Assembly (NCBI GenBank): GCA_019695335.1 | Contig: JAIBAF010000027.1 | Coordinates: forward strand, 1-45,434 | Origin: a bacterium | GTDB taxonomy: Bacteria; CLD3; SB21 | Direction: 5' to 3' | Length of the DNA: 45,434 nucleotides | Shown here: positions 1 through 45,434 of the stretch, piece by piece | Layout: the number at the start of each line of letters is the position of its first letter | Position numbering within the stretch: the first letter of the stretch is position 1 | The notes under the pieces: model-generated | Databases searched by the model: none | What the model saw: the letters and a program-made list of their open reading frames with translations, nothing else | What the model was told of the DNA's origin: nothing | Made by a program: the position numbers and the translations under genes

Positions 1-539
1 CGTTTGAGAGGAATTTTGAGTTCGTAAAATACGCCGTCTTTAGTGTTTTTTAATTTCACGGCGATGTTTTTGAGGTCTTTGAGTTCGAGCCGCACGCGAT
101 CATACGGACCGGGTCCGATGATCTCGAGTTCATTCAGAAAATCTTTTGAAATGTTTTCGAAAGGATCTTCTTTCGGGCGTTTGCCTTCGCCCATCGGTAT
201 CATCATCGGCGTCAGACCGTATGCGGCAAGGCCAAGCGGGAATTTGATTCCGAAAGATTTTTTCTTCGACACGGTCGGATCGAACCAGATGGTCATTCCC
301 ATCATCATGAGGTGCATTCCCTGCCGCCGGTCCGTCGGCGTGATTGATACGTAGAGAAATTCATCGTCGTTGTGGAACCCCAGAGCTACTTTGCTGTCTT
401 TGACGATCATCCGGTCGTTTTGCCAGTCGGCATCGCTGCCGTCGATCGTGATTTCCGACGTAGGGCGCGTACTGACTAATTCGATACTGCCACCGCAACC
501 AGCCAATATCAGTACGATCAACCATCCCAAATTCCGCAT
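1..539 (-). CDS. Lipoprotein with CBM9/DOMON-like domain (3' end beyond window)
   Basis: The reading frame is open from ATG at 539 to the window edge, so only the N-terminal 179 residues are visible. The start has a strong ribosome site (AAGGAGA). The N-terminus is a short hydrophobic stretch ending in a lipobox (LAGC, Cys15), so a lipid-anchored envelope protein is expected. After a short linker comes IDGSDADWQ, then a beta-rich segment with DDEFLYVSI and a TIWFDP strand. This resembles the CBM9-like/DOMON-like beta sandwich found at the start of many extracellular proteins. It is the last visible gene of the minus-strand run below the MarR gene, 75 bases after the DoxX gene. The ligand is unknown, and the domain call rests on pattern memory rather than a search. 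Confidence 0.7.
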   Translation of the reverse strand, partial: MRNLGWLIVLILAGCGGSIELVSTRPTSEITIDGSDADWQNDRMIVKDSKVALGFHNDDEFLYVSITPTDRRQGMHLMMMGMTIWFDPTVSKKKSFGIKFPLGLAAYGLTPMMIPMGEGKRPKEDPFENISKDFLNELEIIGPGPYDRVRLELKDLKNIAVKLKNTKDGVFYELKIPLK

Positions 540-614
540 ACACGTCTCCTTCTGTAGATTGTGCACGTTAGACGTGAAGCAGCGGAGAGAGTTTAATAAG
601 CGCCAGCCAACCGG

Positions 615-1064
615 TTACACTTCGACTTCGGCCTTTCGATGTTCAAGACTATAATCGAGCGACCAGCGGCCGGAACCGTAGACGAAAATGAGGATCAGTA
701 AAAATAAAACGAGGGCGGAGAATTCTAAATTTTGACCGGTCGTGAAAACCCCTTCTTTGAAATGAATAAAAAAAACCGCGCCGAATAAAACCGGGATCTG
801 AATGGCCGCTGCCAACCGTGTGCCCATGCCGATCACGAGCATCAGTCCACCCGTAATGTGTGCGAGCGCAACGTAATGCACGACGATCGTCGTCATCGCC
901 TGAAATTCTCCCGACTCCATCAGCAGGCGCGCGAGATATTCCGTTTGCGAAATGAAAAAAATACCTTTGGCCAGCAGGCCCAAACCCAGATAAATCCGCA
1001 GAAGTTCGAAACACAGATCGCGATGGGCTTCCATTTTTTGGAACAGCGCATACCACTTTTCCAT
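615..1064 (-). CDS. DoxX family membrane protein
   Basis: A 149-residue integral membrane protein with four predicted hydrophobic segments (about residues 20-40, 60-85, 87-105 and 113-132), the length and layout of the DoxX family. The helix ALAHITGGLMLVIGMGTRLAA carries the Gly-rich pattern of that family. DoxX-type proteins are inner-membrane proteins linked variously to quinone or thiol redox chemistry; the exact role here cannot be read from sequence. The start is well supported by AAGGAGGAG eight bases upstream. A second DoxX gene lies at 1592-2035 in the same run, with a SnoaL-like gene between them, and a MarR regulator heads the group, which suggests a small stress or detoxification unit. 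Confidence 0.8.
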   Translation of the reverse strand: MEKWYALFQKMEAHRDLCFELLRIYLGLGLLAKGIFFISQTEYLARLLMESGEFQAMTTIVVHYVALAHITGGLMLVIGMGTRLAAAIQIPVLFGAVFFIHFKEGVFTTGQNLEFSALVLFLLILIFVYGSGRWSLDYSLEHRKAEVEV

Positions 1065-1160
1065 GTTCTCCTCCTTTGTGAAGGGTTATCATTAGTTTTC
1101 AAAGAACGGTTATTGGTAATGTAAACGACGAACCGTCTTTTTCCAAATTGTATTTAACGC

Positions 1161-1195
1161 AATTTGCAACGCACTTGTGAAATGCGTTGCAAATT
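1161..1195. repeat. 13-bp perfect inverted repeat between SnoaL-like and DoxX genes
   Basis: AATTTGCAACGCA at 1161-1173 and its exact reverse complement at 1183-1195 are separated by nine bases. The dyad lies between the SnoaL-like stop (1213) and the DoxX start (1064). It could fold as a hairpin ending the SnoaL transcript, but there is no clear U-tract on either strand. The arms contain GCAAC/GTTGC, which resembles the core of the MarR palindromes at 2574 and 2606, so a degenerate operator pair controlling the distal genes is the alternative. The rest of 1065-1212 is AT-rich with no recognisable gene. Confidence 0.55.
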
Positions 1196-1212
1196 TATTA
1201 AATCGCCCGATT

Positions 1213-1563
1213 TTAGTTGCCGTAGTAAAAGCGCTCGTGTACGATCTTGCCGTCTTTCCAGCGCTGAACAGATACTTGCGTATATTTACGGATGCCCCAA
1301 TCGGCGTGTGTATAATCGAGAAAACATTCTATCGCCGCGACGTTATCGCCGACGGCAATCGATTTAATCTCCATGCCGCGAAATTCAGTAACTTTTGAGA
1401 AAAATTCATTCTCGCGGTTACGATTCGCTTCTTTGCCGACGGTCGGCGATGTTTCGTTTTCCTGCATGACAACGTCATCGGCGTAATATTTTTCAAAAGC
1501 TTCCAAAGCATTTCCATTCTGGATCATGGAATACAGATCGCGGACAGATTCCTGGATTTTCAT
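1213..1563 (-). CDS. SnoaL-like / NTF2-fold small protein
   Basis: A 116-residue protein with the outline of the SnoaL-like branch of the NTF2 superfamily: an N-terminal helix with SVRDLYSMIQNG, then ALEAFEKYYADDVVMQEN, and alternating strands ending in VQRWKDGKIVHERFYYG. Members are cone-shaped enzymes or binding proteins for small hydrophobic molecules, and the substrate here is not deducible. The start ATG has AAGGAG upstream. It sits 28 bases after the DoxX gene at 1592-2035 and is probably cotranscribed with it. Such small proteins often accompany DoxX genes and MarR or TetR regulators in detoxification clusters, which is context and not proof. Confidence 0.75.
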   Translation of the reverse strand: MKIQESVRDLYSMIQNGNALEAFEKYYADDVVMQENETSPTVGKEANRNRENEFFSKVTEFRGMEIKSIAVGDNVAAIECFLDYTHADWGIRKYTQVSVQRWKDGKIVHERFYYGN

Positions 1564-1591
1564 AACTACTCCTTTTTGTTTTGTTGTGAAT

Positions 1592-2035
1592 TTATTTAAC
1601 TAATAATCGGTCGACAGAATAACGTCCGGCTCCTTTGATGATTAAAACCAATGCGAGCGTCATTCCAAGAATATGATATTCAAACCCTTCAACGCCGGCG
1701 GACATACCGCCAAACCAATTCATAAAAAATCCGTTTTCCCAATGTGTTTTTGCGGCTACTAACAGCAACATAAAAATTCCGAAGCCGGCTGCCCGCGTCA
1801 GTACACCGGCAGCCATCGCCAAGGGTGCGACGATCTCCGTGACAATGGCCAAAGCCGCGAAAAATCCCGGAATGCCTACTGTGCCGGTCATCCAGCCATA
1901 GGTTCCGGCAAAACCATATCCTCCGAACCACCCCAAAGCGTGTTGCGCGCCGTGCGGAAACATAACGATCCCTAAAATTAACCGGACTAACAGCGACGAC
2001 CAGTCGCGATCGGTTTGAAACAGTGACTTAATCAT
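1592..2035 (-). CDS. DoxX family protein
   Basis: A 147-residue protein with a typical DoxX pattern: LLVRLILGIVMFPHGAQHAL at the N-terminus with the conserved PHGAQ, a loop with GWFGGYGF, a FFAALAIVTEIVAPLAMAAG helix with the conserved Glu, and a final helix before the C-terminal GRYSVDRLL. Four membrane segments are predicted. It is a closer match to the canonical DoxX family than the paralogue at 615-1064. The start has AAGGAG eight bases upstream. It lies directly downstream of the MarR gene, and the 64-base gap contains a 16-bp perfect palindrome, so MarR-type control of this gene is likely. Confidence 0.87.
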   Translation of the reverse strand: MIKSLFQTDRDWSSLLVRLILGIVMFPHGAQHALGWFGGYGFAGTYGWMTGTVGIPGFFAALAIVTEIVAPLAMAAGVLTRAAGFGIFMLLLVAAKTHWENGFFMNWFGGMSAGVEGFEYHILGMTLALVLIIKGAGRYSVDRLLVK

Positions 2036-2059
2036 GTGAACTCCTTATTATTAAGTTAA

Positions 2060-2075
2060 ATGTGTTATAACACAT
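2060..2075. promoter_or_regulatory. 16-bp perfect palindrome, probable MarR operator
   Basis: ATGTGTTATAACACAT at 2060-2075 is a perfect palindrome 24 bases upstream of the DoxX start at 2035 and just after the MarR stop at 2100. Its core GTGTTNNAACAC recurs at 2574-2585 and, with one change, at 2606-2617 in front of the MarR gene. MarR dimers usually bind palindromes of this length, so this is inferred to control the DoxX-SnoaL genes independently of the MarR promoter. Confidence 0.7.
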
Positions 2076-2099
2076 ATCTGTTTAAAATTTTTTTACAAC

Positions 2100-2555
2100 T
2101 TATTCGTTATAAATTTTTTCACAAATTTCGGATAACCGGACTAACTCTTCATCATTCAGTCTTTGAATAAGATAATTGTCCAGTTCAGCAATCGATCCGG
2201 CCATCATATCAAGGAGTTTCATACCCTTTTTAGTGATACGGGCTACGGACAAGCGGGCGTCTTCGGATGAAGAAGTCCGCTCGGCCAATCCTTGTTTCTC
2301 CAGCCTGTCCAGCAGCCGCGTCACGTCCGGTGCGCGTTCGATCATACGATCGATGATTTCGCTCCTCGGATGGCCTTCGGGATAAACGCCGCGCAAAATC
2401 CGAAGAACGTTGTATTGTCCGCGCGTAATATCGAACTCAGCGCATATGGCATCAAATTTTTGCGTCATAAACCCGGATGCGACCAACAAATTAATCGCAG
2501 CTTTTTCTCCTAAATTACTGAATCGCGCTTGTTTGATCCGATTTTCAAGGCTCAT
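2100..2555 (-). CDS. MarR family transcriptional regulator
   Basis: A 151-residue winged-helix protein matching MarR in length and layout. An N-terminal dimerisation helix is followed by DITRGQYNVLRIL, the recognition region around RSEIIDRMIERAPDVTRLLD, then RLEKQGLAER and the wing with DARLSVARITKKGMKLL, ending in a C-terminal dimerisation helix. The RLEKQGL and D-R-R-like wing pattern are family hallmarks. It acts in the cytoplasm as a DNA-binding regulator, usually relieved by a phenolic or oxidising ligand. Two candidate operators lie upstream of its own start (2574-2617) and one lies just downstream before the DoxX gene (2060-2075), so autoregulation plus control of the neighbours is inferred. 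The ligand is unknown. Confidence 0.92.
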   Translation of the reverse strand: MSLENRIKQARFSNLGEKAAINLLVASGFMTQKFDAICAEFDITRGQYNVLRILRGVYPEGHPRSEIIDRMIERAPDVTRLLDRLEKQGLAERTSSSEDARLSVARITKKGMKLLDMMAGSIAELDNYLIQRLNDEELVRLSEICEKIYNE

Positions 2556-2573
2556 ATTAAAATCTCCAATTAC

Positions 2574-2617
2574 GTGTTACAACACAAATATACTAATTTA
2601 ATTCCGAGTTGCAACAC
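2574..2617. promoter_or_regulatory. Two MarR-type operator palindromes upstream of marR
   Basis: GTGTTACAACAC at 2574-2585 and GAGTTGCAACAC at 2606-2617 share the core GTGTTNNAACAC with the perfect palindrome at 2060-2075. Their starts are 32 bases apart, about three helical turns, which fits two dimers on one DNA face. They lie 20-60 bases upstream of the MarR start and also upstream of the divergent VOC gene at 2768, so one or both promoters may be controlled. Confidence 0.65.
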
Positions 2618-2767
2618 ATTTTTTAATATATTTTTGAATTTCAAAGCTATCCGGCAACTAACTTCAAAAAAATCAAAAATTACCCTTGACGCAGGCGGGG
2701 TTGGCTTCGTAGTTTATACACGATCAATCTCGTCACATTCAACACATAAATGAAGGAATCAAGTCCT

Positions 2768-3328
2768 ATGGCACGCAAGGTTAAATCCAAAGCTAAAGCG
2801 AAAGGCAAAAGCAAAGCCAAGTCCAAGCCCAAAGGTAAAGCGAAACCCAAAGCGAAAGCCAAAATTTCATACATGGGCAATGGATACCATAATGTTACGA
2901 CGTATCTAACCGTTCACGACGGAGCGGGCGCCGTTGAATTTTATAAACAAGTTTTCGGCGCTAAGGAGCGCCCGGGCCGTATGTCCGATCCCAATGGTAA
3001 GATCATGCATACTGAAATACAGATTGGCGATTCACGGATCATGCTGGCCGACGAATTTCCGGAATGGGGTAATATCAGCGCCAAAACCTTGGGTAAAACG
3101 CCGGTGGGCATGAATGTTTACGTTAAAAATTGCGATGCCGTCGTTGAAAAAGCGGTATCCTTAGGTGCGAAACTGCTCATGCCGGTGGCCGATCAGTTTT
3201 ACGGCGACCGCTCAGGCCGCATCGAAGATCCGTTCGGACACAATTGGATTATCTCAACGCATTTCGAAAATGTCTCCCTGAAAGAAATGCATAAACGCAT
3301 GGCGGCGATGTATTCGCAAAAACAGTAA
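2768..3328 (+). CDS. VOC-fold (PhnB/glyoxalase-like) protein with Lys/Ala-rich N-terminal tail
   Basis: From ATG 2768 the product is 186 residues. An in-frame ATG at 2750 also exists, but AAGGA eleven bases before 2768 favours the later start. Residues 1-34 are almost only Lys, Ala, Ser, Gly and Pro, in KAKGKSK-like and KPKAKAK-like units, resembling histone H1-like tails. The remainder is a vicinal-oxygen-chelate domain of the PhnB subgroup: VTTYLTVHDGAGAVEFYKQV, then VFGAKE, HTEIQIGDSRIMLADE, and RSGRIEDPFGHNWIIS at the end. PhnB-type proteins are dimers of uncertain function. The tail could direct DNA or RNA binding, which is inference. A clear terminator follows. Confidence 0.85.
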   Translation: MARKVKSKAKAKGKSKAKSKPKGKAKPKAKAKISYMGNGYHNVTTYLTVHDGAGAVEFYKQVFGAKERPGRMSDPNGKIMHTEIQIGDSRIMLADEFPEWGNISAKTLGKTPVGMNVYVKNCDAVVEKAVSLGAKLLMPVADQFYGDRSGRIEDPFGHNWIISTHFENVSLKEMHKRMAAMYSQKQ

Positions 3329-3351
3329 TAGTACTTTTAATTGAAAAATAG

Positions 3352-3383
3352 AAATAGGCTGTCTTTCGGCAGCCTATTTTTTT
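3352..3383 (+). terminator. Factor-independent terminator after the VOC gene
   Basis: AATAGGCTG and CAGCCTATT form a nine-bp stem around an eight-base loop, and the right arm runs into seven T residues. It lies 25 bases after the VOC stop and before the SRPBCC start, so it separates these transcripts. Confidence 0.9.
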
Positions 3384-3398
3384 ATCAAAGAGAATGAT

Positions 3399-3824
3399 AT
3401 GAAGCCTCCGATACGCTGGCGTTTGCACTTACCCACCGCGCCGGAAAATGTGTACGAATTACTGGCAACCGACAAGGGTAGAAAAAAATTCTGGGCTAAA
3501 GACAGCCATGAAGAAAACGGAACAATTCATTTTCAATTTATCAACGGACAGTCGGTTACTTCGCGGATCATCGAAAGCTTACCGTCGTCCCGGTTCGTCC
3601 TAACCTATTTTGATCAGTCGACAGTTCGATTCGAATTGAATTCCGACGGTCACGGCGGAACGGACTTGCTGATGGAAGAAACCGGCGTTCCCGAAACCAC
3701 ATGGCATGAGAATTACGCCGGCTGGCTTTGCGTTTTGCTGAATCTCAAAGCAACGGTTCTCGGACTGGATCTCCGCAACCACGACCCGCAGCGCACATGG
3801 GACCAAGGTTATGTGGATGTTTGA
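3399..3824 (+). CDS. SRPBCC (START-like / AHSA1-type) domain protein
   Basis: A 141-residue single-domain protein with the SRPBCC fold pattern. It opens with a strand (RWRLHLPTAPENVYELL) and a helix leading to a KFWAKDS segment, then antiparallel strands (IHFQFING, RFVLTYF, VRFELNSD, GTDLLMEETG) and a long C-terminal helix starting NYAGWLCVLLNLKA. The layout, and the terminal helix with a W-x-x-x-L-x-x-L pattern, resemble the Hsp90-activator-homology (AHSA1-like) subgroup. Such proteins bind small hydrophobic ligands in a deep cavity, and the ligand is unknown. It is followed after 15 bases by the YdeI-like gene and is probably cotranscribed with it. Confidence 0.78.
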   Translation: MKPPIRWRLHLPTAPENVYELLATDKGRKKFWAKDSHEENGTIHFQFINGQSVTSRIIESLPSSRFVLTYFDQSTVRFELNSDGHGGTDLLMEETGVPETTWHENYAGWLCVLLNLKATVLGLDLRNHDPQRTWDQGYVDV

Positions 3825-3839
3825 TTAAAAGGCAGCTTT

Positions 3840-4418
3840 ATGAAACCATTATTTTTTCCGACTCCGGCAGATTTCCGCGTTTGGCTGGAAAAAAACCACG
3901 ATAAAGCCGATGAATTATTAGTCGGTTTTTACAAACGGGATTGCGGCAAGCCCAGTATTACGTGGCCTGAATCGGTCGATCAGGCATTGTGTTACGGATG
4001 GATCGACGGCGTTCGCAAGTCACTCGGCAACGAAAGTTATACCATACGCTTCACGCCGCGCCGGCCCGGAAGTAACTGGAGCGCGGTCAATCTCAAGCGT
4101 GTAGACGAACTGATGAAGTTAGGGCTCATGCGCCCGACAGGTATCAAAGCCTACGAAGCACGAAATACGAAGAAGATTCAGCAATATTCATACGAACGCC
4201 AGGCAGCCAAGCTCGATACATCTCAGGAAACGCTTTTCAAAAAAAATAAAAAAGCCTGGGCCTTTTTTCAGTCTCAGCCTCCGTCGTATCAAAAGCCGTG
4301 TATTTGGTGGGTGGTAAGCGCGAAACAAGAGGAAACAAAACTCAAGCGTTTAAAAACGCTGATCAACGATTCTGAAAGAGGTCAGCGGATTGGATTGATG
4401 AAATGGAAAAAGAAGTAA
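3840..4418 (+). CDS. YdeI/OmdA family protein
   Basis: A 192-residue protein with the characteristic N-terminal signature of the YdeI/OmpD-associated family: FPTPADFRVWLEKNHDKADE, GFYKRDCGKPSITWPESVDQAL, then CYGWIDGVRKSL and the RFTPRRPGSNWSAVN motif. The C-terminal third is Lys-rich and helical. Family members have been linked to envelope stress and peptide resistance, but the biochemistry is unsettled. It lies 15 bases after the SRPBCC gene, a pairing seen in many bacteria for small ligand-binding or detoxification proteins. It converges on the SDR gene with only four bases between stops. Confidence 0.85.
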   Translation: MKPLFFPTPADFRVWLEKNHDKADELLVGFYKRDCGKPSITWPESVDQALCYGWIDGVRKSLGNESYTIRFTPRRPGSNWSAVNLKRVDELMKLGLMRPTGIKAYEARNTKKIQQYSYERQAAKLDTSQETLFKKNKKAWAFFQSQPPSYQKPCIWWVVSAKQEETKLKRLKTLINDSERGQRIGLMKWKKK

Positions 4419-4422
4419 TCCC

Positions 4423-5133
4423 CTATTTATCGTTTTTTTTCTTTTTCTCTATCTGATGTTTCTGAGGTCTTACAATCATTTCAGTAACGACAGTCCCTTT
4501 TCGTTGAGATAAAATCGTTTCAACGGCGTCAGCAACGCATTCGGACGTGACGTGACTGTCGGCATCATCGTGCTCTTTAAAATGAAGGCCATCGTAAAAC
4601 GGAGTTTTAGTCATGTCCGGCAAGATCGTTGTCACTTTCACTCCGTATTTACGGACTTCGTCGAATAAGCTGTCGGAAAAATGTTTAATCCCGGCTTTGG
4701 TCGCGGCATACGCACTTCCGATCGGGCTGCTTTTCACGGCTGTAATTGACGCAATGTTGATAATAAAACCTTCCGACTGTTTTATTTTTCGAAGAACCAA
4801 TCGGGTCAGCACCAACGGCGCCTGGAGATTGGTCTGCACCAGACGTTCAATATCTTTGACTTTAATTTCTTCATGCGGCGCAAAAAAACCGACGCCGGCG
4901 TTATTGATCAGCACGTCCAATTGTTTCTCGTTTTCGAAAACATCGTCAACGCATTGTTCAAGTTGTTTTGAATGAGTAACATCGCAAGTCAGAGTTTTGA
5001 ATTCGGCGTGTTTGAATTTAGTTTTTGAAAAATCTCGCGCGAGACCATATACGCGGTAATTCATCGCAATCAGTTTTTTGCAGATCGCCAATCCGATCCC
5101 CGACGAAGCGCCGGTTACCATTGCAATTTTCAT
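4423..5133 (-). CDS. Short-chain dehydrogenase/reductase (SDR)
   Basis: A 236-residue classical SDR. The N-terminal Rossmann motif is TGASSGIGLAI (residues about 7-17), then NNAGVGFF, the catalytic Ser in IASITAVKSSP, and the YAATK pair (Tyr and Lys four apart). These are the NAD(P)H site and the Ser-Tyr-Lys catalytic set for oxidoreduction of a carbonyl or alcohol. The substrate is not identifiable. The C-terminus is very Lys-rich (about the last 12 residues). Its ATG overlaps the stop of the radical SAM gene (ATGA, 5130-5133), so the two are translationally coupled. It could act on a product of that enzyme or simply be a passenger. Confidence 0.88.
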   Translation of the reverse strand: MKIAMVTGASSGIGLAICKKLIAMNYRVYGLARDFSKTKFKHAEFKTLTCDVTHSKQLEQCVDDVFENEKQLDVLINNAGVGFFAPHEEIKVKDIERLVQTNLQAPLVLTRLVLRKIKQSEGFIINIASITAVKSSPIGSAYAATKAGIKHFSDSLFDEVRKYGVKVTTILPDMTKTPFYDGLHFKEHDDADSHVTSECVADAVETILSQRKGTVVTEMIVRPQKHQIEKKKKNDK

Positions 5134-6176
5134 ATAAACACCTTGGTTGAAGGCAAATATTGAAACAACAAACTTTTCATAAATGCATGCATTTCCATTC
5201 GAATAACATCCGGATAACTCGCAGCATTGCCGTCAAAAACATACGAATGGTACAGCACATCGGAATCATTTCTCTGCTTACGGATTTTACGAAGATAGTC
5301 CGCATTCATTCTGAAAACGCCGGCGCTGACGTCGTGCAGTTTTTCTGCATCCAACTTCTCAAAAACTGTTTGAACACATTGCGTATAATGTTTTTCCCAA
5401 TGATCGATACGAATCACCGGATCGAAACACGCGCGTACTTTCCAGCCACAATCGACGGCTTCTTTAGCCGCGGCGATGCGGCGTTTCAGCGGCGGCGTAC
5501 CTTTTTCGTACCGCTCGACAACTTCATCCGGCGACATCGTCCATGCAAGGATCACACGGTCGCACGGAGCCAACGAACGAATCGATTTAAAATTAGCGCT
5601 TTTGGTGCGAATTTCGATAATGAGATTCGGCTGAATACGTGCAAACTCAATCCATTGCGAACACAGCGGTACCACGTTTTCAAATGCCAGTAAGTCGGTG
5701 TCGTACGAAATTGCAAGGCACATTGGTTTCTGTAACTTCTCCACAACCGCGCTAAAAAAGTCGTCACTATTCACAAAGATAACCATATTGGCCGAACCGT
5801 ACATACCTTGGAGATAACAATAATCGCAGTTATAGACGCAATTCAACATCATCGAATTGTAATAAAAATTATCATGACCCATACTCTGGCTGAATTCCGA
5901 ACCGTCGTACAATAGATGATCTTTTTTGACGGCAAGAATCAATTTCATGCTTCGTTTTTGTGATTGAAAATTTTGCTGCGGCCTATTAAAAATGTCTTTG
6001 TAATGGTGTACGGCAATACGGATTGCGTTGGGAAATTTAGACAGGATTGACTCCGTAAGCGAATATCGTTCGGCGCCTTCTTCAATATAAATATGCGAAA
6101 AATTAGGCAACACCGAGTCTGGTGCGGACACGTTTAAATGCGGATTGACGTTCGTTTTTATTTCGGATACCGGCAT
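5130..6176 (-). CDS. SPL-family radical SAM protein (spore photoproduct lyase-like)
   Basis: A 348-residue protein with an N-terminal FSHIYIEEGAERYSL segment like that of spore photoproduct lyases, and the SPL iron-sulfur motif CVYNCDYCYLQG (Cys113, Cys117, Cys120; C-x3-C-x2-C), which binds the 4Fe-4S cluster and SAM. In true lyases a cysteine follows shortly after in an A-C-T-S-D context as hydrogen donor; by eye the matching segment here is SYDTD with Tyr in that place. A role in repairing spore photoproduct is therefore doubtful, and nothing else here suggests sporulation. The ATG at 6176 lies 74 bases inside the upstream nucleosidase; a GTG at 6113 is an alternative start closer to the family N-terminus. 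Confidence 0.82.
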   Translation of the reverse strand: MPVSEIKTNVNPHLNVSAPDSVLPNFSHIYIEEGAERYSLTESILSKFPNAIRIAVHHYKDIFNRPQQNFQSQKRSMKLILAVKKDHLLYDGSEFSQSMGHDNFYYNSMMLNCVYNCDYCYLQGMYGSANMVIFVNSDDFFSAVVEKLQKPMCLAISYDTDLLAFENVVPLCSQWIEFARIQPNLIIEIRTKSANFKSIRSLAPCDRVILAWTMSPDEVVERYEKGTPPLKRRIAAAKEAVDCGWKVRACFDPVIRIDHWEKHYTQCVQTVFEKLDAEKLHDVSAGVFRMNADYLRKIRKQRNDSDVLYHSYVFDGNAASYPDVIRMEMHAFMKSLLFQYLPSTKVFI

Positions 6177-6945
6177 GAAGAAATTCGCTTAGAAAAGTTA
6201 TTTCTTTTTTTGATGCAATTTTATACGCTGTAGCCCAATCGCGCAGTTGATGGATCTGCGTCGTCGTGAGCCGTAAATGATTGATCAATTTGCCGAGAAG
6301 AATATTTTCTTCATCGGTAAAAACTCCATCACTTTTGGACTGGGCGGCTGAAAATCGTTGTATGAAACCGTCAATTTCCGGCAATTTCTTTTGCACCAGT
6401 TCAGCAACAAATTCCCGCGTAATGTGATCCAATTCAAGATAATCGGAAACGATTTTCAAGGTTGCGATTTTATCCGGCGCTAAAAAAACCGAAGCCGATT
6501 GAAAGAACCCCGACGCTTCCATGTCGACCAGATTTAAATTCAGTTCGACCGCCATATCCATCGTCACCGGCGTGTCAAACGTCGTAACCTGATCTTCGAT
6601 CAAACCGTGTTTGACGATCATATCCGGAAAAAATTCACGCCGTCCCGCAAAATCGATTATTTTGTTTATGACAATCAGGTCGCCGATTGTATAGTGCGTC
6701 TTAGGTGTTCCGCAAATTCCAAAATTAACGGCACAAGCCGGATCAATCTGGCTGAAAAAATAAGTCGTTGCGACAGCCGATTTGATTTTCCCAATGCCGC
6801 TGACGATCAAAGCTATATCGTCGTTTGAAAAAATTTCGAACTTGGCCGAAGCGAGGTCTTTTTTTAGATTGAAATAATCGATCAGCGGGCGCGCTTCAGC
6901 ATGTAAAGCTGTAACAATCCCGATAGTTTTTTTGTTCAACGCCAA
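6103..6945 (-). CDS. Nucleosidase of the MTA/SAH nucleosidase (PNP/UDP) superfamily
   Basis: A 280-residue protein. No ATG is available near the N-terminus before an in-frame stop, so it probably starts at TTG 6945 or TTG 6939. The first 175 residues match nucleoside phosphorylase family I: GIVTALHAEARPL with Glu17 like the general acid region of MTA nucleosidase, a VSGIGKIKSA loop, NFGICGTP, VDMEASGFFQSA (Glu143, ribose contact) and IVSD (Asp168, catalytic). The extra helical tail of about 95 residues is not part of the core. Likely it hydrolyses an adenosine-type nucleoside such as 5'-deoxyadenosine or methylthioadenosine, which would fit coupling to the overlapping radical SAM gene. Futalosine hydrolase is another possibility. 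Confidence 0.75.
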   Translation of the reverse strand: MALNKKTIGIVTALHAEARPLIDYFNLKKDLASAKFEIFSNDDIALIVSGIGKIKSAVATTYFFSQIDPACAVNFGICGTPKTHYTIGDLIVINKIIDFAGRREFFPDMIVKHGLIEDQVTTFDTPVTMDMAVELNLNLVDMEASGFFQSASVFLAPDKIATLKIVSDYLELDHITREFVAELVQKKLPEIDGFIQRFSAAQSKSDGVFTDEENILLGKLINHLRLTTTQIHQLRDWATAYKIASKKEITFLSEFLHAGIRNKNERQSAFKRVRTRLGVA

Positions 6946-7014
6946 AGCACTAAGGTTTTTACGTCATAGAGCGCGAGACTATCGAAATTCATCTCGACGC
7001 GATGATTGAATAAT

Positions 7015-7422
7015 TTATGGTTTTTCACACAATTCAAGCAATACGCCGGACGTCGATTTCGGATGAACAAACGCAATCTTTGCGCCGTGAGCTCCCGTTT
7101 TAGGCGTTTCGTCAATCAGTTGAAATCCTTTCGATTTCAGGTCTTTCAACTTTTCCTCGATATTGGTAACATTGATCGCAATGTGAGCGATGCCGCCTTT
7201 GTTACCGTTCTTCTCGATGAATTTGGCGATCGGGCTGGACGGATCGGTTGCCGCGAGCAATTCAATTTTCGATTCTCCGATTTCAAAAAAAGCCGTTTCG
7301 ACTTTCTGATCGTCCACCGTTTCATGTCCGGTATAGTGAAAACCCATCGCTTCGTATAGTTTTTTAGCCGCTTCCAGATCGGTAACAGCAATGCCAATAT
7401 GATCGATTTTATTGAGTTTCAT
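7015..7422 (-). CDS. mce: Methylmalonyl-CoA epimerase
   Basis: A 135-residue VOC-fold enzyme that interconverts (S)- and (R)-methylmalonyl-CoA, linking propionyl-CoA carboxylation to the B12-dependent mutase. Family marks are KIDHIGIAVTDLEAA (His8, first metal ligand), GESKIELLAATDP, the central KGGIAHIAINVTN (second His) and the C-terminal LLELCE (Glu ligand). Length is exactly that expected. It sits 22 bases downstream of the 568-residue Rossmann protein gene. The mutase and propionyl-CoA carboxylase are not in the window. Confidence 0.93.
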   Translation of the reverse strand: MKLNKIDHIGIAVTDLEAAKKLYEAMGFHYTGHETVDDQKVETAFFEIGESKIELLAATDPSSPIAKFIEKNGNKGGIAHIAINVTNIEEKLKDLKSKGFQLIDETPKTGAHGAKIAFVHPKSTSGVLLELCEKP

Positions 7423-7444
7423 GATAATTCCTTTGATTCTGTCA

Positions 7445-9151
7445 TCACGCTTTCATGCGCTTACCTTTTTCTTCCACTGTAAAAATCCACCCGACCATCT
7501 TGCCCGGATCGATTTCCGGAAAATTATCCCAATATTCACGGTTGCGCAAATACCGCGAACCTGTTTCGTCATCTGCAACCGATTTGATTTCTTTGACGAG
7601 AATCGCGCATCGTTTACGCCATTGCTCCATATTCGCAACGCGCAAATCCACCCAACCGTCGCGCGCCCACGAATCTATTGAGTGCTTCTCAATTTTAAGT
7701 TCGTTTTCACCGTGAAACGGCGGAATTTTAATTTCATCGCCGCGAACCATAGATTTTCCATCGGACATGAGAATAGGAATGCCAATGGAAATAATTTCCT
7801 GACGCAGCTGTTCGTCGTTTACAATTATATCGGTGAGACGTTTCGACAATTCTTTTGCGCTTGTCCGCGCAACGACGTCCATGTCCGTAAAGCCGGCTTT
7901 GAGCAGGAACGCTTCGTAGAGCAATTTCGATACACGCGGCGGACCGAGCATTTCAAATGCAATCCCTTCGATGCCGTGCAACGTCTCAAGTTGTTTTAAT
8001 TTTTTAATGGCACTGTGGAAAAGATACCCCGCACGATACGTCGGCTCGAGCGTAGCATTATCCAATGCATTAATAATATCGTGTCCGGTGTTGCCGCCAC
8101 GAACCTCAAAAATAACGCTCTCGGCAATTTCCTCAGGAGTAACGTATTCCATTTGACCGGGCGTCGTTATCGTTTCAAATTCCCCGCGTGAAAATACACC
8201 GTTTTCACCGGTATCGATGTAGACGGCTTTAAGATTTTTCCCGGTCGTTTTGGCTAATCCCGGCATTTTTAACTGGAGTTTAGTGTTGAGCTTCACCGCT
8301 TTTTCGGGAGGGCAATCAACCAAACGTACAGGTTGTCCTTTTTTACGGATTTCACCGTAATCGATTTTCTTCCAACCGATGAGCCCGGTCGGTTTGATTT
8401 CTTTAATGATCGGACCATCGGGAGTCCGTCCCATCAGGAAAAGCAACAACGTATGCGCGCCGGCAATCGACGATTTGGACAACAATACGCGTGATGGCCT
8501 TTCCTCGCTGTGCGTGTAAGGAATATTCAATCCCATTCCTCCCGTGCCGCTAGTGCCGATTTTGACATACATTTGCGTTCGATGAATTTTCATCGACTGA
8601 TACAACAATTGCACGTGACGAATTAATTGCGGCATGTACAGCGTGCATAATAATTTTTCGGTCGTTTCGATCAGATCGTTTTGTTTTTTCTTCTTAGCTG
8701 CATTGAGTTGCCGGATAACATTGCGCGTGCTTTGGAAAATATCCTGATAGGCAATTGCCGTCGCGGAATTGATACAATCGACAATAATATCTGGCTGGTA
8801 TTGGCTCAACAATTTAAACAGGCTCGAGCGTTTCAGTACTTCGTCGTTCAACTCTGAGATCATGTCGTCCATCAACATGCCACGATAACGCTCGTCCGCC
8901 ATTAATTTTTCACGAGGCATATCTTTCAGTTGATGCCGGAGAAATACATTACCCCACCATGGTATAAAAAAATTCTTTCCGGCTTTGGGGAATTCTTTTT
9001 TCAAATCACTTACCGCTTCTATCGCTTCGCTCTTATTAAGCGACGTCACGATCAGGCGACCGGGCTTTTCTTCCATCAATTTTCTGCAAATTGCCGAGCC
9101 GACGAGCCCCCATCCTCCCAATACCAGTACCGTCTTTTTTTGAATATCCAT
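7445..9151 (-). CDS. Large Rossmann-fold (epimerase/SDR-like) protein, 568 aa, function unknown
   Basis: The N-terminus is a dinucleotide-binding fold: TVLVLGGWGLVGSAICRKL (G-x-x-G-x-x-G, residues about 8-24), then a strand and LIVTSLNKSEA. DIIVDCINSATAIAYQDI is a later Rossmann strand. Around residues 200-240 a TSGTGGMG segment is followed by SKSSIAGAHTL, similar in position to the Ser/Tyr/Lys region of extended SDRs, but no clear Y-x-x-x-K is seen. The remaining 300 residues match nothing I recognise and contain ARDGWVDLRVANMEQWRKRC near the end. It lies just upstream of mce and downstream of folD, so a role in CoA-linked or one-carbon metabolism is possible but unproven. Confidence 0.7.
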   Translation of the reverse strand: MDIQKKTVLVLGGWGLVGSAICRKLMEEKPGRLIVTSLNKSEAIEAVSDLKKEFPKAGKNFFIPWWGNVFLRHQLKDMPREKLMADERYRGMLMDDMISELNDEVLKRSSLFKLLSQYQPDIIVDCINSATAIAYQDIFQSTRNVIRQLNAAKKKKQNDLIETTEKLLCTLYMPQLIRHVQLLYQSMKIHRTQMYVKIGTSGTGGMGLNIPYTHSEERPSRVLLSKSSIAGAHTLLLFLMGRTPDGPIIKEIKPTGLIGWKKIDYGEIRKKGQPVRLVDCPPEKAVKLNTKLQLKMPGLAKTTGKNLKAVYIDTGENGVFSRGEFETITTPGQMEYVTPEEIAESVIFEVRGGNTGHDIINALDNATLEPTYRAGYLFHSAIKKLKQLETLHGIEGIAFEMLGPPRVSKLLYEAFLLKAGFTDMDVVARTSAKELSKRLTDIIVNDEQLRQEIISIGIPILMSDGKSMVRGDEIKIPPFHGENELKIEKHSIDSWARDGWVDLRVANMEQWRKRCAILVKEIKSVADDETGSRYLRNREYWDNFPEIDPGKMVGWIFTVEEKGKRMKA

Positions 9152-9197
9152 ACATCAGCCTCGCGTGTTATTCAGATTCCATCATTCGGTTCGATAT

Positions 9198-10073
9198 TTA
9201 TTTTTTCAAAACTGCTTTCAATGTATTTTTCATCAACATAATAATGGTCATCGGCCCGACACCGCCGGGTACGGGCGTAATGGCCGACGCAACAGCCTTG
9301 GCCGATTCGAAATGAACGTCACCCGTTAATCTGAATCCGGATTTCTTTGAAGCATCGGCAACACGGTTCATCCCAACGTCAATCACAACGGCTCCGGGTT
9401 TGATCATGTCACCGCGAATAACTTCAGCTTGTCCCATCGCCGCGATCAGAATGTCCGCTTGTTTTGTATGATAGGACAAATCTTTCGTTCCGGTGTGACA
9501 AACGGTTACCGTCGAATTCGCGCCTTTGGCTTTTTGAATCAGCATACTTGCCAAAGGTTTACCAACGATATTGCTTCTCCCGACGATCACAGTATGTTTG
9601 CCCGATGGATCGGCATTGCTGCGCATCAGTAATTCCTGCACACCGGCCGGAGTACATGGTAAAAATACCGGTTCGCCGATCGATAATCTTCCGACATTAA
9701 ACGGATGAAAGCAATCGACGTCTTTGAAAGGATCGATTGAATTAATGATAACGCTTTCATTGATCTGCTTCGGCAACGGTAACTGCACCAGAATACCCGA
9801 AACTTTCGGATTCGTATTGAGTTCATTAATCAACTTTAATAACTCTTCCTGCGACGTTGACGCCGACAATTTAATCGTTTCATGGCTCATACCGACTTCT
9901 TCGCACATTTTTCCTTTATTGCGAACGTATACTTCCGAGGCAGGATTATCGCCAACTAATACGACCGACAAATGCGGTACGATACCGGTTTGTTTTAGCT
10001 TGGCAACTTCTGAAGCGATTTCATGTTTAATGTCGTCAGCGATTTTTTTCCCATCAATGATTGCAGCGGTCAT
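9198..10073 (-). CDS. folD: Bifunctional methylene-THF dehydrogenase / methenyl-THF cyclohydrolase
   Basis: A 291-residue FolD of normal length. It oxidises 5,10-methylene-THF to methenyl-THF with NADP and hydrolyses that to 10-formyl-THF in the cytosol. Seen motifs are the substrate-site segment with VLVGDNPASEVYVRNKGKMC (Tyr and Lys of the active site), ILVQLPLPKQI, the cofactor loop TVIVGRSNIVGKP, and the C-terminal signature TPVPGGVGPMTI. The ATG has GGAG upstream. It is followed after 46 bases by the large Rossmann gene and preceded by the YmdB-type phosphoesterase gene. Confidence 0.96.
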   Translation of the reverse strand: MTAAIIDGKKIADDIKHEIASEVAKLKQTGIVPHLSVVLVGDNPASEVYVRNKGKMCEEVGMSHETIKLSASTSQEELLKLINELNTNPKVSGILVQLPLPKQINESVIINSIDPFKDVDCFHPFNVGRLSIGEPVFLPCTPAGVQELLMRSNADPSGKHTVIVGRSNIVGKPLASMLIQKAKGANSTVTVCHTGTKDLSYHTKQADILIAAMGQAEVIRGDMIKPGAVVIDVGMNRVADASKKSGFRLTGDVHFESAKAVASAITPVPGGVGPMTIIMLMKNTLKAVLKK

Positions 10074-10152
10074 GATAACTCCGGAAAATTTATGGTTTCA
10101 GATTGAAGATTGTCAACTTTAGATTATTACAAAAAAATTCTAAAATATTAAA

Positions 10153-10947
10153 CTATTTCTGATCGATTCGGATCCGTTCGACGTGCGTAGCCTTACCGGT
10201 TTGCGTATCGATTTTAAAAAATAAGCCGTGCAGCCTTACGTCGCCGTGAGCAGGCTCGAATTTGAAATACGTTTGAAGGATGAACTTCCTGATGGCGGCA
10301 TCTTTTTGCATTCCGATAACGCCGTCGTGCGGGCCGGTCATGCCAACGTCCGTAATGAAAGCGGTTCCGGCCGGCGAAATTTTTTCATCCGCTGTTTGCA
10401 CGTGGGTGTGCGTTCCGATAATTGCGCTGGCTTTTCCGTCAACATAATGAGCAAAAGCAATTTTTTCAGCCGTCGCCTCAGCATGAAAATCAACGATTAC
10501 GACGTCGGTTTCTTTTTTGATCCTTTCAATTTCACGTTCTCCGGTACGAAATGGACATTCAATATCATAAAGATAGGTACGGCCTTGCAGATTGATCACT
10601 CCAACTTTGATTCCGTTCTTGAGTTGATAGATAACGGAGCCTTTGCCCTCATTGCCTGTTGGATAATTGAGAGGACGAAGAAGGAATTTCTGTATCAAAG
10701 GATTTTCGGAATAAAACGTTTTCTTACGATCCCAAATATGGTTACCGCTTGTAATCACATGTACACCTACGTTAAAAAGCGTTTGGCACATTACATCGGT
10801 AATGCCTTTACCTTCACAGGCGTTTTCGCCATTGGCAACGACAAAATCAATTTTCCGTTCTTCGATCAATCGCGGCAATGTATCTTTTACCATATCCATT
10901 CCCGGCGTTCCAAAGATATCGGCCACGTGCAAACACTTCAATTCCAT
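10153..10947 (-). CDS. ymdB: YmdB-type metallophosphoesterase (TIGR00282 family)
   Basis: A 264-residue calcineurin-like phosphoesterase of the YmdB family. Metal-binding motifs appear in order: the first strand with VADIFGTPG, NGENACEGKGIT, SGNHIWD, DFHAEATAEK, GTHTHVQTADE and ITDVGMTGPHDGVIG. In Bacillus the homologue hydrolyses 2',3'-cyclic nucleotides and affects biofilm and RNA decay; here that role is inferred from family only. Gene order UbiD, YmdB, FolD on the minus strand with 50-80 base gaps suggests one transcript. YmdB genes frequently sit near folD and xse genes in diverse bacteria. Confidence 0.93.
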   Translation of the reverse strand: MELKCLHVADIFGTPGMDMVKDTLPRLIEERKIDFVVANGENACEGKGITDVMCQTLFNVGVHVITSGNHIWDRKKTFYSENPLIQKFLLRPLNYPTGNEGKGSVIYQLKNGIKVGVINLQGRTYLYDIECPFRTGEREIERIKKETDVVIVDFHAEATAEKIAFAHYVDGKASAIIGTHTHVQTADEKISPAGTAFITDVGMTGPHDGVIGMQKDAAIRKFILQTYFKFEPAHGDVRLHGLFFKIDTQTGKATHVERIRIDQK

Positions 10948-10998
10948 ACATCTCCTTTAATTCGGATCAATCTAAAAATTATCGTCAAAACTTACAAG

Positions 10999-12831
10999 TT
11001 ACACCCAACCGTGTAAAACGCGTCCTTTCACGCCCAGCGCATCAACCTTCCGTGATACTTCAGGATCTTCTGCCAGTGGCGGAGCATGATGCGGTTTGAT
11101 ACGGGCATCGATTACCAGAGGTCCCCGACAACCCCAATGTTTATCGTCGATGAACGTACGCACGCCTTCAATATCCGTCGCAGGATTTGAACGCGTGAAC
11201 GTTGTCCACAAAAAATTGTTCAGATTGCGACCGGCAAATTCACTGTCATCAACCAATACCATCAGAGGAAAATCGTCCCAAACCCGAACCGATTCGTAAA
11301 AATCGCAGAAACCTTTGAGCGTTTTCTTTCCGATTGTTCGGTCGCTGAAGGCCGGCGCCTGAATCGCAACGACGCCTGGTATTACGATTTTTGGATTATT
11401 GAATCCGGCCGGCAAATGAATATCCACGGGTAATTGCGACGGCAATTTACGACGAATGCGCCCAGCGGCTGCTACAACAACTTTAGAACCTTCGTTGATC
11501 GCCGTGCCTGAATAATCCAGCGTATCCATCGTCGTTCGCGTTTGAAAATGCAGATCCGTCTCCCAGTTCACGCGTTCTAAAATATGTTTAAAAAAGTCTC
11601 CGATATTATGAATATCCAAATCAGGATTGTCTTCCCTTGCCGCAATCATCAGGTATTTGGCAAGTGACAATTGCCCCTGGCCGAGTATTGCATTGGCGAT
11701 CGTCAGAATTTCTTGCGGTTTTCGCTCTTCAAACGGAACATACCGTTCACTGCCAATGGCTAATAACAACGGATGCACGCCGGCCGCATCGACGGCATTA
11801 ACGGCATGGAGCCCGGCAATGACAGTCGGAATAATCGGCCCGGTGATTTCATGAATAATTTCTCCGAACGACGTGTCTTCCTGCGGCGGTCTCCCGACAA
11901 CAGTAAACGGCCAGATGGCATCTTCGCGATGATAAATTTTGTCGACTTTGATAAAAGGAAAATCGTGAGTAAGACTATAATATCCCAGATGATCTCCAAA
12001 AGGCCCTTCCGGTTTTTTCAGGTTAGGATCGACCGTTCCTGTAATACAAAAATCGGCATCGGCGGCAATAGTAAATCCATCGCGTTGAGAATAACGCACG
12101 CGGTTGCCCGATAAAACTCCGCCGAACATCAATTCGGTCAATCCTTCGGGTAGCGGCATTACGGCGGCCAGTGCCATCGCCGGATGGCCGCCCACAAAAA
12201 TACTGACACGCATTTTTTCTCCGCGCCGGATCGCGGCTGAATGATGCACACCGATACTACGATGTATTTGATAATGCAATCCTATTTCTTCGTTCGTGAT
12301 ATATTGTCCGCCGGATAATTGAATCCTGTACATTCCGAGATTCGACATTCGCCAGCCGGGAAAATCCGGATGTTCGGTATATACCTGAGGGAGAGTGACA
12401 AATGCGCCGCCGTCATTCGGCCAGCTTTGAATTTGCGGTAGATCTTGTACTCGGCATTGATGCGCCAAAACCGGACCGGACGCAACTTTTTTTGGGATGG
12501 TTCTCAAAGCCGCCAGCGGCGCGCCGGCATATCGCAACGGATGTTTTAAAAAAATAACCGGATCGATTTTCAGATCAACCAGTTGTTTCACGCGTTTCAG
12601 TGTGTGGCGAAAAATAAATCGCGTCCGTTCCATCGTACCAAATAAATTCGACACACATGGAAAGCGGCAACCTTTGACGTTGGTAAATAATAAGGCCGGC
12701 CCCTGGTTTTGATAAACGCGACGCTGGATTTCAGCCATCTCCAGATACGGATCAACTTCGTCGGTTACGCGAATAAGGAATCCGTTTTTTTCCAAGTCAT
12801 CGACACATTGCCGTAATGAACGGTGATTCAT
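10999..12831 (-). CDS. UbiD family decarboxylase
   Basis: A 610-residue member of the UbiD family, which uses prenylated FMN to decarboxylate aromatic or alpha,beta-unsaturated acids. The length and the opening SLRQCVDDLEKNGFLIRVTD are those of the long UbiD forms commonly annotated as menaquinone biosynthesis decarboxylases. The active-site segment KPEGPFGDHLGYYS holds the catalytic Glu and Asp, and the cofactor region IGVHHSAAIRRGEKM precedes it. No UbiX (prenyl-FMN synthase) is in the window. The cbb3 oxidase and YmdB/FolD neighbours do not fix the substrate; a quinone pathway role is most likely. The ATG at 12831 follows a weak AAAGAGG site. Confidence 0.88.
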   Translation of the reverse strand: MNHRSLRQCVDDLEKNGFLIRVTDEVDPYLEMAEIQRRVYQNQGPALLFTNVKGCRFPCVSNLFGTMERTRFIFRHTLKRVKQLVDLKIDPVIFLKHPLRYAGAPLAALRTIPKKVASGPVLAHQCRVQDLPQIQSWPNDGGAFVTLPQVYTEHPDFPGWRMSNLGMYRIQLSGGQYITNEEIGLHYQIHRSIGVHHSAAIRRGEKMRVSIFVGGHPAMALAAVMPLPEGLTELMFGGVLSGNRVRYSQRDGFTIAADADFCITGTVDPNLKKPEGPFGDHLGYYSLTHDFPFIKVDKIYHREDAIWPFTVVGRPPQEDTSFGEIIHEITGPIIPTVIAGLHAVNAVDAAGVHPLLLAIGSERYVPFEERKPQEILTIANAILGQGQLSLAKYLMIAAREDNPDLDIHNIGDFFKHILERVNWETDLHFQTRTTMDTLDYSGTAINEGSKVVVAAAGRIRRKLPSQLPVDIHLPAGFNNPKIVIPGVVAIQAPAFSDRTIGKKTLKGFCDFYESVRVWDDFPLMVLVDDSEFAGRNLNNFLWTTFTRSNPATDIEGVRTFIDDKHWGCRGPLVIDARIKPHHAPPLAEDPEVSRKVDALGVKGRVLHGWV

Positions 12832-13006
12832 ACAACCTCTTTAAAAAAACCGTGCCATAATACGGAAATTTGTACTAAAAGAAAACCAGATTATTCATTT
12901 TAATAGTGTCGCTACGACATGGAGATATGTCTACAATAACTTCAATTGGAACAAATAAAAAAAGCGCTCCAACAAGGAGCGCTTCTTAACGGAGGAGACT
13001 ATGCTA
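12832..13006. other. Gap upstream of ubiD holding a terminator
   Basis: The gap between the UbiD start and the stop of the beta-rich protein has no credible ORF. It must contain the ubiD promoter, but I cannot place -35 and -10 boxes with confidence. A short imperfect dyad GACATggagatATGTC lies near 12917-12932, and a strong terminator occupies 12954-12986. Confidence 0.5.
12954..12986 (-). terminator. Factor-independent terminator after the beta-rich protein gene
   Basis: AAGCGCTCC and GGAGCGCTT form a nine-bp stem with a five-base loop (12962-12984). Read on the minus strand, the stem is followed by a run of T residues. It ends the gene at 13007-13648 before ubiD. Confidence 0.9.
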
Positions 13007-13648
13007 TCAGAAGGCAATACCAAATTTCAATAATTGAAAATCCAAATATATTTTTTCAAAGTCGCTGCTGAAAAATGTATCGACTTTTTTATCCGTGCCT
13101 GTAAAATACCGTCCAACGCTCAAGCCTGTACCCCAGTACAAACCGCTTTTCGAAAAATAACGATAACCAATACCACAGAAAACGCCAAGCTTATTTCGAG
13201 TAACGCTTTTCGAAACATCGGACAAAAACTCATCTTCTTTTGAACTAATATGCGCAAATGTTGCGCCGCCGCTTAAATAAAATCCTTTTTGATGTTCCCC
13301 TAAAAAACGGCGGTAATGCGCCTCGACTTCATAATAACGATCGCCATGCCCGGACTGAATCAAAACAGGAAATGCAATTTCAGCTTTTCGGCTTACGTTG
13401 AATAACGAAAATCCGCCGGCCAGTGAAAATGTTTTATCCGCACTTGCAACTAGTAATCGGGCCGGATTCAATTCTATTCCGTAATTCTTTCCTGTCAATG
13501 GCTCCAACGCTACCTCATTGTATAATTCGGTTTGCTTCTGCATCATTTGCTTTTGCAATGCAATCACGGTGTCAATTTTTGAATCGCTCTGACTCCATGC
13601 CGTTGGATTCAAAAATAACATTCCAACTAAGCATAATACCCATTTCAT
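13007..13648 (-). CDS. Secreted beta-rich protein, probable outer-membrane barrel, unknown function
   Basis: The reading frame extends upstream to 13720, but ATG 13648 is chosen because GGAGA lies seven bases upstream and it opens a good signal peptide (MKWVLCLVGMLF...WSQ). The mature part begins with a short helical region (ALQKQMMQKQTELYNEV) and then runs in amphipathic strands with many alternating aromatic and Gly residues (GFYLSGGATFAHIS, KLGVFCGIGYRYFSKSG, GLYWGTGLSVGRYF), ending LLKFGIAF with a terminal Phe, as outer-membrane barrels often do. No family was recognised. It is transcribed alone, between a terminator and the divergent photolyase gene. Confidence 0.72.
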   Translation of the reverse strand: MKWVLCLVGMLFLNPTAWSQSDSKIDTVIALQKQMMQKQTELYNEVALEPLTGKNYGIELNPARLLVASADKTFSLAGGFSLFNVSRKAEIAFPVLIQSGHGDRYYEVEAHYRRFLGEHQKGFYLSGGATFAHISSKEDEFLSDVSKSVTRNKLGVFCGIGYRYFSKSGLYWGTGLSVGRYFTGTDKKVDTFFSSDFEKIYLDFQLLKFGIAF

Positions 13649-13732
13649 TTTGATCTCTCCATTTTTAATTTTGTTTAAACACTGTATTTGAGACACGCGA
13701 GTAAGAACTGGCAAGAACAATGCCCGGCCTCA

Positions 13733-13796
13733 AACGTATGATTTTACGTTATTTAAAAAATCAGCAGATGTGGATTACTTTCACACCGTGAAAGTA
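13733..13796. promoter_or_regulatory. Two dyads upstream of the photolyase gene
   Basis: AACGTA-N6-TACGTT at 13733-13750 and TACTTTCAC-ACC-GTGAAAGTA at 13776-13796 are both perfect inverted repeats in the 187-base divergent gap between the beta-rich protein (13648) and the photolyase start (13836). The second (nine-bp arms) could be an operator or a small hairpin in the leader. Light- or DNA-damage-responsive regulators are plausible binders, but no regulator gene is adjacent. Confidence 0.5.
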
Positions 13797-13835
13797 CGAG
13801 GTTGCGAATATTGCGAATCTGCTTTATTTTGGGCT

Positions 13836-15218
13836 ATGAAGTTTAATCATTCAATTGTCTGGCTTCGCCGCGATCTGCGATTGCACGATCATACGGCATT
13901 AGCACATGCGATCGAAAACAGCCGTACGGTTTCACTGATTTTTATTTTTGATCCTTCAATCATTAAAAACCTTCCTCCCACTGACCGCCGATTGACGTTT
14001 ATTTGGGAATCGCTGGTAGATATCGACAAGCAGCTACGCTTATCCGGAGGTGCGGCAGTCCATAAATTTCACGCCTTGCCGGAAAAAGTATTACCTGAAT
14101 TATTTCAAACCTGCTCCATCGATGCACTTTTTTTTAATCATGATTACGAACCTGTGGCTATGCAACGCGACACTGCGATCGACCGACTCGGTCGAGAAGC
14201 CGGCGTGCATGTTCAATCGTTTAAAGATCAGGTTGTTTTTGAAAAAAACGAAATACTCAAAGACGATCGGACACCTTACAAAGTATTTACCGCTTACAAA
14301 AATAAATGGCTCAAGGAGTACGAAACGCTTCTTCCCGAAAATGTACGACCTGCGGTTAATAACCTCACCAAAATCGTTTCTCTGAATACAAATTTTCCGA
14401 AAGTAAACGGACTTGAAAATATTAAATTCCACCGGCAAGAAAATTTTATCAAAGGCGGCGAATCGGAAGCCCAAAAAACATGGAAGCAGTTTTCAATAAG
14501 TTTTTTAAATGATTATGATCGTCTCCGCGATTTACCGGGCGAAGATCAAACGTCGCGTCTTTCACCGTTTTTACGTTTTGGAAATATTTCAGTAAGACAG
14601 TTATTGCTGGAAATAAAAAATTATTCTTCGAGCGGTTCAAAAATTTATATGAGCGAATTAATCTGGCGGGAATTTTTTATGATGATTTTATATCATTTTC
14701 CCCACGTTGTACAGCAATCGTTCAATAAGCCCTTCGATAAAGTCCGGTGGTTGAATAATGAAAAGTGGTTTGAAGCATGGTGCAAAGGACGGACTGGATT
14801 CCCGATCGTCGATGCCGGAATGCGTCAGCTTAGCGAAACCGGATGGATGCATAATCGCGTACGGATGATCACGGCGTCGTTCCTTGTCAAACATCTGCAC
14901 ATAGACTGGCGCTGGGGTGAAAAGTATTTTGCAGAAAAATTATTGGACTACGAGTTATCGAGTAATAACGGCAACTGGCAATGGGCGGCAGGCACCGGTG
15001 TTGACGCGGCGCCTTATTTTCGTATTTTTAATCCGATCACACAAAGTAAAAAGTTTGACCCGGAAGGCGTCTACATCCGGCGATGGATTCCTGAATTAAG
15101 AGAATTATCGGCAAAATTAATTCACAATCCTTCCGGTATCAATCAGTACCCGTCTCCGATCATTGATTTGGACAAAGAACGGAAAGTGTGTTTGGATCTT
15201 TATAATCTTCGCAGTTAG
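13836..15218 (+). CDS. phr: Deoxyribodipyrimidine photolyase (class I cryptochrome/photolyase family)
   Basis: From ATG 13836 the product is 460 residues, close to class I CPD photolyases; the frame is open further upstream, but the family N-terminus SIVWLRRDLRLHDHTAL begins right here. The N-terminal Rossmann-type domain would hold an antenna pigment. The C-terminal FAD domain shows SELIWREFFMMILYHFP, FPIVDAGMRQLSETGWMHNR, MITASFLVKHLHIDWRWGE, and NNGNWQWAAGTGVDAAPYFR. These are the flavin and DNA-lesion contact segments of CPD photolyases, which split pyrimidine dimers with blue light. The protein is cytosolic. The stop lies three bases from the stop of the convergent ABC transporter gene. 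Confidence 0.94.
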   Translation: MKFNHSIVWLRRDLRLHDHTALAHAIENSRTVSLIFIFDPSIIKNLPPTDRRLTFIWESLVDIDKQLRLSGGAAVHKFHALPEKVLPELFQTCSIDALFFNHDYEPVAMQRDTAIDRLGREAGVHVQSFKDQVVFEKNEILKDDRTPYKVFTAYKNKWLKEYETLLPENVRPAVNNLTKIVSLNTNFPKVNGLENIKFHRQENFIKGGESEAQKTWKQFSISFLNDYDRLRDLPGEDQTSRLSPFLRFGNISVRQLLLEIKNYSSSGSKIYMSELIWREFFMMILYHFPHVVQQSFNKPFDKVRWLNNEKWFEAWCKGRTGFPIVDAGMRQLSETGWMHNRVRMITASFLVKHLHIDWRWGEKYFAEKLLDYELSSNNGNWQWAAGTGVDAAPYFRIFNPITQSKKFDPEGVYIRRWIPELRELSAKLIHNPSGINQYPSPIIDLDKERKVCLDLYNLRS

Positions 15219-15221
15219 CAC

Positions 15222-17006
15222 TCAATTCATTGTCATCGTTTTCACGGCGTTTTCGATCAACCGGCCATTACGCTCGCCGATCTGCTGGCGCCACATCGCG
15301 TAATACAAGCCTTTAGCTTCAAGCAACTCTCCGTGTTTTCCCGTTTCGGCAATTTTCCCTTTTTCCAAAACAAAAATTTTGTCCGCGTGCATGATCGTCG
15401 ATAAGCGATGCGCAATTATGATCGTCAGGTGATTTTGCCTTGCGGAAATGGAACGAATTGTTTCCGTAATCTCTTCTTCGGTCAGCGAATCCAATGCCGA
15501 CGTGGCTTCATCAAATACCAGGATCGTCGGTTTTCTGAGAAGCGCCCGTGCAATGGACAACCGTTGTTTTTCACCGCCGGAAACTTTGACGCCGCCTTCG
15601 CCGATCACGGTGTCCAGGCCCTTATCCGCCCGCGCCAACAGGCTTTGGCAAGCGGCTTTCTGCAATACATCCATACATTCTTCGTCCGTCGCTTGAGGGT
15701 TGACGAATAAAAGATTTTCGCGTATGGTTCCTGAAAATAATTGCGTGTCTTGTGTGACAAAACCGATCTGTCCGCGCAACGAATCCAGATCGACGGCTCC
15801 GCTCGGATGTTCGTTATATAAGATTTGCCCGCTTTGAGGAATATAGAGACCGACAAGTAATTTGACCAATGTGGTTTTGCCGGCGCCGGACGGTCCGACA
15901 AACGCCAACGTTTCTCCGACCCGCGCTTCAAATGAAATATCCGTCAATGCGTGAAAATTCGACGTCAGATGTTTAAAACTCACATTGTCAAAGGATAGAC
16001 TGGAGATCTCCGGCACATGCACGGGACGCTCGGGTTTCGGGTCCTTCGGCGTTTGCAGAATATCCTGAAAGTTTTTGAGTGAAACTTCCGCTTCCCGGTA
16101 GACATTGATCACATTGCCCAGTTCCTGCAACGGACCGAAAATAAAAAACGAATAAATAAACAGTGAGAAAAATTCACCCACCGTTATCTGACGATCAAAA
16201 ATAAGATACAGCATCACAAACATAATTGTTGTACGCAGGAAATTAACAACCGTTCCTTGAATGAAACTCAAGCTTCGCAGATAACGGACTTTTTTTAATT
16301 CGAGCTGTAAAATTTTACCGGTGGTGCCATTGAGACGTTCGATCTCCTGTTGAGCAAGACCGAGGCTTTTGACTAACTCGATATTACGCAACGATTCCGT
16401 TGTCGAGCCGGCCAGCGCCGTCGTTTCCGCCACGATGTCTTTCTGGACTTTTTTAATTTTTTTACTGAGTACGGAACTCAGGTACCCGATCAACGGAATG
16501 GTCAAAAAATAAATAGGCGCAATCAGCCAATGAACGCTGATGGCATAAATCGTTACAAAAATTACGCCGACGATGGACGTAAACAAAATATTGATGAAGG
16601 CTGAAATCAAACGTTCCGTGTCGGTTCGAACTTTCTGCAATTTCCCCAGCGTCTCGCCGCTGCGTTGGTCTTCGAATACCGAATACGGTAATTCCAATGA
16701 ATGACGGATGCCGTCCGAATATATTTGCGCGCCTAACCGTTGAGTAACGACATTAACAAAATAATCCTGAAAATTTTTGGCAATACGTGAAACCATGGCG
16801 ACGCCGACTGATGCGCCTAACAACATGAATACTCCGCGAAAAAACTGCTCGGTAGTATATTCGCTATACCGCGTCGCATATTCGTCAATGACCTTTTTCA
16901 AAATCCACGGATCGAGCAGAGAAAAAACCTGGTTGATCGCCGCCAGAACCAAAGCCAGTACCACCAATTTCCAATATTCTTTAAGATAATTCAGTAACAG
17001 TTGCAT
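15222..17006 (-). CDS. ABC exporter, fused membrane and ATPase domains (MsbA-like)
   Basis: A half-transporter of 594 residues from ATG 17006; an upstream in-frame start at 17072 would add a 22-residue tail that does not look like family sequence. The first 320 residues hold about six membrane helices with the coupling region GETLGKLQKVRTDTERL. The ATPase domain shows Walker A GPSGAGKTT, Q-loop FVTQDTQLF, signature VSGGEKQR, Walker B ILVFDEATSALD and switch IIIAHRLST. It works as a dimer in the inner membrane and exports lipids, drugs or peptides; the substrate is not readable. It is alone on its strand, so no partner gene guides the assignment. Confidence 0.92.
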   Translation of the reverse strand: MQLLLNYLKEYWKLVVLALVLAAINQVFSLLDPWILKKVIDEYATRYSEYTTEQFFRGVFMLLGASVGVAMVSRIAKNFQDYFVNVVTQRLGAQIYSDGIRHSLELPYSVFEDQRSGETLGKLQKVRTDTERLISAFINILFTSIVGVIFVTIYAISVHWLIAPIYFLTIPLIGYLSSVLSKKIKKVQKDIVAETTALAGSTTESLRNIELVKSLGLAQQEIERLNGTTGKILQLELKKVRYLRSLSFIQGTVVNFLRTTIMFVMLYLIFDRQITVGEFFSLFIYSFFIFGPLQELGNVINVYREAEVSLKNFQDILQTPKDPKPERPVHVPEISSLSFDNVSFKHLTSNFHALTDISFEARVGETLAFVGPSGAGKTTLVKLLVGLYIPQSGQILYNEHPSGAVDLDSLRGQIGFVTQDTQLFSGTIRENLLFVNPQATDEECMDVLQKAACQSLLARADKGLDTVIGEGGVKVSGGEKQRLSIARALLRKPTILVFDEATSALDSLTEEEITETIRSISARQNHLTIIIAHRLSTIMHADKIFVLEKGKIAETGKHGELLEAKGLYYAMWRQQIGERNGRLIENAVKTMTMN

Positions 17007-17209
17007 AACCGCTTTCTTTAATAAGTCGGAAAATGTATTATTTGGATTTAATAAGCCCGCCAATATACACATTTACAGCCGAGAATCCACTTGCATTTAT
17101 TGGCTATGAGGACTAAGTTTGAATAAGTTTAAACGCAGAACGTTTGAAATAATTTCATAATTTGATAGTTTTATAAGACGATAAGACTCTATAAGAAAGG
17201 TCATAAGGA
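17007..17209. other. Divergent intergenic region with phased ATAAG repeats
   Basis: This gap separates the ABC exporter from the ClpX-like gene and must contain both promoters. ATAAG occurs at 17173, 17181, 17191 and 17203, with steps of 8, 10 and 12 bases, just upstream of the ClpX-like start; the last copy merges with the ribosome site. An AAACG/CGTTT mini-dyad lies near 17130-17142. I find no clear -35/-10 pair and no small gene. Confidence 0.4.
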
Positions 17210-18715
17210 ATGAATCTCTCATCGCATACGAATACGGAGCAATTTAAAAAAGAATTCGAAGAGTTTCTTAAAGGCAAATACGGCAGCGGTGACCCTGAAC
17301 AGGACTCAATGGGCGCTAAAGCCGGCACCAAGAGCTCTGATTCTGAATCTGAAATCAATTTCGACCTTAAACCCGAAGAACTTGAAGCATACCTGAAACA
17401 ATTTGTCGAGTGTCAGGATGAAGCCATTGAAATCATGGCCACTAAAATTGCGACGCATTACAACCGGATGAAACTGGAAGATACGTTGACGGAAGAGCAA
17501 AAGCTCGTCGGTAATATTAAAAGCAATGTATTGATGATCGGCCCTACCGGCGTCGGCAAAACGTATATTGTCAAACTGATTGCCAACAAAATCGGCGTAC
17601 CGTTTGTCAAGGGCGATGCGACGAAATTCAGCGAAACCGGTTACGTCGGCGGCGACGTGGAAGACCTGATCCGTGATCTCGTGCGGGAAGCCGACGGCGA
17701 TATCAAACGCGCGGAATACGGCATCGTCTACCTCGATGAAATCGACAAAATTGCATCGGCGACAAATTTTCGTGGCATCGATGTTTCGCGTACCGGCGTT
17801 CAGCGAAACTTGCTCAAATTGATGGAAGAATCGGAAGTCGATCTGCGCGTCCCGCACGATATGGCTTCGCAGATGGAAGCGGCTATGGAAGCTCAACGCA
17901 CCGGGAAAGTTGTACGCAAAAAAGTAAACACCAAAAATATCTTGTTCGTGATGAGCGGTGCGTTCTCAGGACTCGACGACATTATCCGTAAACGCGTACA
18001 ACAAAAGCGTATGGGTTTCGGTTCCGATCCTACGCGATCAGCCGACGTAAGCAAAAGCGACTTATTCCGGCGCATCAAAACCGAAGACCTGCTTGAATAC
18101 GGGTTTGAATCCGAATTTGTCGGGCGATTGCCTGTTCTGGCCGTTCTCAACGAGTTGACGGTCGATGCCTTGTTCAATATTCTGAAAAATGAAAACAGCA
18201 GCGTGACGCTCAGCAAAAAACGCGACTTCCAGGCCTACGGCATCGACATAAATTTTGACGATGATGCCCTACGGATATTCGCCGAACGCGCTCACCGGCA
18301 AAAAACAGGCGCCCGCGGTTTGGTCAACATTCTCGAAAACGTACTGATCAAATACGAGAAAAAACTTCCGTCAACGCAGATCCGCAAATTTCGCGTTACT
18401 AAAGACGTCGTGGAAAATCCTGATACGGAACTGAATAAATTGCTTACGTACAGTTCGATGAAGGAATTTCAGGAAACCTTCCTCCGCAATCACGGAATCG
18501 TATTTGAATTTTCTGATACCGCGATTAATCGTATTTCCAAACGAGCCGGCGAAATCAAAAGCACTTTCAATCTGATTGCTCGTGACTTGTTCAAAGATTA
18601 TGAATACGGATTGAAGCTGGCCGGAAAAACGAATTTCGTCGTCAGCGAAGAAGTGATCGACGATCCGAGAAAATATTTGGATGAACTGATCAAGTCATCC
18701 TACGGTAATAAATAA
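17210..18715 (+). CDS. ClpX-like AAA+ ATPase without zinc-binding domain
   Basis: A 501-residue AAA+ unfoldase resembling ClpX/HslU. Walker A is GPTGVGKT (about residues 106-113), the substrate pore loop is ETGYVGGDVEDLI, Walker B IVYLDEIDKIA, the arginine-finger region EFVGRLPVLAVLNEL and sensor 2 KTGARGL. A MGFG sequence lies where ClpX has its IGF loop for docking ClpP. It differs from ClpX in having no C4 zinc finger (the first 75 residues are acidic and Ser-rich with no Cys before residue 70) and about 90 extra C-terminal residues after the usual end. No ClpP or HslV gene is adjacent. It probably unfolds a special substrate set, with or without a protease. Confidence 0.85.
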   Translation: MNLSSHTNTEQFKKEFEEFLKGKYGSGDPEQDSMGAKAGTKSSDSESEINFDLKPEELEAYLKQFVECQDEAIEIMATKIATHYNRMKLEDTLTEEQKLVGNIKSNVLMIGPTGVGKTYIVKLIANKIGVPFVKGDATKFSETGYVGGDVEDLIRDLVREADGDIKRAEYGIVYLDEIDKIASATNFRGIDVSRTGVQRNLLKLMEESEVDLRVPHDMASQMEAAMEAQRTGKVVRKKVNTKNILFVMSGAFSGLDDIIRKRVQQKRMGFGSDPTRSADVSKSDLFRRIKTEDLLEYGFESEFVGRLPVLAVLNELTVDALFNILKNENSSVTLSKKRDFQAYGIDINFDDDALRIFAERAHRQKTGARGLVNILENVLIKYEKKLPSTQIRKFRVTKDVVENPDTELNKLLTYSSMKEFQETFLRNHGIVFEFSDTAINRISKRAGEIKSTFNLIARDLFKDYEYGLKLAGKTNFVVSEEVIDDPRKYLDELIKSSYGNK

Positions 18716-18742
18716 AAAATTCAATTTCCTGAAAGCACGTTT

Positions 18743-20029
18743 ATGAAAAACGTTGTCATAATCGACGGTGTGCGTACTCCTTATATCAAAGCCGGTACGC
18801 TTTTCAACAAACTCACGGCGGTCGATCTTGGAAAACTGACCATACACGAATTGCTCGCCCGCACGAACATGTCCGCAGATCAGATCGATGAAGTGATCGT
18901 CGGCAATATTGCCCAACCGCCGGAAGCAACAAATGTGGCACGTATCATCGCTTTGGAATCAGGTATTCCCAAGAATATCCCGGCATTCACCGTACAACGC
19001 AATTGTGCCAGCGGCATGCAGGCCGTTGCTGATGCGTATTTACGTATTTCTTCAGGAATGGCCGACGTGATTATCGCGGGAGGAGTGGAATCGATGAGCA
19101 ACATTCCCCTGCTTTTCGCGCAAACGTTCACGGATAAATTTGCTGAATTTTATAAAGCACGCTCGTTCGGACAAAAGCTCGGCGCGTTGAGCAAATTAAA
19201 ATTACGCGACTTGAAACCGGTGATCGGGTTGCAACTCGGCCTCACCGATGGTTATTGTGGACTTAATATGGGCGAAACGGCCGAAGTGCTGGCTAAAGAA
19301 TACGGCGTCAGCCGGCAGGAACAAGACGAATTTGCCGTCATGAGTCATCAACGCGCTACCAAAGCAACCGACGACGGAATTTTAAAACAAGAGATCGCAC
19401 CGGTTTATCTTCCGCCATCTTATAAAAACGTTGTCGATGAAGATAACGGCATCCGCAAAAATCAAAACATGGAAGCGCTGGCTAAATTGCGCCCTGTTTT
19501 TGACCGACGATTCGGCACTGTTACAGCAGGCAATTCCAGCCAGATCACGGACGGTGCGGCGTTTGTCCTCGTAATGTCGGAAGAAAAAGCCAAAGCGCTG
19601 GGCTACGATATTCTCGGATACATCCGCGGTTTCGGTTTCGCCGGACTTGATCCTGAACGCATGGGTCTCGGTCCCGTTTTCAGTACGCCGATCGCACTGA
19701 AACGCGCCGGATTAGCCATGAAAGATATTCAATTGGTCGAAATGAATGAAGCTTTTGCCGCGCAAGTCATTGCCAACGAACGGTGTTTTGCATCGAAAAA
19801 ATTTGCCAATGAAAAATTGGATCTGTCTGAACCGCTCGGAGAAATCGGCCGTGAACGCTTGAACGTTAACGGCGGCGCGATTGCGTTAGGTCACCCCGTC
19901 GGTTCATCTGCAACTCGATTGATCGTTACGTTGTTGAAAGAAATGAAACGCCGGCAATTGCAATTCGGTCTCGCGACGTTGTGTATCGGCGGCGGTCAAG
20001 GCGGCGCGATGGTGTTGGAAAGAAAATAG
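18743..20029 (+). CDS. Thiolase (acetyl-CoA acetyltransferase / 3-ketoacyl-CoA thiolase)
   Basis: A 428-residue thiolase. It starts VVIIDGVRTPYIKAG, carries the acyl-accepting Cys in QRNCASGMQAVA (about residue 88), NEAFAAQ, the catalytic His in GGAIALGHPVGSSATR and the second Cys in CIGGGQGGA. The length and a longer middle insertion resemble the FadI-type beta-oxidation thiolases more than the short biosynthetic enzyme. It would cleave 3-ketoacyl-CoA to acetyl-CoA, or run the reverse, in the cytosol. The partner hydratase/dehydrogenase gene is not adjacent, although acyl-CoA genes occur elsewhere in the window (mce, thioesterase, acyl-CoA synthetase). It starts 27 bases after the ClpX-like gene and is followed by a terminator, so the two may share a transcript. 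Confidence 0.93.
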   Translation: MKNVVIIDGVRTPYIKAGTLFNKLTAVDLGKLTIHELLARTNMSADQIDEVIVGNIAQPPEATNVARIIALESGIPKNIPAFTVQRNCASGMQAVADAYLRISSGMADVIIAGGVESMSNIPLLFAQTFTDKFAEFYKARSFGQKLGALSKLKLRDLKPVIGLQLGLTDGYCGLNMGETAEVLAKEYGVSRQEQDEFAVMSHQRATKATDDGILKQEIAPVYLPPSYKNVVDEDNGIRKNQNMEALAKLRPVFDRRFGTVTAGNSSQITDGAAFVLVMSEEKAKALGYDILGYIRGFGFAGLDPERMGLGPVFSTPIALKRAGLAMKDIQLVEMNEAFAAQVIANERCFASKKFANEKLDLSEPLGEIGRERLNVNGGAIALGHPVGSSATRLIVTLLKEMKRRQLQFGLATLCIGGGQGGAMVLERK

Positions 20030-20055
20030 ACTAATGAAAAATATCACTCTGAATA

Positions 20056-20094
20056 GATAGCGTAGCGAAAATTTCGTTACGCTATCATTTTTTT
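20056..20094 (+). terminator. Factor-independent terminator after the thiolase gene
   Basis: GATAGCGTAGCGAA and TTCGTTACGCTATC (20056-20086) form a 14-bp stem with one G-T pair and a short loop, followed by A and a run of seven or more T residues. It separates the thiolase from moeB. Confidence 0.93.
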
Positions 20095-20110
20095 AAAACT
20101 TGATTTTATA

Positions 20111-21262
20111 ATGAACATTTTTTCTGCCGAAGAACTCGCCCGTTACAGCCGGCATATTATCTTACCTGAATTCGGTCTTGAAGGACAAAAAAAACTTAAA
20201 GACGCCAAAGTCCTTGTGATTGGAACCGGAGGGCTTGGCAGCCCGATGCTGCTGTATCTTGCTGCCGCAGGAGTGGGTACGATTGGAATTGTCGATTTCG
20301 ATATCGTCGACGAAAGTAATTTACAAAGACAGGTTTTATTTCAGGTCAAAGACGTCGGCCAGCCGAAAGTTGTAGCCGCAAAAGCGCGCCTTGAGGGACT
20401 CAATCCGCACATTCATATAATCACGCATCACTGCATGCTCAGTTCGCAAAATGCAATGGACATTCTTCGTGACTACGATGTCATTGCGGATGGCACGGAC
20501 AATTTTCCCACTCGTTACTTGGTTAACGATGCATGCGCCTTATTGAATAAGCCATTGGTTTACGGTTCGATTTTCCAGTTTGACGGCCAGGTGTCCGTGT
20601 TCAATTTCACAGATTCAAACGGCGCTGTCGGGCCTAACTATCGCGATCTTTTTCCAACACCGCCGCCGCCGGGACTGGTTCCAAGTTGCGCTGAAGGAGG
20701 CGTTTTGGGCGTTTTACCAGGAATTATCGGGAGCATGCAGGCGAATGAAGTGATCAAAATCATTACCGGCATCGGCGAACCTTTGTCCGGACGATTATTA
20801 CTTTTCGATGCATTAAAATTTGAAACACGCATTTTAAAATTTTCACGTGACGAGAGCAATCCCATCAACGGAACAAATCCATCGATTCGTCACCTGATCG
20901 ACTATGATGAATTCTGCGGTATTACGCACAAGCCTGACGATACCATACGTGACGTTTCCGTCGACGAACTTAAACGCATGATCGATGCACGCGCCGATTT
21001 CCAATTGATCGACGTACGGGAACCGTTTGAATATGATCTCGTTCATCTCGACGCGGAATTGATACCGTTAAAATCGATTGCAGAAAAGATCGATAAGATT
21101 GTGCGTAATAAACCGGTTGTTGTCTACTGTAAATCCGGAATGAGAAGCGCCAAAGCGATCCGGGAATTACAAATAACATTCGGCCTCACTAATCTTTACA
21201 ATCTTAAAGGCGGCATCATAGAATTTATCAACCGGATTGATCCGTCAATGCCGAAATACTAA
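20111..21262 (+). CDS. moeB: MoeB/ThiF-type adenylyltransferase fused to rhodanese domain
   Basis: A 383-residue E1-like enzyme. The N-terminal domain has SRHIILPEFGLEGQ, the ATP loop VIGTGGLGSPML, the DGTDNFPTRYLVND segment and the catalytic Cys in VPSCAEGGVLGVLPG. The C-terminal 110 residues are a rhodanese domain with active-site loop YCKSGMRSAKA. It would adenylate the C-terminus of a small ubiquitin-like sulfur carrier (MoaD or ThiS) and donate sulfur. The four zinc cysteines of E. coli MoeB are absent: NYRDLFP replaces CxxC and NPINGTNP replaces the second pair. Such zinc-less, rhodanese-fused forms are, from memory, common in cyanobacteria. No moa, mob or thi gene except the distant thiH is present. 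It ends one base before the ABC permease stop. Confidence 0.9.
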   Translation: MNIFSAEELARYSRHIILPEFGLEGQKKLKDAKVLVIGTGGLGSPMLLYLAAAGVGTIGIVDFDIVDESNLQRQVLFQVKDVGQPKVVAAKARLEGLNPHIHIITHHCMLSSQNAMDILRDYDVIADGTDNFPTRYLVNDACALLNKPLVYGSIFQFDGQVSVFNFTDSNGAVGPNYRDLFPTPPPPGLVPSCAEGGVLGVLPGIIGSMQANEVIKIITGIGEPLSGRLLLFDALKFETRILKFSRDESNPINGTNPSIRHLIDYDEFCGITHKPDDTIRDVSVDELKRMIDARADFQLIDVREPFEYDLVHLDAELIPLKSIAEKIDKIVRNKPVVVYCKSGMRSAKAIRELQITFGLTNLYNLKGGIIEFINRIDPSMPKY

Positions 21263-22726
21263 TCACCGCACATCGTACCGCAAGAACGCCACGAATACGC
21301 TGACTAAAGCAATCCCGCTAAAAACAACCAATAAGGACAAATCCATCATAAGATCGCTGAGGATGTCGCCCGTATTTCTTTTCGGATGCTGAAAGTGAGG
21401 AATTTCATCCGCACTGATAGTTTTTTTCATGTCCGGTACCTGAACGTTGAATCCTTTTCTACTGTCAACTGTCACCCTCAAACCTTCGCCTCCACTTTCT
21501 TTGCTTTTTTTCTGAATAAAATCAGAAAAAACGACATGGTAATCGTTCAACGTTTGTTCATAGCGTTTCTTGATAAAAATATCCGTTTCAGCCAAATTCA
21601 TAGCTGCAAGTTGAAACGATGATGCCGGAGAAAATCGAGACAAAGCAAAACCGGTCTTGACTTGTTGCAATTTACGATTCTCCATATCCTCATTAATTTG
21701 CTTTGAATATCTTGCTACATCTTCCTGCATAGCTTTACGCGCTACATCATCTTCTTCCAACCAACTCCACAATTTTTGCTCACGGTAAGCTTCCCGATCT
21801 TTTTCAGGGATTTTATCCAGTTCATTATTACGGCGTTCCCATGTTTTTTGTACGCCTTCACGGTATTTTTCCCACTGCGATTTTGAATAGCCGTCGATCT
21901 GGCTGTCAATTTCCGCCGCGGAAGGCACTTGAATAATTTGCCCTGCGATCATGATCGCAGCCCGCGGCACGATCAGCGTCAAAACAATCCAACTGACCAA
22001 CAATATCATAAACGATGTTGCCGAGCGCTGAGTCAATGATGAAACCAGCAGGCCGAGTATCATAAAAAACGTAAAATATACAATAGCCAAACCAAACAAA
22101 CTTAATAGGCGGAGCCAGTGATCCGCCGAAAGTGGAATTTGATAAACCAGTAACAGCAGTAACCCCAGCAATAATGGAATCAATAACGGCACAACAAGCC
22201 CTATCCATGAACCAATTAATTTGGCTACGATCAGCGTCGATTTCGGAACAGCATTCGCGAGTGTTAATTTTAATGTACCGCTTTCGCGTTCGCCGTTAAC
22301 GGCATCGTAGGTAAAAAGAATTGCAAATAATGACAGGACAATGACGACAATGAAATTAAAATCAAGAAAACGAAAAACGGCATATATCAATTCCTGAGAG
22401 TACGCACTTTCCATCAGTTTTACAGGCGTCCAGACGCTGATCGGCGCAAACCGCCCGATGTCATAATTAACGCCCAAAACAATAATTTGCAGCGGATCGG
22501 GATAGCGGTAGACCCGATTGACCGCGCCCGACCAGGTTGTCCGTTCACGCAGGCTTTGTTGGTTCATCGCCTGCCCGGTTTCGAATTGAGCTACCGTCAC
22601 ACGATATTCCTGAATGCCCACAAAAAAGCTCAGCAGGATCAAAATGGAACACACCAGAAAAGTGCCAAAAAATTTCGGGCTGGTCAGAATAAATTTGAAC
22701 TCTTTTTCAACGATCGTCCACACCAT
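21263..22726 (-). CDS. ABC-2 type permease with large external loop
   Basis: The chosen ATG 22726 gives 487 residues and has AAAGGTG upstream; an in-frame start at 22768 would overlap the upstream gene. After an N-terminal EKEFKFILTSPKFFGTF helix comes a first membrane segment, a long external part, then five membrane segments from about residue 150 (LLALFAILFTYDAVNGERESGTLK), the conserved VNGE-R-E-x-G-T-L-K-L region of ABC-2 permeases related to NosY. A second long soluble segment of mostly charged helix (about residues 260-420) precedes the final membrane helix. It is a paralogue of the next gene and likely forms a heterodimer with it, driven by the ATPase at 24194-24928. Confidence 0.86.
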   Translation of the reverse strand: MVWTIVEKEFKFILTSPKFFGTFLVCSILILLSFFVGIQEYRVTVAQFETGQAMNQQSLRERTTWSGAVNRVYRYPDPLQIIVLGVNYDIGRFAPISVWTPVKLMESAYSQELIYAVFRFLDFNFIVVIVLSLFAILFTYDAVNGERESGTLKLTLANAVPKSTLIVAKLIGSWIGLVVPLLIPLLLGLLLLLVYQIPLSADHWLRLLSLFGLAIVYFTFFMILGLLVSSLTQRSATSFMILLVSWIVLTLIVPRAAIMIAGQIIQVPSAAEIDSQIDGYSKSQWEKYREGVQKTWERRNNELDKIPEKDREAYREQKLWSWLEEDDVARKAMQEDVARYSKQINEDMENRKLQQVKTGFALSRFSPASSFQLAAMNLAETDIFIKKRYEQTLNDYHVVFSDFIQKKSKESGGEGLRVTVDSRKGFNVQVPDMKKTISADEIPHFQHPKRNTGDILSDLMMDLSLLVVFSGIALVSVFVAFLRYDVR

Positions 22727-22764
22727 AACGACACCTTTAGTTTTTTTATCAATCAAAGCAATTG

Positions 22765-24174
22765 TCAACGCACGTCAAATTTTAAAAACGCCCAAATTGC
22801 TCCGGCGAAAAATATTAAATTGAACCCAATCAATAATCCGAGATCGGTTAACGCAGGCGTAATGTATTCGCCGTTACTCAATGTTTGAAATTGGAATGCA
22901 GGAATTTCATAAGGATTGATAGGTTTCGGTTTTTCCTGAGGCGCGCCGCCAACCTGGATCCGAACCATGTGTCCGCCGGTTTCACCGTTATTTTTAGATT
23001 TGATGAATTGAGCGAAACTCTGTTGGTACGATCGCGCCTGATCGAGAAATTGCTGTTCAATGCCCTGTGACGTACCCGCAAGGTTCATCACCGCGAGCGA
23101 TAGCGATGCGGTGGGAGAAAAACGCGCAATCCGGAATGCCCATTCGCGCTGAACCGTTTGCCGATTATTCCGGTCTTCATTCAAACGCTGATTGAACTCG
23201 GCGATTTTGGCTTCGCGCTCATCCCGCGTTTTGTTCATAAATGTATTGAAAGACGCAATGGCTTGTTCAGGATCGTTACTAGGAGCTACGAAGGCATTGA
23301 TCTTCTGCATATCCTCCGTCCATAGCTGCGATTGATTACGGAATTTCTGCGCATGAATTTCATCAATCGAAGGAACGTCGATCGCCCGGCCGGCCAACAA
23401 AATGGATGTACGCGGAATGATCAAAACGAAAAAAATCCAAACGATCAAAAGGATCAAGAACGAATACGATGAACGTTCGGTTTTAGCCGAAACAAAAATT
23501 GATAAATTCAGAAAAACTGCAAAAAATAAAAGACCCGCAAAAACAATCAGGCTCAAACGCAGCCATTCCGATCCGTTCATCGGGATTCCCATAATGATCA
23601 ACAAAATACATCCGATCAGAATCGGCACTAACATCGGACCAATAATGGAAATAAATACGCCGCACAGTTTGGCAAGAATGTAACGATCTTTTGGAACGGC
23701 ATTGGCAAAAGTTAATTTCAAAGTACCTTGTTCCTTCTCACCATTGACGGCGTTATACGCCAGCAAAATGGCGAACAACGATAAAATCACCTGGAAGACA
23801 AATTCCAAATCAAGAAACCGGAATACGGCATAAACCGGGTCTTCACCGTACCGGCTGTTTTCAGAAATCAATTCGCCCACTGTTTCAACTTTAATGGATC
23901 GTCCCACGTCATTGGATAAACCTGAAATCAAAGCGGCGAGCGGCGACGGTGGCAGAAAAACCTGAGTCTCAACCTGGCCCCATTCCGTAAGGCCTTCCAT
24001 TTGCCTGATGTTTTCGCGCATCGACGCTTCATATTGAGCGCGGTTGACCTGATAATTGCGCGCTCCGACATAAAATGCCAAAAGGATCAGGATAGCGCAC
24101 ACACTGAACGAAAAAACAAATTTTACCGAGCCGATCATCTCGCGAATTTCTTTTAATACTATAGTTTTAAACAT
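22765..24174 (-). CDS. ABC-2 type permease, paralogue of the adjacent gene
   Basis: A 469-residue membrane protein built like the permease at 21263-22726. It starts KTIVLKEIREMIGSVKF, has a first membrane helix and external loop, then AYNAVNGEKEQGTLKLTFANAVP, which is nearly the same signature as in the paralogue (VNGERESGTLKLTLANAVP). Around residues 250-400 is a long helical periplasmic segment containing repeated Arg, Gln and Asn, and a last membrane helix ends at FLKFDVR; the paralogue ends FLRYDVR. Tandem duplication is the simple explanation. It lies 19 bases after the ATPase gene. The exported substrate is unknown. Confidence 0.86.
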   Translation of the reverse strand: MFKTIVLKEIREMIGSVKFVFSFSVCAILILLAFYVGARNYQVNRAQYEASMRENIRQMEGLTEWGQVETQVFLPPSPLAALISGLSNDVGRSIKVETVGELISENSRYGEDPVYAVFRFLDLEFVFQVILSLFAILLAYNAVNGEKEQGTLKLTFANAVPKDRYILAKLCGVFISIIGPMLVPILIGCILLIIMGIPMNGSEWLRLSLIVFAGLLFFAVFLNLSIFVSAKTERSSYSFLILLIVWIFFVLIIPRTSILLAGRAIDVPSIDEIHAQKFRNQSQLWTEDMQKINAFVAPSNDPEQAIASFNTFMNKTRDEREAKIAEFNQRLNEDRNNRQTVQREWAFRIARFSPTASLSLAVMNLAGTSQGIEQQFLDQARSYQQSFAQFIKSKNNGETGGHMVRIQVGGAPQEKPKPINPYEIPAFQFQTLSNGEYITPALTDLGLLIGFNLIFFAGAIWAFLKFDVR

Positions 24175-24193
24175 AATGCACCTTTAGTATGGG

Positions 24194-24928
24194 TTATGCA
24201 GACAGCGGTTCCATATAACCGGCCATGAATTGCACATACAATTTTTCAAGATCTTCGCCTTCAAGTTCCTTTTGCGCGCGCTGCATAACGAGTTGCCCTT
24301 GGTTCATAATGCCTACCACGTCCGAACTTTCTTTAGCGCGGAAGATATCGTGCGTCGACATCAGAATAGCTTTTTGTTCTTCACGTAACTCCATGAGCAG
24401 TTTCATAAATTCAAACCCGGCTTTAGGATCCAGTCCGGAAGTCGGTTCGTCTAAAATAATTGCGGGTGCATCTTTCAAAATCGCAATCGCAATGCCGCAT
24501 TTTTGTCGCATGCCTTTCGAAAATCCTTTCAGTTTTCTGTCAAACGCTTCTTTTTGCAAACCGACGCGCATTAAAACAGACTCCAGCTCTTTATTTGAAT
24601 GCTGTTTTCCGGCGAGTTTGGTAAAATATTCGAGATTTTCAATCGCAGTGAAATTGGGATACAGCATGACGTTCTCTGAAACAAACGCTATTTTCGTTTT
24701 CGCGGCCAGCGGTTGTTGATGCGTCACAATACCGTCAACGAGCGCTTCACCTTCCGTAGGATTAATGAAATTTAAAAAAATATTGATGGTGGTAGTTTTG
24801 CCGGCCCCGTTACCGCCAAGCATCGCGTATATCTGCCCGGGCAATACTCTGAACGATACGCCATCCAGCGCCAGCGTCTGATCTTCATAACGTTTGGTTA
24901 AATTTCTTGCTTCCAGCATCGGACTCAT
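24194..24928 (-). CDS. ABC transporter ATP-binding protein
   Basis: A 244-residue ATPase of the NosF/CcmA-like group. Walker A is GGNGAGKTT, the Q-loop region FVSENVMLYPNFT, the signature FSKGMRQKCGIA (in place of LSGGQ), Walker B AIILDEPTSGLDP and the switch MSTHDIF. It would bind at the cytoplasmic face of the two permeases encoded 19 bases downstream. The gene begins 12 bases after the coiled-coil/NEW3 gene, with AAGGAG before its ATG, so the five genes 21263-26853 form an evident operon. Confidence 0.95.
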   Translation of the reverse strand: MSPMLEARNLTKRYEDQTLALDGVSFRVLPGQIYAMLGGNGAGKTTTINIFLNFINPTEGEALVDGIVTHQQPLAAKTKIAFVSENVMLYPNFTAIENLEYFTKLAGKQHSNKELESVLMRVGLQKEAFDRKLKGFSKGMRQKCGIAIAILKDAPAIILDEPTSGLDPKAGFEFMKLLMELREEQKAILMSTHDIFRAKESSDVVGIMNQGQLVMQRAQKELEGEDLEKLYVQFMAGYMEPLSA

Positions 24929-24940
24929 ACGTTTCTCCTT

Positions 24941-26425
24941 TTATTTTCGTGTCAACTTGATCCCAAACCATACAATTCCGCCAACGACGCCGAGAATAAG
25001 CGCTACAATCAACAGCGTGCCTAAAACATTGGCTTGCGGTAACATTTCAATCGTGATGGTTTTATCTTCGCCATTCACCGGCTGATTTTCTGATACCGAT
25101 GATGTACGTACCCTGATTTCATATTTACCCACCGCAACATCGGCCGGAGGAATAAATTGAAAATGAAAGCTCTTTTCCTCACCGATATCCAACGACGGAA
25201 TAACCAACGGAGTGATTTCCTTTTTCCAATTAAGCGGCATGTCAAGCTCGGCTTTGATATTATCCAATCGACGCGAGCCTTCGTTTTTTACGTCCACCGT
25301 TGCCTCGACCGTTTCTCCGGTTAAAGCGGAATAATACAATTTCGGCGCACGCACGAGTAACTTAGCATTGCCGCGAGGAATCAATTCCAGCTTCACAAAA
25401 CCGACGTTGAGTTTTTCAATTTCTTCACGCGTCCAGTTTCTTTGTTTCCAATCGTTCACTGAAGCAAGTTTTTCCTGCGGTATCACCAGCACATAAAATG
25501 GAATTGAACGATCAATACCGACGGCTTCCGTCGGCCGATCCGGTAAAAAAATACGAAGCGAAGCTTTGCGCGTGTTCGCTGATTCGGTGAATTTAAATTG
25601 GCTCAGCTTCGCCTCGGAAGCAGGATCGGTAAAATAACGCGTAATTTCCGGCGGCAGATTCACGACTTCGAGCTTGAACGTGTTATCTTTGCCGCTGAAA
25701 AGCTCGAGTGAAAAATCGAATTGTGCCGTTCCGCCCAGATCGGCTTCCTGAGAAAACTGTTCCGACTGTACGAGCACTTTGTTTTCCGACGCGTCTTTTT
25801 GCAAATAAATTTTCATACTGCGGGACGAACCGTTACCGTAAATAATATTCACTGTCACTGCATCAAGATCCTGAAGCAGAATAAAATCGACTGATACCGG
25901 TTTGCCGTATTGCAATTCGGCAATCTTTGTTTCGTACGGCTGGCTGACAATGGCGCCTTCAGAGTTGAGCAGCGAGACGTAAACATTATTAATGAAATCC
26001 GGCTGCAGCGATTGAAACAACTTATCATCCAAGTTGACCAGTTTCATAAATTCGCCGCCGCCGCCAGACGCATTGGTTAATTCCACACGAACACGCTTTT
26101 GACTGTTGCTGCCTTGGTACTTTACGGCTTTTGTCACAGAGACAAATTGCTGTTCGAAAAGTACAGCCAATAAAGATTGCTGATAATTGACTTCCGCGTC
26201 GGCAAAATTGCGGCGGGCGCTTTCAAGTTCCTGTGCCGAAACCATCGCTTTATCAAACAATTGTTTTTGGCGGTCGTAATCGGCCTTCGCCGCTTCGTAC
26301 GCTTCTTTCGCCCGCTTGAGCCCAAGCAACCGGTATTTATCATCCCGTTCATTGAATGGAACGATTTGAGCAAATACTTGCCCTACTGCAGTGGCTAATA
26401 GTATAATCCAAATAAATTTGTTCAT
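24941..26425 (-). CDS. Exported coiled-coil protein with NEW3-like domain and C-terminal membrane anchor
   Basis: A 494-residue protein. Residues 1-19 are a signal peptide ending VFAQ. Residues about 35-85 form a charged heptad-like helix pair (AKEAYEAAKADYDRQKQLF, SAQELESARRNFADAEVNY) similar to the hairpins of HlyD-type adaptor proteins. A beta-rich middle follows, then a segment at about residues 350-450 (YYSALTGETVEATVDVKNEG, IPSLDIGEEKSFHFQFIPP, GKYEIRVRTSS) that matches the NEW3/CARDB-like immunoglobulin fold, and a final membrane helix with a short Lys/Arg tail. It probably faces the periplasm and works with the downstream ABC transporter. The domain calls are by eye and the function is unknown. 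Confidence 0.75.
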   Translation of the reverse strand: MNKFIWIILLATAVGQVFAQIVPFNERDDKYRLLGLKRAKEAYEAAKADYDRQKQLFDKAMVSAQELESARRNFADAEVNYQQSLLAVLFEQQFVSVTKAVKYQGSNSQKRVRVELTNASGGGGEFMKLVNLDDKLFQSLQPDFINNVYVSLLNSEGAIVSQPYETKIAELQYGKPVSVDFILLQDLDAVTVNIIYGNGSSRSMKIYLQKDASENKVLVQSEQFSQEADLGGTAQFDFSLELFSGKDNTFKLEVVNLPPEITRYFTDPASEAKLSQFKFTESANTRKASLRIFLPDRPTEAVGIDRSIPFYVLVIPQEKLASVNDWKQRNWTREEIEKLNVGFVKLELIPRGNAKLLVRAPKLYYSALTGETVEATVDVKNEGSRRLDNIKAELDMPLNWKKEITPLVIPSLDIGEEKSFHFQFIPPADVAVGKYEIRVRTSSVSENQPVNGEDKTITIEMLPQANVLGTLLIVALILGVVGGIVWFGIKLTRK

Positions 26426-26427
26426 TC

Positions 26428-26853
26428 TTATTCAGTCGTTTCAGTTTCAGTTCCGTCGGCATTTTTGCGAACCATTTTCTTTTGCATCTTCGGCAATGTA
26501 GCCGGATCGGCTTTGACAAAACTGACCATCAACATTTCCTCACCTCGCTTTAATCCTAACTTAATGGTAGCGCCGATCTCTGAAGTTTTATATAAGTTTT
26601 CAATGTCGTCGAGCGTTTTAACCGACTTGCCATTGATCATCAATACAACGTCACCGATTTTCAGATCAGCCGGTTTGTAACCTTTCGCCAGCATATGATC
26701 CGATACTCGATCGACACGAACCGAAACACCGTCGTCGAGAATCATTGCTCCAATTTCAAACACCGGACAGACTTTTCCATTGGTCACGATGTACTTTTCC
26801 TGAGCAAACGCTCCGGCAGTAAAGAGTGTTAACAACAGCAATAAAGTTTTCAT
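26428..26853 (-). CDS. Exported single PDZ-domain protein
   Basis: A 141-residue protein with an N-terminal signal peptide (KTLLLLLTLFTAGAFAQ). The body is a PDZ domain: SDHMLAKGYKPADLKIGDVVLMINGKSVKTLDDIENLY, the core of a binding groove as in DegP and RseP PDZ modules. The carboxylate-binding loop is not the classical GLGF, so ligand choice is unclear. There is no protease domain. It lies two bases before the coiled-coil/NEW3 gene and is the first gene of the ABC operon, 173 bases from the divergent histidine kinase. It may tether or present a substrate peptide for the exporter, which is speculation. Confidence 0.85.
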   Translation of the reverse strand: MKTLLLLLTLFTAGAFAQEKYIVTNGKVCPVFEIGAMILDDGVSVRVDRVSDHMLAKGYKPADLKIGDVVLMINGKSVKTLDDIENLYKTSEIGATIKLGLKRGEEMLMVSFVKADPATLPKMQKKMVRKNADGTETETTE

Positions 26854-26895
26854 ACATTCTCCTTTTAGTTTTTAATTCGTCAACGCTATCAGTAT

Positions 26896-26946
26896 ACAAC
26901 AATCGTCCATTGAAGTTGTTAAGACGATGATAAAGAGTTGTAAAGA
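26896..26946. promoter_or_regulatory. Direct repeats and dyad in the divergent promoter region
   Basis: GTTGTTAAGA at 26915-26924 and GTTGTAAAGA at 26937-26946 are nearly identical and lie 22 bases apart, two helical turns, as expected for tandem OmpR-type response regulator sites. ACAAC at 26896 and an ATCGTC/GACGAT pair (26902-26907, 26923-26928) overlap them. The region lies between the PDZ gene (26853) and the histidine kinase (27027) and could serve both promoters. Confidence 0.45.
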
Positions 26947-27026
26947 ATGTAAAATCTCGCGAATGAAGCTTCGAAAGCTGAAATTTATTTGCCGTAATTC
27001 GCTTTATTTGCTACTTTGCTGTTACG

Positions 27027-28817
27027 ATGACTAAACATGTTTCCATAACCGTTACTACGCTCAGCGTGTTAGGTGTTTTGCTGATCCTGCTGGCTATTAT
27101 TCAATACCGGTGGTTAGGGCAATTAAGTGAAGGCGAGTTGGCGCAGATGCGTGCAAATCTTAAGATCGGCGCCGGTCGTTTTGCGGACGATTTTGACAAA
27201 GACATTACACAGTTGTATTCGGCATTTCAATCGCGTTATCCTGACGAGACAGTACCGCCAAAAATATTTTTATCGTCATGCTATAAACAATGGATCGCCA
27301 ATTCTAAAAACCCTCAACTGCTGAAAAACGTTTACTACACTACCTACTCGAATCGACAATCTCTTGAGTTATTGCAGTGGATGTCCGACTCCGATTCATT
27401 GAAGGCCATTCCATGGGATACGAAGTTCCAGTCGGTCAAGAAACGGTTTGACAGCAGGATGAAGATTCGAGAAAAAGATTCATCGAAGGTCAATCGGATT
27501 TTTATTTTTCATGGGCCGGTTCTGGACGATTTTCCATTTCTCATTCTTACGCTCAACCCTGTTACTAAATTTGTACGATTGCCGCTTCGTGCACAGATCA
27601 GTGAATTTGTGATCCTGGAATTGGACGAAAGTTATCTTCGGACGCAATTAATCCCCAGTTTACTTGCTCAGCATTTTCCGCCCGGTGACAATGAAACGTA
27701 CCACCTGACGATTGTTAATCCTTCCACCAAAAATATCTTTTATTCCAACGATTCTGAAACGGTTTTCGAGCAAACTGAATCATCCGATATTGTCAATCCC
27801 ATTGCCCGTATTCGCATGCAAGATTTTTTTATGGTTACGGTCAGCGAACGAGCTCCCAGCATAAAGCTGAAAGGCGTGACCAAAGTCGCCACTTCCATTG
27901 AAATTAACGATGCTAAATCAACGGCAATCCGGCATGAAATCAATGATTGGCAGGATACCGAAGCCGATTCGTTGTCATATTGGGAGCTACGGATCAAACA
28001 CCGATCGGGTTCTCTCGAAGCGGCAGTGGCACAAATCCGATTTAAAAACCTTGCGATTAGTTCCGGCATTCTGCTGGTTTTGGGAGCCAGCGTAGTGGTA
28101 CTTGTCATAAGTTTACGGCGCGAACAATTTCTCGCCAGGCGCAGGATGGAATTTGTTGCAGGAGTAACGCACGAACTACGTACGCCGTTGACTGTATTGA
28201 AATCGGCCGGTGAAAATTTAGCTGACGGCGTCGTTAAATCGGAAGAGCAGATTACTCAATATGGAAAATTAGTTCGCGATCAGGGAACATTCCTTTCCGA
28301 AATGGTCGAACAAGTACTCGACTATGCCGGTATTGAATCCGGTAAAAAGCTTTTAAAGAAAGAAACAATTGCGCTGCACGAATTACTGGATGACTTATTG
28401 AACGATATCGAGCTACAAAGTTCTAAAAAAAATATTAGCGTAACAGCGCCGCCTTGCGATGGCGTTCAGATCGTTGGCGATTATTACGCGCTGAAATCGG
28501 CGCTCCATAATGTTCTCAACAATGCCATCAAATACAGCCTGGAAAATGGCAGCGTTGTCATCAACGTTATTGAAAACGATCAAAGTCTTTCAATTCTCGT
28601 GAAAGATCATGGCATGGGAATCGACCCGAAAGAATTGTCCATGGTGTTCGAACCGTTTTATCGTACGCAAAATGTCCGTGATTCCCAAATTCACGGCAAC
28701 GGGCTCGGTTTGAGTATTGTCAAAAAAATTATTGAACAACACGGCGGACATGTTTCCATTACCAGCATGGTTGATCACGGTACAACCGTTACGATTTATT
28801 TACCCAAAGAACAATGA
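27027..28817 (+). CDS. Sensor histidine kinase
   Basis: A 596-residue inner-membrane kinase. Membrane helix 1 is about residues 8-28 and helix 2 about 346-366, leaving a periplasmic sensor region of about 315 residues with no recognised domain. The cytoplasmic part has the phosphoacceptor box FVAGVTHELRTPLTVLKSAGE, the N box LHNVLNNAIKYS, the G1 box DHGMGIDPKELSMVF and G2 GNGLGLSIVKKI. It would autophosphorylate on the His of the first box and pass phosphate to the regulator whose ATG overlaps its stop. It is divergent from the ABC operon, so control of that exporter by an envelope signal is a reasonable inference. Confidence 0.94.
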   Translation: MTKHVSITVTTLSVLGVLLILLAIIQYRWLGQLSEGELAQMRANLKIGAGRFADDFDKDITQLYSAFQSRYPDETVPPKIFLSSCYKQWIANSKNPQLLKNVYYTTYSNRQSLELLQWMSDSDSLKAIPWDTKFQSVKKRFDSRMKIREKDSSKVNRIFIFHGPVLDDFPFLILTLNPVTKFVRLPLRAQISEFVILELDESYLRTQLIPSLLAQHFPPGDNETYHLTIVNPSTKNIFYSNDSETVFEQTESSDIVNPIARIRMQDFFMVTVSERAPSIKLKGVTKVATSIEINDAKSTAIRHEINDWQDTEADSLSYWELRIKHRSGSLEAAVAQIRFKNLAISSGILLVLGASVVVLVISLRREQFLARRRMEFVAGVTHELRTPLTVLKSAGENLADGVVKSEEQITQYGKLVRDQGTFLSEMVEQVLDYAGIESGKKLLKKETIALHELLDDLLNDIELQSSKKNISVTAPPCDGVQIVGDYYALKSALHNVLNNAIKYSLENGSVVINVIENDQSLSILVKDHGMGIDPKELSMVFEPFYRTQNVRDSQIHGNGLGLSIVKKIIEQHGGHVSITSMVDHGTTVTIYLPKEQ

Positions 28818-29497
28818 AGCGAATCTTGCTCATCGAAGACGAACCGGGATTGGTCCTCACCTTATCCGACCGTCTCAAAAGCGAAGGCTTTGAAACCGAT
28901 ACGGCCTCGGATGGCGTCGCCGGATTGACCAAGGCTACCGCTTCATCGTACGATGCCATTATCCTCGACGTCATGCTCCCTCAAAAAAACGGTTTCGACG
29001 TATGCCGTGACTTGCGCACCGCCGGTAACACGACGCCCATTCTCATGCTTACGGCTCGCGGACAGATTACCGACAAAGTGGTCGGCCTTAAACTCGGAGC
29101 CGATGATTATTTGACCAAACCTTTTGACATGAGCGAATTACTGGCACGCGTCGAAGCGTTGCTGCGACGTGCACCAAACAGCAAAACGCCATCCGGTGAG
29201 GGATTTACTTTCGGAAATGTCGAAGTAAATTTCAGAAAGGCCGAAATTAAAAAAGACGGGCAATTGATCGAGTTGTCGGCGCAAGAATATCGTTTGTTAA
29301 AATATATGATTGAAAACCGCGGCGCAACTCTTACTCGCAATGAACTGCTTGAACATGTGTGGAGCTACGATGAAAATATTACGACGCGAACCGTGGATGT
29401 TCATATAGCATGGCTGCGTCAAAAACTCGAACCTAATTCAAAACATCCTCAATATTTCGTGACCATCCATAGACTTGGGTATAAGTTCACGGGATAG
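28814..29497 (+). CDS. OmpR/PhoB family response regulator
   Basis: A 227-residue two-domain regulator. The receiver domain has LLIEDEPG, the phosphoacceptor in AIILDVMLP, MLTARG and LTKPFD (conserved Lys). The C-terminal winged helix shows LSAQEYRLLKYMIENRGATLTR and TTRTVDVHIAWLRQKL with the family ending YKFTG. Its ATG overlaps the kinase stop (ATGA), so the two are coupled in translation. The OmpR family binds tandem direct repeats, and candidate repeats exist at 26915 and 26937 in the divergent promoter. The 3' end overlaps the stop of the convergent thioesterase gene by 11 bases. Confidence 0.96.
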   Translation: MKRILLIEDEPGLVLTLSDRLKSEGFETDTASDGVAGLTKATASSYDAIILDVMLPQKNGFDVCRDLRTAGNTTPILMLTARGQITDKVVGLKLGADDYLTKPFDMSELLARVEALLRRAPNSKTPSGEGFTFGNVEVNFRKAEIKKDGQLIELSAQEYRLLKYMIENRGATLTRNELLEHVWSYDENITTRTVDVHIAWLRQKLEPNSKHPQYFVTIHRLGYKFTG

Positions 29498-29924
29498 TTA
29501 TATTTTCGATCCGTTCAATGGCTTCCTTTAATTCCTTAGGCATCGGGCATTTTTGATTTTTATTGTAGTCGTAGACCACAATAATGCCTGAGCCTTCGGC
29601 CGCAATCGCCTGCATCGTATGACTGTAGACGGCATACTCCATCACAAAACGATCTTCGGCAACCTCGGTCGTACGTGTTCCGACAGAAACCTTGTCCGGA
29701 TACGATATAGGCTTTCGGAAACGACACGCCGTTGAATGAAGGATCATGCCAATGCCGTGCGATTTGATATAGTCCCATACTCCCATCGCATCAAAATATT
29801 TTGCACGTGCACATTCAAAATAACGAAAATAAATAATATTATTAACGTGTCCCAGCGCATCCATCTCACCCCAGGCAACCGGCGTCTCATAGATAATTGG
29901 AAATTTTTTCATGGCATCGTTCAA
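29487..29924 (-). CDS. Hotdog-fold acyl-CoA thioesterase
   Basis: A 145-residue protein of the 4-hydroxybenzoyl-CoA thioesterase/YbgC type. The catalytic segment is VAWGEMDALGHVNNIIYFRYFECARAKYF, in which Asp follows GEM as in the DxxGHVNN motif of the family, and it is followed by strands and helix of the hotdog fold. It would hydrolyse an acyl-CoA, with chain length not predictable. The N-terminal start could also be Met5 (MKKFPI). It is convergent with the response regulator and overlaps its end by 11 bases, so the two genes are on independent transcripts. Confidence 0.93.
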   Translation of the reverse strand: MNDAMKKFPIIYETPVAWGEMDALGHVNNIIYFRYFECARAKYFDAMGVWDYIKSHGIGMILHSTACRFRKPISYPDKVSVGTRTTEVAEDRFVMEYAVYSHTMQAIAAEGSGIIVVYDYNKNQKCPMPKELKEAIERIENITIP

Positions 29925-30024
29925 TGCGTGTTCTCCTCGATACTGATTCAGTGCAACCGTTATCTGTTATTGTAAACAATGCTTTTTGATTTCGCAATTG
30001 GAAATTTCTTTTTCAATGAAACCG

Positions 30025-30052
30025 AAAAAAAAGCGGAACATTGTTCCGCTCT
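30025..30052 (-). terminator. Factor-independent terminator after the DM9/FAMeT gene
   Basis: AGCGGAACA and TGTTCCGCT (30032-30050) form a hairpin with a very short loop; on the minus strand it runs into eight T residues. It lies about 40 bases past the stop of the gene at 30094. The remaining gap to 29924 is AT-rich with nothing recognised. Confidence 0.88.
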
Positions 30053-30093
30053 AGTGAAATCTATTCGTAATTTTTAAAATTGCAGAATTACAG

Positions 30094-31353
30094 CTATTGT
30101 CCTCCGCTGACCACTCTGAACGAATGCCGTGCTTTCACTGTATAATCGGTACCGCTGAAATATCCGCGCACTTCGTAGTCGCCAGGATTAAATACAAATT
30201 CAAATTCGAGTTTGCCGGATTTTCCATTCGTATGTTGATAATTGCCCCATTCGGTATCCGGCGTGTTTTTTGGAACGATGTTGATCCATGCGCTCCCGTT
30301 GTCCGGAAAGTCATTGTATTCCACGACAACGGTTTGACCCGGGAAATATTCTTCACTTATCGTACGTACGTATACTCCGGCTGACTTTTCGCCGGCCAGC
30401 GGCATCGAACGAACATTGGAATATTCGATCGGTGTGTCCCAACTCGATACGGCAAAATACTTCACACTGCTGAGGAAATAATAATCTTTTGTTTCGATGA
30501 TCACATTTTGTCCGGCCGTAGTACCGTAACCGGCCGAAATAGTTCCTTTATCTTTATCGACCATCACCCAATAATCGTCCGCAACGCTCGGCTTGCGCAC
30601 GGCTCCGGCGGCTTCCTGGATCGATTGCCCCTGCGCGTTCCGGCGAATGACACTTTTGGTATTGCCCCAACCGCCGATAACAATTTCATACATCGGATCG
30701 ATGGTCGCCATCGCGTCTGAAATCGCAATGTGAATATCGTTTTTAGCGGCTGCTTTGAAAAGAATGGCCGATTTTCCCGGAACGGGTAATTGCCATTTTT
30801 CACTCCATGAAGTGTATTGACCTTGTTGTCCTTTTGACGAAAAACCTTCGGTCATCGACACGGAAGGTTTAACCGAAACTAAAATAAAAATTTTGTCCTT
30901 GAGAACGATTTCTGCGCCGCCGTAACCAATATTGCAAGCGTTTGCCCAAAGTTTTCCGGGATGCTCTCCGCCCATGTAAGCATGTTTGGCCACATATAGC
31001 GGGGTTTTGCTGGCATCATTGTACCCACCGAGTACGACATCGGTTGGCACTTTGCCTTTATATTCTACCCAGGCAGTAGAATTCGGCGGAGCGACCAGAA
31101 CCTCAAATCCTTGGTTAAAAGAATATTCCTTTCCACCCCAACCGATATTGCAAATACCGCCCGGAAGAATTTTGCCCGGATGAATTCCTCCTTTGAATGG
31201 GACGCGTCCGACGTACAACGGCTTTCCGTTTTCAGTTCCTCCAACAACGGCATCGGCCGGAATTGTTCCGGTATAAGGAACCCATTGCTGTGCACTTAAA
31301 CTTAAAACCCATGTCAGCGATAAAAAAATGCAAGATAGCCGAATAAGATTCAT
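30094..31353 (-). CDS. Secreted protein with two DM9 repeats, a FAMeT-type domain and a C-terminal Ig-like domain
   Basis: A 419-residue protein with a signal peptide (residues 1-22). Residues 24-89 and 95-160 are two DM9 (DUF3421) repeats: each has W-V-x-Y-x-G-x-[IV]-P-x-D, then P-L-Y-V, G-x-H-P-G-K and C-N-I-G-[WY]-G-G. Residues about 175-310 match the domain called farnesoic acid O-methyltransferase: FKAAAKNDIHIAIS, YEIVIGGWGNTKSVIRR, YWVMVDKDKGTIS and YFAVSSWDTPIEYSN. Residues 324-419 look like a small beta sandwich. DM9 with this domain is the layout of arthropod proteins, and DM9 proteins are mannose-binding lectins in bivalves. A secreted carbohydrate-binding role is likely; methyltransferase activity is not supported. 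A terminator follows. Confidence 0.85.
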   Translation of the reverse strand: MNLIRLSCIFLSLTWVLSLSAQQWVPYTGTIPADAVVGGTENGKPLYVGRVPFKGGIHPGKILPGGICNIGWGGKEYSFNQGFEVLVAPPNSTAWVEYKGKVPTDVVLGGYNDASKTPLYVAKHAYMGGEHPGKLWANACNIGYGGAEIVLKDKIFILVSVKPSVSMTEGFSSKGQQGQYTSWSEKWQLPVPGKSAILFKAAAKNDIHIAISDAMATIDPMYEIVIGGWGNTKSVIRRNAQGQSIQEAAGAVRKPSVADDYWVMVDKDKGTISAGYGTTAGQNVIIETKDYYFLSSVKYFAVSSWDTPIEYSNVRSMPLAGEKSAGVYVRTISEEYFPGQTVVVEYNDFPDNGSAWINIVPKNTPDTEWGNYQHTNGKSGKLEFEFVFNPGDYEVRGYFSGTDYTVKARHSFRVVSGGQ

Positions 31354-31749
31354 AAGAATCCTCCTGTTTTATAAAAATGGAAAGTGGCTTTACCAGTAAT
31401 TTTTTTTGATTTGTGCTCTTTAAGAAAACAGAAATTCAACTTCCAGGTTATAGAAGCTTATCTTTCGGCTCATTGATGAGCAAGGGATGGAAAAAAGGTA
31501 AGAACAAGGTCGCAAGCAATAACGCTAATCTTTGAGGTAAAAGCAAGGGTTTATTTTTGTACGATATGTGTATGTAGATACGAAATTTATGATTAGTCAT
31601 ATGCCATCATCGGAAAACATGACAAAAATCATGTTTTCCTCTGAAGTTGGTCATTGGAAAAGCATAGCCATCCTCTTATTTTTTTAAGAACTTAATGTAA
31701 TTTGCATTGGATTTTTCAGGACGTAACCACACGTCCGATTTAAAACGCT
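31354..31749. other. Long intergenic region upstream of the cbb3 cluster
   Basis: Nearly 400 bases without a convincing gene separate the DM9/FAMeT gene from ccoI. It contains two dyads (31588-31601 and 31612-31639) described separately, and an AT-rich stretch near 31670-31690. I could not assign a -35/-10 pair with confidence. Promoters for both divergent genes must lie here. Confidence 0.6.
31588..31639. promoter_or_regulatory. Two ATGA/TCAT dyads, candidate Crp/Fnr-type operators
   Basis: TATGA-N4-TCATA at 31588-31601 has the arm spacing of FNR sites (TTGAT-N4-ATCAA). GGAAAACATGA-N6-TCATGTTTTCC at 31612-31639 has 11-bp perfect arms and the N6 spacing of CRP-type sites. Both share the half-site ATGA/TCAT, and their centres are 31 bases apart, about three helical turns. 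The second has no U-tract, so it does not look like a terminator. They lie upstream of the cbb3 genes, whose cluster encodes an FNR-like regulator at 40586. Confidence 0.5.
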
Positions 31750-34248
31750 ATGAGTGACAGAAAACAAAGCGAAGTGATTTCTATTACCCAGACCGATGTG
31801 ACGGAGGTCGGAGTAAAAGATTCAACCGTCGCATGCTTTCATTGCGGTGAACGCTGTGAAGACTCGACGATTGCCGTTGCAGATAAAATTTTCTGTTGCA
31901 ATGGATGCCGCTGGGTGTATCAATTACTCGCCGACAACGACATGACCGACTATTATGCGTTTACCGAAGAAGGACGTATTACGCCGATAGCTTCCAAAGA
32001 CGTTCGATTCGAGTATCTCGACAATCCAACTATCCTGGAAAAAATCATCCAATTCCGCCAAGACAACTTTGCCCGAGTGACGCTTTTTCTCCCGCAAATT
32101 CATTGCAGCGCCTGTATCTGGCTTTTGGAAAATTTGACTAAACTCGACCTTGGTATTTTAAATTCTCAGGTTAATTTCTTACGCAAGGAAGTATCCCTTA
32201 CTTTCGACGAAACCAAAACGTCGCTGCGTGCCGTAGCCGAATTACTCGCGGCCATCGGATATACACCGGATTTTTCGCAAACCGAAAACGATCGTCCCAA
32301 TCGTGCAGTCGTCGAACGTTCTCTCTACATCAAGCTGGGTATTGCCGCTTTTTGTTTCGGCAACATCATGCTGATTGCTTTGCCTGAATATTTATCTGGC
32401 GGTACGTTGGATGCTGATTTCCGAGCATTTTTCGGATATCTCAGTATCGCATTGAGTGTGCCGGTGCTCTACAGCATAAGTGATTATTTCAAATCCGCTA
32501 TAACAAGTATTCGTCAAAAAGTTATTACCATGGATGTTCCTATTGCCATCGGTATTTCGACGTTAATTCTGCGCAGCATCTATGAAATTATCACGGCAAC
32601 CGGTTCGGGCTATCTCGATTCTCTCGCCGGCTTGGCATTTTTTTTACTACTTGGCAAAATTTTTCAGAAAAAAACGTTTCATTCATTATCTTTTGAGCGG
32701 AATTATCGTTCATACTTCCCTATCGCTGTCATCCGAAAAGAACCTTCCTCTGAAAAAAGCGTTCCTATCGACGATATCCGTATTGGCGACAAGCTTTTGA
32801 TACGTCATCACGAACTGATCCCTGCCGACAGCATTTTGCTGAGCGACGAAGCGTTGATCGATTATAGTTTTGTCACTGGAGAATCGGCGCCGGTACGCGT
32901 TACAAAAAACGAACGATTGTTTGCAGGCGGCAAACAAACCGGCGGCCTGATCGAGATTGAGGTCATCAAAGACGTGTCGCAAAGTTATCTGACACAGCTA
33001 TGGAATCAGGACATATTCATCCGCCACACAAGCCGCATTACAACAATTTCCGAAAAAGTTGCTCATTATTTCACGTTCAGTATTCTGGCTATTGCTTTAT
33101 TAACGGCAATCTTTTGGATTATTTACGAACCCTCATTGGCGGCGAATGTTTTTACATCCGTACTCATCGTCTCGTGTGGCTGCGGATTACCGTTATCCGT
33201 ACCGTTCACTTTTGGTACAACTTTACGCGTATTCGCCTCCAATAAATTATTTTTGAAAAATGAAAAAGTCGTTGAACGTTTGGCGACCGTCGACACAATG
33301 GTGTTCGACAAAACCGGGACGTTGACGCTGACGCAAACCGGCACACTGAAATATGAAGGCGTCGCATTGACACACGAAGAACAATCGCTGGTCAAATCGC
33401 TTGCCCGCCAGTCTACGCATCCGATGAGCCGCCGGATCTTCGAATCCTTGTCGGAAGTGGAACTACAGCCTATTGAAAATTTTGAAGAAATCCAGGGTTG
33501 CGGCGTGCAGGCCAAAATTCAAAACAAATTAATACAAATCGGTTCTTACCGTTGGATCAGCGGTAGTAATGAAATGAAGTCCCATGCGACCGACGCCGGT
33601 ACGCGCGTATTTGTTGCCATAAACTACATAGTGAAAGGTTGGTTTTCGATCGGATCGGAATATCGGCAAGGAGCAAAAGAATTAGCCGTGTCGCTGCCGG
33701 CATCCATACGGGTTGTTATACTCTCGGGCGACAATGATCGTGAAAGCGAATCACTGAAGGAACTTTTTGGTCATCGCGCCGAGATGAAATTTAATCAACT
33801 GCCGATCGACAAATTAAATTACGTGCGCCAGCTTCAAGCCGAAGGACATCACGTGATGATGATCGGCGACGGCCTTAACGATGCAGGCGCGTTAAAACAA
33901 AGCGACGTCGGTATCGCCATTACGGAAAATACGGCTTCATTTACGCCGAGCAGCGATGCCATTATGGAAACGAGCCAGTTAAAAACGTTACTTCGTTTTA
34001 TCACACTGGCCAAACGCAGCAAGAAAATTGTATACGCCGCGTTTGCACTCACATTGACTTATAATTTTATAGCGTTGAGTTTTGCAGTACAAGGTCTTCT
34101 CGCGCCGGTCATCGCGGCGGTCATTATGCCGATCAGCGCCATTTCTGTAGTCAGTTTCACCGTACTGGCTGTAACATGGTCAGCGAAAAAAAATAAACTC
34201 AATTCGATGGACGCTGTTGAGTCATCAGTTGTCAATCATACGAATTAA
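31750..34248 (+). CDS. ccoI: CcoI-like heavy-metal P-type ATPase (copper export for cbb3 assembly)
   Basis: An 832-residue P1B-type ATPase. An N-terminal metal-binding zone has CFHCGERC and CCNGC (Cys29, 32, 36, 49, 50, 53), as in the extra domain of CcoI/FixI. The HMA motif is HCSACIWLLE (Cys119, Cys122). The actuator loop is VTGESAPV (376-379), the phosphorylated Asp is in DKTGTLT (Asp520), an HP dipeptide follows in THPMSRR, and GDGLNDAGAL is the CcoI form of the hinge. The membrane metal site, CPC in copper pumps, reads C476-G-C478-G-L-P here. CcoI pumps copper to the periplasm for the oxidase. The gene lies six bases before ccoS, with AAAACGCT before its ATG and no strong ribosome site. 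Confidence 0.9.
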   Translation: MSDRKQSEVISITQTDVTEVGVKDSTVACFHCGERCEDSTIAVADKIFCCNGCRWVYQLLADNDMTDYYAFTEEGRITPIASKDVRFEYLDNPTILEKIIQFRQDNFARVTLFLPQIHCSACIWLLENLTKLDLGILNSQVNFLRKEVSLTFDETKTSLRAVAELLAAIGYTPDFSQTENDRPNRAVVERSLYIKLGIAAFCFGNIMLIALPEYLSGGTLDADFRAFFGYLSIALSVPVLYSISDYFKSAITSIRQKVITMDVPIAIGISTLILRSIYEIITATGSGYLDSLAGLAFFLLLGKIFQKKTFHSLSFERNYRSYFPIAVIRKEPSSEKSVPIDDIRIGDKLLIRHHELIPADSILLSDEALIDYSFVTGESAPVRVTKNERLFAGGKQTGGLIEIEVIKDVSQSYLTQLWNQDIFIRHTSRITTISEKVAHYFTFSILAIALLTAIFWIIYEPSLAANVFTSVLIVSCGCGLPLSVPFTFGTTLRVFASNKLFLKNEKVVERLATVDTMVFDKTGTLTLTQTGTLKYEGVALTHEEQSLVKSLARQSTHPMSRRIFESLSEVELQPIENFEEIQGCGVQAKIQNKLIQIGSYRWISGSNEMKSHATDAGTRVFVAINYIVKGWFSIGSEYRQGAKELAVSLPASIRVVILSGDNDRESESLKELFGHRAEMKFNQLPIDKLNYVRQLQAEGHHVMMIGDGLNDAGALKQSDVGIAITENTASFTPSSDAIMETSQLKTLLRFITLAKRSKKIVYAAFALTLTYNFIALSFAVQGLLAPVIAAVIMPISAISVVSFTVLAVTWSAKKNKLNSMDAVESSVVNHTN

Positions 34249-34253
34249 AATTT

Positions 34254-34439
34254 ATGAGCGTTATTATTGTACTCATTGCCGTTAGCCTAACCGTTGCCAC
34301 AGGATTTCTCATTGCGTTTTTGTGGGCGGTTAGAAACGGTCAATTTGAAGATACTTACGCTCCCTCGGTACGCATACTTATGGATGAAAAAAATAAACCC
34401 TCTTCCCCATTAAATTCCAATTCGGAGAAGGAGAAATAA
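34254..34439 (+). CDS. ccoS: cbb3 oxidase maturation protein CcoS
   Basis: A 61-residue protein with one N-terminal membrane helix (residues 3-26) and the family signature FLWAVRNGQFEDTYAPSVRIL, in which the W-A-V-R-x-G-Q-F-x-D core is invariant. CcoS is needed to insert heme and copper into CcoN in Rhodobacter and others. The C-terminus is Lys/Ser-rich. It lies six bases after ccoI, and its tail carries GGAGAAGGAG, which serves as the ribosome site of ccoNO. Confidence 0.93.
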   Translation: MSVIIVLIAVSLTVATGFLIAFLWAVRNGQFEDTYAPSVRILMDEKNKPSSPLNSNSEKEK

Positions 34440-34442
34440 CAT

Positions 34443-36611
34443 ATGGAGAAAGAATCCGTCGCCCGTAACGTCCAAGTTGCGGGTAACTTGCAAACGTTCA
34501 GTTACGACAATAACATCGTCCGCCTCTTCACGATTGCCACGATAGTATGGGGCGCCGTCGGTATGTTGGTCGGACTGATCATTGCAATTCAATTGTATTT
34601 GCCGGAGTTTAATTTCGGCATTCCTTACATTACGTTCAGCCGCCTCCGTCCGCTGCACACCAATGCCGTCATTTTTGCATTCGTCGGCAACGGTATTTTT
34701 ATGGGATTGTATTATTCCCTTCAGCGGCTGTGCAAAGCGCGAATGTTCAACGATACGTTGAGCCATTTGCATTTCTGGGGATGGCAACTCATTATTGTTG
34801 CGGCAGCCGTTACGCTTCCGCTCGGTATTACGACAAGTAAGGAATACGCAGAGCTCGAATGGCCAATTGATATTGCCATCGCGCTTGTTTGGATCGTTTT
34901 CGGCATTAACATGTTCGGCACGATCATCAAACGCCGCGAACGGCACATGTATGTCGCCATTTGGTTTTACATTGCGACATGGGTAACGGTGACGGTACTG
35001 CATGTTGTCAATTCGCTTGAATTACCTGTAAGCTGGACAAAAAGCTATTCCATATTTGCCGGCGTACAGGACGCATTGACACAATGGTGGTACGGTCATA
35101 ATGCCGTGGCCTTTTTCTTAACCACGCCTTATCTCGGACTGATGTATTACTTTATGCCCAAGGCTGCGAATCGACCGGTCTATTCGTACCGCCTTTCAAT
35201 CATTCACTTCTGGGCATTGATCTTTTTATATATCTGGGCGGGACCGCATCATTTGCTCTACACCTCATTACCTGACTGGGCTCAGTCACTCGGTACGGTT
35301 TTTTCTGTGATGTTGATCGCTCCTTCGTGGGGCGGCATGTTAAACGGGTTACTAACACTGCGCGGCGCATGGGATAAAGTTCGCGAAGAACCTGTGCTCA
35401 AATTTATGGTCGTTGCCATAACCGCGTATGGCATGGCGACGTTTGAAGGCCCGATGCTTTCCGTCAAGAGTATCAATGCGTTATCGCATTTCACCGACTG
35501 GACCATTGCCCACGTACATATCGGCGCATTGGGATGGAACGGTTTTCTGACGTTTGGTCTCGTTTACTGGCTGATCCCGCGTTTGTATAACACAAATCTT
35601 TATTCCAATAAACTGGCAAATGCTCATTTCTGGATCAGCTTCCTTGGAATTATTTTTTACGCCGTACCGATGTATTGGGCCGGCATTACCCAGGGATTGA
35701 TGTGGAAACAATTTACACCGGAAGGTTTTCTGCAATATCCGAATTTCCTCGAAACGGTTACCCAGATCATTCCGATGTATGTGATCCGTTCTATTGGCGG
35801 AACATTGTATTTCGCAGGGATTTTCGTATTATTCTACAATGTTTACAAAACCATTAAACAAGGAAAATTCGTTGCCAATGAAGAAGCACAGGCTCCTGCA
35901 TTAACGAATGAACACGGCGCTTCGTCCAATGGGCACTGGCATCATTGGATCGAGAAAAAACCCATTCCATTCCTCGTGGCTTCGCTCGTGGTGATTTTAG
36001 TCGGCGGAATTTTCGAATTGATACCGACATTCGTCGTAGAATCCAATATTCCAACCATTGCCAGCGTCAAACCGTACACGCCGCTCGAACTCGAAGGCCG
36101 TGACATTTATATCCGCGAAGGCTGTTATGTCTGCCATTCACAGATGGTTCGCCCCTTCCGATCGGAAGTTGAACGTTATGGAGGTTATCCGGATGCTTAT
36201 TCCAAAGCGGGCGAATTCGTGTACGACCATCCGTTCCAATGGGGTTCAAAACGCACCGGACCCGATCTGCATCGTATCGGCGGAAAATATCCGCATGCAT
36301 GGCATTACCATCATATGTTGGACCCAAGAACCATGTCGCCGGGATCGATCATGCCGCCTTACCCTTGGTTGAATGACAACACGCTCGATGTCTCGCTGAC
36401 GCCGGGCAAAATCCGCGCTATGCAAAAACTCGGTGTACCATACGAAGAAGGGTACGATCAGATTGCACAGCAAGAACTGGCTACGCAAGCGGAACAAATT
36501 GCGACTGAATTACAGCAGGCCGGTATTCCGATCACGTCCGATAAAGAAATTATTGCGTTGATTGCCTATTTACAACGCTTGGGAACCGATATTCGCGCAA
36601 CTCAGAAATAA
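34443..36611 (+). CDS. ccoNO: cbb3-type cytochrome c oxidase, fused CcoN-CcoO
   Basis: A 722-residue fusion of the catalytic subunit and the monoheme cytochrome subunit. Residues 1-480 are CcoN: a heme-ligand His in RPLHTNAVIFAF, the CuB site in WWYGHNAVAFFL, the Tyr of the YSYRLSIIHFW helix, the His pair in GPHHLLYT and the heme ligands in HVHIGALGWNG. After a linker and a membrane helix (about 500-530) comes CcoO, with its heme c site GCYVCHSQMVRPF (Cys561, Cys564, His565) and RTGPDLHRIGGKYPHAWHYHHMLDPR. The complex sits in the inner membrane and reduces oxygen with high affinity. CcoN-CcoO fusions are known in Bacteroidota. The start follows GGAGAAGGAG. Confidence 0.97.
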   Translation: MEKESVARNVQVAGNLQTFSYDNNIVRLFTIATIVWGAVGMLVGLIIAIQLYLPEFNFGIPYITFSRLRPLHTNAVIFAFVGNGIFMGLYYSLQRLCKARMFNDTLSHLHFWGWQLIIVAAAVTLPLGITTSKEYAELEWPIDIAIALVWIVFGINMFGTIIKRRERHMYVAIWFYIATWVTVTVLHVVNSLELPVSWTKSYSIFAGVQDALTQWWYGHNAVAFFLTTPYLGLMYYFMPKAANRPVYSYRLSIIHFWALIFLYIWAGPHHLLYTSLPDWAQSLGTVFSVMLIAPSWGGMLNGLLTLRGAWDKVREEPVLKFMVVAITAYGMATFEGPMLSVKSINALSHFTDWTIAHVHIGALGWNGFLTFGLVYWLIPRLYNTNLYSNKLANAHFWISFLGIIFYAVPMYWAGITQGLMWKQFTPEGFLQYPNFLETVTQIIPMYVIRSIGGTLYFAGIFVLFYNVYKTIKQGKFVANEEAQAPALTNEHGASSNGHWHHWIEKKPIPFLVASLVVILVGGIFELIPTFVVESNIPTIASVKPYTPLELEGRDIYIREGCYVCHSQMVRPFRSEVERYGGYPDAYSKAGEFVYDHPFQWGSKRTGPDLHRIGGKYPHAWHYHHMLDPRTMSPGSIMPPYPWLNDNTLDVSLTPGKIRAMQKLGVPYEEGYDQIAQQELATQAEQIATELQQAGIPITSDKEIIALIAYLQRLGTDIRATQK

Positions 36612-36621
36612 TGAGGAATTT

Positions 36622-36819
36622 ATGTATAAACATGTTTTTGAACTGATCGATGGCGTTGCATTCTTCCCGATACTGGCATTACTGATTTTTTTCACGTTTT
36701 TTATGCTGGTTATTATGTGGTTGGTACGTATGGATCGCACGCATGTGCGATATATGGAAGAAATGCCGCTCGATCATCCTATCATGTCATCCAACAACGG
36801 AGGAAAAATCCATGGCTAA
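36622..36819 (+). CDS. ccoQ: CcoQ-like small membrane subunit
   Basis: A 65-residue protein from ATG 36622, which has GAGGAA four bases upstream; an in-frame ATG at 36562 lies inside ccoNO and is rejected. One membrane helix (about residues 12-36, ALLIFFTFFMLVIMWLV) is followed by a charged tail ending SSNNGGKIHG, as in CcoQ, which stabilises the oxidase. The position between ccoNO and ccoP is canonical. Its end overlaps the ccoP start by eight bases, so the two are coupled. Confidence 0.85.
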   Translation: MYKHVFELIDGVAFFPILALLIFFTFFMLVIMWLVRMDRTHVRYMEEMPLDHPIMSSNNGGKIHG

Positions 36820-37474
36820 AGTTGAAGATAAATTATTCGATCATGATTACGACGGCATCCGGGAATATGATAATCCTTTGCCGCCGTGGTGGGTCAATTT
36901 GTTTTTCATAACGATCGTCTGGAGCGTGGTATACGTTTTATATTACCATGTATTTGAAATCGGCGATCGTTCCTTCGATGAGTTCAAAAAAGAATACGAT
37001 CAAACATGGATCAAAGAAAAAGACCCCGGCTACGTTCACGCCGAAATTCTACCGGGTTATCGGAATCCTTATTATTCCAACCGTCCGGAGATAACGCCTA
37101 AGTCGATGCTATCAGGCGTTGTTCTCAAACCCAAAGAAGAAGAAAAAGAAATCGTCTACGATTTTACGGCGCTGACCGATCAACCGGCGTTGCAAAAAGG
37201 CCATGAAGTCTGGGTGAAAAATTGCGTCGTGTGCCACGGGCAAAAAGGCGAAGGCGGAATTGGACCCAATTTGACCGACGACTATTGGATTCATGGCAAC
37301 GGTATTAATAATATCATGAAAACGATTATTAAAGGCGTTCCCGAAAAAGGCATGCTGGCGTGGGGCAAAATACTGAAACAAGAAGAAATGCTCCATGTTG
37401 GAAGTTATGTAATGACGTTGCACGGAACAAATCCGCCTAACGCCAAAGCACCTCAAGGAACATTGGCAAAATAA
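36812..37474 (+). CDS. ccoP: cbb3 oxidase subunit CcoP, single-heme form
   Basis: A 220-residue cytochrome from ATG 36812, preceded by GGAGGAAAA; a longer in-frame start at 36743 is rejected. The N-terminus has the CcoP signature HDYDGIREYDNPLPPWW followed by one membrane helix, then a charged stretch and a C-terminal cytochrome c domain with CVVCHGQKGEGGIGPNL (Cys138, Cys141, His142) and a Met-containing axial region near GVPEKGMLAWG. Typical proteobacterial CcoP has two CxxCH motifs in about 300 residues; here only one is found. The domain faces the periplasm and passes electrons to CcoO. Confidence 0.93.
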   Translation: MAKVEDKLFDHDYDGIREYDNPLPPWWVNLFFITIVWSVVYVLYYHVFEIGDRSFDEFKKEYDQTWIKEKDPGYVHAEILPGYRNPYYSNRPEITPKSMLSGVVLKPKEEEKEIVYDFTALTDQPALQKGHEVWVKNCVVCHGQKGEGGIGPNLTDDYWIHGNGINNIMKTIIKGVPEKGMLAWGKILKQEEMLHVGSYVMTLHGTNPPNAKAPQGTLAK

Positions 37475-37533
37475 GCTGATAGAATAACCTTTGAATCTTT
37501 CAGAGGCTTAAGAAATTGAACAGGACGACTAAA

Positions 37534-37971
37534 ATGGAAGCACTTCATTATTATGACATCGTACACGACAGTTACTCACGATGCGCGATAAGGAAAAAAT
37601 TTTTCGACGATTTTTACGATATATTTATGAGCCGTTCTCCTCAAATCGCGTATATGTTTCGTAAGTCGGATATGGAAAAACAAAAAAAACTTTTGGACAA
37701 AGGCGTAACGATGATGATCATGTTTGCCGGCGGTAATGCCATCGGCAAAATCGCGTTGGATCATATTTCGAAAATTCACCGGCAGTTGAATGTGACGGAA
37801 GAATATTATGATTACTGGCTCGATAGCCTGCTTCAAACGCTAAAAAAACATGATCCGCAGTATAATTTTAAGCTTGAGAGAGCGTGGAAAGAAGTTATGG
37901 GCGCTGGAATCGAATATCTGCTGCACAATTCGAAATCACCCTCGCCTATGCCTATTAAAGGAAACGCATGA
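37534..37971 (+). CDS. Single-domain globin
   Basis: A 145-residue protein from ATG 37534 with AGGA upstream; a TTG at 37516 would be the alternative. The all-helical sequence fits the bacterial single-domain globin fold: FFDDFYDIFMSRSPQIAYMF covers the B and C helices, MEKQKKLLDKGV the E helix with Gln50 in the distal position, and HISKIHRQLNV the F helix with proximal His82, then EYYDYWLDSLLQTLKKHDP. It would bind heme and gases such as O2 or NO. It lies inside the cbb3 cluster between ccoP and ccoG and overlaps ccoG by four bases (ATGA). An NO-detoxifying, oxygen-sensing or heme-handling role is inferred from that position. Confidence 0.85.
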   Translation: MEALHYYDIVHDSYSRCAIRKKFFDDFYDIFMSRSPQIAYMFRKSDMEKQKKLLDKGVTMMIMFAGGNAIGKIALDHISKIHRQLNVTEEYYDYWLDSLLQTLKKHDPQYNFKLERAWKEVMGAGIEYLLHNSKSPSPMPIKGNA

Positions 37972-39404
37972 CAGAATTAGACCAACAAGCGGATGCGACA
38001 CAGGCCAAATCGCCGGAAGCATTCCGTGATCGTGTCGCCAATATCGATAAAAGCGGCCATCGCATTTGGATCTATCCCAAGAAACCTAAAGGTACGTTTC
38101 ATCGTTTACGCGCATGGTTTTCGGTATTGCTCATTGCTATTATGATCGGTGTACCGTTTATCCAATACAATGGCCATCCGTTCGTGCTGCTGAATGTTGT
38201 CGAACGCAAATTTATCTTGTTTGGACTGGCGTTCTGGCCGCAGGATTTTCACATTTTCGCGCTCGCTTTTCTCAGCCTTATTATTTTTATCGTGCTGTTT
38301 ACAGCGGTTTTTGGGCGTGTGTGGTGCGGCTGGGCATGTCCGCAAACCGTGTTCATGGAAATGGTGTTTCGTAAGATCGAATACCTGATCGAAGGCGACG
38401 CCGCTCAACAACGCACTTTGGATGCATCTCCCAATACACCGGAAAAAATTCTGAAGAAAACGATCAAGCATATCATTTTCTTCGTATTGTCGTTCGTCGT
38501 CGGCAATATACTTCTGGCTTACATTATCGGCGTCGATGCGCTTGGAAAAATCATTATCGATCCTCCGCAGGAACATTGGGTAGGATTGTTTTTCATGACG
38601 GCATTCAGTTTGATTTTTTACGGTATCTTCGCCCGTTTCCGCGAGCAAGCATGTATTTATGTTTGTCCGTATGGCCGGTTGCAGTCGGTGTTATTGGACA
38701 AAAATTCTATTGTCGTAGCCTACGATTTTAAACGCGGTGAGCCGCGAGGAGCCGTCACTAAAAATAGTTCCGAGCACTTGGGAGATTGCATCGATTGTAA
38801 ACTGTGTGTGCAAGTTTGCCCAACCGGCATTGATATTCGCAACGGTACCCAACTTGAATGCGTGAATTGTACCGCCTGCATCGATGCCTGCGACGCCGTC
38901 ATGGAAAAAATTAAACGTCCAAAAAAACTGATCCGTTATGCATCGATCAATTTAATTGCTCAAGGACAAAAATTCGGCATCACGCCTCGAATTATTTTAT
39001 ATTCGGCGATCTTAACGGTATTACTTTCGATCGTCACTGTGTTATTGCTAACGCGTAACGATATCGAAGCAACCGTACTGCGTGCAAAAGGTTCGCTTTA
39101 TCAAGTTTCGGAAAACGGCAACATTTCGAATTTATACACGGCTAATATTGTCAACAAAACTTTCAACAGTCTGCCGATGGCTATCAAACTCGAGAATGCG
39201 GAGGGTGTCGTCAAATTGATTGGTTACGACGATCTTGTACTGCCTCCGGATGCTCTGATTGAAGTTACATTTATTATTGAATTGAAAGCTTCTTCAGTAA
39301 CCAAACCGAATACACCAATCAAGTTAGGCTTATACAGTGGCAGTATAAAATTAGAAGAAATCCAAACAGCTTTTATTGGCCCGATGCCGGGTATCAAGAA
39401 ATAA
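37968..39404 (+). CDS. ccoG: Cytochrome c oxidase accessory protein CcoG (RdxA/FixG)
   Basis: A 478-residue polyferredoxin-like membrane protein. The N-terminal half has four to five membrane helices with RVWCGWACPQTVFMEM and CIYVCPYGRLQSVLLD as the CcoG marks. Two ferredoxin-type motifs follow: DCIDCKLCVQVCPTGIDIR and ECVNCTACIDACDAVM, binding two 4Fe-4S clusters. The last 120 residues form a periplasmic beta domain after a final membrane helix. In Rhodobacter CcoG acts as a copper reductase in cbb3 assembly. Its start overlaps the globin stop by four bases and it is followed after nine bases by ccoH. Confidence 0.96.
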   Translation: MTELDQQADATQAKSPEAFRDRVANIDKSGHRIWIYPKKPKGTFHRLRAWFSVLLIAIMIGVPFIQYNGHPFVLLNVVERKFILFGLAFWPQDFHIFALAFLSLIIFIVLFTAVFGRVWCGWACPQTVFMEMVFRKIEYLIEGDAAQQRTLDASPNTPEKILKKTIKHIIFFVLSFVVGNILLAYIIGVDALGKIIIDPPQEHWVGLFFMTAFSLIFYGIFARFREQACIYVCPYGRLQSVLLDKNSIVVAYDFKRGEPRGAVTKNSSEHLGDCIDCKLCVQVCPTGIDIRNGTQLECVNCTACIDACDAVMEKIKRPKKLIRYASINLIAQGQKFGITPRIILYSAILTVLLSIVTVLLLTRNDIEATVLRAKGSLYQVSENGNISNLYTANIVNKTFNSLPMAIKLENAEGVVKLIGYDDLVLPPDALIEVTFIIELKASSVTKPNTPIKLGLYSGSIKLEEIQTAFIGPMPGIKK

Positions 39405-39413
39405 GGATTAACC

Positions 39414-39857
39414 ATGAAATTAAACTGGGGTATCGGTATTGCAATTCTTTATTCAGGATTCGCTCTAAGCATGATCGGCTTCCTGATTTTTTCGCGTTTT
39501 CAAACCGTCGAACTTGTTGCGCCAAATTATTATGACAATGAAGTGCGTTATCAGCAGCATATCGATATGGTCAAACGTACCCAAGCTTTATCGGAACCGC
39601 TACGCTGGGAATTAAAAAATAAAAGCGTGCTGCTTCAATTTCCCTCATCGATGAAGCATCAGGTTATCAGCGGAAGCGTCACTTTTTATCGTCCTTCAAA
39701 TTCCAACGGCGACTATGTGGTTCCGATCAAAGTCGATGCAGCGGCGGCTCAATCCATATCGATTGACCGCCTCTTTAAAGGACTTTGGAAAATGCAAATT
39801 CGCTGGGCCGCGGATTCCGCCACTTATTACAACGAAGAAATTTTAACTCTACAATAG
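39414..39857 (+). CDS. ccoH: FixH/CcoH family protein
   Basis: A 147-residue protein with one N-terminal membrane helix (residues about 7-29) and the family signature PNYYDNEVRYQQHIDMVKRT just outside it. The rest is a periplasmic beta domain. CcoH is needed for stability of the assembled cbb3 complex. The context ccoG-ccoH-SafE is typical for oxidase clusters. AAGGA lies eight bases before the ATG. The stop is nine bases before the SafE-family start. Confidence 0.9.
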   Translation: MKLNWGIGIAILYSGFALSMIGFLIFSRFQTVELVAPNYYDNEVRYQQHIDMVKRTQALSEPLRWELKNKSVLLQFPSSMKHQVISGSVTFYRPSNSNGDYVVPIKVDAAAAQSISIDRLFKGLWKMQIRWAADSATYYNEEILTLQ

Positions 39858-39865
39858 GAACGTGC

Positions 39866-40570
39866 ATGGAAATTTTAGCCGGTTTTATATTAGGCGTGTT
39901 GGGCAGCTTTCATTGCGCAGGTATGTGTGGCCCGTTAGTTTTAGCATTACCGCACGGATCGCCGAGCCGGTGGTCGATGCTGACTGAAAGCCTGACGTAC
40001 AATGCCGGCAAAATGCTGACGTATGCTATGATGGGTTTGGTGGCCGGAGGATTGGGTGCGACCATCCGGCTGGCAGGGTATCAACAGATTTTATCCGTTA
40101 TCGTTGGAAGCCTATTGCTGATCGTTATTTTCCTTCCGAAAAAGTTTTACGAACCCTTCCTTTTTTCGCCCAGTGGCGGCCGTTTCCAAAGATTTAGAAA
40201 TATTTTTAAAAAATTATGGAGCAGCCGCTCGTACGGTTCATTTTTTACAATCGGCATTTTAAATGGTTTCCTGCCTTGCGGTCTGGTGTATATGGCTCTC
40301 GCCGGAGCCATCGTTACGAGCGGGGCATGGAATGGTTTTGCATATATGGGCCTTTTTGGTTTGGGCACTATGCCGATGTTGGTAATCATTTACGCGGTCA
40401 GGCAGTCTATTGGTTTAACGCTCAGACGGACGTTGGTGCGACTGATCCCTGTGGGCATGGCCACCGTCGCGATTTTGCTGATATTACGAGGTTTGAATCT
40501 GGGTATTCCTTACGTAAGCCCGAAAACGCCGCTTGAAAAAGCGTCACATGTTTCAAGTTGCTGTGAATAA
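39866..40570 (+). CDS. SafE/DsbD-like membrane protein of cbb3 clusters
   Basis: A 234-residue membrane protein from ATG 39866 with AGGAA nearby; a start at 39785 inside ccoH is rejected. Six membrane helices are predicted. It opens ILAGFILGVLGSFHCAGMCGPLVLALP, with the conserved H-C-A-G-M-C metal-binding or thiol motif, and later has LNGFLPCGLVYMALAGA, the second conserved Cys region. This is the sulfite exporter TauE/SafE family in its oxidase-linked form, thought to handle copper or electrons for cbb3 maturation. The C-terminus ends SSCCE, two further cysteines. The function is by family and context only. Confidence 0.85.
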   Translation: MEILAGFILGVLGSFHCAGMCGPLVLALPHGSPSRWSMLTESLTYNAGKMLTYAMMGLVAGGLGATIRLAGYQQILSVIVGSLLLIVIFLPKKFYEPFLFSPSGGRFQRFRNIFKKLWSSRSYGSFFTIGILNGFLPCGLVYMALAGAIVTSGAWNGFAYMGLFGLGTMPMLVIIYAVRQSIGLTLRRTLVRLIPVGMATVAILLILRGLNLGIPYVSPKTPLEKASHVSSCCE

Positions 40571-40585
40571 AAAAGGATGGGTGCA

Positions 40586-41293
40586 ATGAAAACAAAATCA
40601 GAACCAAGTGAATTGATCTGTTCGACGTGTCCCGTTATGCCGGACACGATGTTCACTGTTTGTGATCTGAAGGCGTTGGATTCCGGTTTAAAAAATAAAA
40701 CCGTAGAAAAATTTGAAAAAAACGCCGTGATGTTTCATGAAGGCGATGAACCCCGGGGTGTATTTTGCGTTTACTCAGGTGTGATAAAAATTACACGTAA
40801 AGACGTAAAAGGAGTCGAGAGAATTTTACAGTTTGCTAAACCGGGCGATCTCTTGGGAATACCGGCTACCGTTACGCGGCAACCCTATCACAATTCAGCG
40901 CACGTTCTCGAAGCATCTTCCGTTTGTTACATTGCCAAAGAAGATTTCATCAATTTCATGAAAAGCAATCCGGAGTTTTCGTTGCGTGTAATGAAATTTC
41001 TTTCCGACCGAATCGACTTTATGGAAAAGAAAATCAAATTTGCCGCTGAAACATCGCTCCCGGGCCGCTTGGCCGATATGTTATTAATGCTGAAGCAGGC
41101 ATACGGGCTTAATGATCAGGATGAATTAAATGTCTCGATTGCTACGGATGATCTCGCAAATTTTGTCAACGCCGATCCGGGCGCTCTGATCGTTCAATTA
41201 AAGAAAATGTCTGACGACAAAATTCTCGCTATTCGGAATAACCGTATTCAATTTTTATCCGTTGAAAAAATGGAAGAACTGATCCGGCCTTAA
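40586..41293 (+). CDS. Crp/Fnr family regulator with FNR-like cysteines
   Basis: A 235-residue regulator from ATG 40586, chosen over 40577 because AGGA lies eight bases upstream. The N-terminus has ICSTCPVM and VCDLKALDSGL (Cys12, Cys15, Cys26) and the effector domain ends LEASSVCYIAKEDF (Cys114), matching in place the four cluster-binding Cys of FNR, although the third spacing is longer. The cyclic-nucleotide-like barrel and dimer helix are normal. The DNA-binding domain (SIATDDLANFVNADPGALIVQLKKM) lacks the usual S-R in its recognition helix, so its site may differ from FNR. It follows the cbb3 genes by 15 bases and likely controls them with oxygen. Confidence 0.85.
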   Translation: MKTKSEPSELICSTCPVMPDTMFTVCDLKALDSGLKNKTVEKFEKNAVMFHEGDEPRGVFCVYSGVIKITRKDVKGVERILQFAKPGDLLGIPATVTRQPYHNSAHVLEASSVCYIAKEDFINFMKSNPEFSLRVMKFLSDRIDFMEKKIKFAAETSLPGRLADMLLMLKQAYGLNDQDELNVSIATDDLANFVNADPGALIVQLKKMSDDKILAIRNNRIQFLSVEKMEELIRP

Positions 41294-41305
41294 AAAATTG
41301 CAACC

Positions 41306-42430
41306 ATGAGTTTTCGGCAAACATTCGACTGGCACGATTGGAATGATATCCATAACCGGATCTATTCCCAAAGTTCTGACGACGTCGAACGTGCATTGCA
41401 ACATACGGAACGGGACCTGCTGGATTTTATGGCCCTCGTTTCACCGGCAGCTGCGCCCTACCTTCCTGTCATGCTCGAGCAAAGCCGATCGATGACTCAA
41501 CAACATTTTGGAAAACGGATTCAATTGTATGCCCCTCTTTATTTATCAAATTTCTGCGACAACGGCTGCGTGTACTGCGGATATCGAATTGATAACCGTA
41601 TTCAAAGAATTACTTTGAATGCTGACCAGATCGTTCGTGAACTTCGAGTGCTGATCGACCACGGAATTCGCAACATCCTTTTACTGACCGGCGAATCCAA
41701 GCGTCATGCGGACTCAAACTATCTAGCCGAGGCCGTTAAGCTCGTACGTCTGTATTTCAATAAAATTTCCATTGAAGTGCAGCCTTTGACTCTTGACGAA
41801 TACGCGGCGCTCAAAGGCGAGGGCGTTAACGGCGTCTATATTTACCAGGAAACCTATCGGCGTGAGAATTACCGCTTCTATCATCCTAAAGGGATGAAAT
41901 CGCATTTTTATTATCGCCTGGAAACGCCTGACCGGATTGCTTTGGCCGGTATTGAAAAAATCGGGCTTGGAACGTTGATAGGATTGGAGGATTGGCGTAC
42001 CGACGCATATTTTACAGCATTGCATCTCCATTATATCGAAGAGACATACCCTCACACGCGCCGTTCAATTTCATTTCCGCGTTTGCGCCCGGCCGAAAGC
42101 AGTATAATACCGAATGTGACGATCACCGATCAGCAGTTACTGCAATTGATGTGTGCCTACCGTTTGTGCCATCCGAACCTGGAAATGTCGCTGTCTACGC
42201 GGGAACAGGCGCATTTCCGTGATGAAGCTTTTGCATTCGGTGTCACATCGCTCAGCGCCGGTTCGAAAACCAATCCGGGCGGGTATGCATTATTTTCGTC
42301 ATCGCTAGAACAATTTGAAATTTCTGACAACCGATCTCCCAAACAAATTGCCACCATGCTCAAGAATCGAGGTTACGAGGCGATTTGGGATACACCGGAA
42401 TTTGAATACGATATTCATCACTCCACTTAA
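41306..42430 (+). CDS. thiH: 2-iminoacetate synthase, radical SAM tyrosine lyase
   Basis: A 374-residue ThiH. The N-terminus FDWHDWNDIHNRIYSQS and VSPAAAPYL, the cluster motif FCDNGCVYCGY (Cys84, Cys88, Cys91), VQPLTLDEYAALKGEGVNG, YQETY, the LETPDRIALAGIEKIGLGTLIGLEDWR region and SLSTRE are all ThiH signatures. It cleaves tyrosine with SAM to dehydroglycine and p-cresol for the thiazole of thiamine. HydG is ruled out by the short C-terminus. No thiG, thiS or thiC lies nearby. It is packed between the FNR-like gene (12 bases) and tnaA (15 bases), an unusual place. Confidence 0.95.
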   Translation: MSFRQTFDWHDWNDIHNRIYSQSSDDVERALQHTERDLLDFMALVSPAAAPYLPVMLEQSRSMTQQHFGKRIQLYAPLYLSNFCDNGCVYCGYRIDNRIQRITLNADQIVRELRVLIDHGIRNILLLTGESKRHADSNYLAEAVKLVRLYFNKISIEVQPLTLDEYAALKGEGVNGVYIYQETYRRENYRFYHPKGMKSHFYYRLETPDRIALAGIEKIGLGTLIGLEDWRTDAYFTALHLHYIEETYPHTRRSISFPRLRPAESSIIPNVTITDQQLLQLMCAYRLCHPNLEMSLSTREQAHFRDEAFAFGVTSLSAGSKTNPGGYALFSSSLEQFEISDNRSPKQIATMLKNRGYEAIWDTPEFEYDIHHST

Positions 42431-42445
42431 TCGAATCGAGGCTTT

Positions 42446-43822
42446 ATGCGATATAAGACGATTATCGAACCGTTTCGGATAAAAATGGTCGAACCGGTTT
42501 ACATGACCAATGAAAAAGAACGCCACGAATATCTGGAAGCCGCACATTACAATCCTTTTTTACTCAAATCAGAACATGTTTTGATCGATCTTCTGACCGA
42601 CAGCGGTACTTCGGCCATGAGCGCACGGCAATGGAGCGCCATGATGAAGGGCGATGAATCCTATGCTGGCGCCAAAAGCTGGGAATTGATGGAGCGCACA
42701 ATTCATGACCTTACTGGTTATCCGTATATTTTACCGACCCACCAGGGCCGCGCCGCCGAGCGGATTTTGTACGGCTATCTCGGTGGCAAAGGAAAATATT
42801 TTATCAGCAATACGCACTTTGATACTACACGCGCCAATATTGAGTTCTCCGGCGCAACAGCCATCGATTGTCCTGTTGAAGAATCTAAACATCCTGCGCT
42901 GGAACATCCTTTCAAAGGTAATATTGACACACAGATTCTCGAAGCCTTGATCGCCAAGCACGGCGCATCCAATATTGCTGCAGTTATTCTCACTGTGACG
43001 AATAACAGCGGTGGCGGTCAGCCGGTCAGTATGGAAAATGCTCAGACCGTCAGCCGGATTTGTAAAAAACATCATATTCTTTTTATTATCGACGCTTGCC
43101 GTATTGCAGAAAATGCGTACTTCATTCATCATCGCGAAGAAGGCTATTCGCACAAAAAATTCAGAACGATCGCCCAGGAAATGTTCGCCTTGGCCGACGG
43201 TTGTATCATGAGCGCAAAAAAAGACGGTTTAGTCAATATGGGAGGTTTTCTTGCGTTGAAAAATAAAGAACTCGCGGATGCGTGTACCAATTTATTGATC
43301 ATTACGGAAGGATATACGACTTACGGAGGATTATCCGGCCGCGACATGGAGGCCATTGCCGTCGGGCTTGAAGAAGTGTTTGACGCTCATTATTTGAAAT
43401 ACAGAATCAGGAGTACACAATATTTCGGTGACAAGCTGACTCAACTTGGCGTACCGCTTGTACGGCCTATAGGCGGCCACGCCGTATACATCGACGCCAA
43501 AGCATTTTATCCGAACATTCCGGTTGAACAGTACCCGGGTCAAGCGTTGGTGTGTGAGCTTTATCTTAAAGGTGGTGTTCGAGCAGTAGAAATCGGTTCA
43601 GTAATGTTTGGAAAATATAATACGAATGGGAAATTAATTCCGGCAGCGATGGAACTTGTCCGGCTCGCAATCCCGCGACGAGTCTACACCCAAAGCCACA
43701 TTGACTATGCGATTGAAGTATTTGAAAACGTCTTGAAAGACCGTGATCACACGCGCGGTTTACGGATTACGTATGAACCGAAATTTTTGCGGCACTTTAC
43801 GGCGAAATTTGAGAGGATTTGA
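42446..43822 (+). CDS. tnaA: Tryptophanase (tryptophan indole-lyase)
   Basis: A 458-residue PLP enzyme of the beta-eliminating lyase group. It opens IEPFRIKMVEPVYM, has LLTDSGTSAMSARQW, THQGRAAERIL, the PLP Lys in MSAKKDGLVNMGG (Lys259) and ends GLRITYEPKFLRHFTAKFERI. Tryptophanase rather than tyrosine phenol-lyase is indicated by HFDTTRANI (Asp where the phenol-lyase has Thr) and by VRAVEIGSVMFG in place of the phenol-lyase VRSMERG. It converts tryptophan to indole, pyruvate and ammonia. Only 15 bases separate it from thiH, so there is no tnaC-type leader. It ends two bases before the convergent gene. Confidence 0.93.
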   Translation: MRYKTIIEPFRIKMVEPVYMTNEKERHEYLEAAHYNPFLLKSEHVLIDLLTDSGTSAMSARQWSAMMKGDESYAGAKSWELMERTIHDLTGYPYILPTHQGRAAERILYGYLGGKGKYFISNTHFDTTRANIEFSGATAIDCPVEESKHPALEHPFKGNIDTQILEALIAKHGASNIAAVILTVTNNSGGGQPVSMENAQTVSRICKKHHILFIIDACRIAENAYFIHHREEGYSHKKFRTIAQEMFALADGCIMSAKKDGLVNMGGFLALKNKELADACTNLLIITEGYTTYGGLSGRDMEAIAVGLEEVFDAHYLKYRIRSTQYFGDKLTQLGVPLVRPIGGHAVYIDAKAFYPNIPVEQYPGQALVCELYLKGGVRAVEIGSVMFGKYNTNGKLIPAAMELVRLAIPRRVYTQSHIDYAIEVFENVLKDRDHTRGLRITYEPKFLRHFTAKFERI

Positions 43823-43824
43823 AA

Positions 43825-44715
43825 TCAATAGATATCCAGATCGTGACCGGAAATGATTTTTCCGTCGTACCCCTTGCGGACTTCGTCGATCAGTGATTCT
43901 TCAGGGACGTCCCACATCAATTGATGCGTGAGGATCAGCAGTTTCGGTTTCACAACGGAAGCAATCCTGGCTACATCGGTAGTTGACGTATGAAACTGCG
44001 AATGATATTTTTGCCATTTCGCCGGACGCCGCGTCAATCCATCTGCGGAATAAACTTCATGAATCAACACATCGCAACCTTTGGCGTTTTCAATCACACT
44101 TTCACTGAACGTACAATCGCCGGAAATGACAATCACTTTATCCGGCGTTTCAAAACGGTAACCATACGCTTCCTTCCACGAACCGTGTTTTACCAAAAAC
44201 GCTTTGACCGTGACATTAGAATCTTTGTAAATCACACCCGGCTTAACTTCAGTAACGTTGACTTCATACGCCGCTTGTTTACCGTGTTCCAATCCGTTAA
44301 TCCGTATATCGATGTCTTGTTCATAAGCTTTCATAATATGGCCCGTCATGGCCTTGATCCCGTCCGGACCAAAGACTTGCAAGGGTTCGCTTCGCTCAAG
44401 TACAGCCGGCGTAAAAATAAAATCAGGATAGCCTGACGTATGGTCCGAATGAAGATGTGTGATAAACAGGCGGTTCAATTTGGAAACTTCCAAACCCGTT
44501 ATGCCTTTTTTATAAGCGGCCGTTGCCCGGCGAACCACGCCGGGTCCGCAATCGATTACATACGGCGTGTTATTGACCACAATAGCCATCGATGGACCGA
44601 ATCGTTCCGGATCGTCATTGGGCGTGCCTGTGCCGAGAAGAACAATTTGTGTTTGCGCAGTAAGAAACAAATTCGTAAATGGCAAAAGTAAAAAGCTAAG
44701 GATGAGGAACTTCAT
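43825..44715 (-). CDS. Exported metallo-beta-lactamase-fold hydrolase (RNase Z/arylsulfatase-like)
   Basis: A 296-residue protein from ATG 44715, with AGGA upstream; a longer start at 44775 is rejected because the signal peptide (FLILSFLLLPFTNLFLTAQ) begins at 44715. The metal motif is FITHLHSDHTSGYPDF (H-x-H-x-D-H), then VISGDCTFSESVIENAKG and DVLIHEVYS, and a final LILTHQLM. The order resembles RNase Z and AtsA-type arylsulfatases, but export to the periplasm or outside rules out tRNA processing. Substrate unknown. It is convergent with tnaA (two bases apart) and divergent from the acyl-CoA synthetase. Confidence 0.88.
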   Translation of the reverse strand: MKFLILSFLLLPFTNLFLTAQTQIVLLGTGTPNDDPERFGPSMAIVVNNTPYVIDCGPGVVRRATAAYKKGITGLEVSKLNRLFITHLHSDHTSGYPDFIFTPAVLERSEPLQVFGPDGIKAMTGHIMKAYEQDIDIRINGLEHGKQAAYEVNVTEVKPGVIYKDSNVTVKAFLVKHGSWKEAYGYRFETPDKVIVISGDCTFSESVIENAKGCDVLIHEVYSADGLTRRPAKWQKYHSQFHTSTTDVARIASVVKPKLLILTHQLMWDVPEESLIDEVRKGYDGKIISGHDLDIY

Positions 44716-44784
44716 AAAATTATCCTGCTTATGTTTGAAATAAAGTCGTATGAAAATACTATTACTACGAACCAAAATAAACGT

Positions 44785-44790
44785 TATAAT
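44785..44790 (+). promoter_or_regulatory. Candidate -10 box for the acyl-CoA synthetase gene
   Basis: TATAAT at 44785-44790 is a perfect -10 hexamer 30 bases before the ATG at 44821. The -35 at the usual spacing (44762-44767, TTACTA) is poor, so this is a suggestion. Confidence 0.4.
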
Positions 44791-44820
44791 AACACGTACC
44801 CATAAATTACCTAAACCTTA

Positions 44821-45434
44821 ATGAGTTTCACTATGCACGCACTCGACGCCATTTTTCGTCCCCAATCGGTCGCCGTCATCGGCGCATCCAGTAAAGATCG
44901 TACCATTGGAAAAGAAATTGTTCGTAATCTTATCGCGTACGAATTTCAAGGTCCGATTTTTCCGGTCAATCCGCAGGCCAAAGTCGTTCACAGCATCAAA
45001 TGCTACAAATCGGTAATGGAAATTCCCGACCCGGTCGATCTGGCCATTATCGTTGTGCCGAGCAAATTCGTTTTGCAGGTTGCTGAAGAATGTGGCCAAA
45101 AAGGCATCAAAGGACTCGTGGTCATAACAGCCGGTTTCAAAGAAATCGGAGAAACAGGATTGGAGCGCGAAAAACAATTGTTTTCGGTATTACTAAAATA
45201 CGGGATGCGCATGATTGGTCCCAATTGCATGGGCGTGATCAATACAAACCCTGCCATTAAACTGGATGCTACATTCGCACCGACGCAGCCGATTCCCGGC
45301 AACATCGGATTTATGTCCCAGAGCGGCGCCTTAGGCGTAGCCATTTTGGAAATTGCGCGTGATCTCAATCTCGGCATTTCAATGTTTGCCAGTATGGGCA
45401 ATAAAACGGACATTTCCGGCAATGATCTTTTAGA
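44821..45434 (+). CDS. NDP-forming acyl-CoA synthetase / CoA-binding domain protein (3' end beyond window)
   Basis: About 204 residues are visible before the window ends. The sequence begins LDAIFRPQSVAVIGASSKDR, the CoA-binding Rossmann-type domain of ADP-forming acetate-CoA ligases and of Pat-type acetyltransferases. PDPVDLAIIVVPSKF, GLVVITAGFKEIGE, MIGPNCMGVINT and FMSQSGALGVAIL follow, as in both groups. The catalytic His loop and any ATP-grasp or GNAT domain lie beyond 45434, so the two cannot be separated. ATG 44833 (MHALDAIF) is an equally good start. It would form or use acyl-CoA in the cytosol. Confidence 0.88.
   Translation, partial: MSFTMHALDAIFRPQSVAVIGASSKDRTIGKEIVRNLIAYEFQGPIFPVNPQAKVVHSIKCYKSVMEIPDPVDLAIIVVPSKFVLQVAEECGQKGIKGLVVITAGFKEIGETGLEREKQLFSVLLKYGMRMIGPNCMGVINTNPAIKLDATFAPTQPIPGNIGFMSQSGALGVAILEIARDLNLGISMFASMGNKTDISGNDLL

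Follow-up and report, generated by a model that had tools for sequence, protein, structure and literature searches.

The gene discussed here lies on the reverse strand of a bacterial contig that was analysed over its entire 45,434 nucleotides (the window), and it encodes, from an ATG start, a protein of 419 amino acids, with boundaries exactly as proposed in a first-pass annotation of this DNA. Two Pfam models recognize the protein, both far above chance: PF11901 (DM9; E 4.6e-28, 97.9 bits versus a cut-off of 26.2), which matches in two stretches over about residues 23-162, and PF12248 (Methyltransf_FA, or FAMeT; E 4.8e-22, 78.7-81 bits versus a cut-off of 24.2). The two DM9 repeats and the FAMeT domain of the first-pass annotation, which had named these very models for a profile search, are thereby borne out; Pfam finds nothing else in the protein, and no NCBIfam model matches it. 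The N-terminus, MNLIRLSCIFLSLTWVLSLSAQ, fits by eye a Sec signal peptide, as had been claimed, with no lipobox seen by eye near the cleavage site. The Ig-like domain proposed for the C-terminus agrees with an AlphaFold model of the last ~93 residues (pLDDT about 80), whose best Foldseek matches are beta sandwiches of the Ig/Fn3/MG type (alpha-2-macroglobulin MG domains and Fn3-type domains of glycosidases). Foldseek matches were counted for this domain alone, because model quality is low elsewhere: whether the whole protein or the DM9 pair was modelled (from an alignment of two sequences), pLDDT for DM9 and FAMeT was about 25-40. A hairpin followed by a T run downstream of the stop codon corresponds to the terminator that the gene had been said to possess, but as shuffled versions of the region contain a mean of 2 such sites, it is suggestive only. 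The gene is present in a single copy in its genome, and so is the Ig-like tail. The features are collected in Table 1.

Table 1. Features of the DM9-FAMeT gene and its immediate surroundings, in window coordinates
Feature	Position	Strand	Basis or remark
Intrinsic terminator-like site, 10-pair hairpin and T run	30030..30052	-	About 40 bases past the stop codon
DM9 x2 - FAMeT - Ig-like protein, export-type N-terminus	30094..31353	-	ORF and Pfam; intact in congener L013
Ig-like/Fn3-like C-terminal domain, residues 326-419	30097..30378	-	AlphaFold and Foldseek; common to all DM9 proteins of the bacterial family
Methyltransf_FA (FAMeT, PF12248) domain, residues 196-315	30409..30768	-	Pfam and profile comparison
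DM9 repeat 2, residues 94-162	30868..31074	-	Pfam, repeat tree, alignment; groups with repeats 2 and 4 of family members
Repeat 2 residues at mannose-contact positions: K134 (Lys114), Y144/G145 (Phe126/Ala127), E148 (Glu130)	30910..30954	-	Alignment; PMC4932603
DM9 repeat 1, residues 23-92	31078..31287	-	Pfam, repeat tree, alignment; groups with repeats 1 and 3 of family members
Repeat 1 residues at mannose-contact positions: E41 (Asp22), K61 (Lys43), W72/G73 (Phe55/Ala56), E76 (Glu59)	31126..31233	-	Alignment; PMC4932603, PMC5712788
Putative Sec-type signal peptide, residues 1-22 (hydrophobic core, ...SLSA/QQ)	31288..31353	-	Read from sequence
Spacer between this gene and the divergent ccoI-type copper ATPase gene (31750-34248 +)	31354..31749		ccoI is the first gene of the cbb3 oxidase cluster

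The other genes of the contig include a two-component system, a cbb3 oxidase cluster (ccoI-type ATPase, CcoN-CcoO fusion, CcoP, CcoG), a CRP-type regulator, and further bacterial genes, and the GC3 of the DM9 gene (0.46) compares with 0.38-0.54 for its neighbours. The intergenic arrangement with ccoI is the same in congener L026, and over the bacterial family the DM9 gene is located near the cbb3 cluster in two genera, at different ends of the cluster, and elsewhere in a third genus. No FNR box tying the gene to the cbb3 cluster is present in the shared intergenic region, and such sites are no more frequent over the window than expected by chance. Animal contamination of the assembly was considered and is ruled out by the bacterial neighbours, by the presence of the gene in six genomes, and by surroundings that are partly kept in two genera.

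Congener L013 (= G001, JABWBZ, 'MAG_43') likewise has the gene next to ccoI, with a product that is 82% identical, and comparison of the two gives a dN/dS of 0.135 overall, with 0.045 for DM9, 0.105 for FAMeT, 0.174 for the tail, and about 0.53 for the linker. The signal peptide is the fastest-changing part of the protein, at 45% identity to the nearest relative. Purifying selection thus acts on an intact gene, most strongly in DM9.

Two further features of the cbb3 cluster were observed along the way. The gene at 34443-36611 (+) encodes CcoN and CcoO (COX1 and FixO) as one fused protein of 722 amino acids, as is also the case in the relatives inspected. The stretch 37516-37971 (+), flanked by the ccoP- and ccoG-type genes, encodes a protein of globin type that barely passes the cut-off (PF00042, 23.7 bits), and a genome of a sister genus (G004) has no globin-type gene at this place.

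Sugar-contact positions in DM9 and the relatives of FAMeT

By sequence, the relatives of the protein in PDB are oyster lectin chains alone (the 5id8, 5idb, 5mh2, and 5mh3 groups). In the oyster lectin CGL1, mannose is held at the interfaces of the repeats, by Asp22, Lys43, Glu59, and the amide of Ala127, and by Lys114, Glu130, and the amide of Ala56 (PMC4932603), and binding is lost in the D22A and K43A mutants and little changed in H52A (PMC5712788). Lys43, Glu59, Lys114, and Glu130 are identical in all seven bacterial DM9 pairs aligned; in the same seven pairs Asp22 is always replaced by Glu, the Phe-Ala positions by Trp/Tyr-Gly, and His52 by Asn. This pattern of conservation argues for functional sugar pockets at the two interfaces, perhaps in modified form, and, as Asp22, essential in the oyster protein, is Glu in the bacterial copies, the sugar may be other than mannose. 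The geometry of the pocket is read from the alignment, given the low pLDDT of the DM9 model.

As to the second domain, the first-pass annotation described an arthropod-like, insect layout, and this description does not hold: in insects and crustaceans PF12248 is found upstream of DM9 (DUF3421), with one to four FAMeT domains ahead of DM9 (PMC10015273), and in the bacterial protein the order is reversed, the DM9 pair preceding PF12248. FAMeT-type domains are, moreover, not foreign to Bacteria. PF12248-type domains score over the cut-off in 89 of the 387 genomes around G381, with the best at 41.6 bits, in another bacterial group. The domain of the window scores higher on the Pfam model, at 81 bits versus 20-42 bits for the other bacterial domains found, a difference that may stem from animal ancestry or from the composition of the Pfam seed. 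In many genomes of one large bacterial group (L028-L047), small lipoprotein-like PF12248-type proteins with a GGW-N core are encoded that are apparently uncharacterised and are probably lipoproteins.

Profile comparison connects the FAMeT domain of the window to these bacterial lipoprotein-type domains with 94% probability (E 1e-7), the shared core consisting mostly of GGW-N and a Trp near the end. The lipoprotein-type proteins also match 3keto-disac_hyd (PF06439) above or near the cut-off, one of them matches Laminin_G_3 weakly, and their profile in turn finds the levanase CBM66 chains 4azz/4b1l/4b1m, in a weak match (E 0.007-0.01) that carries no information on ligand residues. The chain 4azz is the fructan-binding CBM66. 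FAMeT is thus probably a remote relative of bacterial ConA-like/CBM66-like lipoprotein domains, with a fold presumed to be of the same kind. The Pfam name of PF12248, along with the remote similarity of the bacterial relatives to PF06439, might instead point to an enzyme, a methyltransferase or one resembling 3-keto-disaccharide hydrolases; we judge such an activity quite improbable, as there is no reliable demonstration that FAMeT acts as a methyltransferase and the respective fly mutants have normal hormone levels (PMC10015273), and as the residues shared among relatives, mostly the GGW-N core and the terminal Trp, make up no obvious catalytic set. The present data suggest that the 'farnesoic acid methyltransferase' domain is misnamed, and that it would be no enzyme but a beta sandwich that binds glycans.

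Distribution, architectures, and origin of the family

DM9 is found in six of the seven genomes searched of the bacterial family to which the window belongs, the seventh being 85% complete. Outside the family, DM9 is not found over the cut-off in either of two wide, partly overlapping samples of about 380 other genomes each, nor in any of 147 genomes of one further class; two outside genomes with sub-threshold DM9-like matches (22-23 bits) were not counted. A 120-amino-acid protein with a part-DM9 match of 21-23 bits, below the cut-off, is encoded in two genomes of another family, f99 (L014, 1267-1629, and L015, 1504-1866); it ends in VPFNGKEYAQRNFVCLCVPK, is probably exported, and might be distantly related to the DM9 lectins, with a single repeat. 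No viral contig was matched by the complete protein, or by its DM9 pair or FAMeT domain used separately, and plasmid and phage searches gave no match either.

All the DM9 proteins of the family possess a DM9 pair and the same Ig-like tail, with three different middles: G003 encodes DM9x2 and the tail, G004-G006 encode DM9x4 and the tail, and DM9x2-FAMeT and the tail are encoded in the genus of the window only. In a tree of single repeats, repeats 1 and 3 separate from repeats 2 and 4 (100/100 for the latter group), and the DM9 pair is therefore the ancestral unit in the family, doubled in one genus. Likewise, since sister genera have DM9 and the same Ig-like tail with other middles, and FAMeT is limited to this one genus, FAMeT appears to have been inserted into a DM9 protein already resident in these bacteria. 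The direction of these changes, insertion rather than repeated loss, is most likely the one given here.

These architectures bear on the proposal, also made in the first-pass annotation, that the gene was transferred between animals and bacteria. The presence of both domains together in insects and crustaceans (PMC10015273) and the high Pfam score of the window's FAMeT could be taken to suggest that an entire DM9-FAMeT gene moved between arthropods and bacteria, but with the domain order reversed, with sister genera possessing the same DM9 pair and tail free of FAMeT, and with PF12248-type domains common in another bacterial group, a transfer of the whole gene finds no support, and we consider it extremely improbable.

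A transfer restricted to the DM9 pair, whichever its direction, is possible, as DM9 is absent from the bacteria sampled outside the family. DM9 is rare in Bacteria but already known there: it is mainly an animal domain, only occasionally found in prokaryotes (PMC2902509), and in Legionella species it has been catalogued as a 'eukaryotic motif' (PMC4256840). These reports, and the absence of over-cut-off DM9 from the outside samples, would fit a scenario in which the pair entered the ancestor of the family from a eukaryote, as a borrowed innate-immunity-type lectin, and was reshuffled later. We regard this scenario as a real possibility, if on balance a doubtful one. In the repeat tree the bacterial repeats group together, apart from CGL1 and on long branches, CGL1 (its sequence taken from the PDB alignment) being the one animal protein sampled; published opinion also favors the opposite direction, from prokaryotes to animals, in a paper that places DM9 in Legionella and Enterobacter as well (PMC5712788); and composition, family-wide presence, and the partly kept neighbourhood indicate that any transfer must be old. 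The scenario concerns origin, and it is compatible with the glycan-binding mechanism proposed below.

A wider and rather unlikely speculation is that the lineage domesticated an animal-type pattern-recognition lectin fold and built from it exported multivalent lectins of its own (DM9x2, DM9x4, and DM9x2-FAMeT); the combination of DM9 with FAMeT would then have arisen twice, independently, with the two domains cooperating on the same kind of glycan. In any event, whether DM9 is prokaryotic or animal in origin is disputed, and this intact bacterial family, in which three or more architectures occur, makes the question easier to test by means of a tree.

Putative function and comparison with known systems

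The interpretation we favor, and hold to be probable, is that of an exported protein that binds glycans multivalently, an old resident of the family that evolved through duplication of the DM9 pair and insertion of FAMeT. After export by Sec, the two DM9 repeats would be arranged with pseudo-two-fold symmetry, and each of the two repeat interfaces would form a sugar pocket, to which one repeat would contribute Lys and Glu and the other an aromatic residue and a main-chain amide, as in CGL1. A further surface for glycan binding may be provided by FAMeT, as a ConA/CBM66-like beta sandwich, and the Ig-like tail may serve as a spacer or in surface attachment. The target would most likely be a mannose-like or other polysaccharide, of the cell's own matrix or envelope or of neighbouring cells. 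On this account the DM9 pair would have been duplicated in one genus (DM9x4), and FAMeT would have been put between DM9 and the tail in the genus of the window.

The first-pass annotation suggested a secreted lectin for surface glycans, and a glycan-binding role is the one best supported. The C-terminus lacks a type IX tail, whether Por_Secre_tail (PF18962) or an NCBIfam sorting tail. Elsewhere in the genome (G000), 31 matches to PF18962 point to a sizeable type IX-type secretome, this protein not being among them, and export to the periplasm is thus expected, where the protein may stay or from where it may reach the surface. No glycan-related partner gene is present in the respiratory gene neighbourhood.

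A lectin directed at a host, or a part of a toxin, could also be imagined, given that DM9 forms the N-terminal part of fish natterins, where it is fused to aerolysin-type modules (PMC8402412), and that Legionella species possess DM9 proteins (PMC4256840). No aerolysin or other toxin domain is recognized in the protein by Pfam, however, the PADLOC defence library gives no match, and the neighbourhood is one of ordinary respiratory genes, all of which makes such a role very improbable. The glycan-binding protein that we favor instead is of limited practical interest, since both DM9 lectins and DM9 proteins of bacteria were known and its function is putative; what is new is the architecture in which these known lectin-type domains are combined.

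Precedents among Bacteria are the DM9 proteins of Legionella and Enterobacter, which share the presence of DM9 in a bacterium and were known before; they can be compared by description only, and the available parts of the respective papers mention no FAMeT/Ig combination (PMC4256840, PMC5712788). The arthropod FAMeT proteins (PF12248-DUF3421) resemble the bacterial protein in combining both domain families in one polypeptide, and the bacterial protein differs from them by the reversed order, by the export signal, and by the Ig-like tail. The bacterial lipoproteins of the PF12248/3keto-disac_hyd type possess a homologous domain, as judged by profile comparison, but they are mostly single-domain proteins without DM9, at 16-25% identity to the domain of the window in the members aligned. 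The levanase CBM66, a sugar-binding beta sandwich, is linked to FAMeT weakly, through the lipoprotein profile. A further close counterpart is CGL1 (CgDM9CP-1) of Crassostrea gigas, a mannose-specific lectin (PDB 5id8, 5mh1) that shares the two DM9 repeats, at 34% identity over the pair, and whose mannose-contact Lys/Glu and aromatic-plus-small positions are kept in the bacterial protein; it differs at Asp22 and His52, and it consists of the DM9 pair only, to which the bacterial protein adds a signal peptide, FAMeT, and an Ig-like domain.
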